From Levilactobacillus fuyuanensis (GTDB taxonomy: Bacteria > Bacillota > Bacilli > Lactobacillales > Lactobacillaceae), in the NCBI RefSeq assembly GCF_003946395.1, contig NZ_RHNZ01000003.1:124001-188000 (forward strand): a stretch of DNA of 64,000 nucleotides, written 5' to 3'. This document shows, in pieces, positions 1 through 64,000 of this stretch (the stretch's first letter is position 1; every line of letters starts with the position of its first letter). The notes below the pieces were generated by a model that was not told the origin of the DNA, did no database searches, and saw only the letters and a list, made by a program, of their open reading frames with translations. The translations under genes were made by a program, and so were the position numbers.

Positions 1-408
1 AGGTTGGCCAGGAACCTTAACCAGCGCCCAGTTGGCATTCTTGAAGCGTAAATACTCGCCTTGGTAGCCGACGATTTCGTCATCGGTCCGGGCGTTTTCA
101 CAGTTACCATCGAATCCAGCTAAGCAGGCCGCACAGTGACCACAACCGTGTGTGAACGGTGCGATAACAAAGTCGCCGGGCTTAACGTTGGTAACTTCAC
201 TCCCAACACTTTCCACGATACCAACGGCTTCGTGCCCGACCGGCGTATTCTTCTGACGGTCATTGATGCCACGGTACCACCACAGGTCGGAACCGCAGAC
301 ACAGGCCCGTACAATTTTTAAAACGGCGTCCGTTGGGTTCTTGACCGTTGGCTTTGGTAACTCTTGGGCTTCAACCTTGCCCGGTTCGACAAATACTGCT
401 GTTTTCAT
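1..408 (-). CDS. zinc-dependent alcohol dehydrogenase, N-terminal part (runs off window)
   Basis: Medium-chain dehydrogenase/reductase of the zinc alcohol dehydrogenase family; it would oxidise or reduce alcohols/aldehydes with NAD(P). Only the first 136 residues are in the window. Visible are the catalytic-zinc Cys in a VCGSD motif near residue 38, the GHE motif near residue 57 and the structural-zinc Cys cluster GCGHCAAC followed by a further Cys. The start ATG at 408 follows a GGATGA ribosome site. The promoter just upstream has a 19-bp spacer of MerR type, which suggests induction by an electrophile or aldehyde signal (inference). The C-terminal half lies outside the window. Confidence 0.9.
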   Translation of the reverse strand, partial: MKTAVFVEPGKVEAQELPKPTVKNPTDAVLKIVRACVCGSDLWWYRGINDRQKNTPVGHEAVGIVESVGSEVTNVKPGDFVIAPFTHGCGHCAACLAGFDGNCENARTDDEIVGYQGEYLRFKNANWALVKVPGQP

Positions 409-440
409 TGATTCATCCTCCATTTTTGATCGATACAGTC

Positions 441-471
441 AGTGTAGACCTTAAAGTGGACTTCAAGACAA
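441..471 (-). promoter_or_regulatory. MerR-type promoter of the alcohol dehydrogenase
   Basis: On the minus strand TTGTCT and TACACT are separated by exactly 19 bp (TGAAGTCCACTTTAAGGTC), containing an imperfect dyad. A 19-bp spacer is the hallmark of promoters activated by MerR-family proteins. Confidence 0.65.
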
Positions 472-482
472 GCAAAATCTGC

Positions 483-962
483 TTAATTCTGGAAATTACG
501 CCACCAACCACGCAGCACCTGTTGGTCACGAGCCAAGTCACCAGCCATCATCCCGAGCCCCATCACAAAGGTTCCCCGCGGAACCAACTGTTCGAAGTCA
601 TCCTCATAGCCGCCAGGATTGCCCGTATCCGTATAGAATGGCGCGACAATTCCCTGAAAACTAGTCAGTTGTTGCAGAAAGCTACGCACCGGTGTAGCAA
701 CCTTACCGTTCCAGACGGGCCCCCCAACCAGCAGCGTTTGATAGTGACTAAGGTCTGGTTGTTCATTGGTCAGCGTCGGCAACTTGCCACTCGAAAGTTG
801 TTGACTGGCGACGTCAGCGGTCGCAAACATATCGGGTGGAAACGTCCCTTGCGTGACGGTCAAATTGACCTTGTCGGCCCCCGTCACCTGCTGTAAATCA
901 ACGGCCATCTGGGCGGTCGTTCCGGACCAGGAATAGTCTACAATCAAAGCTGAGCTTGCCAT
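483..962 (-). CDS. flavodoxin-like protein
   Basis: Flavodoxin-family protein of about 159 residues, expected to bind FMN and carry electrons in the cytosol. The N-terminal strand ALIVDYS followed by WSGTTAQMA has the position and character of the FMN-phosphate loop, and a VGGPVWNGKVATPVRSFL segment is typical of the family. The open frame extends upstream to 986, but the ATG at 962 has AAGGAGA 7 nt before it and is the better start. Its promoter has a 19-bp spacer like four other oxidoreductase genes here. It is a single-gene unit with a hairpin-bearing gap upstream. The redox partner cannot be told from the sequence. Confidence 0.85.
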   Translation of the reverse strand: MASSALIVDYSWSGTTAQMAVDLQQVTGADKVNLTVTQGTFPPDMFATADVASQQLSSGKLPTLTNEQPDLSHYQTLLVGGPVWNGKVATPVRSFLQQLTSFQGIVAPFYTDTGNPGGYEDDFEQLVPRGTFVMGLGMMAGDLARDQQVLRGWWRNFQN

Positions 963-995
963 CTGAAAATCTCCTTCATGTTTCATCTTGTGTCT

Positions 996-1026
996 AGTAT
1001 ACCGGGTTATAGTCCCTCTAAGTCAA
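996..1026 (-). promoter_or_regulatory. MerR-type promoter of the flavodoxin gene
   Basis: Minus-strand TTGACT and TATACT separated by 19 bp (TAGAGGGACTATAACCCGG) with a TAGAG/CTATA partial dyad. Both hexamers are near consensus, so the over-long spacer is notable and fits MerR-family activation. Confidence 0.6.
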
Positions 1027-1091
1027 TGCTTAGCTCAGGAATCGTATTAACCATATATTTATTATAGTTATTAACTGTTTAGGAAAAGCAA

Positions 1092-1127
1092 GGGCTCAGC
1101 CACCCCCATTATCGCGGTGACTGAGTC
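1092..1127. other. hairpin between flavodoxin and merR
   Basis: Imperfect inverted repeat with arms GGGCTCAGCCACC and GGTGACTGAGTCC. There is no clear T-tract, so it may be a weak terminator or remnant. A further short GGGA/TCCC stem followed by T5 on the minus strand at 1213-1230 could end the merR transcript. Confidence 0.4.
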
Positions 1128-1253
1128 CATTCTAAACTTCGCTGACTTAACACGATTCGGCAGCTCACCAATTGTGCCTGCCATGCACGGCTCCTCGACA
1201 ATCTAAATAGACTAAAAAGGGACGGCTCCCTCATACAAGGCCATCCTTCATCA

Positions 1254-1700
1254 TTAATAGTTGGTCAACCCATCGCCATCTTCGGTCGGCTTCTGCGTAA
1301 CCTTATCAGCATGTTGACGCTCCAACTCGCGGAGCTCTTGTTCCGTCGATTCCATGTGGTCGTAGAAGTGGTTGAGCTTGTAATTCAGGTGGTCAATGGC
1401 CGCCTGCAAGTCACCGTGCTTTTCTTCCATCACGCCGAGCTGTTCCTGCAGAAGGGCCTTTTGTTCCTTGGTATTGTCCTCCTGAGCATCAAACAACTCG
1501 ATGTAACGCCGAAGATTTTCAATGCTCATCCCCGCTGCTCGCATTTGCGTGACAAACGTAATCCTCCGAATGATCCGGTCGTCGATGTCTCGGTTACCAA
1601 CCGCGGTCCGGTCGATAGGTGGAATCAATGATTCTTTTTCGTAGTAGCGAATCGCTGCGGAGGAGACCCCCGTCTTTTCGCTGGCTTCTTTAATATTCAT
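1254..1700 (-). CDS. MerR-family transcriptional regulator
   Basis: DNA-binding regulator of the MerR family, about 148 residues. The N-terminal winged helix is clear: MNIKEASEKTGVSSAAIRYYE, then ESLIPPIDR, then RRITFVTQMRAAGMSIENLRRY. A coiled-coil dimerisation helix follows (about residues 80-125). There is no conserved Cys pattern of metal sensors, so an AdhR-like sensor of reactive electrophiles is more likely (inference). The chosen ATG at 1700 has GAGGAG upstream. It sits 22 nt after the NmrA-like reductase gene in the same direction, so the two are probably one operon under the 19-bp-spacer promoter at 2411-2441, which would make it autoregulated. Confidence 0.88.
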   Translation of the reverse strand: MNIKEASEKTGVSSAAIRYYEKESLIPPIDRTAVGNRDIDDRIIRRITFVTQMRAAGMSIENLRRYIELFDAQEDNTKEQKALLQEQLGVMEEKHGDLQAAIDHLNYKLNHFYDHMESTEQELRELERQHADKVTQKPTEDGDGLTNY

Positions 1701-1721
1701 TTTATCTTCGCTCCTCACAGA

Positions 1722-2375
1722 TTAATAAACAGGTCGCTCTTGGCCCTCGGTATCAGGGTCAGCCATCCCAATACTATCGCGACTGTACTGGATAGGATCA
1801 GCGACAATGTGCAACACAACATCGGCAACACTCTGCCGTGACCCGGAAACACCATTGTAGGCTTGATCCTTGGTGGTCACCACGTATTTAATGCCGCGGT
1901 CATTCAGCCAAGGCAGCCGCAACGTCGTGTAATCTAAGCCAGAATCGGCCAATAGTTTATCGGACTCGCGCGCCGGTGCCATGCCAGCACCGATCATTTC
2001 TGAATTCCACCGACCAAATTCACTACCGACTTCATTGTACAACCCTAGGACATTAGCGAACAGCACCCGGGAAACATTGTTGGCCTTCATCCCGGCAATG
2101 ACGCTGTTGGTCAACCGATTCTGCTGGTCATGGTCTACGACGGCAACAAATACTAGGTCTTGGCCGACCATGGCAGCACTCACGGCAGCGGGGTCGGTGA
2201 TGTCCCCTTCAACCAGCGTCACTCGTGGATTGTTTTGCAAGTTGGCGAGCCGACTGGTGTTCCGTAAGAAGAGTGTCAGGTCAACGTCTGCGAATTGGTC
2301 TTCCGTTAAGACTCGGTGTTCTACGATTTGGGCAATTTGCCCGTTAGCTGCTAAAATCATTACTTTTTTCGTCAT
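1722..2375 (-). CDS. NAD(P)-binding NmrA/SDR-like reductase
   Basis: Atypical short-chain dehydrogenase of the NAD(P)H-binding (NmrA-like) group, about 217 residues. The N-terminal nucleotide-binding segment reads VMILAANGQIAQIV. Downstream segments (VTLVEGDITDPAAV, VFVAVVDH, GLDYTTLRLPWL) are typical of the group, which includes quinone oxidoreductases. The start ATG at 2375 is preceded by AAAGGA; the frame stays open to 2396 but without a better site. It is first gene of a probable operon with merR. The substrate is unknown. Confidence 0.85.
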   Translation of the reverse strand: MTKKVMILAANGQIAQIVEHRVLTEDQFADVDLTLFLRNTSRLANLQNNPRVTLVEGDITDPAAVSAAMVGQDLVFVAVVDHDQQNRLTNSVIAGMKANNVSRVLFANVLGLYNEVGSEFGRWNSEMIGAGMAPARESDKLLADSGLDYTTLRLPWLNDRGIKYVVTTKDQAYNGVSGSRQSVADVVLHIVADPIQYSRDSIGMADPDTEGQERPVY

Positions 2376-2410
2376 TATTAAAATTCCTTTTCTCACGCTT
2401 GAATGACCTT

Positions 2411-2441
2411 AAGTTAAACCTTCATGTGTACTTCAAGGCAA
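2411..2441 (-). promoter_or_regulatory. MerR-type promoter of reductase-merR operon
   Basis: Minus-strand TTGCCT and TAACTT separated by 19 bp (TGAAGTACACATGAAGGTT). The spacer closely resembles that of the alcohol dehydrogenase promoter (both begin TGAAGT and end AAGG plus two bases), which suggests the same or a related regulator. Confidence 0.68.
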
Positions 2442-2461
2442 GGGAAAAGTTTGAAAGATTC

Positions 2462-2500
2462 AAAAAAGATGATTGCTACCTCATTTAGTAGCGAATCATC
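2462..2500 (-). terminator. terminator after antiporter and small ORF
   Basis: Stem GATGATTGCTAC / GTAGCGAATCATC, followed on the minus strand by a T6 tract. Confidence 0.75.
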
Positions 2501-2509
2501 CCTAAAGTG

Positions 2510-2641
2510 TTAATTAATTTTCTCTTTGCCAATCGGCTCTTTGCGCTCAAAGTTACCGATATCTTTTATCTCAGACCGGAAATCAATATCACTGAAAGAC
2601 CCATTCAACCAAGGATTCGACCTCTGCATTTTATTAGTCAA
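2510..2641 (-). CDS. small ORF (43 aa) downstream of the antiporter, TTG start
   Basis: A 43-residue hydrophilic, charged peptide with no recognised family. It would start at TTG 2641, which has a perfect AAAGGAGG site 8 nt upstream; an in-frame ATG lies four codons later. The peptide begins TNKMQRSNPWLNGSFSD and is rich in acidic and basic residues, with no signal or membrane segment. It follows the antiporter stop by 37 nt and is followed 10 nt later by a terminator, so it is probably the last cistron of the antiporter transcript. The strong ribosome site and terminator placement are the evidence for translation. Confidence 0.5.
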   Translation of the reverse strand: MTNKMQRSNPWLNGSFSDIDFRSEIKDIGNFERKEPIGKEKIN

Positions 2642-2678
2642 TACGTCACCCTCCTTTAATTACCAGAAGCACTTAATA

Positions 2679-4670
2679 TTAAGCTAAAAATGCCGCGCGA
2701 TTCTGCAAATAACTCATCTCATCATAAATAATCTGTTCTTGCAAATCATCTGCCACCACCGTCGACATTTCACCTGAGGCTAATTTGGCTTGGACCAATT
2801 CATACTCCGTGTGGAACGCCGCCAAGAATAGTTGGTAGACAATGGCTGGATCAACCTCTGCCGCGTTGAGTTGCCGGCAGCGTTCGTTGTAGTAGCGTTG
2901 GACAACGTCAACCGCCGTACGATTTTCGACAGTTTTCACCGCCGCTAATTTTGCCGAAGCCGCCTGATTGCCGACTGCCTCAATGGGCCGGATATCCTCG
3001 CCATGCTTCTCAAACCACCGCTGCCAATAGATCTGCTCCATCACCAAGGGCGACGTCATGAAGGTATCCTGAGCCTTCTGGATATCGTGATACATTTGTC
3101 CCATGTGCACGCCAAACCATACACGCAAAATGAGATTCTTCCACCACCGCTGATCAACGGTGAAGCGACTGTATTTTAGAAAACGCCGATAGTGGCTCCA
3201 CGCCTGCTCGGTAATCTTACCGTCTTCATGCAGTGCCTTTACGGCTTGTTCTTCCACCTGATCGGCCTGACGGAACACTGCCCGCTGCTGACGGCGACGC
3301 GGGGCCTGCTGCCATTGAAATTGCTGAAGTAACGCATCAATGACAATCTGACGTTCACTTGGATGAGTCGTTTGGCCTTCCAAATCTTCAATCGCTGCCA
3401 ACCGCATCCGGTGGTGCCAAGCCATTATCGACTCGGTCTCCGTTGGCCCCGCCTTTAAAAGGTGTGGCAGGGCAAAGGTCGGCACTAACAGGCTCAACAA
3501 AATAACCACGGTCGCCGTAAAGATCAGCGACCCCCGGAGCGCAAAGGGTTGCCCCTTAATCAACAGCGGCAAAGAGAAGGCTAAGGCCAACGTAATTGTG
3601 CCGTTAGCCCCGCTCAACGCCATTAGCCAACTGTCCGACCACCGATGCTTGCTGGGTGCATGCATCCAAACAAAGTACCGCGACCAGACTAGCCGCATCA
3701 CGAACTTCAGACTGTAAATGAAGATTCCCGCTAAGGTGAGTTGCCACCACAGGACCTGTTCATTTTGCCAAACGGCCTGGAATACCCGTGGTAATGAAAT
3801 CCCGAGCAGCACGAAAACCAAGCTGGAGGGAATGCCATTAATAACCTCCCAAACGTTGGCGCTGACCATCTGCATGCGACTGGACGTCATGCGCAGGTGT
3901 TCCCGCTCGCCACCTTGAACTAGGCCAGCTGCGACAACCGCCAAGATTCCCGAAAAGCCTACCCGATCCGCCACATAGTAAAGGACGAATGGCGTCACCA
4001 GTTCGATGGTCACTAAGACCAATGGCGAGTTATCTCCCCATCGAATCAACAACTGGCGAACCCAGGCAATGGCCAATCCTAGGAGTGCCCCGAGTAAGAG
4101 TCCACCCAGGAACTCCTTTCCAAAGTCCAGTAACGCGGTACCCACTGCAAATTTACCGGACACATACGTCGCGATTGCGAGATCAAATGCCACAATACCG
4201 GAAGCGTCATTGAATAGCGATTCATTTTGAAGAATCGTTTGCGGAACCCGGTACTCCTCACTCTCCGGCGCAATCGCACTCACTGCGGAGGCATCCGTTG
4301 GCGTCACCACTGCACACAGCGCAAAGGCCAGGCTGAGTGGGAAGATGGGAAATAACCAGTGGACACCCATGCCCACGACCAGCACCGTCAGGACAACCAA
4401 GACGATTGCTAGTGAGAAAATATTAACGATTCCCCGACCAACCCAGTAACGCGAAACATTTTCCGATTCGTTATACATAAGCGGGGCAATAATGGCAAAT
4501 GTAAATACATCTGGACTGAACTGAAACCCATGGTACAGTGGGAAAAATGCAAATAATAACCCTAAACCAATGAGAAAAAAAGGTTGTGGTATTCGCGGAC
4601 AATGTTTCCCAAGAACATTGCCCCCCACGACCGCAATCAACAAAACCAATACTAAAAATACAGTTTCCAT
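2679..4670 (-). CDS. CPA1-type Na+/H+ antiporter (NhaP-like)
   Basis: Integral membrane cation/proton exchanger of the CPA1 (NhaP/YjcE-like) family, 663 residues. The first 400 or so residues form about 12 hydrophobic helices. Family motifs are visible: ALCAVVTPTDASAVSAIAPE, then LQNESLFNDASGIVAFDLA, which carries the ND/FND acidic residues of the ion-binding helix. The C-terminal 250 residues are a hydrophilic cytosolic domain with helical, charged sequence, as in the longer members. The start ATG has GGAGG 6 nt upstream. The transcript would carry a leader of about 220 nt with three strong hairpins, so cation-responsive control in the leader is possible (inference). Confidence 0.92.
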   Translation of the reverse strand: METVFLVLVLLIAVVGGNVLGKHCPRIPQPFFLIGLGLLFAFFPLYHGFQFSPDVFTFAIIAPLMYNESENVSRYWVGRGIVNIFSLAIVLVVLTVLVVGMGVHWLFPIFPLSLAFALCAVVTPTDASAVSAIAPESEEYRVPQTILQNESLFNDASGIVAFDLAIATYVSGKFAVGTALLDFGKEFLGGLLLGALLGLAIAWVRQLLIRWGDNSPLVLVTIELVTPFVLYYVADRVGFSGILAVVAAGLVQGGEREHLRMTSSRMQMVSANVWEVINGIPSSLVFVLLGISLPRVFQAVWQNEQVLWWQLTLAGIFIYSLKFVMRLVWSRYFVWMHAPSKHRWSDSWLMALSGANGTITLALAFSLPLLIKGQPFALRGSLIFTATVVILLSLLVPTFALPHLLKAGPTETESIMAWHHRMRLAAIEDLEGQTTHPSERQIVIDALLQQFQWQQAPRRRQQRAVFRQADQVEEQAVKALHEDGKITEQAWSHYRRFLKYSRFTVDQRWWKNLILRVWFGVHMGQMYHDIQKAQDTFMTSPLVMEQIYWQRWFEKHGEDIRPIEAVGNQAASAKLAAVKTVENRTAVDVVQRYYNERCRQLNAAEVDPAIVYQLFLAAFHTEYELVQAKLASGEMSTVVADDLQEQIIYDEMSYLQNRAAFLA

Positions 4671-4892
4671 CCGTAACCTCCATCCCGCTAATCAAATTAG
4701 AAAAATTAAGCTAGACATTCTCCAAAAAAAATCACTAGCACCTAATCTTAATTTGATCGATGGCCGCACAACTTCAACCGCCATCGCCGATTGTTGCGTC
4801 CACTGCACACCTTAAGCACAACTAACGGTGGACGCTCGGCTCGTTAAATCATTGCGTCACACCAAAATTGGCGTGACCATTCAACTTGTCTG
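4671..4892 (-). promoter_or_regulatory. structured 5' leader of the antiporter gene
   Basis: Between the inferred start of transcription (about 4892) and the antiporter ATG there are three successive inverted repeats read on the minus strand: GTCACGCC/GGTGTGAC at 4856-4877, GCGTCCAC/GTGGACGC at 4796-4835 and CGATGGC/GCCATCG at 4758-4786. There is no credible ORF in it. The density of stems in a gene leader suggests an RNA regulator. I could not match it to a riboswitch class I know. Confidence 0.5.
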
Positions 4893-4898
4893 CAGGTC

Positions 4899-4904
4899 AT
4901 TATA
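4899..4904 (-). promoter_or_regulatory. -10 element of the antiporter promoter
   Basis: Consensus TATAAT on the minus strand. A weak -35 (TGAAAC) lies 17 bp upstream. This sets the leader length at about 220 nt. The rest of the gap up to 5004 shows nothing clear. Confidence 0.55.
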
Positions 4905-5004
4905 GCATCAAATAGATAACGGTTTCAGCTTAAATTTTCATGTATGGGTTACTCTGGAAACTATTTCAGATTCAATTGCTGATGCGTTTGTTCATCAAAG
5001 TTGC

Positions 5005-5766
5005 TTAATTCCAATCGTTATTATAATCATATGTCTCATATGAATAGTCATCGCCATCATCATTGTCCTCATAATCTGAGTAGTCACTATTGGCGGTTAA
5101 GTCAAACGTTTCCTTGAAAGTATCGTTTGACTTAGGTCCCTTGGACCAGATGACCAATTGATCATCACCTGAAAATTCATATTCATCAAAGTTACCTTCA
5201 ACGCTAATTTTAAAATAGCCTGAAGCATCTGCCACCGTACGGGCTTCCTCATCTCCACTAATAGAAACTTCCGCATTTGGAATCGTGTAACCACTCACGA
5301 ATGAATCGAAAATATCAGGAGTTCCTGATAACTTGATAAAATTGCTAGGCTTATAATCCTCCAAGTATCCCTTGATATACAGTGCATCAGAACTGTCAAC
5401 ATACCGCTTAGTACTCATGCTCAGCGACTTTACGTTTGCATGATGGTCAACTTCTCTGAGTTTGTATTTAAACGTCAACGTCTTGCTCCCAGCAAATTTG
5501 CGCTTCAAATGGATGGTATAACGTGATTTTGCCGAACCAGTGACGTAAGAAATCTTGTAGGTCCGTTTGCCAGCATGCAAAGACTTTTTATTAAAGTAGA
5601 TATAATCTCCAGGAACGTCGTCCATCTTCCACTGGTAGTTCCACTTTCCTTGTAAAGCTTTTGGTACTGTATGCTGATGCTTGGCCGCTTGTGCTGTCGT
5701 GACCGACATGCCAGACAAACTTGTGGCACTCACTGCAAATAGCGCTAGTGCGATAATCTTCTTCAA
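5005..5766 (-). CDS. secreted protein with C-terminal Ig-like segment
   Basis: Exported protein of about 253 residues. A TTG at 5766 with GGAGG 7 nt upstream gives a start LKKIIALALFAVSATSLSG and a signal peptide ending in AQAA; the frame is open to 5790 but that start lacks a ribosome site. The mature N-terminus (PKALQGKWNYQW) resembles that of another secreted protein here at 33606-34067. Residues about 165-210 (SGYTIPNAEVSISGD, then ASGYFKISV) look like a bacterial Ig-like/carboxypeptidase-regulatory-like fold. The tail is very acidic and Tyr-rich. There is no LPxTG motif, so it is probably released. Function unknown. Confidence 0.8.
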   Translation of the reverse strand: MKKIIALALFAVSATSLSGMSVTTAQAAKHQHTVPKALQGKWNYQWKMDDVPGDYIYFNKKSLHAGKRTYKISYVTGSAKSRYTIHLKRKFAGSKTLTFKYKLREVDHHANVKSLSMSTKRYVDSSDALYIKGYLEDYKPSNFIKLSGTPDIFDSFVSGYTIPNAEVSISGDEEARTVADASGYFKISVEGNFDEYEFSGDDQLVIWSKGPKSNDTFKETFDLTANSDYSDYEDNDDGDDYSYETYDYNNDWN

Positions 5767-5974
5767 GTTTCTTCCTCCCCAGGAAATCATTTAGCCTTGA
5801 TCATTCAGATGGCCATTATCCAAAACTACATTTTTAGCAGAAATATACATATCTTTATAAATAGGCGTTCTGTTCATCTACCCTTGAATCATATCAGATA
5901 TACCATTAAATTCCATCTATAACGTCTTATAAATTTAATTGTATATTAATTATTATTTACATTAACTATGTAAT

Positions 5975-6002
5975 AAAAAAGACGACCGTTGTCGTCCTTT
6001 TT
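5975..6002. terminator. bidirectional terminator after lacM
   Basis: GACGAC-CGTT-GTCGTC stem flanked by A6 and CT5. It serves lacM on the minus strand. Confidence 0.8.
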
Positions 6003-6025
6003 CACTTAATCTTTAGTTAACACCT

Positions 6026-6991
6026 TCAAGCCAGTCCAGCAATCTCAAATTGGAAATCATGGTCCTGATCCCCAGCGATGTGATACTGCGGTTCAACATC
6101 AGCGCCCCAACTGTCGATACCGCCCACACCGCGAACGGCACCGTAGACAGTCAACACGGTTCGCCGTGGTGCCGGCAGTTCTTCCTGATGCGTCGCATTT
6201 TCCAGCTCTAATGGCGTATACGGTAGGCAGCTAAAAGCAAATGGCGCGTCATGCTTCTGCAGCGTGATACCAAAGGGCTGGTGGTCGGGATCGGCATTAT
6301 TTAGCGTGTGGTCTCGCGTCACCGTGACCCAGTCATTCGCCATATGCATCCCACATTCCTGAGGTACCAGGTACGGCGTCACAGGCAATCCCGTCACGTG
6401 GTAAGTTCCCGGTTGTCCCCCGGCCATACGATCCGGATACGTTTCCCCCGAAAGGCCTTGGTAGTCAAAGCCACTAGCCGCCGTAGGCAACACGAAACGT
6501 AACCCCAGCGCCGGTAACTCTGGCAAGCCAGCGGCGCCGCGGTAGTGGACCGCAACCGAGAGTTTCCCCGTGGCATCCATGAGGTAACTCACAGTTACCG
6601 TCGTTGCCGGGACGGTCGGTGTGGTATACGTGAAGGTAACTGCCACCGTAGTCGCCGTCTCGTGGTCACTGTAGCGATTGTTCTCTGGCGCAATTGGTAG
6701 CGGAATCGACTGACCATCCACAGCCACCGCCACTTGGGTGCAGTGGGTAAAGGCATCAGCTCCCAGCCACATCGCCGATTGCTGCGAGAAGCCGTTTCCC
6801 CGGTCATTATCGGTCGTGGCGCGCCAAAACGCTGGCATCGGCGTCCGATACAACCATTCTTTTCCGTAGCGCACTAGTGATTCCAAGCCGCCGCGGTCGT
6901 AGGCGAAGATATAACGAAAGTGATCCCCACTAACGCCCAACGTGACGTCGCCATACGTCACATTTAGTTTAGTCGTGTTGGCCATACTCAT
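6026..6991 (-). CDS. lacM: beta-galactosidase small subunit LacM
   Basis: Small subunit of the heteromeric GH2 beta-galactosidase, about 321 residues, corresponding to the C-terminal domain 5 (Bgal_small_N) of single-chain enzymes such as LacZ. Recognisable segments include [16 protein letters not shown] near the N-terminus and [15 protein letters not shown]. It hydrolyses lactose only together with LacL. The start ATG at 6991 is preceded by AGGAGG at 6 nt; the frame is open much further upstream, but that part shadows lacL. It overlaps the lacL 3' end by 23 nt, which implies translational coupling. Confidence 0.95.
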
Positions 6992-8855
6992 AGCGCACCT
7001 CCTGCAAAGCTGGCTTAGGGGTTCGGTCGGCAAAGAGCAGCCCGTCGCCCGAGAATTCATAATCTGAATGGCGGTCATCAAAGTCCCCACCATAACGTAG
7101 GACTGGCTGACCGGTCACTTCATCTTTTACCCAGAGTGCCTGGTCGATGAAGTCCCAAATGAAGCCACCCTGATACATGGGGTAACGATCAATTAAGGCC
7201 GTATAGCTCGCCATGCCACCGAGTGAATTTCCCATATCATGCATGTACTCACAGTCCAAGAATGGCTTGGTTGGTGACTCCTGCAAGTATTTTTCAATCT
7301 CCCGGGGTGGATTGTACATCCGACTCTCCACATCAGAAATGCGGTCAGCATACGCCCGATTCTGAAATACCCCTTCGTAGTGGGTCAACCGCGTTGGATC
7401 GACGTGATGATAATAGGCGTCCATCGCAACTAAGTCTTCACCTGCATAGGATTCATTTCCCAACGACCAGAATAGGATGGCTGGATGATTTTTAAACATT
7501 TCATAGTTACTCTTTGCCCGATCAAGCACCGCCAGTTGCCACTGCGGCAAGTCGCCAGGAACGTTGTAAGACGGCTCTACGGCGCCCATCTTCTGCCAAG
7601 TGCCGTGCGTCTCCAAGTTATTTTCGGCCATCATGTAAACCCCGTGTTGGTCGCACAAGTCGTACCAGACTGGCTGATCCGGGTAATGGCACGTCCGCAC
7701 GGCATTGATATGATTGTCCGCAAAGACTTCCAAGTCGTGGTGCATATCGGCCGTCGTCACCGCGCGCCCCCGGTGGGCATCCCATTCATGACGGTTAACG
7801 CCATTTAAAATCAACCGCTGACCATTCAGCATGATCACCTTGTCCTTAATTTCCAGTCGCCGAAATCCAACTGGATAAGGAATCACTTCGACCAAGTCGC
7901 CAGCAGCATTATGTAAACAGATCCGCAAGTGATAAAGGTAGGGATCGTGATGTTGCCACAGATGGACGTGCGCGATTGTTGTGGTCGCTGTCAGCGTATC
8001 GACTACGGCTTGTTCCGTAGTCCACAACGGTTGCCCCGTTGCATCTTGTAATGTGATGACCGCTGTGCCCGCAAGCTGCTGTGCGGCTGAAAGTTGGAGC
8101 TGTAAATTGAGCGTCCCAGTGGTCAATCCAGCATCTACCGTGGGGCGAATCGTCAGGTCTTCCAAGTGAAGAGCGGGCTTCGCAGCCAACCGGACGCTCC
8201 GGAAGATTCCAGAGAAGCGGAACATATCCTGATCTTCAAGAAAAGCGGCCGTGCTGTGCTTAAAGACTTCAACCGCTAGTAAGTTCTCTCCGGGCTGGAG
8301 GTAGCGCGTCAGGTCAAACTCGGAACGGCTAAAACTATCCTCGGCATAGCCAACGAAATGGCCGTTCAGCCAAAGATACATGGCTTGCTCGACGCCATCA
8401 AATTCAATGCTGACCCGCTGATTCTGCAGTGCTGGCTGCAACGTGAATCGTTTAACGTAGGCGCCGACTGTGTTTTCGGGGTCTTCGCTAAACATCCCAT
8501 GAGCCGGTTGATCAGCGCCCATGCTGTATGCGGGCCGGCGATAGTGCTTGCCCTCCCAAGGATAAGCCGTATTGATATACTGAATCTGGCCGTAACCGGC
8601 GAGCTCAATGTGGCCTGGAACTGTAAGTTGGTCAAAATCGGACCGATCATAGTCCGGTTGATAAAATCCAGCTGGCCGGTGTTGTGGGTCGGCCGCAAAC
8701 TGAAAGTCCCAATTACCATCGAGACTCTGAACAAGACTGCTTTGACCCGCTTGGGCTTCCGCAACCGTCGCGTAACCGCGATGATCACTATGGGCCGGCA
8801 ACTGATTGATACGAAACGTCTGGGGATCATCAAGCCAAGTAAGATCTGCTTGCAT
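6969..8855 (-). CDS. lacL: beta-galactosidase large subunit LacL
   Basis: Large catalytic subunit of heterodimeric beta-galactosidase, family GH2, about 628 residues. It has the sugar-binding domain, the immunoglobulin-like domain and the TIM barrel. The catalytic acid/base lies in FWSLGNES and the nucleophile in [26 protein letters not shown] is a further GH2 signature. The ATG at 8855 has AAGGAGG upstream and is preferred to the upstream 8873. LacL/LacM pairs are characteristic of lactobacilli and relatives. No lactose permease is adjacent. The promoter -10 (TATAAT on the minus strand) is near 8891-8896. Confidence 0.96.
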
Positions 8856-8962
8856 TTGTATTTCCTCCTTCATGAATTGTTACCCCTTTCATTATACTCT
8901 CCTTGCGACCACCACAACCCGCAACCATTAATCGATTTCGCCACCCAGTAGAGGAAAATATA

Positions 8963-8988
8963 GGAAATTAATTTCCCGGGTTATTTTC
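8963..8988. promoter_or_regulatory. candidate operator upstream of lacL
   Basis: Palindrome GGAAATTAATTTCC overlapping CCCGGGTTATTTTC. The parts GGAAATTA and CCCGGGTTA recur together at 9629-9657, upstream of the XRE regulator gene, so the two may be sites for that regulator. Confidence 0.35.
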
Positions 8989-8993
8989 TGCAC

Positions 8994-9019
8994 AAAAAGG
9001 ACCGGCTCACAGCCAGTCC
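8994..9019 (-). terminator. terminator of the XRE regulator gene
   Basis: Stem GGACTGGCT / AGCCGGTCC followed by T5 on the minus strand. Confidence 0.8.
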
Positions 9020-9032
9020 CCAATTTACTCAG

Positions 9033-9554
9033 TTAGCCTTGTTCCCGTAACCCGTCCCAGAATCCCATGATGAAGTCCATAATTTGTGGCATCAGCAGTA
9101 AACCAAGGACCGCGATAGCAACGACGATGACCAGTCTCGACAGTGCGTACTGCCGGCGCTGCTGATTCCGATAGATCATCCCTAATAGGATGATGACGCC
9201 AATCAGTAGGGGTATCTGTACCCAATCCGACAGAGTTGCCGTGTGAATACCCAGGGCTAATGCCACCACAGCCAAGGGTATGGCCACTCCCAAACCACCA
9301 ACGACAATCAGTCCCAATGGCCCCGTCACTGGACGGTCAAACGTCCGTCTCAGGTCGATGTCGTCACGGACTAAGTCATCGATGGTTAAATTGAATAAGT
9401 CACTGATCAAGACCACATTGGCAAAGCTCGGCAGCGCCGTCCCCTGCTCCCACTTTGAAACTGACTGCCGCGAGATCTTTAAACGATCAGCCAAAATCTG
9501 CTGTGACCAGCCCCGTTGTTTCCGCTGAATCTTTAATTGCTCCCCAATTTTCAT
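9033..9554 (-). CDS. XRE-family regulator with C-terminal membrane helices
   Basis: Protein of 173 residues. Residues 1-60 are a Cro/CI-type helix-turn-helix (MKIGEQLKIQRKQRGWSQQI, then KISRQSVSKWEQG). The rest holds about three hydrophobic segments (LIVVGGLGVAIPLAVVALAL, WVQIPLLIGVIILLGMIY, LVIVVAIAVLGLLLM), a layout common in Firmicutes membrane-attached regulators. GAGGAGGAGA precedes the start. It lies between lacL and a divergent secreted-protein gene. A motif shared by its own upstream region and the lacL upstream region could be its binding site (inference). The signal is unknown. Confidence 0.85.
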   Translation of the reverse strand: MKIGEQLKIQRKQRGWSQQILADRLKISRQSVSKWEQGTALPSFANVVLISDLFNLTIDDLVRDDIDLRRTFDRPVTGPLGLIVVGGLGVAIPLAVVALALGIHTATLSDWVQIPLLIGVIILLGMIYRNQQRRQYALSRLVIVVAIAVLGLLLMPQIMDFIMGFWDGLREQG

Positions 9555-9628
9555 ACACTCTCCTCCTCAATTCCTGCTTCTAGCATACTAAACAATGCTC
9601 CCGATGACACGCATCCTCTGGTTGCCGC

Positions 9629-9657
9629 GGGAAATTAGGAGAATATAACCCGGGTTA
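9629..9657. promoter_or_regulatory. candidate operator upstream of the XRE gene
   Basis: Contains GGAAATTA and AACCCGGGTTAA, matching parts of the site at 8963-8988. It lies in the divergent region between the XRE gene and the secreted-protein gene. Confidence 0.35.
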
Positions 9658-9771
9658 ACCCCCATTATTTTGAAATTTCTACTCACAAAAAGAACGTTTG
9701 TTCGTTTATTTTCATCTTGGTTTCCGGTATACTTATCATATCTAATTTTTCAGAGGAGGTCCGGCGTCGGC

Positions 9772-10671
9772 ATGCACAAATTCATTAAAATCGGGTCAGG
9801 GATCATTGCACTGCTTGCCGTTATCTGCGCGGGATGGCAAACGGCTAGTGCCCAGACTGAACGGCCCAGCGCACTGGTCAAGGTTGGTAATTTTACGGCC
9901 AGCACCGACTTCTTAAATCTCAGTCAATACTACGTGCTCACCCGGACGATTAAGGTCAAGGTCAATTACGTTCCCACGCACAAGGTCGGTCACGCAATCA
10001 ACCGCGATTTCAGGCTCCCGGTTGGGACAGTCGTCGCGGGAAATCTCACGAGCACCAAATCTGGAGACTTCTTAGTGCCCGGTCTCCAACTATACTTATC
10101 GCGGCTGAGTTACCCCTTGATTCAACAGAGCGCCCCTGTCGGCTACACGATTGACCCCGGCGCTGGCGCCTATGATCCTCAGGCAACGCTCAAGGCGACC
10201 GATAAGCTGACGGCCTTCAAGCGGATTAAGGCCCCCGACTTTATGCCCGGATACAGCCACGGTGACCTTTACTTGGGTGGCGCCAAGGCAGCCCTGAGCG
10301 CTGTTGAAACGACTACTTCGAGTATTCGGGTCACGCCAGATGGCTACCTCGAGTATCTGAAGTACGATGCCAAAGCCAATGCCGGCTTAGGCTTCATGCA
10401 GAAGCCCACTGGCATGGCTAAGATCACCAAGACGGACTTTCACGACCCCTATCGCGTGCTGTACTTCGCCCACGATATTTCAGGTCTCAAAACTAAACGC
10501 GTCAGTCATACCGGATTATATCAATACCGCTTAACACTAAAGAACCTCCACGACCCGCAGCATAATGCCGGTAACGAGGACAAAGGTATCGCCGGCACCT
10601 TTGACAGTTTGTATCACATCGGTGGTCACACCTACTTTACATTTATCGGTTACGATGGCGTGACTGGGTAA
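9772..10671 (+). CDS. secreted protein of unknown function
   Basis: Exported protein of about 299 residues. It starts MHKFIKIGSGIIALLAVICA and has a signal peptide with likely cleavage after TASA. The mature part has no family I recognise; it is rich in Tyr, Lys and Thr, and has no sortase or membrane anchor. GAGGAGG precedes the ATG by a long 12 nt; the frame is open back to 9670, but no start there has a ribosome site. A short gene directly downstream repeats the promoter, ribosome-site and signal-peptide arrangement and looks like a decayed partial copy. Confidence 0.72.
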   Translation: MHKFIKIGSGIIALLAVICAGWQTASAQTERPSALVKVGNFTASTDFLNLSQYYVLTRTIKVKVNYVPTHKVGHAINRDFRLPVGTVVAGNLTSTKSGDFLVPGLQLYLSRLSYPLIQQSAPVGYTIDPGAGAYDPQATLKATDKLTAFKRIKAPDFMPGYSHGDLYLGGAKAALSAVETTTSSIRVTPDGYLEYLKYDAKANAGLGFMQKPTGMAKITKTDFHDPYRVLYFAHDISGLKTKRVSHTGLYQYRLTLKNLHDPQHNAGNEDKGIAGTFDSLYHIGGHTYFTFIGYDGVTG

Positions 10672-10775
10672 TTATCTGCCAACTACTCATGTGTACAATC
10701 ATCATCGTCTTCAAGACTTTTGGTATTCCCCACACAACATGCTATACTCGGGCCAACAACCCAAGGGAGGTCCGC

Positions 10776-10916
10776 ATCATCAGAGGAAAAGTTCTGAAAA
10801 CTATTTTGGCGATTATTATTCTTGGTGCCACAGCGAGCATCTGCTTGGGCCACTGGGGAACGCGCGCCGAAGCACAAGCCGACTTACCCCAAGTAACCCT
10901 GACAACGACTAACTAA
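10776..10916 (+). pseudogene. remnant signal-peptide ORF, start codon lost
   Basis: Open frame of 46 codons whose first in-frame codons after GGGAGGTCCG are ATC ATC, not a normal start. It would encode a signal peptide (RGKVLKTILAIIILGATA, cleavage near AEA) and only about 13 more residues. The -10 (TATACT), the GGAGGTCCG ribosome site and the hydrophobic leader resemble those of the secreted gene ending at 10671. Most likely it is a truncated copy; a rare ATC start or an inner TTG cannot be excluded. Confidence 0.4.
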
Positions 10917-10921
10917 TTCGC

Positions 10922-10956
10922 AAAAAACGAGTGACCACCACGGCCACTCGTTTTAA
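10922..10956. terminator. bidirectional terminator
   Basis: Stem ACGAGTG / CACTCGT with flanking A6 and T4, between the secreted-protein remnant and the pentapeptide gene. Confidence 0.75.
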
Positions 10957-10962
10957 TTTACG

Positions 10963-11559
10963 TTAATCCTCAATGTCCAATCCTAGTGCCGCCGCAAACG
11001 TCACCGCCTGGAGTGCATCAATCTTACAGCCCCGTACCAATCCCGGAGTAAAGACCAGCGCGTCAATATCACTGGTCCGCAGATCAACTAATTTCAACTG
11101 GCTCTCCGAAAAGTCGGCGCGTACCAGTTCACACCGGTTGAAACTCAGTCGCCGCTTGACCGTCACCATCTGGAAACTCGCCTCGTTCAGTCGCGTCTCG
11201 CTGAAGTCACAGCCGGTCAGGACGGCCTCTGCGAAATTGGCGTAGTCCGCCCGCGTTTCGCTGATGGTCACGTCCTTGAGTCGGGCCGCAGTAAAGTCAC
11301 TGCCCAATAACTGGCAACCATCGAATTGGCACCGATACAAGTAACTCTCCTGGAATTGGCAATTCAAAAATTGGCAGCCTTGAAACTGGCAATCCAGCCA
11401 CTCACTATTTTTAAAATCCGTCTGTTGAAACCTACACTTCTCGAAGGTAACCTCTTCTACCCGAATATCTTGGTTGGAATAAGTCAGCTCGCAGTTCACG
11501 TACTGGTTACCGGCTTCCAACGCATCTAGCGAAAGGGTCTCGCCCGTTACAGTTGCCAT
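10963..11559 (-). CDS. pentapeptide-repeat protein
   Basis: Right-handed quadrilateral beta-helix protein of 198 residues. Pentapeptide repeats A(D/N)LXX-type run from about residue 35 to 165, for example CRFQQTDFKNSEWLDCQF, CQFDGCQLLGSDF and ADYANFAEAVLTGCDF. Some members mimic DNA and protect gyrase (Qnr, MfpA), but most have unknown roles; nothing here decides. The Cys-rich repeats in the first half are notable. TAAGGGAG precedes the ATG. It is monocistronic, between a bidirectional terminator and the EamA gene end. Confidence 0.88.
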   Translation of the reverse strand: MATVTGETLSLDALEAGNQYVNCELTYSNQDIRVEEVTFEKCRFQQTDFKNSEWLDCQFQGCQFLNCQFQESYLYRCQFDGCQLLGSDFTAARLKDVTISETRADYANFAEAVLTGCDFSETRLNEASFQMVTVKRRLSFNRCELVRADFSESQLKLVDLRTSDIDALVFTPGLVRGCKIDALQAVTFAAALGLDIED

Positions 11560-11645
11560 GTACTCGTCTCCCTTAGTGGTTTTAGTAATCCTAGAATACC
11601 ACGAAAAAGTCCCGCCACGGCAATTGACCGCAACGGGAACCGATT

Positions 11646-11661
11646 TGTTTCACATGAAACA
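11646..11661 (+). repeat. dispersed 16-bp inverted repeat, copy 1
   Basis: TGTTTCACATGAAACA, directly abutting the stop codon of the EamA gene. Seven identical copies occur in the window. Confidence 0.85.
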
Positions 11662-12552
11662 TTAGCGCAACTGATTTTGTCGGCGCATCCCCCAAACGTT
11701 AGGAAGAATCACGGCACCAATAATCACCAGCACTCCCACAATCTGGAGCCAATCGACCTTTTCACCCAAGACGAGAAAGGCAATCGTGATGGACGCTGGT
11801 AATTCCAATGAGGACAGAATAGGACCGATTCCCAAGTCCAAATACTGCATGAAGATCGAGTACGCCACCAATGGAAAGACCATAGAGAAGATGGCAATCC
11901 AGAAGGCCCACTTCACGGTATCAAACGTCACTGGTGCCGACACAATCTGTGGCCCCCAGACGACCGAAATCAGGATAAACGCGCCGATACACAGCAGCCA
12001 CGTCTTACTCAACGGGTCCAGGTTATTTCCCAACATTGCGGTGAATTGAATCGTGCAGGCGTAGGCACATGCCGCCAGAAACGCCAGGAATAAGCCCCAC
12101 AACGACAACGGTTGGGTAATTGGAAAGAGGCCCGCAGCCAACACCGTCCCAATCAAGACTAGGACAATGCTCACGACCTGCAGCCGAGTCGGTCGGCATT
12201 TATGCAGGATGCTGCCCAGCAGAACCGACAGCCACACGGCCTGCATCAACATGACCGCCGCGGCCGCAACCGGAATTAATTTCAACGACTGAATGTAGAA
12301 GGTATTGGTAAACCCGGAAGCCGTCCCGGCCGCCATAACCGCCAGCAGTTGCTTCCAGTTTGTATGCTGGTAACGTAGCCAGCGACGACGCGCCACGTGA
12401 ATAATTCCCAGGATGATCACGGCACTCAGAAACGACCAGAACAACAGTGGCCCGTTGACCACACCCTCACTACGCGCAATCTTCATCAAGGTGGCTGGAA
12501 CCCCAAAGCTGATGGCGCCCAATGCCACAAAGAATGGTGCTATTTTTCGCAA
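11662..12552 (-). CDS. DMT-superfamily (EamA) transporter
   Basis: Integral membrane protein of 296 residues with ten hydrophobic segments arranged as two EamA repeats, typical of drug/metabolite exporters. The first repeat starts VALGAISFGVPATLMKIA and the second LWGLFLAFLAACAYACTI. It uses a TTG start with GGAG 9 nt upstream. The substrate is unknown. It stands alone in the minus direction, downstream of the Pip gene. Confidence 0.85.
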   Translation of the reverse strand: MRKIAPFFVALGAISFGVPATLMKIARSEGVVNGPLLFWSFLSAVIILGIIHVARRRWLRYQHTNWKQLLAVMAAGTASGFTNTFYIQSLKLIPVAAAAVMLMQAVWLSVLLGSILHKCRPTRLQVVSIVLVLIGTVLAAGLFPITQPLSLWGLFLAFLAACAYACTIQFTAMLGNNLDPLSKTWLLCIGAFILISVVWGPQIVSAPVTFDTVKWAFWIAIFSMVFPLVAYSIFMQYLDLGIGPILSSLELPASITIAFLVLGEKVDWLQIVGVLVIIGAVILPNVWGMRRQNQLR

Positions 12553-12639
12553 AAACTTTCACTCCATTTCGTAAAATCTCACCATTCCATTATACGCTTC
12601 GTGTGTTGGCCCTGCCTGTCTCGACATGAACAGTTCCAA

Positions 12640-13935
12640 TTACGCCGTTACCGCGTCATTTCGATGATCATAGAAGAACGCCAGCGTCCCCAAACTAAAG
12701 ACCACCACGATACCGACTAATATCCAGCAAATTCCGGCAATCGAGCCGCCCAAGGAAATCGTGTGCCGTAACCCAGACATCGCAATCGTCATCGGCAAAT
12801 ACGGATGGACTGTCCGATAGAGGGGATTGGTCAGTGCAATGGGATAGGTGCCACCCGAACAGCCAATCTGAAAGATCATGAAGATCAGCATTAGCCAAGC
12901 ACCGGTGAGCCCCAGCCATAAACGGAAGAACGTGACCAGACTGAAGAATGCTAGCACAATGAGCAGCGAGAGCAGATAGGTCTTCCCCGGCTGGAGCGGT
13001 CGTAAACCATTGATGTCCCGGACCCCTAGCCACATGGCCGAGGCCGCCAGCATCACAAATGCCCAAAGCATCCCCATCTTGTCTAGCCACGCCAATGCAA
13101 AGTTTCGGTATTTCCCGTGACGTTTGCCCGCATCGTAAATGATATTCAAGGTAATGCAGCCAACAAAAAGTGAAATTGCCATAAAGTAAGGTGCCATGCC
13201 GGTTCCATTGTTGACGACCGACGTGACATTGTGCTGAACCAGCCTGATTGGCGCAGCCAACGCCCGCAACTGATACGGCCGCTTAGACTGCTGCGTCAAC
13301 CGTTGACCACTGTGCGTCAGTCCCTGAATGATTGCTTCATTCGTTTCGTTGGTCAGCGCGGCCGGAGCGCCTGCCGCACTGGCTCGAACCACCTGCTGTA
13401 ACTGACCAGCCGTGGCGACCAAACGTCGGCCGGATTGCACCGTCTGCTGTTGAATTGCCACCAGTTCGGCTTGAATCACAGTTTGGTTAAGCGTGGCCTG
13501 CAGCTTTTGCATGGCAGTACTAGTCATCTTAGCAGCCACCGCGCTCTGCCCAGCATCCGTTTGATAGGTTAGTCGCAATGTTTCAGGATGACTTGCCAGC
13601 CGACTTAATTGAGACGATGACTGCCGTGGAATCGTCAAGACTAAATAAAGCTTCCCCGCACGTAGTTCTCGATGGGCCTGCCGGGCGGCCATCCGGTGGA
13701 ACTGCAATGACTTACTGCGTGTGAGTTGCCGCGTAACGGTCTGCCCCCAATGCATCGTCGCCGTCGCTCGGTCCTGGTCGACCACCGCCATTGGCAGGCG
13801 ATGAAGCTCGCCATACGGATTCCAAACGGAGGCTAACAAAATTGCCGCATACGCCAGTGGAATCACCAAAATTCCCAACAAGATACGCCAAACCGTTGGA
13901 TGCTGCTTGATATAGGTCCATTCATGAAAATTCAT
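12640..13935 (-). CDS. YhgE/Pip-family membrane protein, short form
   Basis: Member of the YhgE/Pip (phage infection protein) family, related to ABC-2 permeases, 431 residues. The N-terminal helix and VWNPYGELHRLPMAVVDQDRA correspond to the family's extracellular N-domain. The C-terminal membrane domain starts NNGTGMAPYFMAISLFVG and contains GGTYPIALTNPLYRTVHPYL. Compared with the 868-residue paralogue at 25809-28415 it lacks nearly the whole central repeat region. AGGGGGATGAGATC precedes the ATG. It lies downstream of a tetR gene in the same direction, with inverted-repeat operators between. A transport or envelope role is inferred. Confidence 0.88.
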   Translation of the reverse strand: MNFHEWTYIKQHPTVWRILLGILVIPLAYAAILLASVWNPYGELHRLPMAVVDQDRATATMHWGQTVTRQLTRSKSLQFHRMAARQAHRELRAGKLYLVLTIPRQSSSQLSRLASHPETLRLTYQTDAGQSAVAAKMTSTAMQKLQATLNQTVIQAELVAIQQQTVQSGRRLVATAGQLQQVVRASAAGAPAALTNETNEAIIQGLTHSGQRLTQQSKRPYQLRALAAPIRLVQHNVTSVVNNGTGMAPYFMAISLFVGCITLNIIYDAGKRHGKYRNFALAWLDKMGMLWAFVMLAASAMWLGVRDINGLRPLQPGKTYLLSLLIVLAFFSLVTFFRLWLGLTGAWLMLIFMIFQIGCSGGTYPIALTNPLYRTVHPYLPMTIAMSGLRHTISLGGSIAGICWILVGIVVVFSLGTLAFFYDHRNDAVTA

Positions 13936-13950
13936 GATCTCATCCCCCTT

Positions 13951-14058
13951 ATCTCAAACGAGTGAACGAATCATTCATTCGAATTGCCCCCAGTTTAACC
14001 ACTGACGTGTAAAAGTCATTTTAAAGTGATTAAAACTGCGGCGTTCACTCGTTGAGAT
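13951..14058. promoter_or_regulatory. TetR operator region between tetR and pip
   Basis: Near-identical inverted copies of ATCTCAAACGAGTGAACG lie at 13951-13968 and 14042-14058 (one base shorter in the second). A CGAAT/ATTCG dyad at 13967-13981 overlaps the first. The position between the regulator gene and its likely target fits a TetR-family operator. Confidence 0.6.
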
Positions 14059-14069
14059 AACGAAGGGCC

Positions 14070-14708
14070 TTACTGATAGCTCCGGCGTAACATCTCTCGA
14101 ACGACCGCGATCATCCGGTCATCCTCACCGTGAGCCATCTCCATCTCGAAGCTGTCATAGCGCTTGTGCGCGCACCACCAGAAGACCAGATCGACCACGA
14201 TGACGCCGTTACGCTGTGGCTCTGGAATCGCCGATAGTTTTTCCGCGATAAAAGCCCCTACCTGTTGATACAACGTCTGCCGTTGCTGGCGATAGAGTGC
14301 CGTCAACGCTGGATTCACCGTTGGATTGTGCTCCAAAATCAAAAAGTATTGCCCGTACCGTTCGAATGCCTGAAATAATGCCGTCAAAAGGTCATCGAAG
14401 CTCGCGGCCTTGTGACTAGTCAATTGCCGATTCCAGTCGGCATAGGCTGCCTGCGTCCGGTTGACTAATTCCCGTGGATCGACCGATTCCAATGGATAAG
14501 TCTTCATCGTCATTGTGGCTGTCGGCAGGGTCGTCAAGAACACATAGTCCAAGAGCGCCGCCTTACTGGTAAATAATCGATAGAGTGTCCCCACTGCGAG
14601 CTGCGAGCGCTGCGCAATCATCTGCATCTGTGTCTCATGATAGCCCGGCTGAATGAACAATTCACTCGCCGCTGCATAAATCCGTTGTAGCTTTTCTTCA
14701 TCCGTCAT
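14070..14708 (-). CDS. TetR-family transcriptional regulator
   Basis: Repressor of 212 residues. The N-terminal helix-turn-helix is clear (AASELFIQPGYHETQMQMIA, then QLAVGTLYRLFTSKAALLDYVF). The C-terminal ligand-binding part has no family assignment. It precedes the short Pip gene in the same direction, 135 nt apart; the gap holds inverted repeats that look like its operators. TetR/Pip pairing recurs in this window at 25 kb, which supports Pip as its target. Confidence 0.9.
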   Translation of the reverse strand: MTDEEKLQRIYAAASELFIQPGYHETQMQMIAQRSQLAVGTLYRLFTSKAALLDYVFLTTLPTATMTMKTYPLESVDPRELVNRTQAAYADWNRQLTSHKAASFDDLLTALFQAFERYGQYFLILEHNPTVNPALTALYRQQRQTLYQQVGAFIAEKLSAIPEPQRNGVIVVDLVFWWCAHKRYDSFEMEMAHGEDDRMIAVVREMLRRSYQ

Positions 14709-14752
14709 CGTATTTGCCCCCTTTCTCCTATTAAACCCACAATCCTATAAAA

Positions 14753-14780
14753 ACACCGCTTAAATCTCTTTAAGCGGCGT
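14753..14780 (-). terminator. orphan terminator-like hairpin
   Basis: Stem ACGCCGCTTAAA / TTTAAGCGGTGT followed by T5 on the minus strand. No minus-strand gene lies between it and the divergent AraC gene, so it would end an unannotated short transcript or is a relic. Confidence 0.5.
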
Positions 14781-14810
14781 AACTTTGTCAGTGAGTTTAC
14801 CAACCATCAA

Positions 14811-14826
14811 TGTTTCATGTGAAACA
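14811..14826 (-). repeat. dispersed 16-bp inverted repeat, copy 2
   Basis: TGTTTCATGTGAAACA on the plus strand, the reverse complement of copy 1. Confidence 0.85.
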
Positions 14827-14939
14827 CTTCCAAACCACTGCTAGTAATTTTTGACAGGCTAAGGTATAACTGATGTAGCGTTTACATGCGAACACAAACT
14901 TTACCATAAGCGCCCATCCAGCAGAAAGAAGGCCGTCCC

Positions 14940-16130
14940 TTGTCCCTTGACCAACTCTATCTAGAAGCTTTGGCGGTCCCCGCCGCCATCTTTAAAACCG
15001 TCCAGCATCGACCGAAGATCACCTTCAAGCAGGGTAAAATCTTAACGTCAGCGTACATCGCCCTATTTCACGAAATACCCGACCACGAGGCCATCATCAC
15101 CGTCTTTCGGCACAGTCAGAACCTGTTTTCAATCTGTCTTAAACAGGCTGACCTCACCTATATCTTAGGTCCTATCCTGGTCACCGACGTCACGGCCCAC
15201 GATCCCACCGATAACGAAGCCCGCACAATTTATCTGCCACAAGTTTTAAGTACATACTCGATTACACGCGACCAGTGTCTAACACAGATCCTAGCGTTGA
15301 CGCAGATTATCCACTTATCCATGACTGTTGAAGCCGTGACGACCGCCTTCGAACAGGCCCTGCGTTCCGATCAGTTCAATGACAAACTGATTCTGGTCAA
15401 CTTCGATGACGAGGGGGCTCACGTCAGTTATGCCTACGAAAAGGCGCTGAAAACCGCGGTCGAGCTGGGTAAACCCTCCATGGTCCACGACGCCTTCGTT
15501 GGGCTGGTCAACTCCGGTCGCATTGGCATTCTCGCGGACGGCAGCAACCTCCGTAATATCAAGAATTGGGGCATCATTAGTACTTCGGTCACGCTCAGAG
15601 CGGCCATCCATGCCGGCATGGACTTCGACCAGGCTTACTCGCTCAACGACCACTACGTCCGTACCCTGGAAACACTGACAACCTACGACGACGTCATGAC
15701 CGGGATTGAAACGATGATCAAGGACATGGCCCAACGCGTTCATCAGCTCAAGAGTGTTCATCTGTCCGCACCGGTTCGGCGGGCCTACCAAATCATCATG
15801 AACAGTCCCGAATCCAACATCACCGTGACCCAACTCGCCAATCAGCTGGGATTATCACCACACTACCTATCGACCCTTTTCAGTGCAGAGATCGGCGTGC
15901 CCATCTCGCGCTTCAAGATTCTGGTCAAAATTAATCGGGCCGTTGAGATCCTACAGACGACCAATCTGCCCCTCTCAGAGATTGCCGCAATTTTGAATTT
16001 TACCGATCAAGCCTACCTGACGCGCGAGTTCAAAAAGTTTGTCGGTGTCTCTCCTAACAAAGCGCGTAATAATCCCCATTTAACGGATGACTGGCACTTA
16101 TATAACTTCACAAGTATCAATATCGGTTAG
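14940..16130 (+). CDS. AraC-family transcriptional regulator (large N-terminal domain)
   Basis: Regulator of 396 residues. The C-terminal 100 residues form the two AraC helix-turn-helices: VTQLANQLGLSPHYLSTLFS and SEIAAILNFTDQAYLTREFKKF, ending GVSPNKARN. The first 280 residues have no domain I can name; they are not a simple cupin. It starts at TTG with AAGG upstream. A TTGACA -35 lies at 14851-14856. No obvious target is adjacent; the convergent neighbour is the CsbD-like gene. Confidence 0.82.
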   Translation: MSLDQLYLEALAVPAAIFKTVQHRPKITFKQGKILTSAYIALFHEIPDHEAIITVFRHSQNLFSICLKQADLTYILGPILVTDVTAHDPTDNEARTIYLPQVLSTYSITRDQCLTQILALTQIIHLSMTVEAVTTAFEQALRSDQFNDKLILVNFDDEGAHVSYAYEKALKTAVELGKPSMVHDAFVGLVNSGRIGILADGSNLRNIKNWGIISTSVTLRAAIHAGMDFDQAYSLNDHYVRTLETLTTYDDVMTGIETMIKDMAQRVHQLKSVHLSAPVRRAYQIIMNSPESNITVTQLANQLGLSPHYLSTLFSAEIGVPISRFKILVKINRAVEILQTTNLPLSEIAAILNFTDQAYLTREFKKFVGVSPNKARNNPHLTDDWHLYNFTSINIG

Positions 16131-16140
16131 TTATTAATAA

Positions 16141-16171
16141 GTCAGGACTGGGATTTCATCCCAGTCCTGAC
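16141..16171. terminator. bidirectional terminator
   Basis: 14-bp perfect stem GTCAGGACTGGGAT / ATCCCAGTCCTGAC between convergent araC-like and csbD-like genes. Confidence 0.75.
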
Positions 16172-16211
16172 TTTAAGTTCATGATTTCGTTGTAACCAAG
16201 CGTCACTAACC

Positions 16212-16466
16212 TTACGCACCAAATTCAGCTTTCACATCATCAACAATATCTTTGACTTCGCCGCGACCTTCTTGCAAATTGCCTTTAGCCTTGGCGCTCA
16301 CGTCGCCGGTCAACGTTCCCTTGATTTGTTGGGCCTTGCCAGCGACCTTATCGACGGCGTTATCTGCCCGGGACTGCAATGCTTTAAGTTGCTCTTTGTC
16401 CTGAAGAACGAGATAGGCTAGGGCCACGTTGGCTGCTAAACTAAAACCTAAGAGTAAATTTTTCAT
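16212..16466 (-). CDS. CsbD-like small stress protein with N-terminal membrane segment
   Basis: Protein of 84 residues. An N-terminal hydrophobic segment (NLLLGFSLAANVALAYLVL) is followed by a charged helical region resembling CsbD: DKVAGKAQQIKGTLTGD, then KGNLQEGRGEVKDIVDDV. CsbD proteins are general-stress proteins of unknown mechanism in many Firmicutes. GGGGGACC precedes the ATG region. Single gene with its own terminator. The membrane-anchored arrangement differs from the soluble standard CsbD. Confidence 0.72.
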   Translation of the reverse strand: MKNLLLGFSLAANVALAYLVLQDKEQLKALQSRADNAVDKVAGKAQQIKGTLTGDVSAKAKGNLQEGRGEVKDIVDDVKAEFGA

Positions 16467-16592
16467 TGTAGAGGTCCCCCTTTAGATTGGCTAATGATTT
16501 ATATTAGCTTTGAGTATACGGGAGACAAGACGCCGACGCAACGAATATGCTCATTGCCTGTCTAATATTTATTATTAATAATTGATTATTAA

Positions 16593-16624
16593 AGTGGCCG
16601 ACCAGTCAGACCCGGTCGGCCACT
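16593..16624 (-). terminator. terminator of ribokinase gene
   Basis: Perfect 11-bp stem AGTGGCCGACC / GGTCGGCCACT, with a short T run on the minus strand. Confidence 0.7.
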
Positions 16625-16653
16625 CATTTTAACTTAGACAAATTAGTTGTTAC

Positions 16654-17577
16654 TTAACTCGGTTGATACATCGCCGCAACTTCCTCAGCGGTTGGATAGG
16701 ACTTCTGCGTCCCCCGCCGCGTCACGGTGATGGCGGCATATTCATTGGCGTGCCGCAATGCCTTAGGTACCGTCTCACCCTGGGCGTAGTAATTGGCAAA
16801 CGATCCGATGAAGGAATCGCCTGCACCAGTGGTATCGACTGCATCGACTCTGACCGCATCAATCAGCTGACTCGTCGTGGCACTGACCCACAGCACGCCG
16901 CGAGATCCAATCGTGACCAGCACGTTCTTCACGCCCATATCGACTAAACGTTGCGCGGCCCGCGAGATTTCATCCATGGACTCCGTTGGTAAGCCGGTCA
17001 ACGTCGCTAATTCCGTTTCGTTTGGCGAGAAGAAGTCCACCCGCCGCACGTGTTCCATGTCGAGTTGCTTGTTGGCGGGCGCTGGATTCAGGAGGACCGG
17101 TACGCCATAACGATTGGCCAAGTCGATGGCATGATAGTTAGTCTCCAGCGGAATTTCCTGCTGCAACACAATTAACTTCGTATTTCGAATCATATCGAGA
17201 TGCTCATCCAAAACGGCCGGTGTTAACTCACTATTGGCCCCCTTGACGATGAGAATGCGGTTGTCAGCCGTTGGGTCCACGAAGATCGGTGCGGCACCAC
17301 TGTTCTTATGACCAACACCAACGCCAGACACATCAATGTTTGCGGCTTTGAAGTTGGCCAGTTGCTGTTCTCCGAAGCTATCGTTACCAACCATCGAGAT
17401 GAAGCTGACCTGGGCACCTAACCGGGCAGCGGCCACGGCCTGGTTCGCACCTTTACCGCCAAAACCCATCGAGAAGTCATCGGCCTCAACGGTTTCGCCC
17501 GCCACCGGCATGCGCTTAATATACGTCATGAGATCAATCATGTTTGACCCAATTACTAACACATCACTTTTTTTCAT
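16654..17577 (-). CDS. rbsK: ribokinase (PfkB family)
   Basis: Sugar kinase of 307 residues that would phosphorylate D-ribose to ribose 5-phosphate in the cytosol. PfkB signatures are present: GGKGANQAVAAARLGA near residue 40 and DTTGAGDSFIGSF near residue 250, with the catalytic Asp in GAGD. AGAGG precedes the ATG. No ribose transporter or pyranase gene is adjacent, so the call to ribokinase over another PfkB kinase rests on overall resemblance. A cre site lies about 50 bp upstream, so glucose repression by CcpA is likely. Confidence 0.87.
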   Translation of the reverse strand: MKKSDVLVIGSNMIDLMTYIKRMPVAGETVEADDFSMGFGGKGANQAVAAARLGAQVSFISMVGNDSFGEQQLANFKAANIDVSGVGVGHKNSGAAPIFVDPTADNRILIVKGANSELTPAVLDEHLDMIRNTKLIVLQQEIPLETNYHAIDLANRYGVPVLLNPAPANKQLDMEHVRRVDFFSPNETELATLTGLPTESMDEISRAAQRLVDMGVKNVLVTIGSRGVLWVSATTSQLIDAVRVDAVDTTGAGDSFIGSFANYYAQGETVPKALRHANEYAAITVTRRGTQKSYPTAEEVAAMYQPS

Positions 17578-17622
17578 ACCTGGACACCTCTTTATTTCTA
17601 AACTAACACAAATCGCCTGTTA

Positions 17623-17636
17623 TGTAAACGCTTTCA
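17623..17636. promoter_or_regulatory. cre site upstream of ribokinase
   Basis: TGTAAACGCTTTCA fits the CcpA-binding consensus TGWNANCGNTNWCA at every position. Confidence 0.75.
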
Positions 17637-17827
17637 AATCTTTTCACAAAAGCGTAAAGGGTATGAATAAGTATATGCGATAGTGATTGCCATCTGCTCA
17701 TATTTTCTGAAAGGCGTGCTCGTAGGACTCACCGCAAGTAAGAGTTGCCTAGACCAATTGACTAACCTCACAATTATCAGTATCATTGGAGAAGTTGTGC
17801 AAGTTTAATAGAATAGAAGGCCGTTTA

Positions 17828-19201
17828 ATGTCAAAGGAAATTAAGCATTCGTTATTTATCATGGTATTTGGCACTTTCTTCGGCATCCTATGTTCCACTC
17901 TGATGAATGTAGCATTACCAACGTTCATGACCGTGTTTCACGTCAACTCGTCCACCGTTCAGTGGATCAGCAACGGCTACATGCTAGTGAGTGCGATGAT
18001 GATTCCTGTCAGTGCCTACCTGATTAAAAAGTTTACGTTTCGCAGACTGTTCATTCTGTTTTCCGTCATTTTTCTGATTGGAACACTACTCGGCAGTCTG
18101 GCACAGAGCTTCTGGATGTTGATTCTGGGCCGCATGATCCAAGCTACCGGTTCAGGTGTCATGATGCCGCTAGTCAATATCCTGGCGATTCGCTACGCCG
18201 CGCCCACCAAAAAAGGCGCGGTCATGGGGATCGTTGGTCTGGCCTTCAACTTTTCTCCTATTATAGGACCGACATTGTCCGGGGTCATCCTGACCTACAT
18301 GTCGTGGCGGTACCTGTTCATCCTGGTGCTCCCCTTCATTCTGCTGGATCTCATCTTGGCCTACTTCTACCTGCCAAGTGTACCCACGAATGAATCGCCG
18401 ACCTTGGACCGTTGGGGCCTGTTTCTCATTAGCTTTGGTGCGTTAGGGCTGTTGTGGAGCTTCTCAAATGTAGGCCAGTACTCACTGGTCTCCCCATTTG
18501 TCGTCGCCCCATTTATCATCGGTCTCATCCTAACTATCATCTTCATCCGGCAACAATTACATAGCACGAACCCCTTGATCAATCCTAAAATTTTCAAGAG
18601 CGTTCAGTTCACCACGGCCACCAGCCTCAACGCGTTGATTGTGGCTACCATGTATGGGAACACGATTCTGCTGCCCCTCTTGATCCAGTCGATCATGCAT
18701 CAAAGTCCGATTATCTCTGGAATTGCGCTGCTGCCTGGTGCCTGTCTAACAGGGATCATGTCGCCAATCAGTGGGCGGCTCTATGACCGTTACCCCGTGC
18801 GGCGAATCGTCACAGCTGGCCTGTTGATCGACTGCTTTGGGACTATCATGCAGGCGTTCATTGACGTCAACGCTTCCGTGGTCATGTTGACGGTTGGCCA
18901 AACGATTCGGCAATTGGGACTCGTCTTGATTCTGATCCCGATTCAAACACACGCACTGACCCACCTGCCCAACCGGTTAGTTGCTGACGGTGTTGCGACG
19001 TTTAACACTCTCCGGCAGATTTCCGGCTCATTTGGGACCGCGATCATCATCGCCACGATCAACTTAGCCACTAAGTTCTTCACAACCCATCCCAATGCCC
19101 CACAAATGGGGATTCAAGCTGGATTTACCATGTGTCTGGTCTTCTTGGTCATTGCCCTGGGCGTGTCAGTCAAACTCATGACAATTCGCGAAACCAATTA
19201 A
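17828..19201 (+). CDS. MFS multidrug exporter, DHA2 (14-helix) family
   Basis: Integral membrane drug/proton antiporter of 457 residues with about 14 hydrophobic segments, EmrB/QacA type. Family motifs include LGRMIQATGSGVMMPL and the helix-5 antiporter motif region GLAFNFSPIIGPTLSGVI. The open frame begins at 17786, but the ATG at 17828 has AGAAGG 7 nt upstream. It is divergent from ribokinase, with its own strong terminator. Substrates are not predictable. The 200 bp before it show no clear operator. Confidence 0.88.
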   Translation: MSKEIKHSLFIMVFGTFFGILCSTLMNVALPTFMTVFHVNSSTVQWISNGYMLVSAMMIPVSAYLIKKFTFRRLFILFSVIFLIGTLLGSLAQSFWMLILGRMIQATGSGVMMPLVNILAIRYAAPTKKGAVMGIVGLAFNFSPIIGPTLSGVILTYMSWRYLFILVLPFILLDLILAYFYLPSVPTNESPTLDRWGLFLISFGALGLLWSFSNVGQYSLVSPFVVAPFIIGLILTIIFIRQQLHSTNPLINPKIFKSVQFTTATSLNALIVATMYGNTILLPLLIQSIMHQSPIISGIALLPGACLTGIMSPISGRLYDRYPVRRIVTAGLLIDCFGTIMQAFIDVNASVVMLTVGQTIRQLGLVLILIPIQTHALTHLPNRLVADGVATFNTLRQISGSFGTAIIIATINLATKFFTTHPNAPQMGIQAGFTMCLVFLVIALGVSVKLMTIRETN

Positions 19202-19308
19202 GGTTGACTTCCCGCAGTACCCGTGCGATACTATCCAATGGTGCCAAACCAAGGTGGGGGTACGCGATCGGTGCGCAAGCATTCAGAAGGTCGCCGCACC
19301 TCACCACT

Positions 19309-19342
19309 GCCATCCCGAGTAGAACGCGGGATGGCTTTTTTT
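19309..19342 (+). terminator. terminator of MFS gene
   Basis: GCCATCCCG / CGGGATGGC stem followed by T7. Confidence 0.9.
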
Positions 19343-19356
19343 GTATAGAGAGTGAA

Positions 19357-19918
19357 GCAAGCCGCTTAGATTCTGAGCATTAGGGAAATAAGGAGCTTCT
19401 GTTCGGCTACGCCGGACAGGAGTTCCTTATTTTTCTAAGCGTAAGAATCTGGCTTGCGGAACTCGTTTCCGAGGCCGCATATTTCCGGATATTCCGGCGA
19501 GAGAAAGTCTAGCTCTCTGAATCAAAATAGCCACTAAAAAACCTCGTCGGACAGGAGAACTTAGATTTCTAAGCGGAAGAACCTGCCTTGCGGAACTCGT
19601 TTCAGAGGCCGCATGTTTCCGGATATCTTGGCGAGAGAAAGTCTAACGACCTTAACCAAAACAACCACCAACGACCTCGTCGGACAGGAGTCACTCAGCT
19701 TTCTAAGCGGAAGAACCTGCCTTGCGGAACTCGTTTCAACCAGAGTGTGAAAACGGGCGGTAGGTCCTGAGCATTAACGTAGATGAGTGCCAGCTTGGCG
19801 GAGCCGAGCCGGTGCTTATCTGGGTTAAGCGCAGGGACCTATCCGACTGAACACGTTTTCGAGGCCGCAAATTCCCAGATATTCTGGCGAGAGAAAGTCT
19901 AGCTCTCTAAACCAAAAT
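19357..19918. repeat. tandem structured repeat, four units, non-coding
   Basis: About 560 bp without a credible gene, between the convergent MFS and merR genes. Full units A (from 19357) and D (from 19761) each form a long hairpin capped by a 3-nt loop. Both share GAGCATTA on the 5' side and TAAGCG on the 3' side of an internal loop. Their outer stems differ but both pair: AGATTCT/AGAATCT in A and TAGGTCC/GGACCTA in D. A shared tail holds TTGCGGAACTCG, CGAGGCCGCA, CCGGATATTCCGG and a GAGAG/CTCTC hairpin. Units B (from 19548) and C (from 19681) hold only the 3' half plus tail. The period of A-B-C is 133-135 bp. Compensatory changes between units suggest selection on RNA or cruciform structure. 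The transcribed strand is unknown. Confidence 0.7.
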
Positions 19919-19951
19919 AACAACCACTACTAACGCCCAACGTCAATGACA

Positions 19952-20368
19952 CTAGACTTCATCCCCAGGCTTATAATCCGCCCAATCCGGCCGCGGCTCC
20001 CCCGCAATCTCGGCCTGTTTAATCGCCGAATAAAATGCCACCTTCTGGGTAATGTGGCGGTGATACTTCTCAAGTTGGGCCAATTGCCGGGCTACTTCAT
20101 CTTCGTGCTCATTTAATATCGCCAAAATCTTATCCAAATCAGCACCGGTCTCTTGGTAGCTCAGGAGTTCCTGCAACTCACTCATGCTCATCCCGGAGTT
20201 CTTGAAGCAGACAATACTATTCAGTTTTTCAAGATTCGCTTCATTGTAGACACGATGATTTCCCTTCTGTTGAACATTGGGAATCAACCCTAATCGCTCA
20301 TAGTAACGGAGCGTCGATGGGGCTAAATCATACTGTTTGGCAACTTCTGAAATCGTTAATTCTGTCAT
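19952..20368 (-). CDS. MerR-family transcriptional regulator
   Basis: Regulator of 138 residues with the MerR winged helix: LTISEVAKQYDLAPSTLRYYE, then RVYNEANLEKLNSIVCFKNSGMSMSEL, followed by a long coiled-coil helix and a short tail. It lacks metal-site Cys clusters; a single Cys lies in IVCFKNSG. It is divergent from an aldo/keto reductase gene whose promoter has a 19-bp spacer filled by a near-perfect dyad, the obvious target. AdhR-like aldehyde sensing is an inference. Confidence 0.9.
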   Translation of the reverse strand: MTELTISEVAKQYDLAPSTLRYYERLGLIPNVQQKGNHRVYNEANLEKLNSIVCFKNSGMSMSELQELLSYQETGADLDKILAILNEHEDEVARQLAQLEKYHRHITQKVAFYSAIKQAEIAGEPRPDWADYKPGDEV

Positions 20369-20401
20369 CTCATATCAGTCCTAATCATTTAGTAAAAAAA
20401 C

Positions 20402-20432
20402 TTTACTTGAAGCGTACTTCAAGTGCTATGCT
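20402..20432 (+). promoter_or_regulatory. MerR-type promoter of the aldo/keto reductase
   Basis: TTTACT and TATGCT separated by 19 bp. The perfect dyad ACTTGAAG-CGTA-CTTCAAGT covers the spacer. The divergent merR gene lies next to it. Confidence 0.75.
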
Positions 20433-20462
20433 TAAAATATTCAGAAGGGAAGGTTAACCACT

Positions 20463-21440
20463 ATGGAATTTAGAACATTAGGAAAAACTGGTTTTAACAT
20501 TAGCGAGGTTTCACTAGGCACCTGGCAACTAGGCGGTAAATGGGGGGACCCATTCGACGAAAAAGATGCTATGGATACCCTGGAAGCCGCTTATGACCAC
20601 GGCGTTAACTTCTTTGATACCGCCGATGGCTATCAGGATGGTTTGAGTGAAAAGGTCATTGGCCAATTCATCAAACGCCACCCCGACGTACACTACTCAA
20701 CCAAGGTTGGTAGAAAAGAAATGCCCCTTTCCGAGGAACATTTCAGTCCTAAATTCATCAGACGTTACGTCGAAGAATCCCTGCAAAACATGCAAGTCGA
20801 CTCTCTCGACCAAGTCTTATTACATTGTCCGCCAATGAGCATCTACTACCAACCAGAAACGTTCAAGACCTTGGACGACCTCAAAAAGGAAGGCAAAATC
20901 GCCAACTATGGGGTCAGCGTTGAACGCGTTGAGGAAGCTATTAAGTCCCTGGATTACGATATCTCCAGTGTTGAAATCATCTTTAACATGTTCCGCTTAC
21001 GGCCAGCCAAGTTATTCTTCGACTTAGCTAAGAAGGCCAACGTTGGGATCTTGGCTCGGGTACCTTTAGCTAGTGGCCTACTCACCGGTAAGTTCACTGC
21101 CGATACCCACTTTGGCCCGCAAGACCACCGGACAAACAACCGCGATGGCCAACTCTTCAGTAAGGGTGAAACCTTCTCCGGCGTTGATTACCTCACCGGG
21201 GTCAAGGCTGCCAACGAATTGAAGGAACGCTTGGGGACGAACAATTTGGCCGCTACCGCCTTACGTTACATCCTGATGTTTGACGCCGTTTCAGCCGTTA
21301 TTCCTGGTGCCAGCACCCCTAACCAAATCGAACGGAATACGAGTGCCGCTGAAGTAAAGCCACTGACGAAAGACCAAATGGCCATCGTCACGGACGTTTA
21401 CGACAAATACATTAAAGATCCAATTGAATACATGTGGTAA
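20463..21440 (+). CDS. aldo/keto reductase
   Basis: NADPH-dependent oxidoreductase of the AKR superfamily, 325 residues, a TIM barrel. Catalytic-tetrad segments are visible: NFFDTADGY (Asp, Tyr), HYSTKVGRKE (Lys) and VLLHCPP (His). It resembles the general aldehyde/methylglyoxal-reducing AKRs rather than biosynthetic ones. GAAGGGAAGG precedes the ATG. Control by the divergent MerR protein is very likely from the promoter geometry. It is a single gene with a terminator just after it. Confidence 0.92.
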   Translation: MEFRTLGKTGFNISEVSLGTWQLGGKWGDPFDEKDAMDTLEAAYDHGVNFFDTADGYQDGLSEKVIGQFIKRHPDVHYSTKVGRKEMPLSEEHFSPKFIRRYVEESLQNMQVDSLDQVLLHCPPMSIYYQPETFKTLDDLKKEGKIANYGVSVERVEEAIKSLDYDISSVEIIFNMFRLRPAKLFFDLAKKANVGILARVPLASGLLTGKFTADTHFGPQDHRTNNRDGQLFSKGETFSGVDYLTGVKAANELKERLGTNNLAATALRYILMFDAVSAVIPGASTPNQIERNTSAAEVKPLTKDQMAIVTDVYDKYIKDPIEYMW

Positions 21441-21454
21441 ATCCACACTTGATG

Positions 21455-21480
21455 GGCGACTGTAACTGGTCGCCTTTTTT
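21455..21480 (+). terminator. terminator of aldo/keto reductase
   Basis: GGCGAC / GTCGCC stem followed by T6. Confidence 0.85.
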
Positions 21481-21489
21481 GTTGGCAAA

Positions 21490-21505
21490 TGTTTCATGTG
21501 AAACA
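21490..21505 (-). repeat. dispersed 16-bp inverted repeat, copy 3
   Basis: Plus strand reads TGTTTCATGTGAAACA; it lies 2 bp past the AraC stop codon. Confidence 0.85.
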
Positions 21506-21507
21506 TC

Positions 21508-22371
21508 CTAAACAAGATAATCTGCCGAGTGGCGCTCCCGCCTCTGCGTCTTGCGAAAGGCACTCGGGGTCATCCCCGACCACTGTTTGAATTGCTTACT
21601 GAAGCTGGCCTGACTGCTAAATTTCATCTGGAGGGCAATTGCTTCGATCGAATTCTCCCCAATCTCCAAGAGGCCCTTCGCCCGGCTAAACTGGCGCTCC
21701 TTGGCATATTCGGTCGGTGTGACCCCGTAGATCTTCTTGAAGATGCGATGGCCATACGTGGTGCTAATGTTGCGGTGCGCACACACGGCCTGGAAGGTCC
21801 GGCGCGTGGTATCCTCGGCAAATAGGCCACTGGCCAACTTCTGGGCCAAGATGACTTCACGCTCCGGGTACTCCTGCGCAGTCGTCACCACCGGTTGCGA
21901 CTTGGATAAGGCAATCATGAAGTCTAAGAAGAAAATCTCCAGCCGAAATTTGCGTTCGGTTGCCTGAACGTTGGCCTCTTCCAGGACCACGATTGATTGA
22001 ATCAGCTTGCGAGCAGCCTGACTGACCACCGAATCGGCGGGAATCACTACATTTCCCAGATTCTTAATGATCCGCGTCTTCAGGTCCAGGTCACCCACAT
22101 TAAAGTGAAAGCAGAAGAACTGCAACCGGTCACCACTGAAATTGAAACTCTCATGCGGCGTTTCCGGCGTGATAATCACCGATTCGCCGGCCGAGATTAC
22201 CCGACGACTAGTCCCCATAAACATGGTGACACTCCCCTGCATGACGGCAATCAGTTCGAATAACTGATGCTGTTCGCGCGGATAGTGCCAGCTGGGAAAG
22301 TTTCGCTGGAAATGACCCCCATACAGGTAGATATTTGATTCAATTGTCTGAAAAAGCTGTTGCTGCGCCAT
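21508..22371 (-). CDS. AraC-family regulator with N-terminal cupin
   Basis: Regulator of about 287 residues. The N-terminal half is a cupin-like sugar-sensing domain (PREQHQLFELIAVMQGSVTMFM, then GESVIITPETPHES). The C-terminal half has the two AraC helix-turn-helices (FQAVCAHRNISTTYGHRIFKKI and EAIALQMKFSSQASFSKQFKQW, then SGMTPSAFRKTQRR). The ATG at 22371 has AAAGGA upstream and is preferred over 22389. It is divergent from the GH30 gene and probably activates it in response to its sugar substrate or product (inference). Confidence 0.88.
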   Translation of the reverse strand: MAQQQLFQTIESNIYLYGGHFQRNFPSWHYPREQHQLFELIAVMQGSVTMFMGTSRRVISAGESVIITPETPHESFNFSGDRLQFFCFHFNVGDLDLKTRIIKNLGNVVIPADSVVSQAARKLIQSIVVLEEANVQATERKFRLEIFFLDFMIALSKSQPVVTTAQEYPEREVILAQKLASGLFAEDTTRRTFQAVCAHRNISTTYGHRIFKKIYGVTPTEYAKERQFSRAKGLLEIGENSIEAIALQMKFSSQASFSKQFKQWSGMTPSAFRKTQRRERHSADYLV

Positions 22372-22495
22372 GGTCTCGTCCTTTCTCAAGTGAAATCGCT
22401 ATAGTCTCAGCCTACCAGCTAATCCACGCGGCGACAATCCCTTTTAGTTGCCATTTGGACAAATTGAGGGTGGTAATTGCCATAGACGAATCCAC

Positions 22496-22509
22496 TGTAA
22501 GCGGTTACG
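22496..22509. promoter_or_regulatory. cre-like site upstream of GH30 gene
   Basis: TGTAAGCGGTTACG resembles the CcpA site, with one deviation at the 3' end. It lies in the divergent region between araC-like and GH30 genes. Confidence 0.5.
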
Positions 22510-22600
22510 ATAAAGGGGTAAGGGCGCTGAACGACTGGGGTTTTATCCCTGGTTACGATTAATTTCAACTCAAACAAGTCTTATTGGAGGCAGTTTAGTT

Positions 22601-24151
22601 ATGAGAAAATTCAAAAATGAATTTTGGACCACAACTTCTGGCGATCTGACCCAACGGCGCGAACCGTTAGCCACCCCAGATTATCAAACCGACATCGCTG
22701 ATGCCAAGAAGATCGTGATTGATCCTACAGACAAGCACCAGGACTGGAAAGGTGCTGGGGCCGCCATCACCGACTCCGCTGCTCACTTACTGTGGCAGGA
22801 CATGGATGCCAAGCAACGGCACGACCTGTTGACCGAACTCTTCGATCCTGCACAGGGCGGCTTCTCCAGTGTCCGGGTACCTTTGGGCTCCTGTGACTTC
22901 CAGAGTCAAGACTACTATACTTACGACGATATGCCTTATGGCGAACACGATAACAAGCTGGAACACTTCTCCATTGGTGAGGGTGAACCCGGTGCACCGG
23001 ACGCTACCAAGGACCTGAAGAACATTGTGCCCGTCCTCCAAGAAATCTTGGCAATCAACCCCGCACTAAAGATCATCGCCTCGCCTTGGTCTGGGCCGGC
23101 TTGGATGAAGAACACCGGTCACCTGACCCACGGAGGTCACTTACGCTTCGGCGAATTTACCGGCAACGGCTATACCGAGGAGAACCGTTTCGAATACATC
23201 TACGCCCAATACTTCATTCGCTACATCGAAGAATATCAAAAGCTGGGTATTCCCATCTACGGTCTGACGATTCAAAACGAACCCTCAACCGCCGCTCACT
23301 GGCCAGCCATGATCTGGACGGTACCAGAATTGGCTAGCTTCGGCTACAAGTATCTCCGGCCAGCGCTGAACCGGTCGTTCCCAGATACCAAACTCTTCCT
23401 GCTGGATGACAGCTTCCACGCCTTGACCAAGCCAATTGAAGAAGAAGTCACCCCTGCCGAGGCATCTGCCTTTGATGGTTTGGCTGTCCACACCTACTCC
23501 GGGCCATTTGAAAATATGTACCACGCCAACCGGGCCTACCCTAACTGGGACGTGGTCATGACGGAACGGCGTTGCATGATGACCGACGATCCCGAGGAAA
23601 GTGCCCACATCATGTTCGGCATTATCGGTAACTGGCTGGTTCACAACGGCTTGAACATGATCACGCTGTGGAACCTGGCACTGGACGAACGGGGCTTGCC
23701 AAATGCTGCCGACTCCACCGGCCGTGAAGGGGTCGTCACCATCGACCACACCACCGGGAAAGTCCAACGGAATCTCGAATACTTCATGCTCAGAAACTTC
23801 GGGCAAGACGTCCCCACCGGCTCCAAGGTCATCGGCTCAACCAACTACACCAAGGATGGGTACACCGGCAGTCTCGGCTCCGTAGCCTTCTTGGGCACTA
23901 ACGGCGACATTGTTGCCCACCTCTACAACCCAACGGATACGCCAATCAAGGCAGCCGTGACGGTCAATGGCGACGGCAACGACTGGCAAATCGCAACCGT
24001 TCCCGCCTATGGGACAGTTACCTTGCACAAGTCGGATGCCGCCATCAACACGACGACCATCCCAACCGACGATGAGTTCCCCCTGAACCCAACCCCAGCT
24101 AACCACGATGACGTGGCCCCTGGCCAGAGTGAAGGCAGTCAACTCGTCTAA
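22601..24151 (+). CDS. GH30-family glycoside hydrolase (glucosylceramidase-like)
   Basis: Glycosidase of 516 residues resembling glucosylceramidase-type GH30 enzymes: a TIM barrel plus a C-terminal beta domain. The acid/base Glu is in LTIQNEPSTA and the nucleophile Glu in VVMTERRCM; GAGAAITDSAAHLL is the N-terminal signature. There is no signal peptide, so it acts inside the cell on an imported beta-glycoside. GGAGG lies 10 nt before the ATG. The divergent AraC gene and the cre-like site point to sugar-induced and glucose-repressed expression. The exact specificity (glucosidase or xylosidase) is not decidable. Confidence 0.87.
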   Translation: MRKFKNEFWTTTSGDLTQRREPLATPDYQTDIADAKKIVIDPTDKHQDWKGAGAAITDSAAHLLWQDMDAKQRHDLLTELFDPAQGGFSSVRVPLGSCDFQSQDYYTYDDMPYGEHDNKLEHFSIGEGEPGAPDATKDLKNIVPVLQEILAINPALKIIASPWSGPAWMKNTGHLTHGGHLRFGEFTGNGYTEENRFEYIYAQYFIRYIEEYQKLGIPIYGLTIQNEPSTAAHWPAMIWTVPELASFGYKYLRPALNRSFPDTKLFLLDDSFHALTKPIEEEVTPAEASAFDGLAVHTYSGPFENMYHANRAYPNWDVVMTERRCMMTDDPEESAHIMFGIIGNWLVHNGLNMITLWNLALDERGLPNAADSTGREGVVTIDHTTGKVQRNLEYFMLRNFGQDVPTGSKVIGSTNYTKDGYTGSLGSVAFLGTNGDIVAHLYNPTDTPIKAAVTVNGDGNDWQIATVPAYGTVTLHKSDAAINTTTIPTDDEFPLNPTPANHDDVAPGQSEGSQLV

Positions 24152-24179
24152 TCATTTTGAATTTACGAACACCGCTTTG

Positions 24180-24209
24180 AAGAGCTTGGACGCAGGTCTG
24201 AGCTCTTTT
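24180..24209 (+). terminator. terminator of GH30 gene
   Basis: AAGAGCT / AGCTCTT stem with T4. Confidence 0.65.
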
Positions 24210-24291
24210 GTTGTGGATAAAGCGAACGCAAAATAGATGCACCTATGCTATGATTGAACCCTAATCACTCCGAAAGAAGGCCTCGTTTGCC

Positions 24292-25038
24292 ATGAAAATC
24301 ATCATCGCGCCCGCTAAGAAGATGGTCATCGATACCGACACCTTCGCTTACGATGGCGTTCCTCAGTATCTAGCGGCCACCCAACAAATCTTAGATCAGC
24401 TACGACAACTCACTTACCCACAGGCCAAAGCCCTCTGGCACTGTAGCGACAAGTTGGCACAACTTAACTACGATTGGCTACAGCAACTCGACCTACATCG
24501 CCAACTCACACCGGCATTGTTGGCCTTTAGCGGCATTCAATACCAATACATGGCACCCGACCTATTTACCGCACCCGCGCTGGATTACGTCCGCGATAAC
24601 TTACGGATTCTCTCCGGTTTTTACGGCCTTCTGCGGCCATTTGATGGCGTCGTCCCCTACCGTTTGGAAATGCAATCCAAGCTTGCCGTAGCTGGAACGG
24701 GTAATCTCTACGCCTTCTGGGGCGACCGCCTCTATCGCGCACTGACGCCCACACCAGAACCCATCCTCAACCTCGCGTCGCAGGAATACGCTAAGACGAT
24801 TACGCCCTATCTCGCAGAAAACCAGGCGATGGTCACCGTCACCTTTGGTAGCCTCGTTGCTGGCCAATTGAAGACCAAGGCGACCCTCGCCAAGATGGCC
24901 CGTGGCGCGATGGTCCGATACCTGGCGGAGCACCAAGTGACCAAGGTCGCCACCGTGACCCAATTCGACCATCCGGATTGGGCCTATTCGGCAGCGCGGT
25001 CGACTGCGACGAATATCGTCTTCGTCTATCAAGAATAG
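24292..25038 (+). CDS. yaaA: peroxide stress protein YaaA family
   Basis: YaaA/UPF0246 protein of 248 residues. Escherichia coli YaaA lowers free intracellular iron during peroxide stress; the biochemical activity in lactobacilli is unproven. Family segments are MKIIIAPAKKM at the start, LLAFSGIQYQYMAPDLF, LRILSGFYGLLRPFDGVVPYR and VTFGSL near the end. GAAAGAAGG precedes the ATG. It is monocistronic with its own terminator. Confidence 0.9.
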   Translation: MKIIIAPAKKMVIDTDTFAYDGVPQYLAATQQILDQLRQLTYPQAKALWHCSDKLAQLNYDWLQQLDLHRQLTPALLAFSGIQYQYMAPDLFTAPALDYVRDNLRILSGFYGLLRPFDGVVPYRLEMQSKLAVAGTGNLYAFWGDRLYRALTPTPEPILNLASQEYAKTITPYLAENQAMVTVTFGSLVAGQLKTKATLAKMARGAMVRYLAEHQVTKVATVTQFDHPDWAYSAARSTATNIVFVYQE

Positions 25039-25045
25039 AACCGAA

Positions 25046-25073
25046 AAGGACGCCGGACTGGCGTTCTTTTTTT
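25046..25073 (+). terminator. terminator of yaaA
   Basis: AAGGACGCC / GGCGTTCTT stem followed by T7. Confidence 0.8.
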
Positions 25074-25650
25074 AGCCACGAAAATCACCCAAAAATCCCT
25101 GTAGCCCGCGCATATTTAGCGTCACCAGCCGTTGCTTGAACGCCGGTAGCGAAAGATCCAACTGCCCGGTAATGTACAGCCGAAAGAGGGTCAGTGTGCT
25201 ATCGATCAGGAAGTTGACCCCAATCTGCGCATCCATGGCACTCAATTGATAATCCTGTTGGAAGCTAGCTGTTAGCCCGGCAGCCACCCGGCGTTTAACG
25301 CGCCGCGACAGGAAGCTGTAATCATCCGATGTCAGAATAAACGTATAGAACTTTGGGGCCTTCTCGAAGAAGTCATCCAAGCGTTCAAACCACACACCCG
25401 AGTTATTCAGAGGATCGTGGTCGGCCGGTTCCTGGAGCAACAAGCTCAGCAGCTGGTCAGCAATCTCAGCGGTAAAACTGTCCGCTAAGTCATCGATCGA
25501 CTCAAAGTGTAGGTAAAACGTCTTGCGATTGATATTGGCCTCCGCCGTTAACTGTTGTACCGTAATTTCGCGGAACCGGTACTGCTGGGCCAGCTTGCGA
25601 AAGGCTTCCCGCAGTGCTTGGTTAGTTCGCGCAACGCGTCGATCCGTCAT
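25072..25650 (-). CDS. TetR-family transcriptional regulator
   Basis: Regulator of about 192 residues. The helix-turn-helix is at residues 10-55 (NQALREAFRKLAQQYRFREI, TAEANINRKTFYLHFESIDDL). The C-terminal half resembles the TetR_C group of DhaS/YhgD-like regulators. The ATG at 25650 has CTGGAGGG just upstream; the frame open to 25683 lacks one. It is divergent from the long Pip gene, its probable target. Confidence 0.9.
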   Translation of the reverse strand: MTDRRVARTNQALREAFRKLAQQYRFREITVQQLTAEANINRKTFYLHFESIDDLADSFTAEIADQLLSLLLQEPADHDPLNNSGVWFERLDDFFEKAPKFYTFILTSDDYSFLSRRVKRRVAAGLTASFQQDYQLSAMDAQIGVNFLIDSTLTLFRLYITGQLDLSLPAFKQRLVTLNMRGLQGFLGDFRG

Positions 25651-25808
25651 AAAATCCCTCCAGTTAGACCCCAGATGTGGCAAAAGTGCGGTTTAATCCC
25701 CAGACTGCACCATTCTGTTGTGGACGATCACGCACGAGGCGACTATGATTTGGCCACACATGAGGTTTAGTTTGACCTTAGCGTACCACATCAAAGGGGG
25801 AGTCGCCG

Positions 25809-28415
25809 ATGATTCGAGCTGAATGGCGTTACTTAATCAAACACAAGTTACTATTAATCGTGTTGGCGGTAATCATGTTAATCCCATCCATCTACGCCGT
25901 CACATTTCTCAAGTCCATGTGGGACCCCTACGGCAAGCTGGATGATCTCCCCATTGCCGTCGTCAACCAGGACCGCGCCGTACATTATCAGGGGAAAACG
26001 CTCGCGGCCGGAAAAAATCTGACGACCACCCTCAAACACGCGACGTCGATGAAATTCATTCCCGTCAGTCACGAAGCAACGGCCAAACGGGGTCTTAACA
26101 ATGGCACCTACTACATGGTCATCACGATTCCAAAGGATTTCTCATACAACGCGACGACCCTAATGCAGGCGACCCCACGCCAAATGATTCTGCACGACGA
26201 AACGAGTGCTGGTCACAGCTTTATTGCCGCAAAGCTGACCGCCACGGCTGCCAAGACTGCCGCACAGGCGGTCAGTGATACCGTCACCCAGAGTTACGCC
26301 AAGACCATGTTTGCCACGATCAAGCAGCTCGGCACTGGGTTGACGGCTGCCGGTAAGGGGAGTCACCAGTTAGCAAGTGGCGGACAACAACTCACTAATG
26401 CCGACCGCAAGATTGCAACGGGCCTAAACACCCTTGCCGCCAGCACGGTAAAGTTAACGAACGGCGACACCACGATTACCACCAAGCTCAATCAATACGT
26501 CGGCGGGATGCAACAGGCACAAAACGGTAGCCAGCAGCTAGCGACCGGCCTGGACCAACTACTCAGCAAGTCTCACACTCTGACCACCGGCGTCCAGCAA
26601 CTGGCCACCGGGAGTCGACGCGTGGCCAACGGTGTCAACGCCTACACGCAAGGTACCAATCAGCTCACAACCGCAGCGGGGAAACTCGCCAGCGGAAGCC
26701 AGACTGTCAAAACTGGAACGCAACAACTCAGTAGGCACACCGACGAACTCGCCACCGGCAGTCAACAATTGACTGGCAATTTCGTGAAACTGGAAACCGG
26801 CAGCGCCGCCCTCACCAGCGGCCTCAAACAGCTGCAAGCTGGGCTAAAGTCTTCACAAACCCAACAGGATCAACTCAAACAAGCGGTGGCGCAACTCGCG
26901 ACTGACCAGCAATCCAGTAATACCGTCTCCGAAGATGCTACCAAGCTCCAGACGGCGCTCGACGCCCTGACGAACGACAATAGTCATCAAAATACAGCCC
27001 TACAAAGCAAACTTGCCGCAACCGCGGATGCGCAGGGACTGACCGCTACCCAGAAGGCCGCGATGCTCAAAGCTGCCAATGACAGTTCCACTGCCGACAC
27101 CGACGTCAACACGGCGCAGTCCGCCGCCAAACAACTGAGTCACGATTTAGCCGGCCTGAAATCGGCTAACTCAGGGACTACCAGCCTCAACAGTAGTCTC
27201 ACCAAAGCTGCAAGCGCGCAATCTGAACTAGCCACAGGCTTGACCACCCTGACGACTAACGCTGCGACCTTAACCAGTGGACTTCAACAGGCCAATCACG
27301 CCCTAACACAACTCAACACAGGTATCGGTTCCTTGGCTACCGCGACCCCTACGCTAACCAACGGCACGACCCAACTGGCTGAAGGTGCCTCAAAGCTTGC
27401 ATCGGGAGGACAAAAGCTCGTTGCCCAGACACCGCGTTTAACGGCTGGAACGGCTGCCTTCACAAGTGGTCTCACTAGCTTGAACCGGCAAACGCCGCAA
27501 CTCACAACCGGCGTTAGCCAACTCGCGAGTGGCGCTGATAAGTTGAATACTGGATTGGCCACGCTAGCCGCCAACGGATCGAAGCTAACGACCGCGATGG
27601 CCACCGCCACTGCTGGTTCATCTGCCCTACATGCCGGTGCCGCACAGCTGGCAACTGGTGCCACACAAGCAACCACCGGCGCAACGAAGGTTCAGTCTGG
27701 GAATGCTAAGCTAGCAACGACGCTTCACCAAGCCAGTCGGCGTGCCGCCGTGCATCCCTCGCAACTGACCTATAAGCAATTTGCCCAGCCGACGACCACG
27801 GCGCACAGCGATCCCGACCATGCACCGGATAATGGAACCGGAATGGCGCCGTACATGATGTCCGTCTCCCTATTTGTGGGGGCCTTGGCCTTCAATCTGA
27901 TGTTTGACATGTACACGCCCCGGAAATATCCTCGGAGCGGCTGGAGCTGGTGGCTTGGTAAGTCTTCCATCATGACTGCCTTTGTGCTCGGCGAAGCCCT
28001 CTTCATGACGGGCCTACTGGCAGCCATCGATGGCCTGAACCCAATTCACCCGTGGGCGACATTTATGATGCTACTGATCACCGGTGGGACCTTCATGAGC
28101 ATCGTCTACTGGCTCAATCTGGTCTTCGGCAAACCCGGTGCCTTCTTTAGCATGGTCCTCCTCGTCCTGCAACTAGGCGGCTCGGCGGGAACCTACCCCC
28201 TGCAGCTGACCAACGGCTTCTTCCGGGCGATTCATCCCTGGCTACCGATGAGCTACTCAGTCGACGGGTTGCGAGAGACATTGATGATCGGTAATTCTGC
28301 TATTCCAGAAATGTTGGTCCTGTGTGCCATTGCCACCGCCTTCTCTGGAATGGGCATCTTGTTCTATGCACGACGTCACGGCCGCATCAACGAGATGGAT
28401 ATTCCGGAACTTTGA
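25809..28415 (+). CDS. YhgE/Pip-family membrane protein, long form
   Basis: Phage-infection-protein (YhgE/Pip) family, 868 residues. It has an N-terminal membrane helix, then a family N-domain (SMWDPYGKLDDLPIAVVNQD). From about residue 175 to 640 runs a long extracellular region made of repeats of the pattern LATGSQQLTSG, probably a helical stalk. The C-terminal part is a six-helix ABC-2-like domain starting DNGTGMAPYMMSVSLFVG. In Lactococcus lactis Pip is needed for irreversible adsorption of some phages; the native role is unclear. GGGGGAG precedes the ATG. It is divergent from a TetR gene. Confidence 0.92.
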   Translation: MIRAEWRYLIKHKLLLIVLAVIMLIPSIYAVTFLKSMWDPYGKLDDLPIAVVNQDRAVHYQGKTLAAGKNLTTTLKHATSMKFIPVSHEATAKRGLNNGTYYMVITIPKDFSYNATTLMQATPRQMILHDETSAGHSFIAAKLTATAAKTAAQAVSDTVTQSYAKTMFATIKQLGTGLTAAGKGSHQLASGGQQLTNADRKIATGLNTLAASTVKLTNGDTTITTKLNQYVGGMQQAQNGSQQLATGLDQLLSKSHTLTTGVQQLATGSRRVANGVNAYTQGTNQLTTAAGKLASGSQTVKTGTQQLSRHTDELATGSQQLTGNFVKLETGSAALTSGLKQLQAGLKSSQTQQDQLKQAVAQLATDQQSSNTVSEDATKLQTALDALTNDNSHQNTALQSKLAATADAQGLTATQKAAMLKAANDSSTADTDVNTAQSAAKQLSHDLAGLKSANSGTTSLNSSLTKAASAQSELATGLTTLTTNAATLTSGLQQANHALTQLNTGIGSLATATPTLTNGTTQLAEGASKLASGGQKLVAQTPRLTAGTAAFTSGLTSLNRQTPQLTTGVSQLASGADKLNTGLATLAANGSKLTTAMATATAGSSALHAGAAQLATGATQATTGATKVQSGNAKLATTLHQASRRAAVHPSQLTYKQFAQPTTTAHSDPDHAPDNGTGMAPYMMSVSLFVGALAFNLMFDMYTPRKYPRSGWSWWLGKSSIMTAFVLGEALFMTGLLAAIDGLNPIHPWATFMMLLITGGTFMSIVYWLNLVFGKPGAFFSMVLLVLQLGGSAGTYPLQLTNGFFRAIHPWLPMSYSVDGLRETLMIGNSAIPEMLVLCAIATAFSGMGILFYARRHGRINEMDIPEL

Positions 28416-28425
28416 TAGCAAGCGT

Positions 28426-28458
28426 AAAACCTACTGGGTATTGTCCTGGTAGGTTTTT
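28426..28458 (+). terminator. terminator of long pip gene
   Basis: AAAACCTAC / GTAGGTTTTT stem-loop ending in T5. Confidence 0.75.
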
Positions 28459-28648
28459 GCGCGTTAAAAGTTACTAGGCCGTATGGCATCTCCCTCCTGT
28501 CGTTGCGTAGCGGGTCCGGTCCATAATCCGTCGAAATAAAATCGGCCATTCGTCAAATCCCCCCTACACTTATTACTAATGTAAAAATCTCGGAATTTGT
28601 CGCATCTTTCTAGCCAATTAAAGAAATTCTTTAGCATTAGAATTCAGA

Positions 28649-28664
28649 TGTTTCACATGAAACA
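28649..28664 (+). repeat. dispersed 16-bp inverted repeat, copy 4
   Basis: TGTTTCACATGAAACA, same orientation as copy 1. Confidence 0.85.
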
Positions 28665-28673
28665 TTGTCCGTC

Positions 28674-28708
28674 AAAAAGGCAGTCCCCCCATTCGTTGAG
28701 AGACTGCC
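28674..28708 (-). terminator. terminator of osmC pair
   Basis: GGCAGTC / GACTGCC stem, with T5 on the minus strand. Confidence 0.8.
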
Positions 28709-28726
28709 GCGTTATGACGAATTTAG

Positions 28727-29140
28727 TTATGAAACGACTGCAACACCGGTTCGTTTGACAGGTACCGTATTAGTCAGATTGTCCATCACGGGACACGTAT
28801 TTTCCGCAAAGTCCATGAACTCGTGACACTTCTGCTTGGATTCATCGGTATTCAGGTGAACAGCTACACCAATGCGGTCCATGCCTGGCCGCTCGGAATC
28901 CCCGGTTTTAATCCCCTCCACCGTGTAGTAGAAATCGCGGTAAGTAAAGTCCTGTTGCTTGTTGAAGGACGCCATCACAATGGCTTCACACGCACCTAAC
29001 GCCTGTAGAATTGCCTCGTGAGAGCTCGCGGCAGACGTTGAATCTGGCGCTAGTTTGACTTTAAAGTCCCGCACAGCGGCCTGATATTCATTTGGTCGAC
29101 CCGTGCCGGTCACTTGTACTTTGAACGTTTCCATTGCCAT
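28727..29140 (-). CDS. OsmC/Ohr-family protein
   Basis: Protein of 137 residues with the OsmC fold; the family reduces organic hydroperoxides through two Cys. The first Cys is in QALGACEAIVMASF and the second in FAENTCPVMDNLTN, at the usual spacing. AAGGAGG is 9 nt before the ATG. It is second in a two-gene operon, 14 nt after a paralogue, and divergent from a Cys-containing MarR regulator. The substrate class (organic peroxides) follows from the family. Confidence 0.85.
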   Translation of the reverse strand: MAMETFKVQVTGTGRPNEYQAAVRDFKVKLAPDSTSAASSHEAILQALGACEAIVMASFNKQQDFTYRDFYYTVEGIKTGDSERPGMDRIGVAVHLNTDESKQKCHEFMDFAENTCPVMDNLTNTVPVKRTGVAVVS

Positions 29141-29154
29141 GTTGAAGGCCTCCT

Positions 29155-29592
29155 TTAGACGATTTCGACTTGGTCTAGGACTACCGTGACACCATTGCTA
29201 AGCATATCCTCAATCGGACAGTTGGCCGCCACAAGGTCCGCAAATGCCCCACAGGCAGCCTGCGATTCGGTCGTCTTGAATTGCAAATTATAGCGGATCT
29301 CTTGGAACCCATTTCGGATGTCTGGATCGCCCATGAATCCGGCCGCATCCAAATCGCCCTCTAAATTGACGATCATTTGCTCATATGTGAACTTGTTTTC
29401 TGGTGCTAATCGGGCCGCGGTCTCCTGTAGCGAAGTGCCCAGCGAACTCAGAACCAACTCAACCGGGTTCATCCCCGTATTGGTTCCACCCAAGCTCTCT
29501 GGCTCGTCAATAGTCGTGTGTACGCCGCGGGAATGGACATCAACTTGTAGACTAGATAAGGTCTTTCTGGCTGTTGCGTTATATCTTTCCAT
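29155..29592 (-). CDS. OsmC/Ohr-family protein, divergent
   Basis: Protein of 145 residues with the OsmC fold. In place of the first catalytic Cys region it reads ELVLSSLGTSLQETAARL, so the first Cys seems to be missing, while the second is kept in LVAANCPIEDMLSN. This suggests that it is not a classical peroxidase, or that it works with its neighbour. It is first gene of the operon, with a near-consensus promoter on the minus strand (TTGACT, 16 bp, TATACT) whose -35 overlaps the end of a perfect palindrome, and a cre-like site just downstream of the -10. Confidence 0.8.
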   Translation of the reverse strand: MERYNATARKTLSSLQVDVHSRGVHTTIDEPESLGGTNTGMNPVELVLSSLGTSLQETAARLAPENKFTYEQMIVNLEGDLDAAGFMGDPDIRNGFQEIRYNLQFKTTESQAACGAFADLVAANCPIEDMLSNGVTVVLDQVEIV

Positions 29593-29618
29593 TGGTGTAG
29601 CCCCCTATTCCATGATTA

Positions 29619-29632
29619 GTAAAGCGCTTACA
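29619..29632. promoter_or_regulatory. cre-like site downstream of osmC promoter
   Basis: GTAAAGCGCTTACA carries the AAGCGCTT core of CcpA sites; the outer positions deviate. It lies just after the inferred transcription start, as repressing sites often do. Confidence 0.45.
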
Positions 29633-29664
29633 ACCCCAGTATAACGAATCACTGCGCAAAGTCA

Positions 29665-29680
29665 ATAGTTAGCTAACTAT
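29665..29680. promoter_or_regulatory. palindromic operator between osmC pair and marR
   Basis: ATAGTTAGCTAACTAT is a perfect 16-bp palindrome. It ends against the -35 of the osmC promoter and lies 20 bp before the TATAAT (29701-29706) of the marR promoter, so a dimer bound there could control both. Confidence 0.7.
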
Positions 29681-29741
29681 CTATTTTTAGAGAAATCATG
29701 GTATAATAAGGCCATAATTTTCTCGAGGGCGGTGACGAATA

Positions 29742-30182
29742 ATGGCAACATCTCAATTCGATTTGGATAGCTGCATCATGTGTATTACATCGCGTAGCAG
29801 CAAGCTGTTTGCCAGCAAATTCAATGACGCGCTGGCGCCCATGGGCATCAATCGCAGCGCCTGGATGGCCCTCTACTACATCGACCAACACCAGCAGATT
29901 CGGCAGCGTGATCTCGCCGAACTCGTTGGGATCACCGGCCCCAGCATGGTCAAAGTCGTCAATCAACTGAGCACGGCCAACCTCATTACGGTAGCGGTCA
30001 GCGCCAAGGATCACCGCGCGCGGTTGCTGGCGCTGACGCCGGCTGGCACGGCACTTTTGACCAAGAGTATTCCCCTGGCCGAGGCGTTTCGCACCCAGGT
30101 CACCGCTGGAATCCCCCAAGCTGACCTCAACACCCTCGACCGGGTCATGGAACAGATGATGGCCAACGCTAACGACCTTTAA
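29742..30182 (+). CDS. MarR-family regulator, OhrR-like
   Basis: Winged-helix regulator of 146 residues. The recognition region is IRQRDLAELVGITGPSMVKVVNQL, then the wing VSAKDHRARLLALTPAGTALL. Two Cys lie in the first helix (DSCIMCITSRSS, residues 12 and 15), close to the reactive Cys15 of OhrR of Bacillus subtilis. With two divergent OsmC genes and a palindrome between, a peroxide-sensing repressor is the best reading (inference). A consensus TATAAT lies 35 bp upstream. Confidence 0.85.
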   Translation: MATSQFDLDSCIMCITSRSSKLFASKFNDALAPMGINRSAWMALYYIDQHQQIRQRDLAELVGITGPSMVKVVNQLSTANLITVAVSAKDHRARLLALTPAGTALLTKSIPLAEAFRTQVTAGIPQADLNTLDRVMEQMMANANDL

Positions 30183-30193
30183 CCGGACAAACA

Positions 30194-30237
30194 AACCCAC
30201 ATCAGCCGACCGAAATGGCCAGTTGATGTGGGTTTTC
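30194..30237. terminator. bidirectional terminator
   Basis: AACCCACATCA / TTGATGTGGGTT stem between convergent marR and hydrolase genes, with a T-rich end on the plus strand. Confidence 0.75.
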
Positions 30238-30238
30238 T

Positions 30239-31123
30239 TTAGTCTTTTTTAGATAGCCAACCGGTTAACCGGTCCAGATAAGCTGGCGCCTCCTCGATGA
30301 AAGCCATGTGGCGACTGTGAGCAAAGAGGGTCCACTCGGCATGCGGTAGGTGATCGACCATGGTCTTAGCCACCAACGGCGTGCAGAGATCGTTGACGCC
30401 GCTAGTCACCAGCGTGGGCAAGGTCAGTTGCGCCAATTTATCGGTATACTCGTAATCCTTGAGCGTGCCGGTCGGGAAGTACTCGTTCGGCCCCCAAGCG
30501 GTCGTGTAAGCCACGGTACCACTACGTTTTGGCCGGCGTAAAAACTCAGGAGATGCCGCCGTGACGGGACCCGCGGCGTGCCGTTCCATGAAGTGTTGGT
30601 TAGCCGTCAGGTAGGCCGGGGTCGTAAAGTTTCCGCTCGTTTCGGCCGTGGCAATTGCCTTCTGGTCGACTGGTGCCATGAACCCGATCATCCGGTGCTG
30701 TTCCTGCGCCCACAGCTTAGCAGACGAGAGCGTGCTGGCCAGGATTAGACTTTGGACGCCCTGCGGCTGGTAGTCGCACAGGTAAATAATGGCGAGCATC
30801 CCACCCCAGGACTGGCCCAGTAGGTGCACTCGGTCTAAATTCAAATACGCCCGTAACGCCTGCAGCTCGGCAACCCAGGTTGCTGCCTGCCAGAGACTGG
30901 GCTCATCCGGCATGTCGGACTTCCCGCAACCGAGCTGATCATACATCACGACTGGCCGCCCTGTCCGCTCTGCCAGCGCATCGAACGCCTCAAAGTAGTT
31001 GTGCGTTGATCCGGGCCCACCGTGCAGTAGCAATAACGGGGTTAACCCGGAATGAAGATCACCGACGACCCGGTAATACGTGTGATACTTTTGAAATGGC
31101 ATATAGCCTTCTGTAATTTGCAT
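30239..31123 (-). CDS. proline iminopeptidase-like alpha/beta hydrolase
   Basis: Alpha/beta hydrolase of 294 residues, closest in pattern to proline iminopeptidase (peptidase S33), which removes N-terminal proline from peptides. LLLLHGGPGSTHNYF carries the oxyanion HGGPG motif, the nucleophile Ser is in LLGQSWGGMLA, Asp in SGVNDLCTP and His in AHSRHMAF. No signal peptide is seen. A single gene, with GAGGTGCTTCC upstream of the ATG. Other amino-ester or lactone substrates are possible, as this family is often over-named. Confidence 0.85.
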   Translation of the reverse strand: MQITEGYMPFQKYHTYYRVVGDLHSGLTPLLLLHGGPGSTHNYFEAFDALAERTGRPVVMYDQLGCGKSDMPDEPSLWQAATWVAELQALRAYLNLDRVHLLGQSWGGMLAIIYLCDYQPQGVQSLILASTLSSAKLWAQEQHRMIGFMAPVDQKAIATAETSGNFTTPAYLTANQHFMERHAAGPVTAASPEFLRRPKRSGTVAYTTAWGPNEYFPTGTLKDYEYTDKLAQLTLPTLVTSGVNDLCTPLVAKTMVDHLPHAEWTLFAHSRHMAFIEEAPAYLDRLTGWLSKKD

Positions 31124-31182
31124 GGAAGCACCTCACTTTAGACCCATTATACCCGCCAATCTAACTTTACCGAACGACTGAA

Positions 31183-31728
31183 TTAGTTTTCTTCCTCTGT
31201 CACATCGGTAGCGGCATTGGCATCCTTTTTCTCCGGAGAGAACTTGAACATGATCCGGTTGAAAATATCCGACGCATACCCAATCACAAAGATTCCTAGT
31301 AACATTGACCCGTAGAGTTGAACCACGAAGAGCGACCAGTTATGCACGGTCACATTGGTGATAATCAGCATCGTCGTCCCCCAGGCGATCAGCCAGGCGG
31401 GAACGATCGTAAATTTTAGAATCGTCCCTTGCAGGAATAGGGCGAGGAAGGTCAGTAGACCAAACATGATGGCACTGGGCCAGAGAGGTGCGATACTCGG
31501 CACCTGCAGAAGGCGAAAGGCGATGAGTCCCCAGATGATGCCGAGGGCAAAGCTAACCAGGATATTCCAGAGCTTATCCTTGGGAAAGCCCGCGCCGAAG
31601 AAATACGAAACGGCGATAAAAGCCGCGGACCCCATCCATAGCGACATGCCACCCATGATCAGACTGTAGACCAGTGTGAAGAGCCCCACCCCAATGGCGT
31701 CAAACCAGACTTTTTTACTTATTTTCAT
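31183..31728 (-). CDS. DUF1097-like membrane protein
   Basis: Protein of 181 residues with five to six hydrophobic helices and a charged C-terminal tail (SPEKKDANAATDVTEEEN). It resembles the DUF1097/YcdZ family of inner membrane proteins of unknown function, for instance in SYFFGAGFPKDKLWNILVSF and GLIAFRLL. AGGAGTAACTTC precedes the ATG. A cre-like AAAGCGTTTGCA lies at 31748-31760 just upstream, suggesting carbon control. Confidence 0.65.
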   Translation of the reverse strand: MKISKKVWFDAIGVGLFTLVYSLIMGGMSLWMGSAAFIAVSYFFGAGFPKDKLWNILVSFALGIIWGLIAFRLLQVPSIAPLWPSAIMFGLLTFLALFLQGTILKFTIVPAWLIAWGTTMLIITNVTVHNWSLFVVQLYGSMLLGIFVIGYASDIFNRIMFKFSPEKKDANAATDVTEEEN

Positions 31729-31900
31729 GAAGTTACTCCTTAATCGTTAAAGCGTTTGCATAATTTGTGTAATTGTCAGTTTACAGGATTGCTGACGGAA
31801 GGGCAAGGACTTTTGGTAAAACGTTACAACGCACACCATAGTAGGATTATTACATGCCAATATTTTATTATTAATAATTATTAATAACAACGTTCGCAAC

Positions 31901-31940
31901 AAAAAAGCCACCGTGGCGGATTCGCTCACGGTGGCTAAAA
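31901..31940 (-). terminator. terminator of SDR gene
   Basis: Perfect 10-bp stem AGCCACCGTG / CACGGTGGCT followed by T6 on the minus strand. Confidence 0.85.
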
Positions 31941-31946
31941 TCTTAT

Positions 31947-32792
31947 CTATTCTGGTTGATCTGCGGAAATGGAGAGGTCACGTTCGGCCTTGAATTCACC
32001 CAATGACTTTTCGTATTTAGCGATAGCCATATCGGATGCGAACTTGCCCAATGGTAAGTGCAATGGCAAATCAGCCGCGTGGTTTGTGACTTGGTCGTAG
32101 ATAATGGCAGCGGCCTTGTCGGGGTCTCCTGGCTCGTGATGGGCGCCAGTGGCACTTTCCTCAATGTTGTCCGCAAATTTCTGGTACGCTGCAATCTTAG
32201 GTTCCGCCTTTTGGGAAGAACGTCCTGCCCAGTCGGTCCGGAAGCCACTTGGTTCAATCAGCATGAACTTGATACCTTGGTCAGCAACTTCTTGTGCCAG
32301 AGAATCCGTAATTCCTTCCACGGCGTGCTTCGTCCCATGATAGAAGGACAGCGTTGGGAAGGAAGCCAGACCAGCAACGGAAGAGAAGTTTACGATGATA
32401 CCGGCCTTTTGATTCCGCATCGTTGGCAATACGGCACGGGTCATGTCGACCAGCCCCCAGACGTTGACGTCGAACATGTAACGGACAGCGTCCCGGTCGC
32501 TTTCCTCGAAGGTGCCAAAGTAACCCAAACCGGCGTTGTTGATCAAAACGTCGAGACTGCCAAATTTATCCGTGGCGGCTTTGACGGCCGTCGCAATTTC
32601 ATCGCGATTCGTCACGTCCAAGGTCTGCTTTAAAATCTGACCGTGATCGTATTGATCCAGGTAGCTCAATTGATCGGTATGACGGGCAGTGGCGACCAAG
32701 TTCACGTCATCCTTCTGTGCCAAATAAATTGCTAGAGACTTCCCAAAACCCGTTGAAGTCCCGGTAATCAGCCATGTTTTTGTCAAAATCAC
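31947..32792 (-). CDS. short-chain dehydrogenase/reductase
   Basis: Classical SDR oxidoreductase of 281 residues. The cofactor motif is TGTSTGFGKSL near residue 10, NNAGLGYFG is near residue 88, and the active-site Tyr-x-x-x-Lys lies in SFYHGTKHA, with the preceding Ser in NFSSVAGL. The start is GTG at 32792, or TTG two codons later; AGGAG lies 5 or 11 nt before these. The promoter has a 19-bp spacer like the other MerR-type promoters here. Substrate unknown. Confidence 0.88.
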   Translation of the reverse strand: MILTKTWLITGTSTGFGKSLAIYLAQKDDVNLVATARHTDQLSYLDQYDHGQILKQTLDVTNRDEIATAVKAATDKFGSLDVLINNAGLGYFGTFEESDRDAVRYMFDVNVWGLVDMTRAVLPTMRNQKAGIIVNFSSVAGLASFPTLSFYHGTKHAVEGITDSLAQEVADQGIKFMLIEPSGFRTDWAGRSSQKAEPKIAAYQKFADNIEESATGAHHEPGDPDKAAAIIYDQVTNHAADLPLHLPLGKFASDMAIAKYEKSLGEFKAERDLSISADQPE

Positions 32793-32819
32793 TCACGCTC
32801 CTAAATTTTTAATGACTTT

Positions 32820-32850
32820 AGCCTACACCTTAGGGCCGGTGGAAGGTCAA
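32820..32850 (-). promoter_or_regulatory. MerR-type promoter of SDR gene
   Basis: Minus-strand TTGACC and TAGGCT separated by 19 bp (TTCCACCGGCCCTAAGGTG). The spacer sequence differs from the TGAAGT group, so another MerR protein may act here. Confidence 0.55.
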
Positions 32851-32886
32851 GCCATTCCCCTCAACACTAGAGAAAATAATATCCTC

Positions 32887-33582
32887 TCAAGGGTTACGCA
32901 AGTTAGTGAGTCGTGATTGCAGCCACCAGGTGGGCATCCCCGGCGGGAACTCTTCCAGAAGCTGACCAAACACTTCATCCACCGGTAGCTCGCTATGGAC
33001 ATAGGGTAAGAACCAAGTATCGAAGAAATCCGCTGGCACGCTTGTTGGCCGGCCATTCAGGACAACTCGTAGGGCCGCATTTTCGGTAGCGAGTGATTGC
33101 CAGGCATAGCTAAAGGCTTAACGCTCTGCTAGGGTCACTGTGGTCTCTGGTAGCTGCCACGTCAGCACCTGCTCCGGATCCATTTCACCTAATCCAGTAA
33201 ATTCCTGATAAGAGGGCGTCGGCACTGTGCAGGCAAAATCCAGCGGTACCTTGACTTGGGTAACCGCCACATCAACCGCCTTAAGCTGATCGCAGAACCA
33301 CAGAAACCCCAGTTGATCCTCCGCCGTCTCACTGCGCCAGACTCGTAGTGCGTCGCCACTGGCAATTGCCGATTGTAATCGGGTCAGCCGTTGTTGAACG
33401 TCTTTGAAAAGTTGTTGGGCAGCCTGGTCTGTGTACTGGGATTTAAGCGTCCAGAAAGGATTTTGACCATTAGTCAGTCGCGTAAGGTCTCCAATCTGAA
33501 GATCCAGCTGTAGTCCCAGTGCAGGTTGCCGTTGCATGACTTGTAAGGATTTGGCAAAGGTGGTGCTAAACGTCACATCCAT
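32887..33582 (-). pseudogene. DUF1835/DUF3658-like gene with an internal TAA stop
   Basis: A 231-codon frame interrupted by one TAA at 33118-33120. The first part begins at ATG 33582, with GAGGAGG 6 nt upstream, and carries a DUF1835-like segment (VWRSETAEDQLGFLWFCDQL). After the stop the same frame continues for 76 sense codons (AFSYAWQSLATENAALRVVL, then a DUF3658-like part ending NLRNP) to a TGA at 32887. Continuous coding character on both sides, without a frame change, points to a recent nonsense mutation. Function of the intact family is unknown. Confidence 0.75.
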
Positions 33583-33605
33583 GGGCGCCTCCTCATTGGC
33601 TGTTC

Positions 33606-34067
33606 CTAGCGAATCGCGTACTTCCATGCCTTGTAATAGGTATAATTGCCGGACATGTACTTAACGGTCTTGCCCTTCAGCTTCTTAGTTCCGGTGTAGT
33701 AGAAGCTGAAATCATCCTGATAGGCCGCATAGAAACCAAACATCTGCTTGTGATTTAGCTTCTGCCGGTAAACGTAGAGCTTCTTGCCGGTCAGGGTTTG
33801 CTGATGCTGCCACTTTCCCTGTTTGTGCTGCCGGTAATACCACTTGACCTGATGCTTCTTGACGACAATCTTGTTGGCACCGATAGTCTTGTCCCAGTTG
33901 TACCACGTCCCTCGTGCGCGCTTTGGCGTGGTGTGGGTGTATTTGATGCCCTTCAACGTCTTGGGTGACCCATAGGATTTAGCAGCCGCACTTTGCGTGT
34001 TGAGCACCATTCCGCCAGCCGTCCCCAATACCGCTAGCGTTCCTAATAAGATAATCTTTTTAAACAT
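33606..34067 (-). CDS. small secreted basic protein
   Basis: Exported protein of 153 residues. The signal peptide is MFKKIILLGTLAVLGTAGG with likely cleavage after SAAA. The mature chain is strongly basic and rich in Tyr, Lys, Trp (for example KRARGTWYNWDK, KWYYRQHKQGKWQHQ). It is of the type common among lactobacilli, with a GTW/GKW motif also found in the secreted protein at 5005-5766. It has no anchor. It lies 23 nt before the interrupted DUF1835-like gene, in the same direction. Function unknown. Confidence 0.75.
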   Translation of the reverse strand: MFKKIILLGTLAVLGTAGGMVLNTQSAAAKSYGSPKTLKGIKYTHTTPKRARGTWYNWDKTIGANKIVVKKHQVKWYYRQHKQGKWQHQQTLTGKKLYVYRQKLNHKQMFGFYAAYQDDFSFYYTGTKKLKGKTVKYMSGNYTYYKAWKYAIR

Positions 34068-34264
34068 GAACTTCCCTACTTTCCTGAGTATGTACGAGAC
34101 AAACTAGCCGTGGCTCGCTCGTTTCTGGCTTCATTATACAAAACCGTCCTGACATATGGTGTCGTTAGCAACAAAAACGATGTGATCTTTAGAAAAAATC
34201 ACATCGTTACGATTATATTTATTCTTTTAGCGTGAGGTTAATAGAAACTGCCACTCTCTTAGCC

Positions 34265-36256
34265 TTAGTTAGACATTTTCGCCAATGCATCCGCCGTATA
34301 CACATAATCCACATGTGCCATCCCCGGGACGTCATCCCAGTGGACCGGATAGCCCGCGCCATGCGCACAGAAGACGGAACCCGGCGTGTTCTCCAGGTCG
34401 CCGACGGGGTCGTATGCCTGTTTAGTCACGACCTCTGCCGCGTTGTGGCAAGGACGGTAACCGTCAATCAAGCACTCTAACTGCCCCTGACCATGCGTGT
34501 AGGCGTTGACCTCCTGGACGTAGCCCTGCATTTCAGAAACGGGCGCCGTTCCCGTCAAGATACTCATCCCATCCCCGGTTGCCGAGGGAGCAGTTGCATC
34601 CGGCGTTTCAAAGCGCCCATGCATCCGTTGAATATCCGTCATGGCGCGGCCAACTTGATCTTGACCGACCTCTAATCGGAAACGATACCACGGTTCTAGT
34701 AACTCGGTCTGGTCTTGTGCCTGTGCCATCATCAGTCCCTGACGAACAGCGCGCCAGGTAGCTTCCCGAAAGTCGCCCCCGACCGAGTGGACGATGCTGG
34801 CACGGCCACTAACTAACGTAATCTTCACATCCGTTAGCGGTGATCCCGTTAACACGCCCAAATGTTCCTTAGCCCGCAGACTGGTTAGCACTTGATGTTG
34901 CCAGTTCTTTCCCAGCACTTCCAGGTCACAGTCCGCGTCAAACGTCACGCCGCTGCCCCGCGGTGCTGGTTGCATCAGCAAGTGCACCTCGGCATAGTGC
35001 CGCAACGGTTCGAAATGCCCCACACCTTCCACGCCTTGCGTCAACGTTTCTTTGTAGAGGATACTCCCCTCGCCAAAGCCGACGTCGAGGTTAAACCGCT
35101 CGCGTAAGATCTGCTGGAGAATCTCCAACTGCACTGCGCCCATAATCTGGACGCGAATTTCTTGAAGGTGGCTCGACCACGCCACGTGGAGCTGCGGGTC
35201 TTCATCTTCCAACTGTTGTAGAATTGTCAGACACTCGTGAATGTCATGGCCCTGCGGATCAAGCGTATAGTTAAGCACCGGTTGAATTTCCGGCGACCGG
35301 CCAGCGGTCTGCTCGCCCAGTCCCTGCCCAGGGTGGGTCCCTGTCAAATTAGGAATCGCACACACTTCTCCTGCCGCAACGGACGGCCGAATCGTAAACT
35401 TCGCGCCATTGTACACCCGAAGTTGATTGACCTTCTGCTCGCCTAAGATAACGTCCTTATTGGCCAAGACACCCCCGGTAACGCGGACCCACGTCAGCCG
35501 TTCGCCCTTGTCATCGTGCGAAATTTTGAAGACCTTCGCGCCAAACTCTGCCGCGTATTCGGGCTCACGTGTCCACTGTTCCAGTCCCGCCAGCAGGTCG
35601 TCAATTCCATCTAACTTCAAGGCCGCCCCAAAGTAACAGGGGAACACCTCGCGCCGCTGAATCATTTGCCGCACAGTATCGTCCGCCACGGTTCCAGCAT
35701 CCAAAAAGTTCTCGAGCACGTCATCATTTTGCATGGCGATATCTTCATAGGCATCAGTTGGAATATTTCCTGCCGCCGTGGTTGCATCATTAAACGCAAT
35801 ACAGCCGGCAGAGAACACCTGCTGGAGCTGAGCCAAGACCCGGTCGTGGTCGGCGGTATCGGCGTCCATTTTATTCACAAAAATAAAGGTAGGCACTTGG
35901 TAGTGGTCCAGTAACCGCCACAAGGTCCGCGTATACCCCTGAATGCCATCGGTAGCCGAGACGACTAAGATAGCGTAGTCCAGGACGCTGAGCACCTGCT
36001 CCGTCTGTGAAGCAAAGTCCACGTGTCCCGGAGTGTCCAGTAGTGTTAAGTCGAGGTCGCCGTGCTGTAGGCTGGCCTGATGGGAAAAGATGGTGATGCC
36101 CCGCTGTTTCTCCAGATCATCGGGGTCAAGGAAGGCATCGCCGTTATCGACGCGGCCCAACTGCCGCAATGCGCCAGAGCGATACAGCATCGCTTCGGAA
36201 AGGGTAGTCTTCCCGGCATCCACGTGGGCAACGATACCCGTTACGATGTGCTTCAT
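34265..36256 (-). CDS. TetM/TetO-like ribosome-protection GTPase (EF-G related)
   Basis: Translational GTPase of 663 residues with the domain order of EF-G and of tetracycline ribosomal protection proteins. G1 is GIVAHVDAGKTTL, switch II LLDTPGHVDF, G4 FVNKMDAD and G5 VVSATDG. The C-terminal domains III-V are present. Length is close to Tet(M) (639). Without an alignment I cannot tell an effective resistance gene from the chromosomal TetM-like factors found in many lactobacilli. It is chromosomal, with no transposon around it. AGGAGCAATTCAACC precedes the ATG. Confidence 0.85.
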   Translation of the reverse strand: MKHIVTGIVAHVDAGKTTLSEAMLYRSGALRQLGRVDNGDAFLDPDDLEKQRGITIFSHQASLQHGDLDLTLLDTPGHVDFASQTEQVLSVLDYAILVVSATDGIQGYTRTLWRLLDHYQVPTFIFVNKMDADTADHDRVLAQLQQVFSAGCIAFNDATTAAGNIPTDAYEDIAMQNDDVLENFLDAGTVADDTVRQMIQRREVFPCYFGAALKLDGIDDLLAGLEQWTREPEYAAEFGAKVFKISHDDKGERLTWVRVTGGVLANKDVILGEQKVNQLRVYNGAKFTIRPSVAAGEVCAIPNLTGTHPGQGLGEQTAGRSPEIQPVLNYTLDPQGHDIHECLTILQQLEDEDPQLHVAWSSHLQEIRVQIMGAVQLEILQQILRERFNLDVGFGEGSILYKETLTQGVEGVGHFEPLRHYAEVHLLMQPAPRGSGVTFDADCDLEVLGKNWQHQVLTSLRAKEHLGVLTGSPLTDVKITLVSGRASIVHSVGGDFREATWRAVRQGLMMAQAQDQTELLEPWYRFRLEVGQDQVGRAMTDIQRMHGRFETPDATAPSATGDGMSILTGTAPVSEMQGYVQEVNAYTHGQGQLECLIDGYRPCHNAAEVVTKQAYDPVGDLENTPGSVFCAHGAGYPVHWDDVPGMAHVDYVYTADALAKMSN

Positions 36257-36432
36257 GGTTGAATTGCTCCTTTTAGTTTCTGATTAAAAATTCCGTTTAA
36301 GTGGCTCAGCGACAGCACTTCGCCGCTGAAACTTGTCATTCTTAATCATTATACTATCCAACCACTGATTCACGAAATTTCGCGAATCGGCCGGGATAAA
36401 GGCAAGCAATTCTGGCTCCCACACCTAACCAA

Positions 36433-36448
36433 TGTTTCACATGAAACA
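36433..36448 (+). repeat. dispersed 16-bp inverted repeat, copy 5
   Basis: TGTTTCACATGAAACA, 7 bp past the stop of the surface-protein gene. Confidence 0.85.
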
Positions 36449-36455
36449 TCTCTCG

Positions 36456-38336
36456 TTAGGGTGCCGTCACAAACGTCCAATCCAATTGCGACGTATATTT
36501 TCCTGGGAGAAAGTCCGGTGTTGCAACCTTAACCTTCAAGTTCTCCCCATGACTCTTCCCAATCGACGGGACAGGCATCCCACTGGCAACTGAGGCGACT
36601 GTCTGATCAGCATTCGTCAACAAGGAGGACAGTCCCAAACCATCATCATAGCTTAACCCAGCCGTCAAAGTCGTCTGTCCATTACTGAACGGCGTTTCTT
36701 GCCGCAGGTCAATCGTCGTCGCTGTCTTATGACGTCGGTTATCCGTCACATCCAAGAGATCACCGTCACCGGTGGCAATCCCTGGAATCTCCTGACCCAG
36801 ATTAGTTGTGGTAATTTCGCCAAAATTCACGTCATTTGCCACTGCATGGAGCTTCCCATCGGTAAATTTCAGTGTCAGTGGCGCTCCCGAATAGGTATTG
36901 ATCTTGTTATGTTGAGCATCCTCACCGCTCAAATCTACCCAGGTTTTCATCGTCCGGTTGTCAGTCTGATTCGACGTGAACGTCACGCTAAAGGTATGGG
37001 TTTTAGTCTTTGAAAAATCAACTCCGGTGACCAGCACCTTCATGTTATCACCACTGGGATATTTACCAAAGTGGGCCTCTTGTCCATCCACCGTGATGTC
37101 CGGCTGAACACCAGTTGGCAGTGTGATCAAAAATTCTCCATCTGTCAACTTGGAATAAGGATTATCGTCACTGAAGCTCCCCGTTACCTTACAAGTATCC
37201 CCACTGAGAATATTAGTAAGCTCACTCGTCGTGTTGCCAGTATTATCGGTCACATCTGCCACCTGATTAGTTATCGTCACTTTAGGCGTTGTATCAGGAA
37301 TAACCGTCAGTTTGGACCGATTTGTGGTCATATTCTGCATGCTACCATCTGGCGCCTTAATCGTAACAACCGCATAGTACTGCGCTTGGTCATCGGCCAT
37401 ACTGGTGGCCAGTGTGGTATAGCTCAGCTTGTTCTCGCTAGTCACGACCGAATCCTTTCCGCCCATTATGCGGTGCCAGACAACGGTCGATGGTGCCTCA
37501 GCAAAGCTCCCCTGTACGCTGAAGGTTGCCGTCTGGCCCTCAGCGACCTGTTGTTCCACCACCAGACCACCACCAACTTCAATAGCAGCTTGATCTGTCT
37601 CAGTCGACCCATCGTCATTCGTCATCGTTCCCGTAATAACCACCGTTCCTGATTGCCCGCTCGTATTAGCCTTCACCTCACCAGTTGCCTCATTCACCGT
37701 CGCTAACTGATCATCGGAACTCGTCCACGTCAATTTCCCCGTCGCGGTGGCTGGCGTCGGCGTGCCGTGAACGTATGTCACCATGGCATTTCTCTGATTA
37801 TTGTAGAGATAACTCTGATCGCTGGTAACCTTCAGTCCCGTCGCTGGTATTGGTTGGGGGAATGTCGTCACGGCAGCAACCCGCGAGTAATAGATTGGTG
37901 CAAGAAACGATGATAAATAATAATACTGAAAGGACTGCTGGTAATAAACCGTGCCCGCCTGGGTCGGTGTAATCGTAAGATCGGCCTTTTGATCACTATT
38001 CAAGCTTTGCCAAGTTTTACCGTCATTAGTGGACTGATACCACTGAAAGTGATCAATTGCAAAAGGATCGACACTACCCAAAATTGAATGAGCCGTCGTT
38101 GTCGTCAACATGACGCTCCGATTTACCGACGTATAGCGATTCTCTGGCTGTAAACTGAAACCTGTAGTGAAATAAAAGCCAAATATACCAATTGGCGTTC
38201 CACTTGGCGACCCTTTACCTGGAATCCCAGTTGCCGCCTGCGCATCTCCCAGCTGCTGATTTCCCTGGCCCCCAACCATAACGACAACTAGCGCCAACAA
38301 CCCAACCAGCACGCGTAACCACCATTTCCCCATCAT
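36456..38336 (-). CDS. WxL-like cell-surface protein with Ig-like domains
   Basis: Exported protein of about 626 residues. It starts MMGKWWLRVLVGLLALVV with AGAGGG upstream, and a signal peptide ends near AQAA. Residues about 190-260 are a Big_2-type bacterial Ig domain (LTWTSSDDQLATVNEATGEV). The C-terminus (FLPGKYTSQLDWTFVTAP) matches the distal motif of WxL domains, which bind the cell wall non-covalently; the first Trp-x-Leu motif is not evident. WxL proteins normally occur in clusters with DUF916 and LPxTG partners; none is here. A role in surface binding or adhesion is inferred. Confidence 0.75.
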   Translation of the reverse strand: MMGKWWLRVLVGLLALVVVMVGGQGNQQLGDAQAATGIPGKGSPSGTPIGIFGFYFTTGFSLQPENRYTSVNRSVMLTTTTAHSILGSVDPFAIDHFQWYQSTNDGKTWQSLNSDQKADLTITPTQAGTVYYQQSFQYYYLSSFLAPIYYSRVAAVTTFPQPIPATGLKVTSDQSYLYNNQRNAMVTYVHGTPTPATATGKLTWTSSDDQLATVNEATGEVKANTSGQSGTVVITGTMTNDDGSTETDQAAIEVGGGLVVEQQVAEGQTATFSVQGSFAEAPSTVVWHRIMGGKDSVVTSENKLSYTTLATSMADDQAQYYAVVTIKAPDGSMQNMTTNRSKLTVIPDTTPKVTITNQVADVTDNTGNTTSELTNILSGDTCKVTGSFSDDNPYSKLTDGEFLITLPTGVQPDITVDGQEAHFGKYPSGDNMKVLVTGVDFSKTKTHTFSVTFTSNQTDNRTMKTWVDLSGEDAQHNKINTYSGAPLTLKFTDGKLHAVANDVNFGEITTTNLGQEIPGIATGDGDLLDVTDNRRHKTATTIDLRQETPFSNGQTTLTAGLSYDDGLGLSSLLTNADQTVASVASGMPVPSIGKSHGENLKVKVATPDFLPGKYTSQLDWTFVTAP

Positions 38337-38717
38337 GCTGCAATCCCTCTTCCATAATCCTTTCCTTGAATCGCCATAATTTATACACATCTTTTGCAGG
38401 ATTAGATGTTAACAAAGTTCATCAATAATCCGTTGCGCAATCAACCTATTCTGTCCGAAATTAACCAGTCTTTATTTTATAGAAATCACTTACACTTTGA
38501 TAGTACGCCAATTAGTTATCATGTGATTACGACTCACACAAATTTCCTAGTCACATTATCTGCCATCAGTATACAGGTAATCTCGCCCAAATACCATCAA
38601 ATGCATAAATTATTTTGGTAGTGTTTAATTATAAAAAAATTTATAACACATCATCCATAAAAAAGGCTAAGGAACACCGCCACAACGGTGTTCCTTAGCC
38701 TATGATTATCTAATTGT
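38337..38717. other. AT-rich gap between surface-protein and EAL genes
   Basis: It should hold the promoter of the surface-protein gene (TATAAA on the minus strand near 38385). An open frame at 38406-38621 lacks a ribosome site and coding bias. A strong terminator for the EAL gene is at 38657-38702. Nothing else is seen. Confidence 0.55.
38657..38702 (-). terminator. terminator of EAL gene
   Basis: Perfect 16-bp stem AGGCTAAGGAACACCG / CGGTGTTCCTTAGCCT, followed by T6 on the minus strand. Confidence 0.9.
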
Positions 38718-39410
38718 TTAAGCCGGACAAGTATCTTGCGGTAATTTCAACAACTGGGGCCGACTGAAGTAATATCCCTGCTTCAGCTTAATTCCAAGTT
38801 GCTTACTCAACCGATTGTCAGCGTGATCTTCGATGCCCTCCAATACCATTCGCAAGCCATACTCTGCACTAATAGCGCGCCAGAAGCGAATCTTCTGCTG
38901 AATGTGGGGATCTTTGAACTCGCGATTGAAGTTTTGTAGCGCAAATTTAATCTCGGACGCTAGTGGCAACAATTCCTGAATATCTTTGAAGTAGTTGTCT
39001 CCGGTCCCAACGTCGTCCAACGAAATCTGCATGCCCATATTGATAAAGGCCTTCAGTTGCGGCAATAGGTCGGCGATCGTATACTGTTGAGGCCCGTCAT
39101 CTTCAGTCAGTTCAACCACGAGTTTCGTGGGGTAAAGTTGCTCCTGACTTTTGATGATGGCCTTAGCAATGGTCGTAGTCATCAGTTGTTCGCGATTGAC
39201 ATTGACCGATAAATAGCGCACCTTTAGCGAGAGTACCCTTGTCGTTGCAACCAACAGATCCGCCGTAATTTGCGGGTCAATCGCTGAAAATGATTCCGGC
39301 AAGCGCCAACCCTCCGGTGTCATCTGTTTCATTAAGAGTTCATAGCCAAAAATCGTCTTCGTATCGGTGTCGATTTGCGGCTGAACAAAGTAACGGTAGA
39401 CTGGTTCCAA
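38718..39410 (-). CDS. stand-alone EAL-domain protein
   Basis: EAL domain of 230 residues, the fold of cyclic-di-GMP phosphodiesterases. The signature Glu-Ala-Leu is ELL here (YELLMKQ, Glu24). Most metal and catalytic positions remain: Asn in SVNVNREQ, Glu in VVELTEDD, Asp-Asp in SLDDVGTGD, Lys in SEIKFAL, Glu in LEGIED and Gln in KQGYYFSRP. Activity is therefore plausible. No GGDEF or sensor domain is fused or nearby. It starts at TTG with AGGGGGG upstream and is divergent from the NADH oxidase gene. Confidence 0.85.
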   Translation of the reverse strand: MEPVYRYFVQPQIDTDTKTIFGYELLMKQMTPEGWRLPESFSAIDPQITADLLVATTRVLSLKVRYLSVNVNREQLMTTTIAKAIIKSQEQLYPTKLVVELTEDDGPQQYTIADLLPQLKAFINMGMQISLDDVGTGDNYFKDIQELLPLASEIKFALQNFNREFKDPHIQQKIRFWRAISAEYGLRMVLEGIEDHADNRLSKQLGIKLKQGYYFSRPQLLKLPQDTCPA

Positions 39411-39508
39411 AAAAAGTACCCCCCTAAATAAATATTTTACGTGAACTATATTCTAAGTATACTATAATAAAGTTAAAGTGGTGTTACAAAAAGAAAGGAT
39501 TGATGACA

Positions 39509-40864
39509 TTGAAAGTTGTCGTCATTGGGTGTACCCATGCGGGTATTGCCGCTGTTAAACAAATTTTAAAAAATTATCCTGACGCTGAAATTACCGTTTA
39601 CGAGCGTCAGTCAACCATTTCTTATCTCTCTTGCGCAACCTATTTACATATTGAAGGCACAGTAAAGTCGCTGGATGATGCCCGTTATGTCGAACCAGAT
39701 GATTTTGCCGACGAAGGCGTTACTATGCAAATTAGCCATGATGTCATCCGAGTCAACGCTTCGGAACACACCTTGTTGGTTCAGAATCTGGCGACCAAGG
39801 AGATGGCCACCGACACCTACGATAAATTAATCATGGCGACCGGTTCATTGACCGCGATTCCAGCCATTCCAGGCGTGGAAAATCCCAAGGTACTCCTCTG
39901 CAAGACCTACAATCAGGCACATAGTTTATGTGATTATAGCACCAACCAGAAGCGCATAGCAATTATTGGTGGTGGTTACGTTGGTATCGAGCTGGCGGAA
40001 GGTTATGCCAATACTGGCCACGAGGTCCTGTTAATCCAACAACCAACGCATTTACTCGACCAGTATGTCGAGCCAGAAATATCCGAAGCAGTCGCCAGAC
40101 TTTTGAGGTCGCATGGCGTCCAAGTTCTGCGGCATACCCGTGTGACGGCCTTCGCAGATACCGATGAGGGCAAACTGTGCCTAGCTACTGAAGCGGGCAA
40201 CTTCAAGGTTGATATGGCGGCCATCAGCGCTGGCATTATTCCGCAAACGGACCTGTTGCATGGACAGGTCAAAATGGCTCCCAACGGTGCTATTTTGACT
40301 GATGACTACATGCAGACCTCCAACCCCGATATTCTAGCCGCGGGTGACGCATCTGTCAGTCACGATAACGCGACGAATGCGCCCATTTACGCACCGTTAG
40401 TTTCTCACGCAGTTCGTCAAGGAGCCTTGGCGGGAACCAACGCTTTTGAACGCCGTCTGCGGACGATTGGCACTCAGAACACGACTGGCGTCTTGGTCTT
40501 TGGCCACACACTGGCCCGAACTGGATTGACGATGAAACAAGCGACGGCGGCCAACCTGAACGCGGCACACGTCCTCTACGCTGGCCCTTACCGACCTAAA
40601 TTCATGCCAGAACACTATCCGGTCATGATGGAACTAGTCTACGATCGAAATAATCGCAAAGTTCTGGGGGCTCAGTTACTCTGTCAGCACGATGTCTCTC
40701 AGGCAGCCAATGCGGTCTCGGCTCTCATGCAGAATGGCGGTACGATTGACCAGTTGGCCATGCTAGACATGCTATTCTCACCCAATTTCAGTGAACCCTT
40801 CAACTACCTGAACAAGACGGCTCAAATGGCTGTGGATCAGGAAAAAGGATACTTGCGAACTTAA
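39509..40864 (+). CDS. nox: NADH oxidase / CoA-disulfide reductase family flavoprotein
   Basis: FAD-dependent pyridine nucleotide-disulfide oxidoreductase of about 451 residues, resembling water-forming NADH oxidase of lactic acid bacteria, which turns NADH and oxygen into NAD and water. The N-terminal FAD motif is VVVIGCTHAGIAAV. The redox Cys is in TISYLSCATYLHIEG near residue 42. The NADH-binding GGGYVGIELAEGY follows near residue 155, then TSNPDILAAGDAS. TTG at 39509 has AAGGA 9 nt upstream; the ATG two codons earlier is too close to it. A GNAT gene follows 25 nt later, probably co-transcribed. Confidence 0.87.
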   Translation: MKVVVIGCTHAGIAAVKQILKNYPDAEITVYERQSTISYLSCATYLHIEGTVKSLDDARYVEPDDFADEGVTMQISHDVIRVNASEHTLLVQNLATKEMATDTYDKLIMATGSLTAIPAIPGVENPKVLLCKTYNQAHSLCDYSTNQKRIAIIGGGYVGIELAEGYANTGHEVLLIQQPTHLLDQYVEPEISEAVARLLRSHGVQVLRHTRVTAFADTDEGKLCLATEAGNFKVDMAAISAGIIPQTDLLHGQVKMAPNGAILTDDYMQTSNPDILAAGDASVSHDNATNAPIYAPLVSHAVRQGALAGTNAFERRLRTIGTQNTTGVLVFGHTLARTGLTMKQATAANLNAAHVLYAGPYRPKFMPEHYPVMMELVYDRNNRKVLGAQLLCQHDVSQAANAVSALMQNGGTIDQLAMLDMLFSPNFSEPFNYLNKTAQMAVDQEKGYLRT

Positions 40865-40889
40865 ACCTAACTGAAAGGGAAAGATTGCC

Positions 40890-41339
40890 ATGATTACCTA
40901 CCACGTCTTAATCCCAACCAGTCCGCTCTGGCCTCAAGCGACGACCCAAATCGGTGCCATCGACTGGCCAGCGGGTCCTCATTTAGCTAAACGTATGCAA
41001 ACGCCAGCAGTCTGGCAGCCATTTGAGCGTATCATCTACGCTACCACTGATGACCAATTGGCGGGCTTTTGCGCATTGCTGGCAGAGGATATCGTGCCCG
41101 ACACGCCCTACTCACCATTCGTCAGCTCGGTCTACGTTGCTCCAGACTACCGGCACCAAGGGATCAGTCTCCGGCTGGTCCAGCAGGCGGAAACCGCGGC
41201 GGAGGCGGTCGACATAGAAGGTCTTTACATCGTGACCCGTCACATGGGGTTGTACGAGCACCTGGATTATGCTCTGGTGGATCGGCGTGAGGATCAGTTT
41301 GGACGGTTGAACCGCGTATTGTATAAGAATTTTGCATGA
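40890..41339 (+). CDS. GNAT-family acetyltransferase
   Basis: N-acetyltransferase of 149 residues. The acetyl-CoA-binding motif A is SSVYVAPDYRHQGISLRLVQ, followed by an alpha helix and LYIVTRHMGLYEHLDYALVD as motif B. The substrate is unknown. AAAGGGAAAG precedes the ATG. It lies 25 nt after the NADH oxidase gene and ends before a strong terminator, so the two form an operon. Confidence 0.82.
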   Translation: MITYHVLIPTSPLWPQATTQIGAIDWPAGPHLAKRMQTPAVWQPFERIIYATTDDQLAGFCALLAEDIVPDTPYSPFVSSVYVAPDYRHQGISLRLVQQAETAAEAVDIEGLYIVTRHMGLYEHLDYALVDRREDQFGRLNRVLYKNFA

Positions 41340-41341
41340 AA

Positions 41342-41380
41342 TAAACCACCTTCGCCAATCGACGGAGGTGGTTTTATTTT
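41342..41380. terminator. bidirectional terminator
   Basis: AAACCACCTTCG / CGGAGGTGGTTT stem, T-rich on the plus strand and A-rich before it, between convergent genes. Confidence 0.75.
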
Positions 41381-42069
41381 GCCAAATTTTGAACTAACAA
41401 CCGGGCGACTGCCTTGGCCGAAAAGGGATTCTGACCGGTAATCAGATGGCCATCCTGAACGGCATATTCCTTGTAGGCACGGCGCTTCATGAAGGTCGCC
41501 CCCCGTTGTTCAGCAACTGTTTGATTGAAAAATGGAACGACTGATTGCTTGCCAGCCAAAATCTCCTCGGACTTGGTAAACCCGGTGACGTTACGGTTAG
41601 CAATCAAATACTCGCCGGATGCCGTTTGAATGTTTAGGAGTCCCGCAATCCCATGACAGACGGCGGTAACGTAGCCACCATTGGCATAGATACTGGCAGC
41701 GAGGCTCTGGAGTGGCTGATTGTCGGGGAAATCCCACATGACACCATGACCGCCAGCATAGTAAATTGCGGCGTAATCCGCCGGGTCAACTTGCGTTGGC
41801 GCTAGTGAATGTGTTAACGCCCGCTGTTGGAAGTCGGCAGTCTCATAGAACGCCATAATTTCGCTATCAGTGTATTTCATGCTACGCGGATCCAACGGCA
41901 CGAAACCGCCCTTAGGACTGACATAATCGATCTGATAGCCAGCCTGCTGTAGAATCAGGGCAAATTCAGTCGCTTCACCCAGCCACAATCCAGTCGGGTC
42001 GGTCGTATTGCCATAACGTGTCGTATTTGTAAGTACAATTAGGATTTTCTTTAAAGGTTTTGATTGCAT
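41374..42069 (-). CDS. DJ-1/PfpI-family protein (Hsp31-like)
   Basis: Protein of 231 residues with the class I glutamine-amidotransferase-like fold. The nucleophile elbow is VTAVCHGIAGLLN (Cys followed by His). The segments ILVVLTNTTRYG-like start, YVSPKGGFVPLDP and AIYYAGGHGVMWDF match the Hsp31/YajL-type group, which includes glyoxalase III and stress chaperones. It overlaps the upstream arsR gene by 19 nt, so the two are coupled. A detoxifying role toward reactive carbonyls is inferred from the family and from the quinone-reductase neighbour. Confidence 0.85.
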   Translation of the reverse strand: MQSKPLKKILIVLTNTTRYGNTTDPTGLWLGEATEFALILQQAGYQIDYVSPKGGFVPLDPRSMKYTDSEIMAFYETADFQQRALTHSLAPTQVDPADYAAIYYAGGHGVMWDFPDNQPLQSLAASIYANGGYVTAVCHGIAGLLNIQTASGEYLIANRNVTGFTKSEEILAGKQSVVPFFNQTVAEQRGATFMKRRAYKEYAVQDGHLITGQNPFSAKAVARLLVQNLAK

Positions 42070-42389
42070 GTCATCGTCTCCGTAACGTGGTCTAAGAGGG
42101 TCTTCAATTGGTCAATGGCTTTGGTCTGATGCGTGAGATAATAGAAATTCTTCGTCCCCTCTCGTCGATAGTCGACGAGCTGGACGTCCTTCAAAATTTT
42201 GAGATGGTGTGACACGGCTGGCCGCGAGAGCCCTGTGACGCCGATGAGGTCGGTAACCTGAAGTCCTCGATGGATAATCTTCTGATCCAGTAGCGCAATG
42301 ATAATCGCTTGACGCTTCTGATCTCCCAGTGCGACTAGAAAGTCGCTAGAACGCGTGAACTCGTGCTTTAATTTTGTTAAATTCGACAA
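42051..42389 (-). CDS. ArsR-family transcriptional regulator
   Basis: Winged-helix regulator of 112 residues. The DNA-binding helices are in LQVTDLIGVTGLSRPAVSHHLKIL, then VQLVDYRREGTKNFYYL. The CVC metal box of ArsR/SmtB is absent, so it probably senses something other than metal. It starts at TTG with AGGTGA upstream. It overlaps the DJ-1 gene and is divergent from a quinone-oxidoreductase gene; similar motifs overlap both promoters, so it likely represses both and itself. Confidence 0.87.
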   Translation of the reverse strand: MSNLTKLKHEFTRSSDFLVALGDQKRQAIIIALLDQKIIHRGLQVTDLIGVTGLSRPAVSHHLKILKDVQLVDYRREGTKNFYYLTHQTKAIDQLKTLLDHVTETMTCNQNL

Positions 42390-42413
42390 TTTATATCACC
42401 TGGTCGTTTATTA

Positions 42414-42430
42414 TTTTAAACCATTAAACC
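42414..42430. promoter_or_regulatory. ArsR operator overlapping the arsR promoter
   Basis: TTTTAAACCATTAAACC covers the -10 (TTTAAT) of a minus-strand promoter with TTGACA 17 bp upstream (42446-42451). A related TTTTTAAACCAATTAGG is at the divergent promoter. Confidence 0.6.
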
Positions 42431-42487
42431 ATGCTATCGTCCCTTTGTCAACTTTGATGTATCAATGACTAGTCTCAAACTTATTCG

Positions 42488-42516
42488 TTGACATTTTTAA
42501 ACCAATTAGGTAATAT
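42488..42516 (+). promoter_or_regulatory. promoter of quinone oxidoreductase with ArsR-like operator
   Basis: TTGACA, 17 bp, TAATAT. The spacer is TTTTTAAACCAATTAGG, which shares TTTTAAACCA with the site at 42414-42430. Confidence 0.7.
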
Positions 42517-42551
42517 GCACTTTAATCGTTCGAAAATATAAACGGAAAAGA

Positions 42552-43574
42552 GTGCGAAACAACGTGTCCAAAACTATGAAAGCCGCCGTAATTACTCACT
42601 ATCAGCAAGCCACACCCACCATCAAGACCGTCGCCATGCCCACACCGCAACCAACCGATGTGCTAGTCAAAATCAAAGCTGCCAGTATCAACCCCATCGA
42701 TCTGAAAACGATGGCAGGTGGCCTAAAAATATTACTGTCCTACCAGATGCCACTGATCATCGGCAGCGATTTTGCCGGCGAAGTAGTGTCTGTGGGCACT
42801 GACGTCACAACCTTTAAAGTCGGCGACGCCGTGTACGGTCGGCCTCGCAAGAACCGGATTGGTACCTTCGCGGAATACTTGGCGGTCGATGCTACCGATA
42901 TCGCGTTAAAGCCCCGTAATCTTAGTTTCAAGGAGGCTGCCGCAATGCCACTAGTCGGTTTGACGAGTTATCAGGCGCTCCACGATATCCTACAGATTAA
43001 GCCTGGCCAACACGTACTGATTCAAGCCGGTGCGGGGGGCATTGGCACAGTAGCCATTCAGTTGGCCAAGCGCCTCGGTGCCATTGTCGCGACTACAACC
43101 AGCCCACGAAATTTCGATCTCGTTCGCAAGTTGGGCGCCGACCGCATCATCGACTACCATACTGAGAATTTTGCGGATGCGCTGACCGATTACGACGCAG
43201 TATTTGATACTCTAGGTGGGAAAGATCTCGAGCAGGCCTTCTCAATCGTCAAACCAGGCGGCCAAGTGGTCAGCATCTCCGGTTTGCCTAATGCCCGTTT
43301 CGCAAAGGCATATGGTCTCCCACGATGGAAACGTACCCTCTTCAGACTTGCAACGCATCGGCTAAATCACTTGGAAAAGCAGACACAGGTAGCCTACCGT
43401 TTTCTCTTCATGTGGCCCAGTGGCACTGATCTGGCAGAATTAACGCGCTTGATAGAACAGGCGCAATTGCGCCCAATTATCGATCGCAGCTTTAATTTTG
43501 ATGAACTTAATCGTGCGCTAGCTTACGCTAAGAACGGACACGCTCGCGGAAAAATCATCCTTAAAATTAGTTAG
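42552..43574 (+). CDS. NADP-dependent quinone oxidoreductase-like (MDR family)
   Basis: Zinc-lacking medium-chain reductase of the quinone oxidoreductase group, up to 340 residues. GSDFAGEVVSVGTDVTTFKVGDAVYG is the N-terminal GroES-like part. The nucleotide fold follows: VLIQAGAGGIGTVAIQLAKRLGA. It would reduce quinones or enones with NADPH. The start is uncertain: GTG at 42552 has a weak GGA site, whereas homologous proteins usually begin MKAAVI, here ATG 42576. It is divergent from arsR/DJ-1 under a shared operator. Confidence 0.88.
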   Translation: MRNNVSKTMKAAVITHYQQATPTIKTVAMPTPQPTDVLVKIKAASINPIDLKTMAGGLKILLSYQMPLIIGSDFAGEVVSVGTDVTTFKVGDAVYGRPRKNRIGTFAEYLAVDATDIALKPRNLSFKEAAAMPLVGLTSYQALHDILQIKPGQHVLIQAGAGGIGTVAIQLAKRLGAIVATTTSPRNFDLVRKLGADRIIDYHTENFADALTDYDAVFDTLGGKDLEQAFSIVKPGGQVVSISGLPNARFAKAYGLPRWKRTLFRLATHRLNHLEKQTQVAYRFLFMWPSGTDLAELTRLIEQAQLRPIIDRSFNFDELNRALAYAKNGHARGKIILKIS

Positions 43575-43575
43575 T

Positions 43576-43620
43576 CAAAAAAGTCGGGATACTTCACTAC
43601 GGAGGTATCCCGACCTTTTT
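43576..43620. terminator. bidirectional terminator
   Basis: GTCGGGATAC / GTATCCCGAC stem ending in CT5; A6 on the other side. Confidence 0.9.
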
Positions 43621-43655
43621 GACTGACTGTTTAAGTGTACATTCTGCGGTTACAT

Positions 43656-44117
43656 TTACAAGTTCTGTGTCAGCACATACTGCTCACCATAGGGACCAAA
43701 TCGCCGCCGACCAGTATCCGTGTAGCCCACCTTTTCATAGAGCTTTTGGGCTGGGAAATTCCCGTGATCGACGGATAGGGTCAAGGTGGTTGCCTCCGGA
43801 AAATGGTGGCGTACAAACGCCGGCAATAGCTGCAGCGCCTGGGTGGCAAAGCCCTGACCACGCTGCGTTTCCGAAATGGACAACGAACGAATCAGGACGG
43901 CCGTGGCTGGGTCGGCTCCCACCTCTCGAACATCTTCATTCTTGATAAGCACTAGAAACCCGACGAGTTCGGTATCCGCTAAAATCATGACCGGTAGTCG
44001 ATCCGGATTACCAATGGCGATGGCCAACGCCGTTTGTGGGGTCGCTGTAAAGGTCGGATCACTCAGCGGATAGGCCGCGATGCGGTCGCGATCCTGCTAA
44101 ACTGTGAGGGTTAACAT
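43656..44117 (-). pseudogene. GNAT acetyltransferase gene with a stop at codon 7
   Basis: The natural start is ATG 44117, with AAAGGAG 7 nt upstream. After MLTLTV the seventh codon is TAG (44097-44099), then the same frame continues QDRDRIAAYPLSD into a GNAT domain (LIRSLSISETQRGQGFATQA, then LYEKVGYTDTGRRRFGPYG). A frame starting at TTG 44027 remains, but it lacks a ribosome site and the first beta strand. A CAG-to-TAG change is the simplest history. A shortened product from an internal start is possible. Confidence 0.72.
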
Positions 44118-44188
44118 GGCAACACTCCTTTGAAATTAATTGGCCAATAGCTCTAAGATACCACGATAGTTCTAGTGCGGCACAACCT

Positions 44189-44238
44189 AAAAACGCGTAA
44201 TCCTAAGAAAGCTGAAGCCCTCTCAGATTACGCGTTTC
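44189..44238 (-). terminator. terminator of aldo/keto reductase
   Basis: Stem AAACGCGTAATC / GATTACGCGTTT ending in T5 on the minus strand. Confidence 0.8.
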
Positions 44239-44276
44239 TGGTAAATGCCTATTTAGTTCCTGCGGTTATGTGAGTC

Positions 44277-45119
44277 CTATTCAAATTCTTCATAAACATT
44301 CGGATCTTGGCCAGCGACTACTCGGCCTTCAACCTTAGTTAAAGCCGCAATCTGGGCCATTTCGTCATCTGTTAATTGAAAGTCAAAAATATCCAAATTT
44401 GTCCGTTGATGGGCGATGTTATGCGTCCGTGGTAACGGAACGATGCCGCGTTGATGGTGCCAACGCAAAATAATTTGGACGACATTCTTGTGGTATTTGG
44501 CAGCCAGTGATTGAATCAAAGGTTCCTTGATGACCGAGCTTCCCCGACCGAGTGGACTCCAAGCTTCCGTCAGAATTCCCCGTTCGCGATTGGCGGTGAC
44601 CATGCGCTCCTGGTTCCAGTAAGGATGAACCTCGATCTGATTAACGGAAGGCGTCACCCCGGTCTCTTGAATGATTCGGTCGAGATGTTCCGGTTCGAAA
44701 TTGGACACACCAATTGACCGAATGAGGCCTCGCTTTTGGGCATCGATCATGGCTTGCCAGGCTTCCACGTATAGGTCCTGTTTCGGCAATGGCCAGTGAA
44801 TCAGGAAGAGGTCAAAATAATCCAAACCCATCCGATACAGCGACTCCTGAATTGCTGTCGTTGCGTCGGCATACCGATGATATTTACCTGGTAATTTCGA
44901 AGTCACCACTAGCTCGGCACGTGGTACCCCGGAACGGCGAATGGCCTCACCGACAGCACCTTCGTTATCGTAACTCGTTGAGCTATCGATGCTTCGATAG
45001 CCGTCATTAATGGCGATCTGAAATTGGTTAACGGCCGCCCCACCACGAACACGAGCGGTCCCCAAGGTAATTGCTGGTAACTCCCAGCCATCATTCAATG
45101 TGAAACTTGGAATTGTCAT
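44277..45119 (-). CDS. aldo/keto reductase
   Basis: AKR-superfamily reductase of 280 residues, of the diketogulonate-reductase-like group common in lactobacilli. Tetrad segments are SIDSSTSYDNE (Asp, Tyr), VVTSKLPG (Lys) and LFLIHWPLP (His); GVSNFEPEHLDRI and PSVNQIEVHPYWNQ are group signatures. The ATG has AGGAGGCAG upstream. A cre-like site lies 55 bp upstream. The substrate is not determined. Confidence 0.92.
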   Translation of the reverse strand: MTIPSFTLNDGWELPAITLGTARVRGGAAVNQFQIAINDGYRSIDSSTSYDNEGAVGEAIRRSGVPRAELVVTSKLPGKYHRYADATTAIQESLYRMGLDYFDLFLIHWPLPKQDLYVEAWQAMIDAQKRGLIRSIGVSNFEPEHLDRIIQETGVTPSVNQIEVHPYWNQERMVTANRERGILTEAWSPLGRGSSVIKEPLIQSLAAKYHKNVVQIILRWHHQRGIVPLPRTHNIAHQRTNLDIFDFQLTDDEMAQIAALTKVEGRVVAGQDPNVYEEFE

Positions 45120-45411
45120 AATCTGCCTCCTACATTTTCAGAAAGTTGGCGTTGAATGAATAAACGCATTAACATGAAGCGCTTACATAGTTTACCACTT
45201 TTATTGCCTGATTACGCTAAAGTTGTCCCCAGCATTTGTTTCTTTGTGAAATAATATAGGCGGGCAATTATCTTCCTTCAATGTTGGCGTGACCAAGCGG
45301 TATGGGCCACAAAAACTGTCTCTCTGGGACGAACTGGTAGCGACAAGGAATTACACTGTTATCCCACCTCATGCGTTTAGATGGCAATTTGGCGCCACTC
45401 ACTCTATCAAA

Positions 45412-45459
45412 AAATACTCGCAAGTGATGTTTCACATGAAACATCACTTGCGGGTATTT
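45412..45459 (-). terminator. terminator containing the 16-bp repeat
   Basis: The stem AAATACTCGCAAGTGA / TCACTTGCGGGTATTT is continuous with the palindrome and gives a stem of over 20 bp. It is followed by T6 on the minus strand. Confidence 0.7.
45428..45443 (+). repeat. dispersed 16-bp inverted repeat, copy 6
   Basis: TGTTTCACATGAAACA at the tip of the terminator stem. Confidence 0.85.
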
Positions 45460-45462
45460 TAG

Positions 45463-46065
45463 CTATTCAAAATTTTCATCCAGTTGGACAAAGGCCGTGT
45501 GCCCCAGTCCACCGCCAACTTGCATAACACTCCCACCATGACGTAGTTTACCGAGGTTAACCGGTCGGAAATTGAGTGGCTTAACCAATGCGACAAAGGT
45601 CTTCTTGGCGTCCTTGTCATCCCCAGCGTAGAACAGCACGCGCCGACCGGGACCGTCAACTTTACCCGTCATTAGCTCATGCGGCAAGGTGTTAAAGGCC
45701 TTGATGACGCGTGCATTGTTGGCCGCCGCCGCAATTACTTCACTACCGGTCAGTGGCCGGGTGTCGATTTTCTTAAAGTCGGCGGTAAATTGATTGGTCA
45801 CGTCGACGACGATCCGCTGCTGATAATCCGTGACCTGGCGGAGCACATCGGGGGCAATGCCAAATGGTACAGCAACAATCACAAGCGGTTGCTGAAGGGC
45901 GTCGGCTACCTCACCAAAGGTAACGTTAGCCGCAAACTCATCACGCCGAGGCGCGAGACTAGCCGCACCCCGGGAATGGCTGAGAATAATTTCATTATCC
46001 CCGCGACTAAACGTCTGTGTCAGAATCGTGCCGACCGTTCCAGATCCCACAACACCAATTTTCAT
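45463..46065 (-). CDS. NADPH-dependent F420-reductase-like protein
   Basis: Rossmann-fold oxidoreductase of about 200 residues of the NADP oxidoreductase, coenzyme F420-dependent-like family. The N-terminus is MKIGVVGSGTVGTILTQTFS, a clear dinucleotide-binding motif with SHSRG after the second strand. RVIKAFNTLP is a conserved family segment. Lactobacilli lack F420, so the actual partner is unknown. ATG 46065 has AAAGGG 8 nt upstream; the GTG three codons earlier is too close. Confidence 0.85.
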   Translation of the reverse strand: MKIGVVGSGTVGTILTQTFSRGDNEIILSHSRGAASLAPRRDEFAANVTFGEVADALQQPLVIVAVPFGIAPDVLRQVTDYQQRIVVDVTNQFTADFKKIDTRPLTGSEVIAAAANNARVIKAFNTLPHELMTGKVDGPGRRVLFYAGDDKDAKKTFVALVKPLNFRPVNLGKLRHGGSVMQVGGGLGHTAFVQLDENFE

Positions 46066-46276
46066 ATGTTTCACCCTTTCGAAAGACTTATAACATAAGT
46101 GTACGCGGCCGCTGGCGGAATGCGAAGCTATTTGCCTGACAGTTTGGCTTCAGTCAATTTTCGCTTATTAAAACTGCCTGTTCACTTTGATAAGTAACAA
46201 ACCTCACCGTCGCAATACTACAGGCATTGCCATTGGAACTATACTTGCCACAATCGTAAACAAGAAGGTGGCAGCA

Positions 46277-46711
46277 ATGAAACATGCCTATCATATGTCC
46301 AACGCTCCCCTGGCAGGCTTAGAATCTACCCAGGCTTTCAAGTATCTTTCCTTATATCTAAAATCACTGCCAGCGTTCATTATCCTAATCTTATTAAATT
46401 GCCAATTTATCGTGGGCAGATTTGTCTTTACCTGGAATTTCACCTCATGGTACCTAACCGTCTGTTACCTAGTATTCCCTTTGATTCACGTCCCTCTCGC
46501 AAGGCTTAAGAATAGTCTTGTTAAACATACTTCTGGAGCTAATCCATCTGTTCCCAAGGCTATGATTTATGCGGCTGGTTGGCCGCTGATGCCTATCCGT
46601 GATTACGCTGGCCGCGAGTCACGAGTTCTTCCAGACTTGCTTGAACTTTTGCTCGAATTTATTTTGGCACCATTGATTTTGGCTGTTTTACCATTGTTGC
46701 AACGTCCTTGA
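46277..46711 (+). CDS. putative small membrane protein
   Basis: Hypothetical protein of 144 residues. The open frame begins at 46187, but ATG 46277 has AGAAGGTGG 5 nt upstream. Two or three hydrophobic helices are visible (LPAFIILILLNCQFIVG, WYLTVCYLVFPLIHV and a C-terminal LEFILAPLILAVLPLL). No family is recognised. It sits between the F420-reductase-like gene and the CRISPR array terminator, in the opposite direction to both. Confidence 0.55.
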   Translation: MKHAYHMSNAPLAGLESTQAFKYLSLYLKSLPAFIILILLNCQFIVGRFVFTWNFTSWYLTVCYLVFPLIHVPLARLKNSLVKHTSGANPSVPKAMIYAAGWPLMPIRDYAGRESRVLPDLLELLLEFILAPLILAVLPLLQRP

Positions 46712-46789
46712 CGAAGCGTTTACTCTCACTTTTCTATCGCCCATTTTTTTACACACTACACCCCAGTTAGAGAGCATAATTTTTGAAAG

Positions 46790-46820
46790 TAAAAGGGCCA
46801 ATCTATGGGTTGGCCCTTTT
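46790..46820. terminator. terminator at the distal end of CRISPR array 1
   Basis: Perfect 11-bp stem AAAAGGGCCAA / TTGGCCCTTTT. It would stop the array transcript (minus strand) and the membrane-protein gene (plus strand). Confidence 0.85.
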
Positions 46821-46869
46821 GCATTCCCTAGCACAGAAAATACTAGGTAATAAGTCACTATACTATTGA

Positions 46870-48058
46870 AAATCAACCTCACATGCGTGGGGAATACGCC
46901 CAAATTGCTACCATCGAGCCTTTCAAGTCAGGATCAACCCCACATGCGTGGGGAATACCAATGTCACGGATTCGTTGTTAACGATGTTGAAGGATCAACT
47001 CCACATGCGTGGGGAATACATCTTTTCATCGAGGTTGAACTGCTTAGTGATGGGATCAACCCCACATGCGTGGGGAATACAGTTTCCAGAATCTCATTCA
47101 TATCCACCGAAAAGGATCAACCCCACATGCGTGGGGAATACGTCGTTGTAGATGGGAGGTGGCCATGGAGATGAGGATCAACCCCACATGCGTGGGGAAT
47201 ACTTTAACCGACTGGATTTAGCTAAGTCGGGCTTTGGATCAACCCCACATGCGTGGGGAATACGTACAAGATTCTAAAGAAATGGAAGTGGCTTAAGGAT
47301 CAACCCCACATGCGTGGGGAATACCGGTATTCCTTAGCAGCGGTATTCATCACCGTGGGATCAACCCCACATGCGTGGGGAATACCTCGCGTAGTAGTGG
47401 CGGCGAATCTCCGTAACGGGATCAACCCCACATGCGTGGGGAATACCACGTTTGCCACTTATAAGGTGGCGGCTTTGCCGGGATCAACCCCACATGCGTG
47501 GGGAATACGGACTTAACTTTCTTGACCATCTTGGCTCCCCAGGATCAACCCCACATGCGTGGGGAATACAATTTAAAATCAATGCTTTCTTTCTGCTATA
47601 TAGGATCAACCCCACATGCGTGGGGAATACTGAAAATATTCGGTGACCATGTCGTTATGTGGCAGGATCAACCCCACATGCGTGGGGAATACGACCGAAT
47701 AAGACGGCAACCATTATTGATCACGGGATCAACCCCACATGCGTGGGGAATACTGGAATGCACAGTTGGCCCAAGATTCAGCGGTAGGATCAACCCCACA
47801 TGCGTGGGGAATACTAGTGCCGTCAAGGACGCTGATTACTTGCAGGAGGATCAACCCCACATGCGTGGGGAATACTGCACATCATATTCAGACCATGTGA
47901 TGTTTGGAGGATCAACCCCACATGCGTGGGGAATACGAGGATTGAACCACTTTTGTAAATTTGTACCCAGGATCAACCCCACATGCGTGGGGAATACTCT
48001 TTTAGCAGTTGCTCGGAATCGAGTCGTTTGGGATCAACCCCACATGCGTGGGGAATAC
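46870..48058 (-). CRISPR. type I-E CRISPR array 1 (20 repeats, 19 spacers)
   Basis: 28-bp repeats with 33-nt spacers (two are 34). Read on the minus strand the repeat begins GTATTCCCCACGCATG and ends GTTGATCC, the type I-E pattern with a CCCCAC/GTGGGG stem. The repeat at 46870 is degenerate (three changes), which marks it as the leader-distal end; the repeat at 46992 has one change. The leader is therefore at the 48059 side, next to cas2. No spacer could be matched to a source by eye. Confidence 0.97.
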
Positions 48059-48087
48059 ACTAAGAAAACGCAGTTATACCGCGATTC

Positions 48088-50605
<2,518 letters not shown>

Positions 50606-50607
50606 AC

Positions 50608-51318
50608 TTACTCCTCTCCGAGGGACCCCATGATATCGTGCTGCGTATCAGCGTCGTCGCTCTGTGTTTTAAGATTGGTTACCGCAATCCTGATTCTGGA
50701 GATTGCCCGAAATCCATAGCGCCGATCGCGCTGATCAAAGGACACAACCCGGTCCTTGACCATGACTTCTGAATGATCTGCAATCAAATCAGCATCGGCA
50801 ATGACTTCAAGCGTTTGGGGGTTCCGCTTTCGTTGGTACCACGGTGCTGCCTGCCAAACGAACTTCTTCAGGACGTCAATTGGCTCTTCTTCAGAAAATT
50901 CGTGAAGTCGGAGCACACCCGCAGGTGCATTCGAACGGCGCCCTAAAAATAACTGGAACTTAGGATGCTTGAGGGCAAACTCAATCTTATCCATTAGAGC
51001 TTCATCCTCACTACCCAAAGCCACCACAAATATTGCATCCTGAATGTAATCCCGGTACGTGATCTTTCGCGTGTCCTTCTTCCACTCAACTGTTTGAAAA
51101 TCCGTCAGATTTCGACCGATTTGATCGACCCTAACCGCAAAGTGCAACTCATTCAGGCTCGCAATCCGGGCATCTGCTCTACGGTATCCGAGGGCCGCTG
51201 CCACCATGCCAATCACCGCACTCTTAGTTGGATAATCGTTCGTTGTCCGCCGCTCAAAAGTCGCTTCATTCCCATATGATTGCAACGGTGCCGTTAATTT
51301 AATCGTTAGTGTTTTCAT
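50608..51318 (-). CDS. cas5e: Cas5 (type I-E, CasD)
   Basis: Cascade subunit of 236 residues that binds the 5' handle of the crRNA. The family start is LTIKLTAPLQSYGNEATFERR, then PTKSAVIGMVAAALGYRR, which is characteristic of CasD. It overlaps cas7 by 20 nt and ends 2 nt before cas6e. Confidence 0.96.
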   Translation of the reverse strand: MKTLTIKLTAPLQSYGNEATFERRTTNDYPTKSAVIGMVAAALGYRRADARIASLNELHFAVRVDQIGRNLTDFQTVEWKKDTRKITYRDYIQDAIFVVALGSEDEALMDKIEFALKHPKFQLFLGRRSNAPAGVLRLHEFSEEEPIDVLKKFVWQAAPWYQRKRNPQTLEVIADADLIADHSEVMVKDRVVSFDQRDRRYGFRAISRIRIAVTNLKTQSDDADTQHDIMGSLGEE

Positions 51319-52372
51319 CCTGAACCACCTCTGATAACGCCGCCGTCACCTTCTCTAGAAGTTCGGATAGGTTGGCCACGCTTTCCCCAACTTGAGAGTC
51401 TGCTTTGCCAAGAACCAGCGCTGTAATTGGTTGATCAACGTACTCATTAGTCCGGCTATATTCAGCTTCAAGTTTGTCGATTGACTTCTTAACGTACCCA
51501 TGATTAGACGTTACCGGTTCTTCAAAAGCCGATACCAGGTTGACAGGTGTATCCGTCCGGAGCGTAACCAGGACATAGCTAGGCAGTGTTTTGTTGGCAA
51601 AAGTATTTTGCTTCCCAGTTGGCATAGAGATCAAGAAGTCTTTGATGAAGTCCGTCACCCCGTGAATGGCATCCGTTGCGTTTAAGTTATGTACCAATTC
51701 ATTCATATTCACGTTCGCATAACGGTAGAGCGTTGCGGAATTAAAATCGATACTCCCAAGCATGGCGGCACCAGCCGTATCCTTAGGTTGTTCGTCATCC
51801 AACGCCGTAAAATAATCGTATTCTGGAACAACTTCATGCGTTGAAACTGCATGAGCCACCTGAGCTGACGCGTCCACATTTAATTCGGGATTATCCGCTA
51901 CCATCCGACCGAATAAAGCCAGATCCAGGGATTGGTCTCCTTTCAGAACCTTCTTAATTTCCTTTTTATCTAACTCTTCATTATCTAGCGCATATTGGGC
52001 CAACTTGTTGATTTGACCCCGGCTGATCAACAATAACGCGCCGGTTTCATTGTTTTTATCCAACTTAATGCCAGCTGCTTTGAAGATTTCCCCAACTTTA
52101 CCCATTGCGGTCTCATCATCCAAAGAGGCATCAAGTTTCTTCAGTTGTTCCGCCAACAAATCAGCCGCTTTTTTCGTCCGCGTTCCTGCAGAAACATTAT
52201 CTGCTTTAAAGATATCCCGAACGGCTTTCTTCCAACTCTGTGAAGAGACCCGTGCCCGCGTAACCCCACCATAGAGCGCCGTCTTAGGTGCCCCGGTATC
52301 ATCACGGTTGATATTTGAGGATGGCACGGTTTGTAAAACATTCACGTCGACATATAAGTTTTTTTCGGTCAT
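51299..52372 (-). CDS. cas7e: Cas7 (type I-E, CasC backbone)
   Basis: Backbone subunit of Cascade, 357 residues, several copies of which coat the crRNA. VDVNVLQTVPSSNINRDDTGAPKTA-type N-terminus is split here as VNVLQTVPSSNINRDD and GGVTRARVSSQSWKKAVRD, both hallmarks of CasC. The start ATG overlaps the cse2 stop by one base (TAATG). Confidence 0.97.
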   Translation of the reverse strand: MTEKNLYVDVNVLQTVPSSNINRDDTGAPKTALYGGVTRARVSSQSWKKAVRDIFKADNVSAGTRTKKAADLLAEQLKKLDASLDDETAMGKVGEIFKAAGIKLDKNNETGALLLISRGQINKLAQYALDNEELDKKEIKKVLKGDQSLDLALFGRMVADNPELNVDASAQVAHAVSTHEVVPEYDYFTALDDEQPKDTAGAAMLGSIDFNSATLYRYANVNMNELVHNLNATDAIHGVTDFIKDFLISMPTGKQNTFANKTLPSYVLVTLRTDTPVNLVSAFEEPVTSNHGYVKKSIDKLEAEYSRTNEYVDQPITALVLGKADSQVGESVANLSELLEKVTAALSEVVQDENTND

Positions 52373-52974
52373 TATTTTTTCTCTCCTTCATTTTTAGATC
52401 CCGCCTGATTTTCTCGAAAATATTGCTGGCCCCAAATTAGGCGAACACGATTGGCGCGTTCATAGCTTCCCTGTAGCCCATATAAGTCCTGTGCTAGATG
52501 CGCATAATCTATCTTTTGAGTACTATTGTTGGCTTTTAAAATACTAACCAAATGTGACAGTCCGTTAATCACACTCGCCGCATTGGTCGTCGCTAATAAT
52601 GGCTGCACTCGGCGATCCAATGCCACCCGTGTATCTTCATTTCTGCGCATTTTGCCCAATGCTTCAAAGAGTTGCTGTCCTTCGGGGTCTTCGCCACCAG
52701 CTGAACCATACACGGATTGTTCCTTACCTTGCTGATGAATCGCGTAGAACCGCAGTGCAGCGTACACGGCCGTCTCAGCCGAAGTCGGTGTGCCATTTCT
52801 ACTCAGATATCGTGCATCCAGCCATGCCATCATGATTGGCCACACCGCCTGTGCCCGTTGACTTTCCATAGTGGCCGCATTTCTTAGACTGGATAGAACT
52901 GCTTTGTTGGGGTTGCCTCCGCGATAAAGATCACTAATAATCCAGCTTGTTGTTTTCTCAATTTCATATGTCAT
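52372..52974 (-). CDS. cse2: Cse2/CasB (Cas11) small subunit
   Basis: Small helical Cascade subunit of 200 residues, present as a dimer and stabilising the target R-loop. It is recognised by position and by the family pattern ALRFYAIHQQGK and FEALGKMRRNEDTRVALDRR, the second being typical of CasB. It starts 20 nt after cas8e and its stop overlaps the cas7 start. Confidence 0.93.
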   Translation of the reverse strand: MTYEIEKTTSWIISDLYRGGNPNKAVLSSLRNAATMESQRAQAVWPIMMAWLDARYLSRNGTPTSAETAVYAALRFYAIHQQGKEQSVYGSAGGEDPEGQQLFEALGKMRRNEDTRVALDRRVQPLLATTNAASVINGLSHLVSILKANNSTQKIDYAHLAQDLYGLQGSYERANRVRLIWGQQYFRENQAGSKNEGEKK

Positions 52975-52993
52975 AGTTCTGCCATCACCTCTC

Positions 52994-54697
52994 CTACAGA
53001 TTAAGATGAACCCGGACGTTATACACCAAGTGGTTCTTCGCGGTGAAGATATTTAAGGGACCGCGTTCGCCTGGAATACCCTTAATGTCTCTAGGTGAGC
53101 TTGCCTGCATGACATCGTCCGTTGCCATCGTCACAATCTCTTTGAGCTGCGTTTTCCATAAATTAATTTTTGCATCCCGGTCATCTTGGCCCGTCAGTCC
53201 CTCTAACCACTCTTTGAAGGGCTCATTTAACCGTTCATAAAACTTCGCACTCATACCACCAGCAAACAACCGTACATCTAGATTACGAATCTTCCCAATG
53301 TCACTAGCAAAGTGATAGTAATCGGTCCCCACAGTCTGTGTGAGTTCAATCACATCTTCAATTCGCATTGGCCAATAGTCCGCTATCTCCGAATCAAACA
53401 AAACATCCGCCTGCATCTGCATGTCATCCACTACCTCTGCGGCAGGTGACTGCGACGTCGCATTACCATCGCTAATCAGGACCGCTGAATTCAAGAGCAA
53501 TGGTTTGTCGTGGGCAATCAGATGCTGAGATTTAAGGAGTCGGAGCCAAACAACTAATCCGGGCTCATGAATATCGTCGGCCTCTCTAACCTTGACGTAT
53601 TGACCAAAGTTACGCCACATCGCAATCCCCAGTGAGCGTAAACCCTTGGCTGCTGGTCGATAATCGTTGGTCTTCTTGTCTCGCCGCCAAGTCGTCATCG
53701 GCTCAATCAACGCATTATCGTAGCCAAACATTGGAATCCCCGCGCTAAAGAGAGTTGGTTGGCCCGTTTCATCCCACTCGATATGGATAATTCTGGACCA
53801 AGCCGTATATAACTCTGAAATATTAGTTGGCAAAACTTGTTTTTTTCGTTGATCAATATATGCCCGAATTGACTGGTACTCCCACACCGGTTTCTGAAGG
53901 ATGTAATCGCCAGAATCGTCTCGCTTATCGACCAAAATTAGATTCAACAGCAACGTCTCAAAAAGTGAGTTTCCTTTGGCAAAAACTGGGTTAATTCGAT
54001 AAATCCACCCGGCCGAATTCGAAAATTTTTCTTCCGTTTCGACCTTAGTTTTATCGGTAACGCCAGTGAAATTTTGATACGTAATCAGCCAGCGAACTAG
54101 CTCATCTAACGACATCTCATTTTTAACTTCCCCAGACTTCGGCGCAAAGATGGCCGGTGAATTGGCACTTTCGGAAACCCGCCGATTGAGTTGTTTAACT
54201 AAGACTTGGCCTTTGCCTGCAGCAACGCTTTTATTCTTGGGAACCAAGGCATCGTAATCTTCGGTCGTCACCTGATAAAAGGGCCTCTGACCAAAGAAGT
54301 CAAACCGATCAGCATATTCCTTTAAGTAGCTCGTCACCACTTTGGAAAATTTACCGGCCTTGTAGAGTCGCTGCCACGTCTCTAGCAGATCTTCCTGACT
54401 CGCATCCTGGCTAAATTCATCCTGATCAATTTCAAACGTTTGCGGTGATTCTGCACTCTCCCTTAGCCAAGGATATACTTCGCCAGCCGCGTCAAAACGA
54501 GAGTAAACCGTCGTTAAAATTGCCAACAAGAAACGTAGAATGGCCAAATCCTGACTACGCATTTCACCAGCTAGCTGACGATAATCTTGCGCATTTTCAA
54601 ACAGGTCGACCAAAGAAACCATGCGTTCTCGATCTGTATCTAATTCGATGACTTTAAGCCACGGTTCCGTTACTAAATTAAAACTTTTATTGTCCAT
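52994..54697 (-). CDS. cas8e: Cas8e/Cse1 large subunit
   Basis: Large subunit of type I-E Cascade, about 567 residues, which recognises the PAM and recruits Cas3. The family N-terminus FNLVTEPWLKV follows directly after ATG 54697; the frame is open to 54706, but that start is only 2 nt from the GGA site. NSPAIFAPKSGE-like and RRVSESANSP segments lie in the middle. It overlaps the cas3 3' end by 11 nt. Confidence 0.95.
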   Translation of the reverse strand: MDNKSFNLVTEPWLKVIELDTDRERMVSLVDLFENAQDYRQLAGEMRSQDLAILRFLLAILTTVYSRFDAAGEVYPWLRESAESPQTFEIDQDEFSQDASQEDLLETWQRLYKAGKFSKVVTSYLKEYADRFDFFGQRPFYQVTTEDYDALVPKNKSVAAGKGQVLVKQLNRRVSESANSPAIFAPKSGEVKNEMSLDELVRWLITYQNFTGVTDKTKVETEEKFSNSAGWIYRINPVFAKGNSLFETLLLNLILVDKRDDSGDYILQKPVWEYQSIRAYIDQRKKQVLPTNISELYTAWSRIIHIEWDETGQPTLFSAGIPMFGYDNALIEPMTTWRRDKKTNDYRPAAKGLRSLGIAMWRNFGQYVKVREADDIHEPGLVVWLRLLKSQHLIAHDKPLLLNSAVLISDGNATSQSPAAEVVDDMQMQADVLFDSEIADYWPMRIEDVIELTQTVGTDYYHFASDIGKIRNLDVRLFAGGMSAKFYERLNEPFKEWLEGLTGQDDRDAKINLWKTQLKEIVTMATDDVMQASSPRDIKGIPGERGPLNIFTAKNHLVYNVRVHLNL

Positions 54698-57446
54698 GAG
54701 CCTCATCTTCCTTTACGTACTTTAGCCCGAATTCCGAAGAATACGACAACTGCCAGCCCTCAAAAATGGCTGAAAAATCTTGATCCAGTGGCAGTGCCAG
54801 TGCCCCTTTGAGCCACACATTGCTTTGCCATCTCAAGAAATATCGGCTGGTCAGCGTCTCCAAATCCTTAATTGCTCGGTCAATTCCTGGCGTAACAGCG
54901 GCTGGGAGTCGAATCACCTGCTGCGCAATTTCTTGAGGCTGCACATCGCTTAGTGGACGACCATCTAGCAAAAAATTACCTTCTGCTGTGTGTTGTACCA
55001 GAATAACTTCCAACGTTTCTCTGATATCACGAACTGCAGCACTGGCTTTCTGCTCGTCTTGATCAACGCTTCCCAGATTCCGTCCTAACCAATCATGAAT
55101 CGTGGCCCCGAACCTAAAGTTTGGGTCCCCAACCTGAAAGACACCCGCTTTTCTCTTTTCTTGATCAAAGTCTGTCGTAAACTTTTCTCTAGCTGCAGCG
55201 ATATCGGCAATTTCGGCATCAGTTTGGGGATCATATACCTGCTGTACCAATGGTGAAATGTCGTCCGGCAAAGTCATGGTTTCCCTCATGAAATGATCGG
55301 TCTTCATGAGTAGGTACTTGCCATAGACAATCTCATTACCGTCACCATAGTCACCCGGCCCTTGAATGCCCATCACAAATAGTTGCGGCGCACGTAAGCT
55401 TGCCGGGCGCACAATCTGATGACGATGAAGCCGGCCTGCCCTTTGTAGAATCAAATCCATTGGCGCGATGTCTGTATACAAAACATCAAAATCAATATCT
55501 AAGGACTGCTCCAACACTTGAGTCCCAATTACAATCATCTTGGCTGGACGTTCGCCGTGCTTACCGATGGCTGCCTGCAGCTTAGTCTCTTGTTTCGTTC
55601 GGTCCGTTGCCAAAAATGCTGAATGCAAAACCATCAGTTTAACATCGGCTGGAACCAACTCTGCCAAGGTCTGCGCACGCTTAACCGTATTAACGATAAT
55701 TCCAGCGATACCGCCCGCACTAATTTTATCGACAACTTGTGAAATTAGGTCATCATCTGCCAGATTTAACCGTTGCACCTGAACCGCCATTGGTTTTTGA
55801 TCACTCTGACCAGGGAACTCTGTAACCTGCTTAATTCGGTTGCCATCTAGAACGCTGAGTAGTGGGTACGCTTGGGTTTCTTCCCAACCTTTGGGCGCAG
55901 ACAATTGCTGCTTGTATTTCCGACCATATTTCCCTTTCAAATAGGATCTTAGCAGTTCGTTTCGTTTCGCCTTTGGTAAGGTTGCCGACAAAATAACAAT
56001 GGGCACGTGATAGGCACCTAGCCACTCAACGGCCTTATACAAGTATTGATTCATATACGCGTCATATGCATGAGCCTCGTCGATAACCACAACTTTTCCG
56101 CTCAATCCTAAATGTCGCAGGAACAGATGCTTTTGTTTTAGTCCCATCAGGAGTAAGTGGTCGATCGTCCCCACTGCAAATTTTGTTAAGATCGACTTTT
56201 TCCCAGAGAACCAACTGTTAACCACAACTTCTCCAAAATCATCGTCAGAATCATAGACGTTCATTGCGTTAGGAATGCCCTGATAATTCCGGTTAAATTG
56301 TGCTTTACCATGCATCAGCTTAACTGGAAAGTTTTCACCTTGTGATTGTGCTAAAAAGGTTAACCACTCCGTCACACGATCAAACATGGCATTGGTCGTC
56401 GCCTGCGTTGGCAAGCCCATGAAGAGGCCATCTCTACCGGTAATATACGCTAGTTGTTCGACCGCTAGTAAGGCAATTTCGGTCTTTCCAAGTCCCATTG
56501 GTGCTTCAATGATCACCATTCCCGGATCTGTAGTTTCACTGATTGCCTGCGTCATCGTTTTTTGAACTGGCCGTGGATTGAAGCCCCAACGCTTCTTATA
56601 AGCGTCTTTCAAGTCGATACGCTGTGGATTCCATTCACCACCCAAATCCCACGACGTCATCGCCTGCCGAAACCGACGCGTTGTGTCAATGTCGTGCCAA
56701 GTCTGGTCAACCGTAATTAGTGGAAAAAGTGGCACGCTTTCATCCTGACTCAGATACTCACTGGAAGCTAACCAGTCCGCCATGATCAGTACCCCTTCTA
56801 AAACAACAGCTTGTGGTTGCGAAATATCAGGAATATCTGTGACGGCTTGATAGCCCGACGAATTCAATCCATAATCAAACAGCTCTTTTTGCACCTGTCG
56901 CCACGGCAGCTGGAGTTGTGGTTTATTATCGCTCTGATAATAATTGGCCGTGTAATTCTCAATTTGTTCATCAGGACTCTCACTAGCCGGCTTACCATGG
57001 TGGCCACCAATGATGGCACCAATTGATTCGGGTACGCCAAATTTTTCGAGGATGGCTTCCCCGGCAAGGGCATGCGGCGACTTGTTGGCGGAGGCTAAGT
57101 TTAATTGATCTAGTTCTAAGAACCCGCCACGAGATAATCGACTGTTTAATTGCTCATCAAGCGAATCATCACGGTCATACGATTTCTTCGTTTGGAAGCT
57201 TGGCGTAGCCTTCCCTAAGTCGTGGGTGAACCCAACCAATTTCACCAGATGTTGCGTGGCTTCTTCTGACAATGAGCCCATGAGTAATTGTCGCTGTCCA
57301 GCGCTCAGCCAGTGATTGAACAGCCAATTGATTGTGTTTTGGGTATCCACCAAGTGCACAATTAATGGTAGCCAATACTGTTGGTCTTCTTCTGAGCGTT
57401 TCTTAGCCCACAGCACTGATGCCTGTTCCGATAGTTCCATCACCAT
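54687..57446 (-). CDS. cas3: Cas3 helicase-nuclease
   Basis: Effector nuclease-helicase of 919 residues. The N-terminal HD domain shows IVHLVDT and GFTHDLGKATPSF, with GGHHGKP further on. The helicase shows Walker A in EAPMGLGKTEIALL, motif II in VVIDEAHAYD and motif III in ILSATLPK; GTQVLEQSLDIDFD and LQRAGRLHRH are motifs V and VI. All are intact, so interference is probably functional. It is the first gene of the cas operon; a promoter lies about 100 bp upstream. Confidence 0.97.
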   Translation of the reverse strand: MVMELSEQASVLWAKKRSEEDQQYWLPLIVHLVDTQNTINWLFNHWLSAGQRQLLMGSLSEEATQHLVKLVGFTHDLGKATPSFQTKKSYDRDDSLDEQLNSRLSRGGFLELDQLNLASANKSPHALAGEAILEKFGVPESIGAIIGGHHGKPASESPDEQIENYTANYYQSDNKPQLQLPWRQVQKELFDYGLNSSGYQAVTDIPDISQPQAVVLEGVLIMADWLASSEYLSQDESVPLFPLITVDQTWHDIDTTRRFRQAMTSWDLGGEWNPQRIDLKDAYKKRWGFNPRPVQKTMTQAISETTDPGMVIIEAPMGLGKTEIALLAVEQLAYITGRDGLFMGLPTQATTNAMFDRVTEWLTFLAQSQGENFPVKLMHGKAQFNRNYQGIPNAMNVYDSDDDFGEVVVNSWFSGKKSILTKFAVGTIDHLLLMGLKQKHLFLRHLGLSGKVVVIDEAHAYDAYMNQYLYKAVEWLGAYHVPIVILSATLPKAKRNELLRSYLKGKYGRKYKQQLSAPKGWEETQAYPLLSVLDGNRIKQVTEFPGQSDQKPMAVQVQRLNLADDDLISQVVDKISAGGIAGIIVNTVKRAQTLAELVPADVKLMVLHSAFLATDRTKQETKLQAAIGKHGERPAKMIVIGTQVLEQSLDIDFDVLYTDIAPMDLILQRAGRLHRHQIVRPASLRAPQLFVMGIQGPGDYGDGNEIVYGKYLLMKTDHFMRETMTLPDDISPLVQQVYDPQTDAEIADIAAAREKFTTDFDQEKRKAGVFQVGDPNFRFGATIHDWLGRNLGSVDQDEQKASAAVRDIRETLEVILVQHTAEGNFLLDGRPLSDVQPQEIAQQVIRLPAAVTPGIDRAIKDLETLTSRYFLRWQSNVWLKGALALPLDQDFSAIFEGWQLSYSSEFGLKYVKEDEAHGQ

Positions 57447-57748
57447 ATGTATTACCCGCCCTTTTTATTCAAAATCTGTCACGAATCCGTTTTGACTAGC
57501 CTATGTTGGCACTGAGCGTTACTGTTTTTATGTTATATTTTCAAAGATACAGGTTAAGTTATCTCAAGTCAACATATTAAATATACAAAATAATCAATAA
57601 TGTTATTTACATGTTTTCTACCTTCACTAGTTTCTAAAATACTGTGGTCTAACCCTTTGATGAAAGCGTATTCATTATATGTCTTAGATTACACCTTCCC
57701 TAACATCATATAAAGGCTTAAATATTTCTATTAAATATTATTTTTTTA
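57447..57748. other. AT-rich gap between cas3 and array 2
   Basis: It holds the cas promoter at 57544-57572. The rest has no ORF with a ribosome site and no clear terminator for the array 2 transcript, which reads toward cas3. Confidence 0.6.
57544..57572 (-). promoter_or_regulatory. cas operon promoter
   Basis: Minus-strand TTGACT and TATCTT separated by 17 bp, about 100 bp before the cas3 ATG. Confidence 0.65.
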
Positions 57749-59364
57749 GATTCAGCCTCACATTTGTGGGGAATACGCATATAAGCTAACCAACTTTGTA
57801 CAAGGGAGAGGAGCACCCCCATATGCATGGGGAAATACCAGAAGAAATTTGATCAGCAAACTAAGACTATTGGGATCAACCCCATATGCATGGGGAATAC
57901 TCCGGTGGCGTATCAGTAGACCAACCAACGGTGGGATCACCCCCATATGCATGGGGAATACGCACCCTCTTTAAGCAACTCACCGGCCAAGTCGGGATCA
58001 ACCCCATATGCATGGGGAATACTTTGCCGGGTCAATGGCCTTGACTGCTGGGGTAGGATCACCCCCATATGCATGGGGAATACAAAAAACACCGGGACAG
58101 GTCTTTGATGATCTGAGGATCACCCCCATATGCATGGGGAATACAGACACTCAATTCGGACATTATTGTAGATAGTGGGATCACCCCCATATGCATGGGG
58201 AATACGATTGGCACCGATGATAATACCGTTTTGAGTCGGGATCACCCCCATATGCATGGGGAATACGGACTGGTGCTCAACAAAATGCTGGTAAGCGTAG
58301 GATCACCCCCATATGCATGGGGAATACTCGCGCTCTTGTGTCACCTTATCCAACTTGTCGGGATCACCCCCATATGCATGGGGAATACCCTGTGGATCAT
58401 CAGCAACGGATGCCCACTCAGGGATCACCCCCATATGCATGGGGAATACCGACACTCATTTTATTTTTGGCTGGAATTATTAGGATCACCCCCATATGCA
58501 TGGGGAATACTGAGTGCCAGCTGTCATGGGCGCGGACGCACTAGGATCACCCCCATATGCATGGGGAATACCTCCACGTCCTCATTTTTCACATCGCCAA
58601 ATAGGGATCACCCCCATATGCATGGGGAATACTTTAATCAGGAACTGTTCAATTCGGCTAAGGTAGGATCACCCCCATATGCATGGGGAATACGGCCAAG
58701 TTTGAGTTTGGGAGCCTATCCACTGAGGATCACCCCCATATGCATGGGGAATACTGTAAAGGTGAATCAACCGCTGAGCCGTCTTCGGGATCACCCCCAT
58801 ATGCATGGGGAATACAAACTGCTACCAATGGTTGTTGTGACATTGCTGGGATCACCCCCATATGCATGGGGAATACGGATTCCACCCAATCAAGATGATT
58901 AAGGACGCAGGATCACCCCCATATGCATGGGGAATACGTATCACCCTTCAAACACGATCTGGCCAATAGAGGATCACCCCCATATGCATGGGGAATACTC
59001 TTGCTTTGCTCGAACAGCTCGGACTTATCAGGGATCACCCCCATATGCATGGGGAATACTACGGTGTCAGGAATAGTGTATTGGCAAGTGTGGGATCACC
59101 CCCATATGCATGGGGAATACGAGTGCCCTAGGCGTGCCTGAATCTCTTTTATAGGATCACCCCCATATGCATGGGGAATACCACTCGCTAAAAACATCAG
59201 CTGCATCATTATCAGGATCACCCCCATATGCATGGGGAATACGCCATGCCAGTGAAGCCAAACAAAATGAGTATAGGATCACCCCCATATGCATGGGGAA
59301 TACTCGGCCATAGGTTTCGCCGCTGCTCCCTTTTCGGGATCACCCCCATATGCATGGGGAATAC
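57749..59364 (-). CRISPR. type I-E CRISPR array 2 (27 repeats, 26 spacers)
   Basis: 28-bp repeats with 33-nt spacers. On the minus strand the repeat begins GTATTCCCCATGCATATG and ends GGTGATCC. It differs from array 1 by a compensatory C-G to T-A change in the stem and one further base. The distal end at 57749 holds a degenerate repeat that keeps the array 1-like CAC/GTG stem, then a 29-nt repeat with an inserted A (57810), then repeats 3 and 5 with the array 1-like CAACCCC. The leader is on the 59365 side. Confidence 0.97.
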
Positions 59365-59520
59365 ACTAAAGAAATCCCGTCACACCGGCCTTTGAAAATC
59401 ACCAAAGTCTCGTTTTCAATCAACTTGCTTCTTAAGCATACATCAGCGCTACCCCCGCCACAATAAAATAATCCCGCATTCTCACAGGTATCTAGCCAGT
59501 CAATCTCAAATCATAATTTC
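59365..59520 (-). promoter_or_regulatory. leader of array 2
   Basis: Non-coding and adjacent to the intact-repeat end. The first bases are ACTAAAGAAA and the conserved TTTTCAATCAACTTG lies at 59413-59427, both shared with array 1. It is shared upstream space with the divergent DUF2075 gene, whose TATAAT is at 59553-59558. Confidence 0.65.
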
Positions 59521-59630
59521 CAAGAATATCCAGCGACTCCCACTTAAACTGCTATAATAACAATAGCTTTTTCCGCGGGCATCGACATTAGTGCTCGTGC
59601 GAAACCAATTAATGCATAAGGAGTTCCAGA

Positions 59631-60797
59631 ATGAATAAAATTCTAAAAGCACAATTCTTCGTCGATGATCTTTCAGACGATCAAAAGACGGTAATCACAA
59701 ATATTAACGGCTACATTAAACAGGGTCTCACCGGCGATACTTCCTCGGTTGCCATCATTCAAGGCGCCGCCGGAACCGGCAAGTCTGTTGTTCTGATGGA
59801 ACTCGTACGTCAGTACATGACTGACAGCCGCTACAAGACGTCACTGGTGGTCAATCATCCCGAGTTGTATAAAGCTTACCAAGACCTCGCGGAATCCATT
59901 CCCAACATGAAGGTCAAGTCAATTCGCCGACCAACCTCACTGATCAACTATGCGCAAAAGAATCATAAAAAATACGATATCATTTTCGTCGATGAAGCCC
60001 ACTTACTCTACTCCAAGTCAGAACCCTACGCGCACTACCGCGGGCAGAACCAACTCACTGACTTGATGAACTTGGCCAAGGTCGTCGTTGTCGTCTATGA
60101 CTTCGACCAAGTCTTCCAGTCCAAGATGTACTGGGACAAGGACCTCCTCTTCAAGACAATTGGTTCTCATCCCTACAAAATGTTTGATATGAATTTCCAA
60201 TACCGGATGGTTGCCAGCGACGAACAAGTTGCCTGGATGGACGACCTAACCGCGCAAAAACCACTGAAGGCTTTCCCAGAAAACAGTGACTTCAAGTTTA
60301 AAATGTTTGATACCGCTGGCGAGCTCTTCGAAAATATCAAGAAGCGCAATAAGGAGGTCGGTATGAGCCGGGTCGTCGCGACCTCTGGCTTCCCACGGAT
60401 CGATGGCCGGCACAACGTTGAAATGGATACGTTCAACTTGCCTTGGGACGAATGGGACCCACAGCGAACACACTGGGCCAAGCGTGAAGGTTCCATCACC
60501 CAAGTTGGGACGATCTACACCCTTCAAGGCTTTGACCTGAACTACGTCGGCATGATTATCGGTCCTTCATTCGGCTACGACAAAGCCACCGACACGATGA
60601 CTATCATCCCCGAGAAGTACTCCCACAAGGAAATCTTCAAGAAGCGTAAGGATATGAAATTCACCCAGGATGAATACAAGACGTTCATCGCCAACGTCCT
60701 GAATGTCCTGATGAAGCGTGGGAAGTACGGCCTGTACCTAACCGCTTACGATGATGCTTTACGGCAACGCTTGATGGAACTCGAAAGCGAAAAGTAA
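59631..60797 (+). CDS. DUF2075 P-loop ATPase/helicase-like protein
   Basis: Protein of 388 residues. Walker A is IQGAAGTGKSVVLMEL near residue 45 and Walker B is YDIIFVDEAHLL near 118. RVVATSGFPRI and a late YTLQGFDLNYVGMIIGPS segment match the DUF2075 (Schlafen-associated helicase-like) family. The C-terminal nuclease fused in some relatives is absent. AAGGAG precedes the ATG. It is divergent from CRISPR array 2. The family's cellular role is unknown; the location alone is not proof of a defence function. Confidence 0.85.
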   Translation: MNKILKAQFFVDDLSDDQKTVITNINGYIKQGLTGDTSSVAIIQGAAGTGKSVVLMELVRQYMTDSRYKTSLVVNHPELYKAYQDLAESIPNMKVKSIRRPTSLINYAQKNHKKYDIIFVDEAHLLYSKSEPYAHYRGQNQLTDLMNLAKVVVVVYDFDQVFQSKMYWDKDLLFKTIGSHPYKMFDMNFQYRMVASDEQVAWMDDLTAQKPLKAFPENSDFKFKMFDTAGELFENIKKRNKEVGMSRVVATSGFPRIDGRHNVEMDTFNLPWDEWDPQRTHWAKREGSITQVGTIYTLQGFDLNYVGMIIGPSFGYDKATDTMTIIPEKYSHKEIFKKRKDMKFTQDEYKTFIANVLNVLMKRGKYGLYLTAYDDALRQRLMELESEK

Positions 60798-60805
60798 TGG
60801 TTTTA

Positions 60806-60856
60806 AAATATACTGCTGATAATCAAACATTGTTGATTACCAGTAGTATATTTTTT
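60806..60856 (+). terminator. terminator of DUF2075 gene
   Basis: Long stem AAAATATACTGCTGATAATCAA with its near-complement, ending in T6. Confidence 0.8.
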
Positions 60857-60981
60857 ATAAATAAAAATAATAGTCAACAAAATTAGCAATACTTTGTCTA
60901 TTTATCTGATATATCAGTTTATTGGGCATTTTTACTTATATTGTATAATTATTTTGAATATATGCATATTTTTTCACTTTG

Positions 60982-61010
60982 TTGTACTTGATGGCTTCAA
61001 GTGGTAAAAT
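60982..61010 (+). promoter_or_regulatory. gntP promoter with internal inverted repeat
   Basis: TTGTAC, 17 bp, TAAAAT. The spacer region holds the perfect inverted repeat ACTTGA-TGGCT-TCAAGT, a likely regulator site. Its half-site resembles the MerR dyad ACTTGAAG/CTTCAAGT at 20.4 kb. Confidence 0.6.
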
Positions 61011-61060
61011 GTATGCGCTTACTAACATATCTGTTTAGCTTATTTTTAGGAGGGATTTAC

Positions 61061-62398
61061 TTGGCAGCTGACTTACTCGCCCTTTTTTGGGTGCTTATCG
61101 GAATTTTACTTTTAGTTTTCCTAATCGTTAAAACAAAAGTACATAACATCATTGCCTTACTAATTTCAGGGTTATTCATCGCCTTTGCCGAAGGATTACC
61201 TATGGTCAAAATTGCAACGACCATTGAAACTGGTATCGGCAGTGTCATGTCATCTTTACTACTGATTGTTATTTTCGGGGCAATCATTGGTAAAATGATG
61301 ACAGAATCAGGTGCCTCACAGCAAATTGCGGATACCATTGTCAAAGCAATGGGGCCTAAATTGTTGCCTTACGCGCTACTACTTATCGGGACAATCTTTG
61401 GGATGTCAATGTTCTACGAAGTGGCCTTTCTGATCACGATGCCGCTGGTTATTAACATCGCTAAAGAAGCTAAGGTTCCCTATATGAAGTTGGTTATTCC
61501 AACCATTGCTGGTGCCACCATGGGACATAGTATCTTTCCTCCCCAACCCGGTCCAATGGCCCTGGTCACCGCATTTCATGCCGATATTGCCCAAGTCTAT
61601 ATGTTAGGGTTTATCGTCATTGTGCCAACCATCATTTGCTCCGGTGTTCTCATCCAGCACTTCATCCCAGGGTTGGCGGACATGCCACTCGGTAATGTGA
61701 TGAAGCCAGCACCTAAGCGAGCTGCAACGGATATTCCCAGCTTTAGAACCAGTATCATCATTCCATTATTACCTGCTATTATCATTATCTGTGCGTCACT
61801 GGCCAAAACATTGTCAGCTACCAGCAGCTGGGTATTTAAATTTGCCAGTTTCATTGGTAGTGCTGAAATTAGCATGCTCATCACGGTTATCGTCGCCATG
61901 CTCCTCTTTGGCTACCGCAGAGGCATGTCTGGTAAACAGATTTCAGATCACATGACCAGCGCCATTGCCGGTATCTCAAACGTTCTGATGGTCATTGCCG
62001 CCGGTGGTGTGATGAAGGAAGTCATCATTGATAGTGGTATTGGGAGTAAAATTGTCGATTTGGTGGGTCATACCAATATCTCCCCACTGATTCTTGCCTG
62101 GGTCATCACCGTCCTCATCCGACTCATGACGGGGCAAGGGGCCGTTTCTGCGATCACCGCTGCTGGTATTGTGGCACCGATGGTTGTCGCCTTTCACGTT
62201 AATCCTGCTTTGATGATGTTAGCTTGTGCCTGCGGGAGTAACACAACGACTTTGATGTATGACGGTGGTTTCTTACTCTACCAACAATCATTCGGTATCT
62301 CCTTAAAGGACACCTTCAAGACTTGGGGGCTGCTGGAATTCGTAAATTCCTTTGTCGGCCTGCTGATGGTACTCTTGATTAGCGTGTTTGTTCATTAA
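61061..62398 (+). CDS. GntP-family gluconate permease
   Basis: Membrane symporter of 445 residues with 12 or more hydrophobic segments, of the gluconate:H+ symporter family. Signatures include IFGAIIGKMMTESGASQQIAD, ATMGHSIFPPQPGPMALV and GQGAVSAITAAGIVAP. The open frame begins at 61001, but TTG 61061 has AGGAGGG 6 nt upstream and starts at the usual place for the family. Substrate may be gluconate or a related hydroxy acid. No gluconate kinase gene is adjacent. Confidence 0.9.
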   Translation: MAADLLALFWVLIGILLLVFLIVKTKVHNIIALLISGLFIAFAEGLPMVKIATTIETGIGSVMSSLLLIVIFGAIIGKMMTESGASQQIADTIVKAMGPKLLPYALLLIGTIFGMSMFYEVAFLITMPLVINIAKEAKVPYMKLVIPTIAGATMGHSIFPPQPGPMALVTAFHADIAQVYMLGFIVIVPTIICSGVLIQHFIPGLADMPLGNVMKPAPKRAATDIPSFRTSIIIPLLPAIIIICASLAKTLSATSSWVFKFASFIGSAEISMLITVIVAMLLFGYRRGMSGKQISDHMTSAIAGISNVLMVIAAGGVMKEVIIDSGIGSKIVDLVGHTNISPLILAWVITVLIRLMTGQGAVSAITAAGIVAPMVVAFHVNPALMMLACACGSNTTTLMYDGGFLLYQQSFGISLKDTFKTWGLLEFVNSFVGLLMVLLISVFVH

Positions 62399-62429
62399 TT
62401 ATTATCTAAATTTTCAGCTTTTTAATTTC

Positions 62430-62485
62430 AAAGCAACCGCGGATACCACCTAGAATGTAGGTGTCTCTGCGGTTGCTTTATTTTT
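62430..62485 (+). terminator. terminator of gntP
   Basis: Two-part stem AAAGCAACCGC / GCGGTTGCTTT around an inner CACCTA/TAGGTG hairpin, then T5. Confidence 0.8.
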
Positions 62486-62542
62486 ACGCTGACTTAATAG
62501 GCAGAGCGACTCACAAGCTCTGGCACCCTACCTCCAAGCCAA

Positions 62543-62558
62543 TGTTTCACATGAAACA
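62543..62558 (+). repeat. dispersed 16-bp inverted repeat, copy 7
   Basis: TGTTTCACATGAAACA between gntP and the NTF2-like gene. Confidence 0.85.
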
Positions 62559-62639
62559 TTCGTCTCAACTTCTCCTTGACTGTAACGCAACGGCACAGCT
62601 TACACTGGTGATACAGACATTTACCAAAGGAGAAAACTA

Positions 62640-63068
62640 ATGACAACTCAAAATACTCCATTAACCGACAAGATTATTGCTTTAGAAAACGGCGCACTGG
62701 ACAAGTGGTTCAAAGGTGATACCTCTGGCTACCTCACCATTTGGTCCCAGAAGAGCTTTTCATACTTCGACAGTTTCAAACCAGAACGGATTGAAACCTA
62801 CGCCGAGATCAAAGACTTTGTTCTCGCTAACGTTGAAGGCAAGCTCTTCGCCGACTCCTATGATTTCGTCTCACCCCGGGTCCAGGCCAGTGATGACATG
62901 GCGATTTTAACCTACCAACTGTTCGCGAAAACCTCTCTGAATGACATGCGCTACAACTGTATTGAAGTCTACCAACGAGAGGGTGCTGACTGGAAGGTCG
63001 TCCACTCAACCTGGTCCGTCATTCGGCCAATGGATATGAACTTTGACCGTAGCAAGCCGCTCGTTTAA
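62640..63068 (+). CDS. NTF2-like (SnoaL/DUF4440-type) protein
   Basis: Protein of 142 residues with the NTF2-like cone fold inferred from pattern: an N-terminal helix pair (IIALENGALDKWFKGD, then YLTIW), then strands ending YNCIEVYQREGADWKVVHSTW, which is typical for DUF4440/SnoaL-like proteins. Such proteins can be enzymes or binding domains; no active residues can be assigned. AAAGGAG precedes the ATG. Single gene with its own terminator. Confidence 0.78.
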   Translation: MTTQNTPLTDKIIALENGALDKWFKGDTSGYLTIWSQKSFSYFDSFKPERIETYAEIKDFVLANVEGKLFADSYDFVSPRVQASDDMAILTYQLFAKTSLNDMRYNCIEVYQREGADWKVVHSTWSVIRPMDMNFDRSKPLV

Positions 63069-63090
63069 ATCAGCGATCGTTTCAATAAAA

Positions 63091-63120
63091 AAGGTGTCCT
63101 CATCGTTGAGAGCACCTTTC
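63091..63120. terminator. bidirectional terminator
   Basis: AAAGGTG / CACCTTT stem with an inner CTC/GAG pair, between the convergent NTF2-like and rarA genes. Confidence 0.7.
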
Positions 63121-63126
63121 ATCTAT

Positions 63127-64000
63127 CTAGCCATTCTGTTCGTGCCACGCCTTGATCTGCGCTAACCGGTCCTTGAACCGCCGCTCGTTACCTTCACTAG
63201 TCGGCAGGTAATACTCATGCCCCGCGACAGATGGCGGCATCGTCTTCATCGTCGTCAGTTTATCCTTGGCATAGTGCGCCAGCTCATAGCCTTTGCCATA
63301 CCCCAAGTCCTTCATTAACTTCGTCGGGGCATTCCGAATCTGCAGTGGCACCGGATCATTCGCCGTCTGCTTCACATCCTTAGCCGCGGCCAACCGCGCC
63401 TTGTAAATGGCATTGGACTTCGGTGCCAGCGACAGATACGTCACCGCCTCGACCAGGTGGACGTCACACTCGGGCATCCCAATAAATTGGCAGGCTTGAA
63501 AGACGTTAATCGCCACGTTAAGGGCATTCGTATCCGCCAAGCCAATGTCTTCACTCGCAAATCTGACGAGTCGTCTGGCAATGTACAGTGGGTCTTCGCC
63601 GCCCTCCAACATTCGTGAGAGCCAGTAAATGGCCGCATCCGTATCGCTATTCCGCATGGATTTATGCAGCACGGAGATGATGTTATAATGCTCCTCACCG
63701 GTCTTGTCGTACAGCACAAACTTCTTCGCAATCAGCTGGCTGAGATCGGCCATGTTGACCGTCGTGGCGTCATCCGTCTTGTTCCCATTTAGAATCGCCA
63801 TCTCCAGCGTATTCAACGCCGTCCGAGCATCCCCATCGGCAAAGTTGGCGATGGCTTGAATCTCATCCTGACCAATTTTGATGGCCTGTTTACCAAAGCC
63901 ACCTGGGTTACTCAGCGCATTCTCCAACAGGGTAACGATGTCGTCCTGCTTCAGGGCTTTCAGCACAAACACCTTGCATCGCGACAGCAAGGCCGAGTTG
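63127..64000 (-). CDS. rarA: replication-associated recombination protein A (partial)
   Basis: C-terminal 290 residues of the RarA/MgsA AAA+ ATPase, which acts at stalled replication forks; the N-terminal Walker region lies outside the window. The visible part begins NSALLSRCKVFVLKAL, which holds the sensor-1/arginine-finger region, then ADGDARTALNTLE (sensor 2), then the tetramerisation domain with LHKSMRNSDTDAAIYWLSRM and ASEDIGLAD. Confidence 0.93.
   Translation of the reverse strand, partial: NSALLSRCKVFVLKALKQDDIVTLLENALSNPGGFGKQAIKIGQDEIQAIANFADGDARTALNTLEMAILNGNKTDDATTVNMADLSQLIAKKFVLYDKTGEEHYNIISVLHKSMRNSDTDAAIYWLSRMLEGGEDPLYIARRLVRFASEDIGLADTNALNVAINVFQACQFIGMPECDVHLVEAVTYLSLAPKSNAIYKARLAAAKDVKQTANDPVPLQIRNAPTKLMKDLGYGKGYELAHYAKDKLTTMKTMPPSVAGHEYYLPTSEGNERRFKDRLAQIKAWHEQNG

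Follow-up and report, generated by a model that had tools for sequence, protein, structure and literature searches.

A hairpin repeat array in Levilactobacillus fuyuanensis probably belongs to an EFAR-type family of non-autonomous mobile repeats found at gene ends

Introduction

The EFAR repeats of Enterococcus faecalis, which Venditti et al. are said to have described in 2007, are reportedly intergenic, non-coding and modular, with a length that varies from 42 to 650 bp and two adjacent stem-loops of ~163-170 bp, and reportedly integrate into stem-loop targets, part of the target being lost. EFAR repeats are given as enterococcal MITEs (PMC3733652). Efa-1 of Cozzuto et al. 2008 is the same family; it occurs in E. 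faecalis, measures 163 nt and folds into two neighbouring stem-loops (PMC2267715). Streptococcus pneumoniae carries BOX elements, which are modular, structured, non-coding repeats of variable length with fluctuating internal modules, and SPRITE elements, which are hairpin repeats near gene 3' ends (PMC3049150). GTAG-REPs, in turn, supply TAG stop codons to ORFs (PMC3733652).

Here we describe a repeat array in a window of 64,000 nucleotides (the whole stretch of DNA that was analysed) from Levilactobacillus fuyuanensis. The array is probably an EFAR-type non-autonomous mobile repeat, that is, a miniature insertion sequence, whose unit is a bulged hairpin of ~120 nt (AGAG...CGTTT) followed by a lineage-specific tail. 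With EFAR it shares small palindromic intergenic repeats, modular variable length, a homologous hairpin of ~119 nt, composite arrays and the absence of coding capacity. Compared on architecture alone, it also resembles BOX in being made of modular, structured, interspersed repeats, although BOX elements, which lie near genes, have neither a strict orientation nor a fixed place next to stop codons, and a sequence relation is not evident. SPRITE consists of an 18-bp stem and a U-tract, whereas the units studied here measure 120 nt, have conserved bulges and mostly lack a U-tract. Like REP/BIME elements they are hairpin repeats, lie at gene ends and can provide a TAG stop, but they differ from REP/BIME with RAYT (Y1) in their size (120 vs 20-40 nt), in having no GTAG foot and in having no obligate Y1 enzyme. 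Group IIC introns insert in one orientation just downstream of intrinsic terminators; unlike them, our units have no domain V, no intron-encoded RT and no Rfam match, and are also found behind stop codons.

Results

The array lies at 19347-19918 on the + strand (572 bp) and holds two full hairpin units of ~120 nt, A and D, and two 5'-truncated ones, B and C. The first-pass annotation had recognised these two full and two partial units, and B and C lack the 5' half, both starting from the hairpin apex; the start that it gave, 19357, falls ~10 nt inside the element, which truly begins with the AGAG at 19347. Unit A (19347-19468, +; AGAG...CTCGTTT) scores 128.9 bits with R1, a covariance model built from 31 Levilactobacillus units of which it is one, and has the outer stems GAGT/ACTC and GCAAGCC/GGCTTGC, a 4-nt bulge GCTT and the stem AGATTCT/AGAATCT, followed by an internal loop GA/GTA, GC with a bulged A and TTAG, and an inner hairpin of ~25 bp. 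Its tail (19469-19545, +; GAGGCCGCATATTTCCGGATAT..GGCGAGAGAAAGTC..) is kept in sequence within Levilactobacillus, with little conserved pairing. Partial unit B (19546-19602, +; GTCGGACAGGAG..CTCGTTT) is a 3' half alone, starting from the hairpin apex, and its own tail runs to ~19676 (+). Partial unit C (19677-19736, +; CGTCGGACAGGAGTCACT..CTCGTTT) is again a 3' half alone and is directly followed by unit D (19742-19858, +; AGAGTGTG..GGCGGTAGGTCC..TGAGCATTAACG..GGTTAAGCGCAGGGACCTATCCG..ACACGTTT), a full hairpin of the second type (96.7 bits, likewise a training sequence), with its tail and the end of the element at 19859-19918 (+). Units A and D have GAGCATTA and TAAGCG in common and stems that differ yet pair in both, as had been noticed at the outset, and both fold far more stably than their dinucleotide shuffles, with z = -7.4 for A and -5.8 for D.

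Directly upstream lies an intrinsic terminator (19309-19342, +), and the array begins 4 nt past its T-run, leaving the terminator intact; beyond the array end there is a convergent gene for a MerR-type regulator (19952-20368, -). The terminator closes a conserved putative small RNA gene (19204-19342) with a promoter-like TTGACT-17-GATACT at 19204-19232. The putative core of ~70 nt (GGTGCCAAACCAAGGTGGGGGTACGCGATCGGTGCGCAAGCATTCAGAAGGTCGCCGCACC) is nearly identical in 27 of the 30 congeneric loci read, in neighbourhoods that differ, and the gene has no match in Rfam.

Alignment of the 31 units gives a common layout: AGAG, an outer stem, a 3x3 loop, a stem, a 4-nt bulge, a further stem and a loop GA/GnA, then a GC pair, a bulged A, TTA(G), a hypervariable inner hairpin, (C)TAAGCG... 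and a final CGTTT. Both sides are altered in 28 of the 43 pairs, with outer-stem variants such as GAGT/ACTC, GCGT/ACGC, GTGT/ACAC and GTGC/GCAC, and also GC/GC changed to GG/CC. Across these sequences 95.9% of the cells pair, against 81.1% after shuffling, and changes on both sides number 211 cells against 66.9 (sd 7.2) in shuffles, figures that are inflated by related copies and by a structure derived from the alignment itself; when the partner is slid by 1-3 columns, pairing falls to 35-49%. Given the effect size and the stem examples, compensatory change is without doubt far above chance despite this inflation, so the selection for structure proposed from the two window units gains support once their relatives are added. 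The tails behave otherwise. The pairing CCGGA/TCCGG versus CCAGA/TCTGG, to which the first-pass annotation had also pointed, does occur in A and D, but across the 31 tails no helix is conserved at this position; all that remains is a weak closure by GCC/GGC, which lacks real covariation.

In an alignment of 120 units, which was fitted to the model, G-T pairs outnumber A-C pairs by 493 to 21. This excess implies that conservation acts on the folded top strand in single-stranded form. A double-stranded cruciform or a palindrome read by a protein would treat G-T and A-C alike and is ruled out by the asymmetry. For the conserved single strand, the G-U excess makes RNA more natural, and more likely, than single-stranded DNA.

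The family is widely dispersed. The genome of L. fuyuanensis has 33 BLAST matches spread over more than a dozen sites and at least 24 units by covariance model search, and BLAST matches were found in 25 of the 36 genomes of the genus. R1 detected homologues in 109 of 201 Lactobacillaceae genomes and in 21 of 40 genera, the covariance-model search being the check for relatives that had been suggested for the two window units, and it also matches genomes from other families within Lactobacillales. Levilactobacillus, Lactiplantibacillus, Companilactobacillus, Pediococcus, Lapidilactobacillus, Loigolactobacillus, Paucilactobacillus and Lentilactobacillus are the genera among the matches listed by a pattern scan. 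Neither the window nor 20 loci of related genomes gave an Rfam match above the gathering score, and the matches at permissive thresholds were weak and of the miRNA type that any long hairpin gives. The window unit has no DNA similarity in the plasmids or phages searched, and other units gave short matches in only two 'plasmid' records of ~590 kb, from Aerococcus tenax and Latilactobacillus curvatus (L384, CP127381.1, and CP117684.1), which carry fragments of the family and whose size suggests chromosome pieces or chromids. A pattern scan of IMG/VR returned a single match without the fold, attributable to chance, and on inspection the RYYYAAC/GTTRRRY boxes of integron attC sites were not seen.

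The connection to EFAR required two covariance models in succession. R1 finds 21 units in one Enterococcaceae genome (we infer family names outside Lactobacillaceae, partly from 16S), and when searched directly in G479 it returned nothing at E<=1. We take G479 to be E. faecalis, since it has 100% identity to the 16S V1-V2 sequence of this species. A second model, R2, made mostly of Enterococcaceae and Carnobacteriaceae-like units with the sequence of G479 left out, finds 25 units there (best E 9e-18), as well as 111 and 136 units in two Enterococcus-like genomes and 98 in a genome of another family (f9); it finds none in the single Streptococcaceae-like genome searched (G231). The G479 copies are ~171 nt long and consist of a 119-nt hairpin and a second, terminator-like stem-loop, with homology that stops sharply on both sides, which fits the published description of EFAR/Efa-1. 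As a conserved helix, this second stem-loop is absent from the 31 Levilactobacillus tails, and we therefore regard the Levilactobacillus units as EFAR relatives and not as EFAR sensu stricto. The first reading of the array as possibly undescribed, with no family known to fit, thus finds no support at the level of kind.

The position of the units relative to genes is precise. Among 125 units, 52 start at -2 to +12 nt relative to the stop codon of the upstream sense gene, where the element's own AG often completes a TAG, while 31 start no more than a few nt past a T-run and about 20 adjoin a preceding unit directly; the 8 nt upstream of these 125 units hold no constant motif, neither GTAG/CGTC nor another tetranucleotide at the hairpin foot. 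An independent sample from named genomes corroborated the placement: 63 of 80 first units lie behind a sense gene, and 35 of these 63 are within -3..+12 nt of its stop codon, against 4.9 expected under uniform placement in the gap. Units are thus oriented on the sense strand, and directly before them stands a stop codon, the T-run of a terminator or a further unit; about a quarter sit behind a terminator. The sampled E. faecalis copies differ in lying 12-32 nt from the stop codon, the Levilactobacillus ones being mostly at -2..+6. On species-level genomes, such exact adjacency may reflect either targeted insertion or the later loss of spacer DNA, and we know of no mechanism for insertion a few nt from a stop codon.

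Comparison of related genomes showed gain, loss and rearrangement of units. The terminator and promoter-like region of the putative small RNA of the window are present in 27 of 30 congeneric loci, and the repeat lies behind this terminator solely in a clade of seven species that have the upstream gene in common; G006 and other relatives carry the same terminator without a repeat. The stop codon of a multicopper oxidase gene (L094-L123) is a hot spot, where most Levilactobacillus species have a unit at the identical point and a few clades have none; arrays, modules and copy number differ there even between species with 92-94% flank identity, and the stop-adjacent unit is followed by a terminator. 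At another syntenic site a full unit in G014 corresponds to an internal-deletion scar in G030, in which the 3' part alone is kept, and to an empty site in G016, with an identical intact terminator upstream in all three; the scar shows that at least some 5'-truncated units come from internal deletion. Inner hairpins and outer stems are swapped as well: an orthologous site bears a type I inner hairpin in one species and type II in another (L020, L060), which indicates that the conserved GAGCATTA/TAAGCG is where one module is exchanged for another. Single units span ~200 bp, and besides this module shuffling they grow head-to-tail. L165 (G209:C1:11900-13500) has an exact head-to-tail row of five complete units, each right behind the CGTTT of the previous one. 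At the sites compared, diverging downstream flanks leave target-site duplications unreadable, and the outer stem GAGT/ACTC amounts to a sort of terminal inverted repeat. Between the two possibilities first raised, an RNA or a mobile repeat, it is the mobile repeat that gains support, given dispersal, presence and absence in siblings, tandem growth and deletion scars; a free-standing RNA gene is not supported.

Discussion

Units that are dispersed, gained and lost between siblings, exchanged by module and yet faithful to the fold of one strand are what leads us to consider the array probably an EFAR-type mobile repeat. The same observations bear on several other explanations. The units could be RNA elements of the 3'-UTR that bind a protein or stabilise mRNA and are maintained by the host through selection for gene expression, with dispersal being secondary. 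The RNA-like covariation, the conserved GA/GnA loops, bulged A and 4-nt bulge, the G-U excess on the sense strand, the occupation of identical gene ends across many species and the terminator downstream of the stop-adjacent copies at the multicopper oxidase locus are all compatible with this. We nevertheless think it unlikely, since about a quarter of the units lie behind a terminator, where they would normally not be transcribed, number and module type vary between species at 92-94% flank identity, one site is full, scarred and empty in three siblings, the neighbouring genes are diverse and the family is absent from many genera. That the units are instead intrinsic terminator cassettes, similar to SPRITE of S. 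pneumoniae, is very doubtful. It is true that TTATTTTTC follows the type I inner hairpin, that 19388-19434 of the window scores as a terminator and that an SDR locus in G014, G016 and G030 has no other terminator past the gene; but many types have no U-tract (type II and the Companilactobacillus types), a good terminator already precedes the copy in the window and about one in four other copies, and at the multicopper oxidase locus the terminator comes after the unit.

How the units move is a related question, and a bulged hairpin on one strand brings to mind a REP-like element of single-stranded DNA, its folded top strand being recognised and moved by a Y1 transposase of the IS200/IS605 type (RAYT-like). 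Y1 is indeed somewhat commoner with the element (41/109 element-bearing vs 17/92 other genomes, p=0.003), and the units supply TAG stops, as GTAG-REPs do (PMC3733652). This explanation is improbable, to our mind, given that 68 of the 109 element-bearing genomes have no Y1 domain, among them some with the maximum unit counts scored, that the hairpin foot has no constant GTAG or other tetranucleotide and that no Y1 gene was seen between flanking units. A retroelement, its transcript being copied by a reverse transcriptase that switches templates to the 3' ends of other transcripts, would account for units that are always in sense, directly past gene ends, terminators or another unit, and for 5'-truncated units that begin at the hairpin apex; we judge it highly improbable, because RVT_1 is missing from the genome of L. 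fuyuanensis and from 80 of the 109 overall and shows no association with the element (29/109 vs 21/92, p=0.62), at least one 5'-truncated form came from deletion, and insertion is 4 nt past the end of the T-run and not at it. Judged by co-occurrence, neither Y1 transposase nor reverse transcriptase is an obligate partner, and the search for Y1 and RVT_1 domains across the 109 element-bearing genomes revealed no mobilising enzyme. A long shot would be an expression-guided mobile element, present across the order, for which a machinery without resident RVT_1 or Y1 copies the folded RNA or joins it to the 3' ends of mRNA; just as speculatively, the targets of this element would be ends made by terminators, stalled or cut mRNA at stop codons and the end of a previous unit.

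For the EFAR-type mobile repeat that we favour, a factor acting in trans may recognise the folded single strand and copy or insert the repeat. Insertion or survival would favour the 3' ends of transcription units, possibly because the reading frame and the terminator are both left unharmed there. Units that lie past a stop codon but ahead of the native terminator would be transcribed as 3'-UTR hairpins and might alter decay from the mRNA 3' end, while the window copy, lying behind a terminator, would be transcribed by read-through only. A repeat class known from one species (EFAR) becomes an order-wide structured family, of which one Enterococcus-like genome can hold more than 100 units; shown here are this range, the RNA-like covariation and the precise placement at gene ends. 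The covariation tells which strand and which fold matter, and the adjacency to stop codons and terminators is a sharp clue to how the repeats move. Since Rfam has nothing for these units, the covariance models can also serve as an annotation tool.

EFAR insertion is reported to delete part of a stem-loop, and here, by comparison, the upstream terminators are intact and a downstream hairpin differs between filled and empty sites in one case. This concerns G014 (C1:84328) against G016 and G030, in which the flanks are identical and the downstream hairpin of the convergent gene differs between siblings, as if terminator hairpins themselves had been swapped in this one region. At two other loci (L171:595-610 and L160:370-388), units directly follow the terminator of a T-box-like leader (GCGGTACCACC..TTTTTTT|GAAGAGTG).
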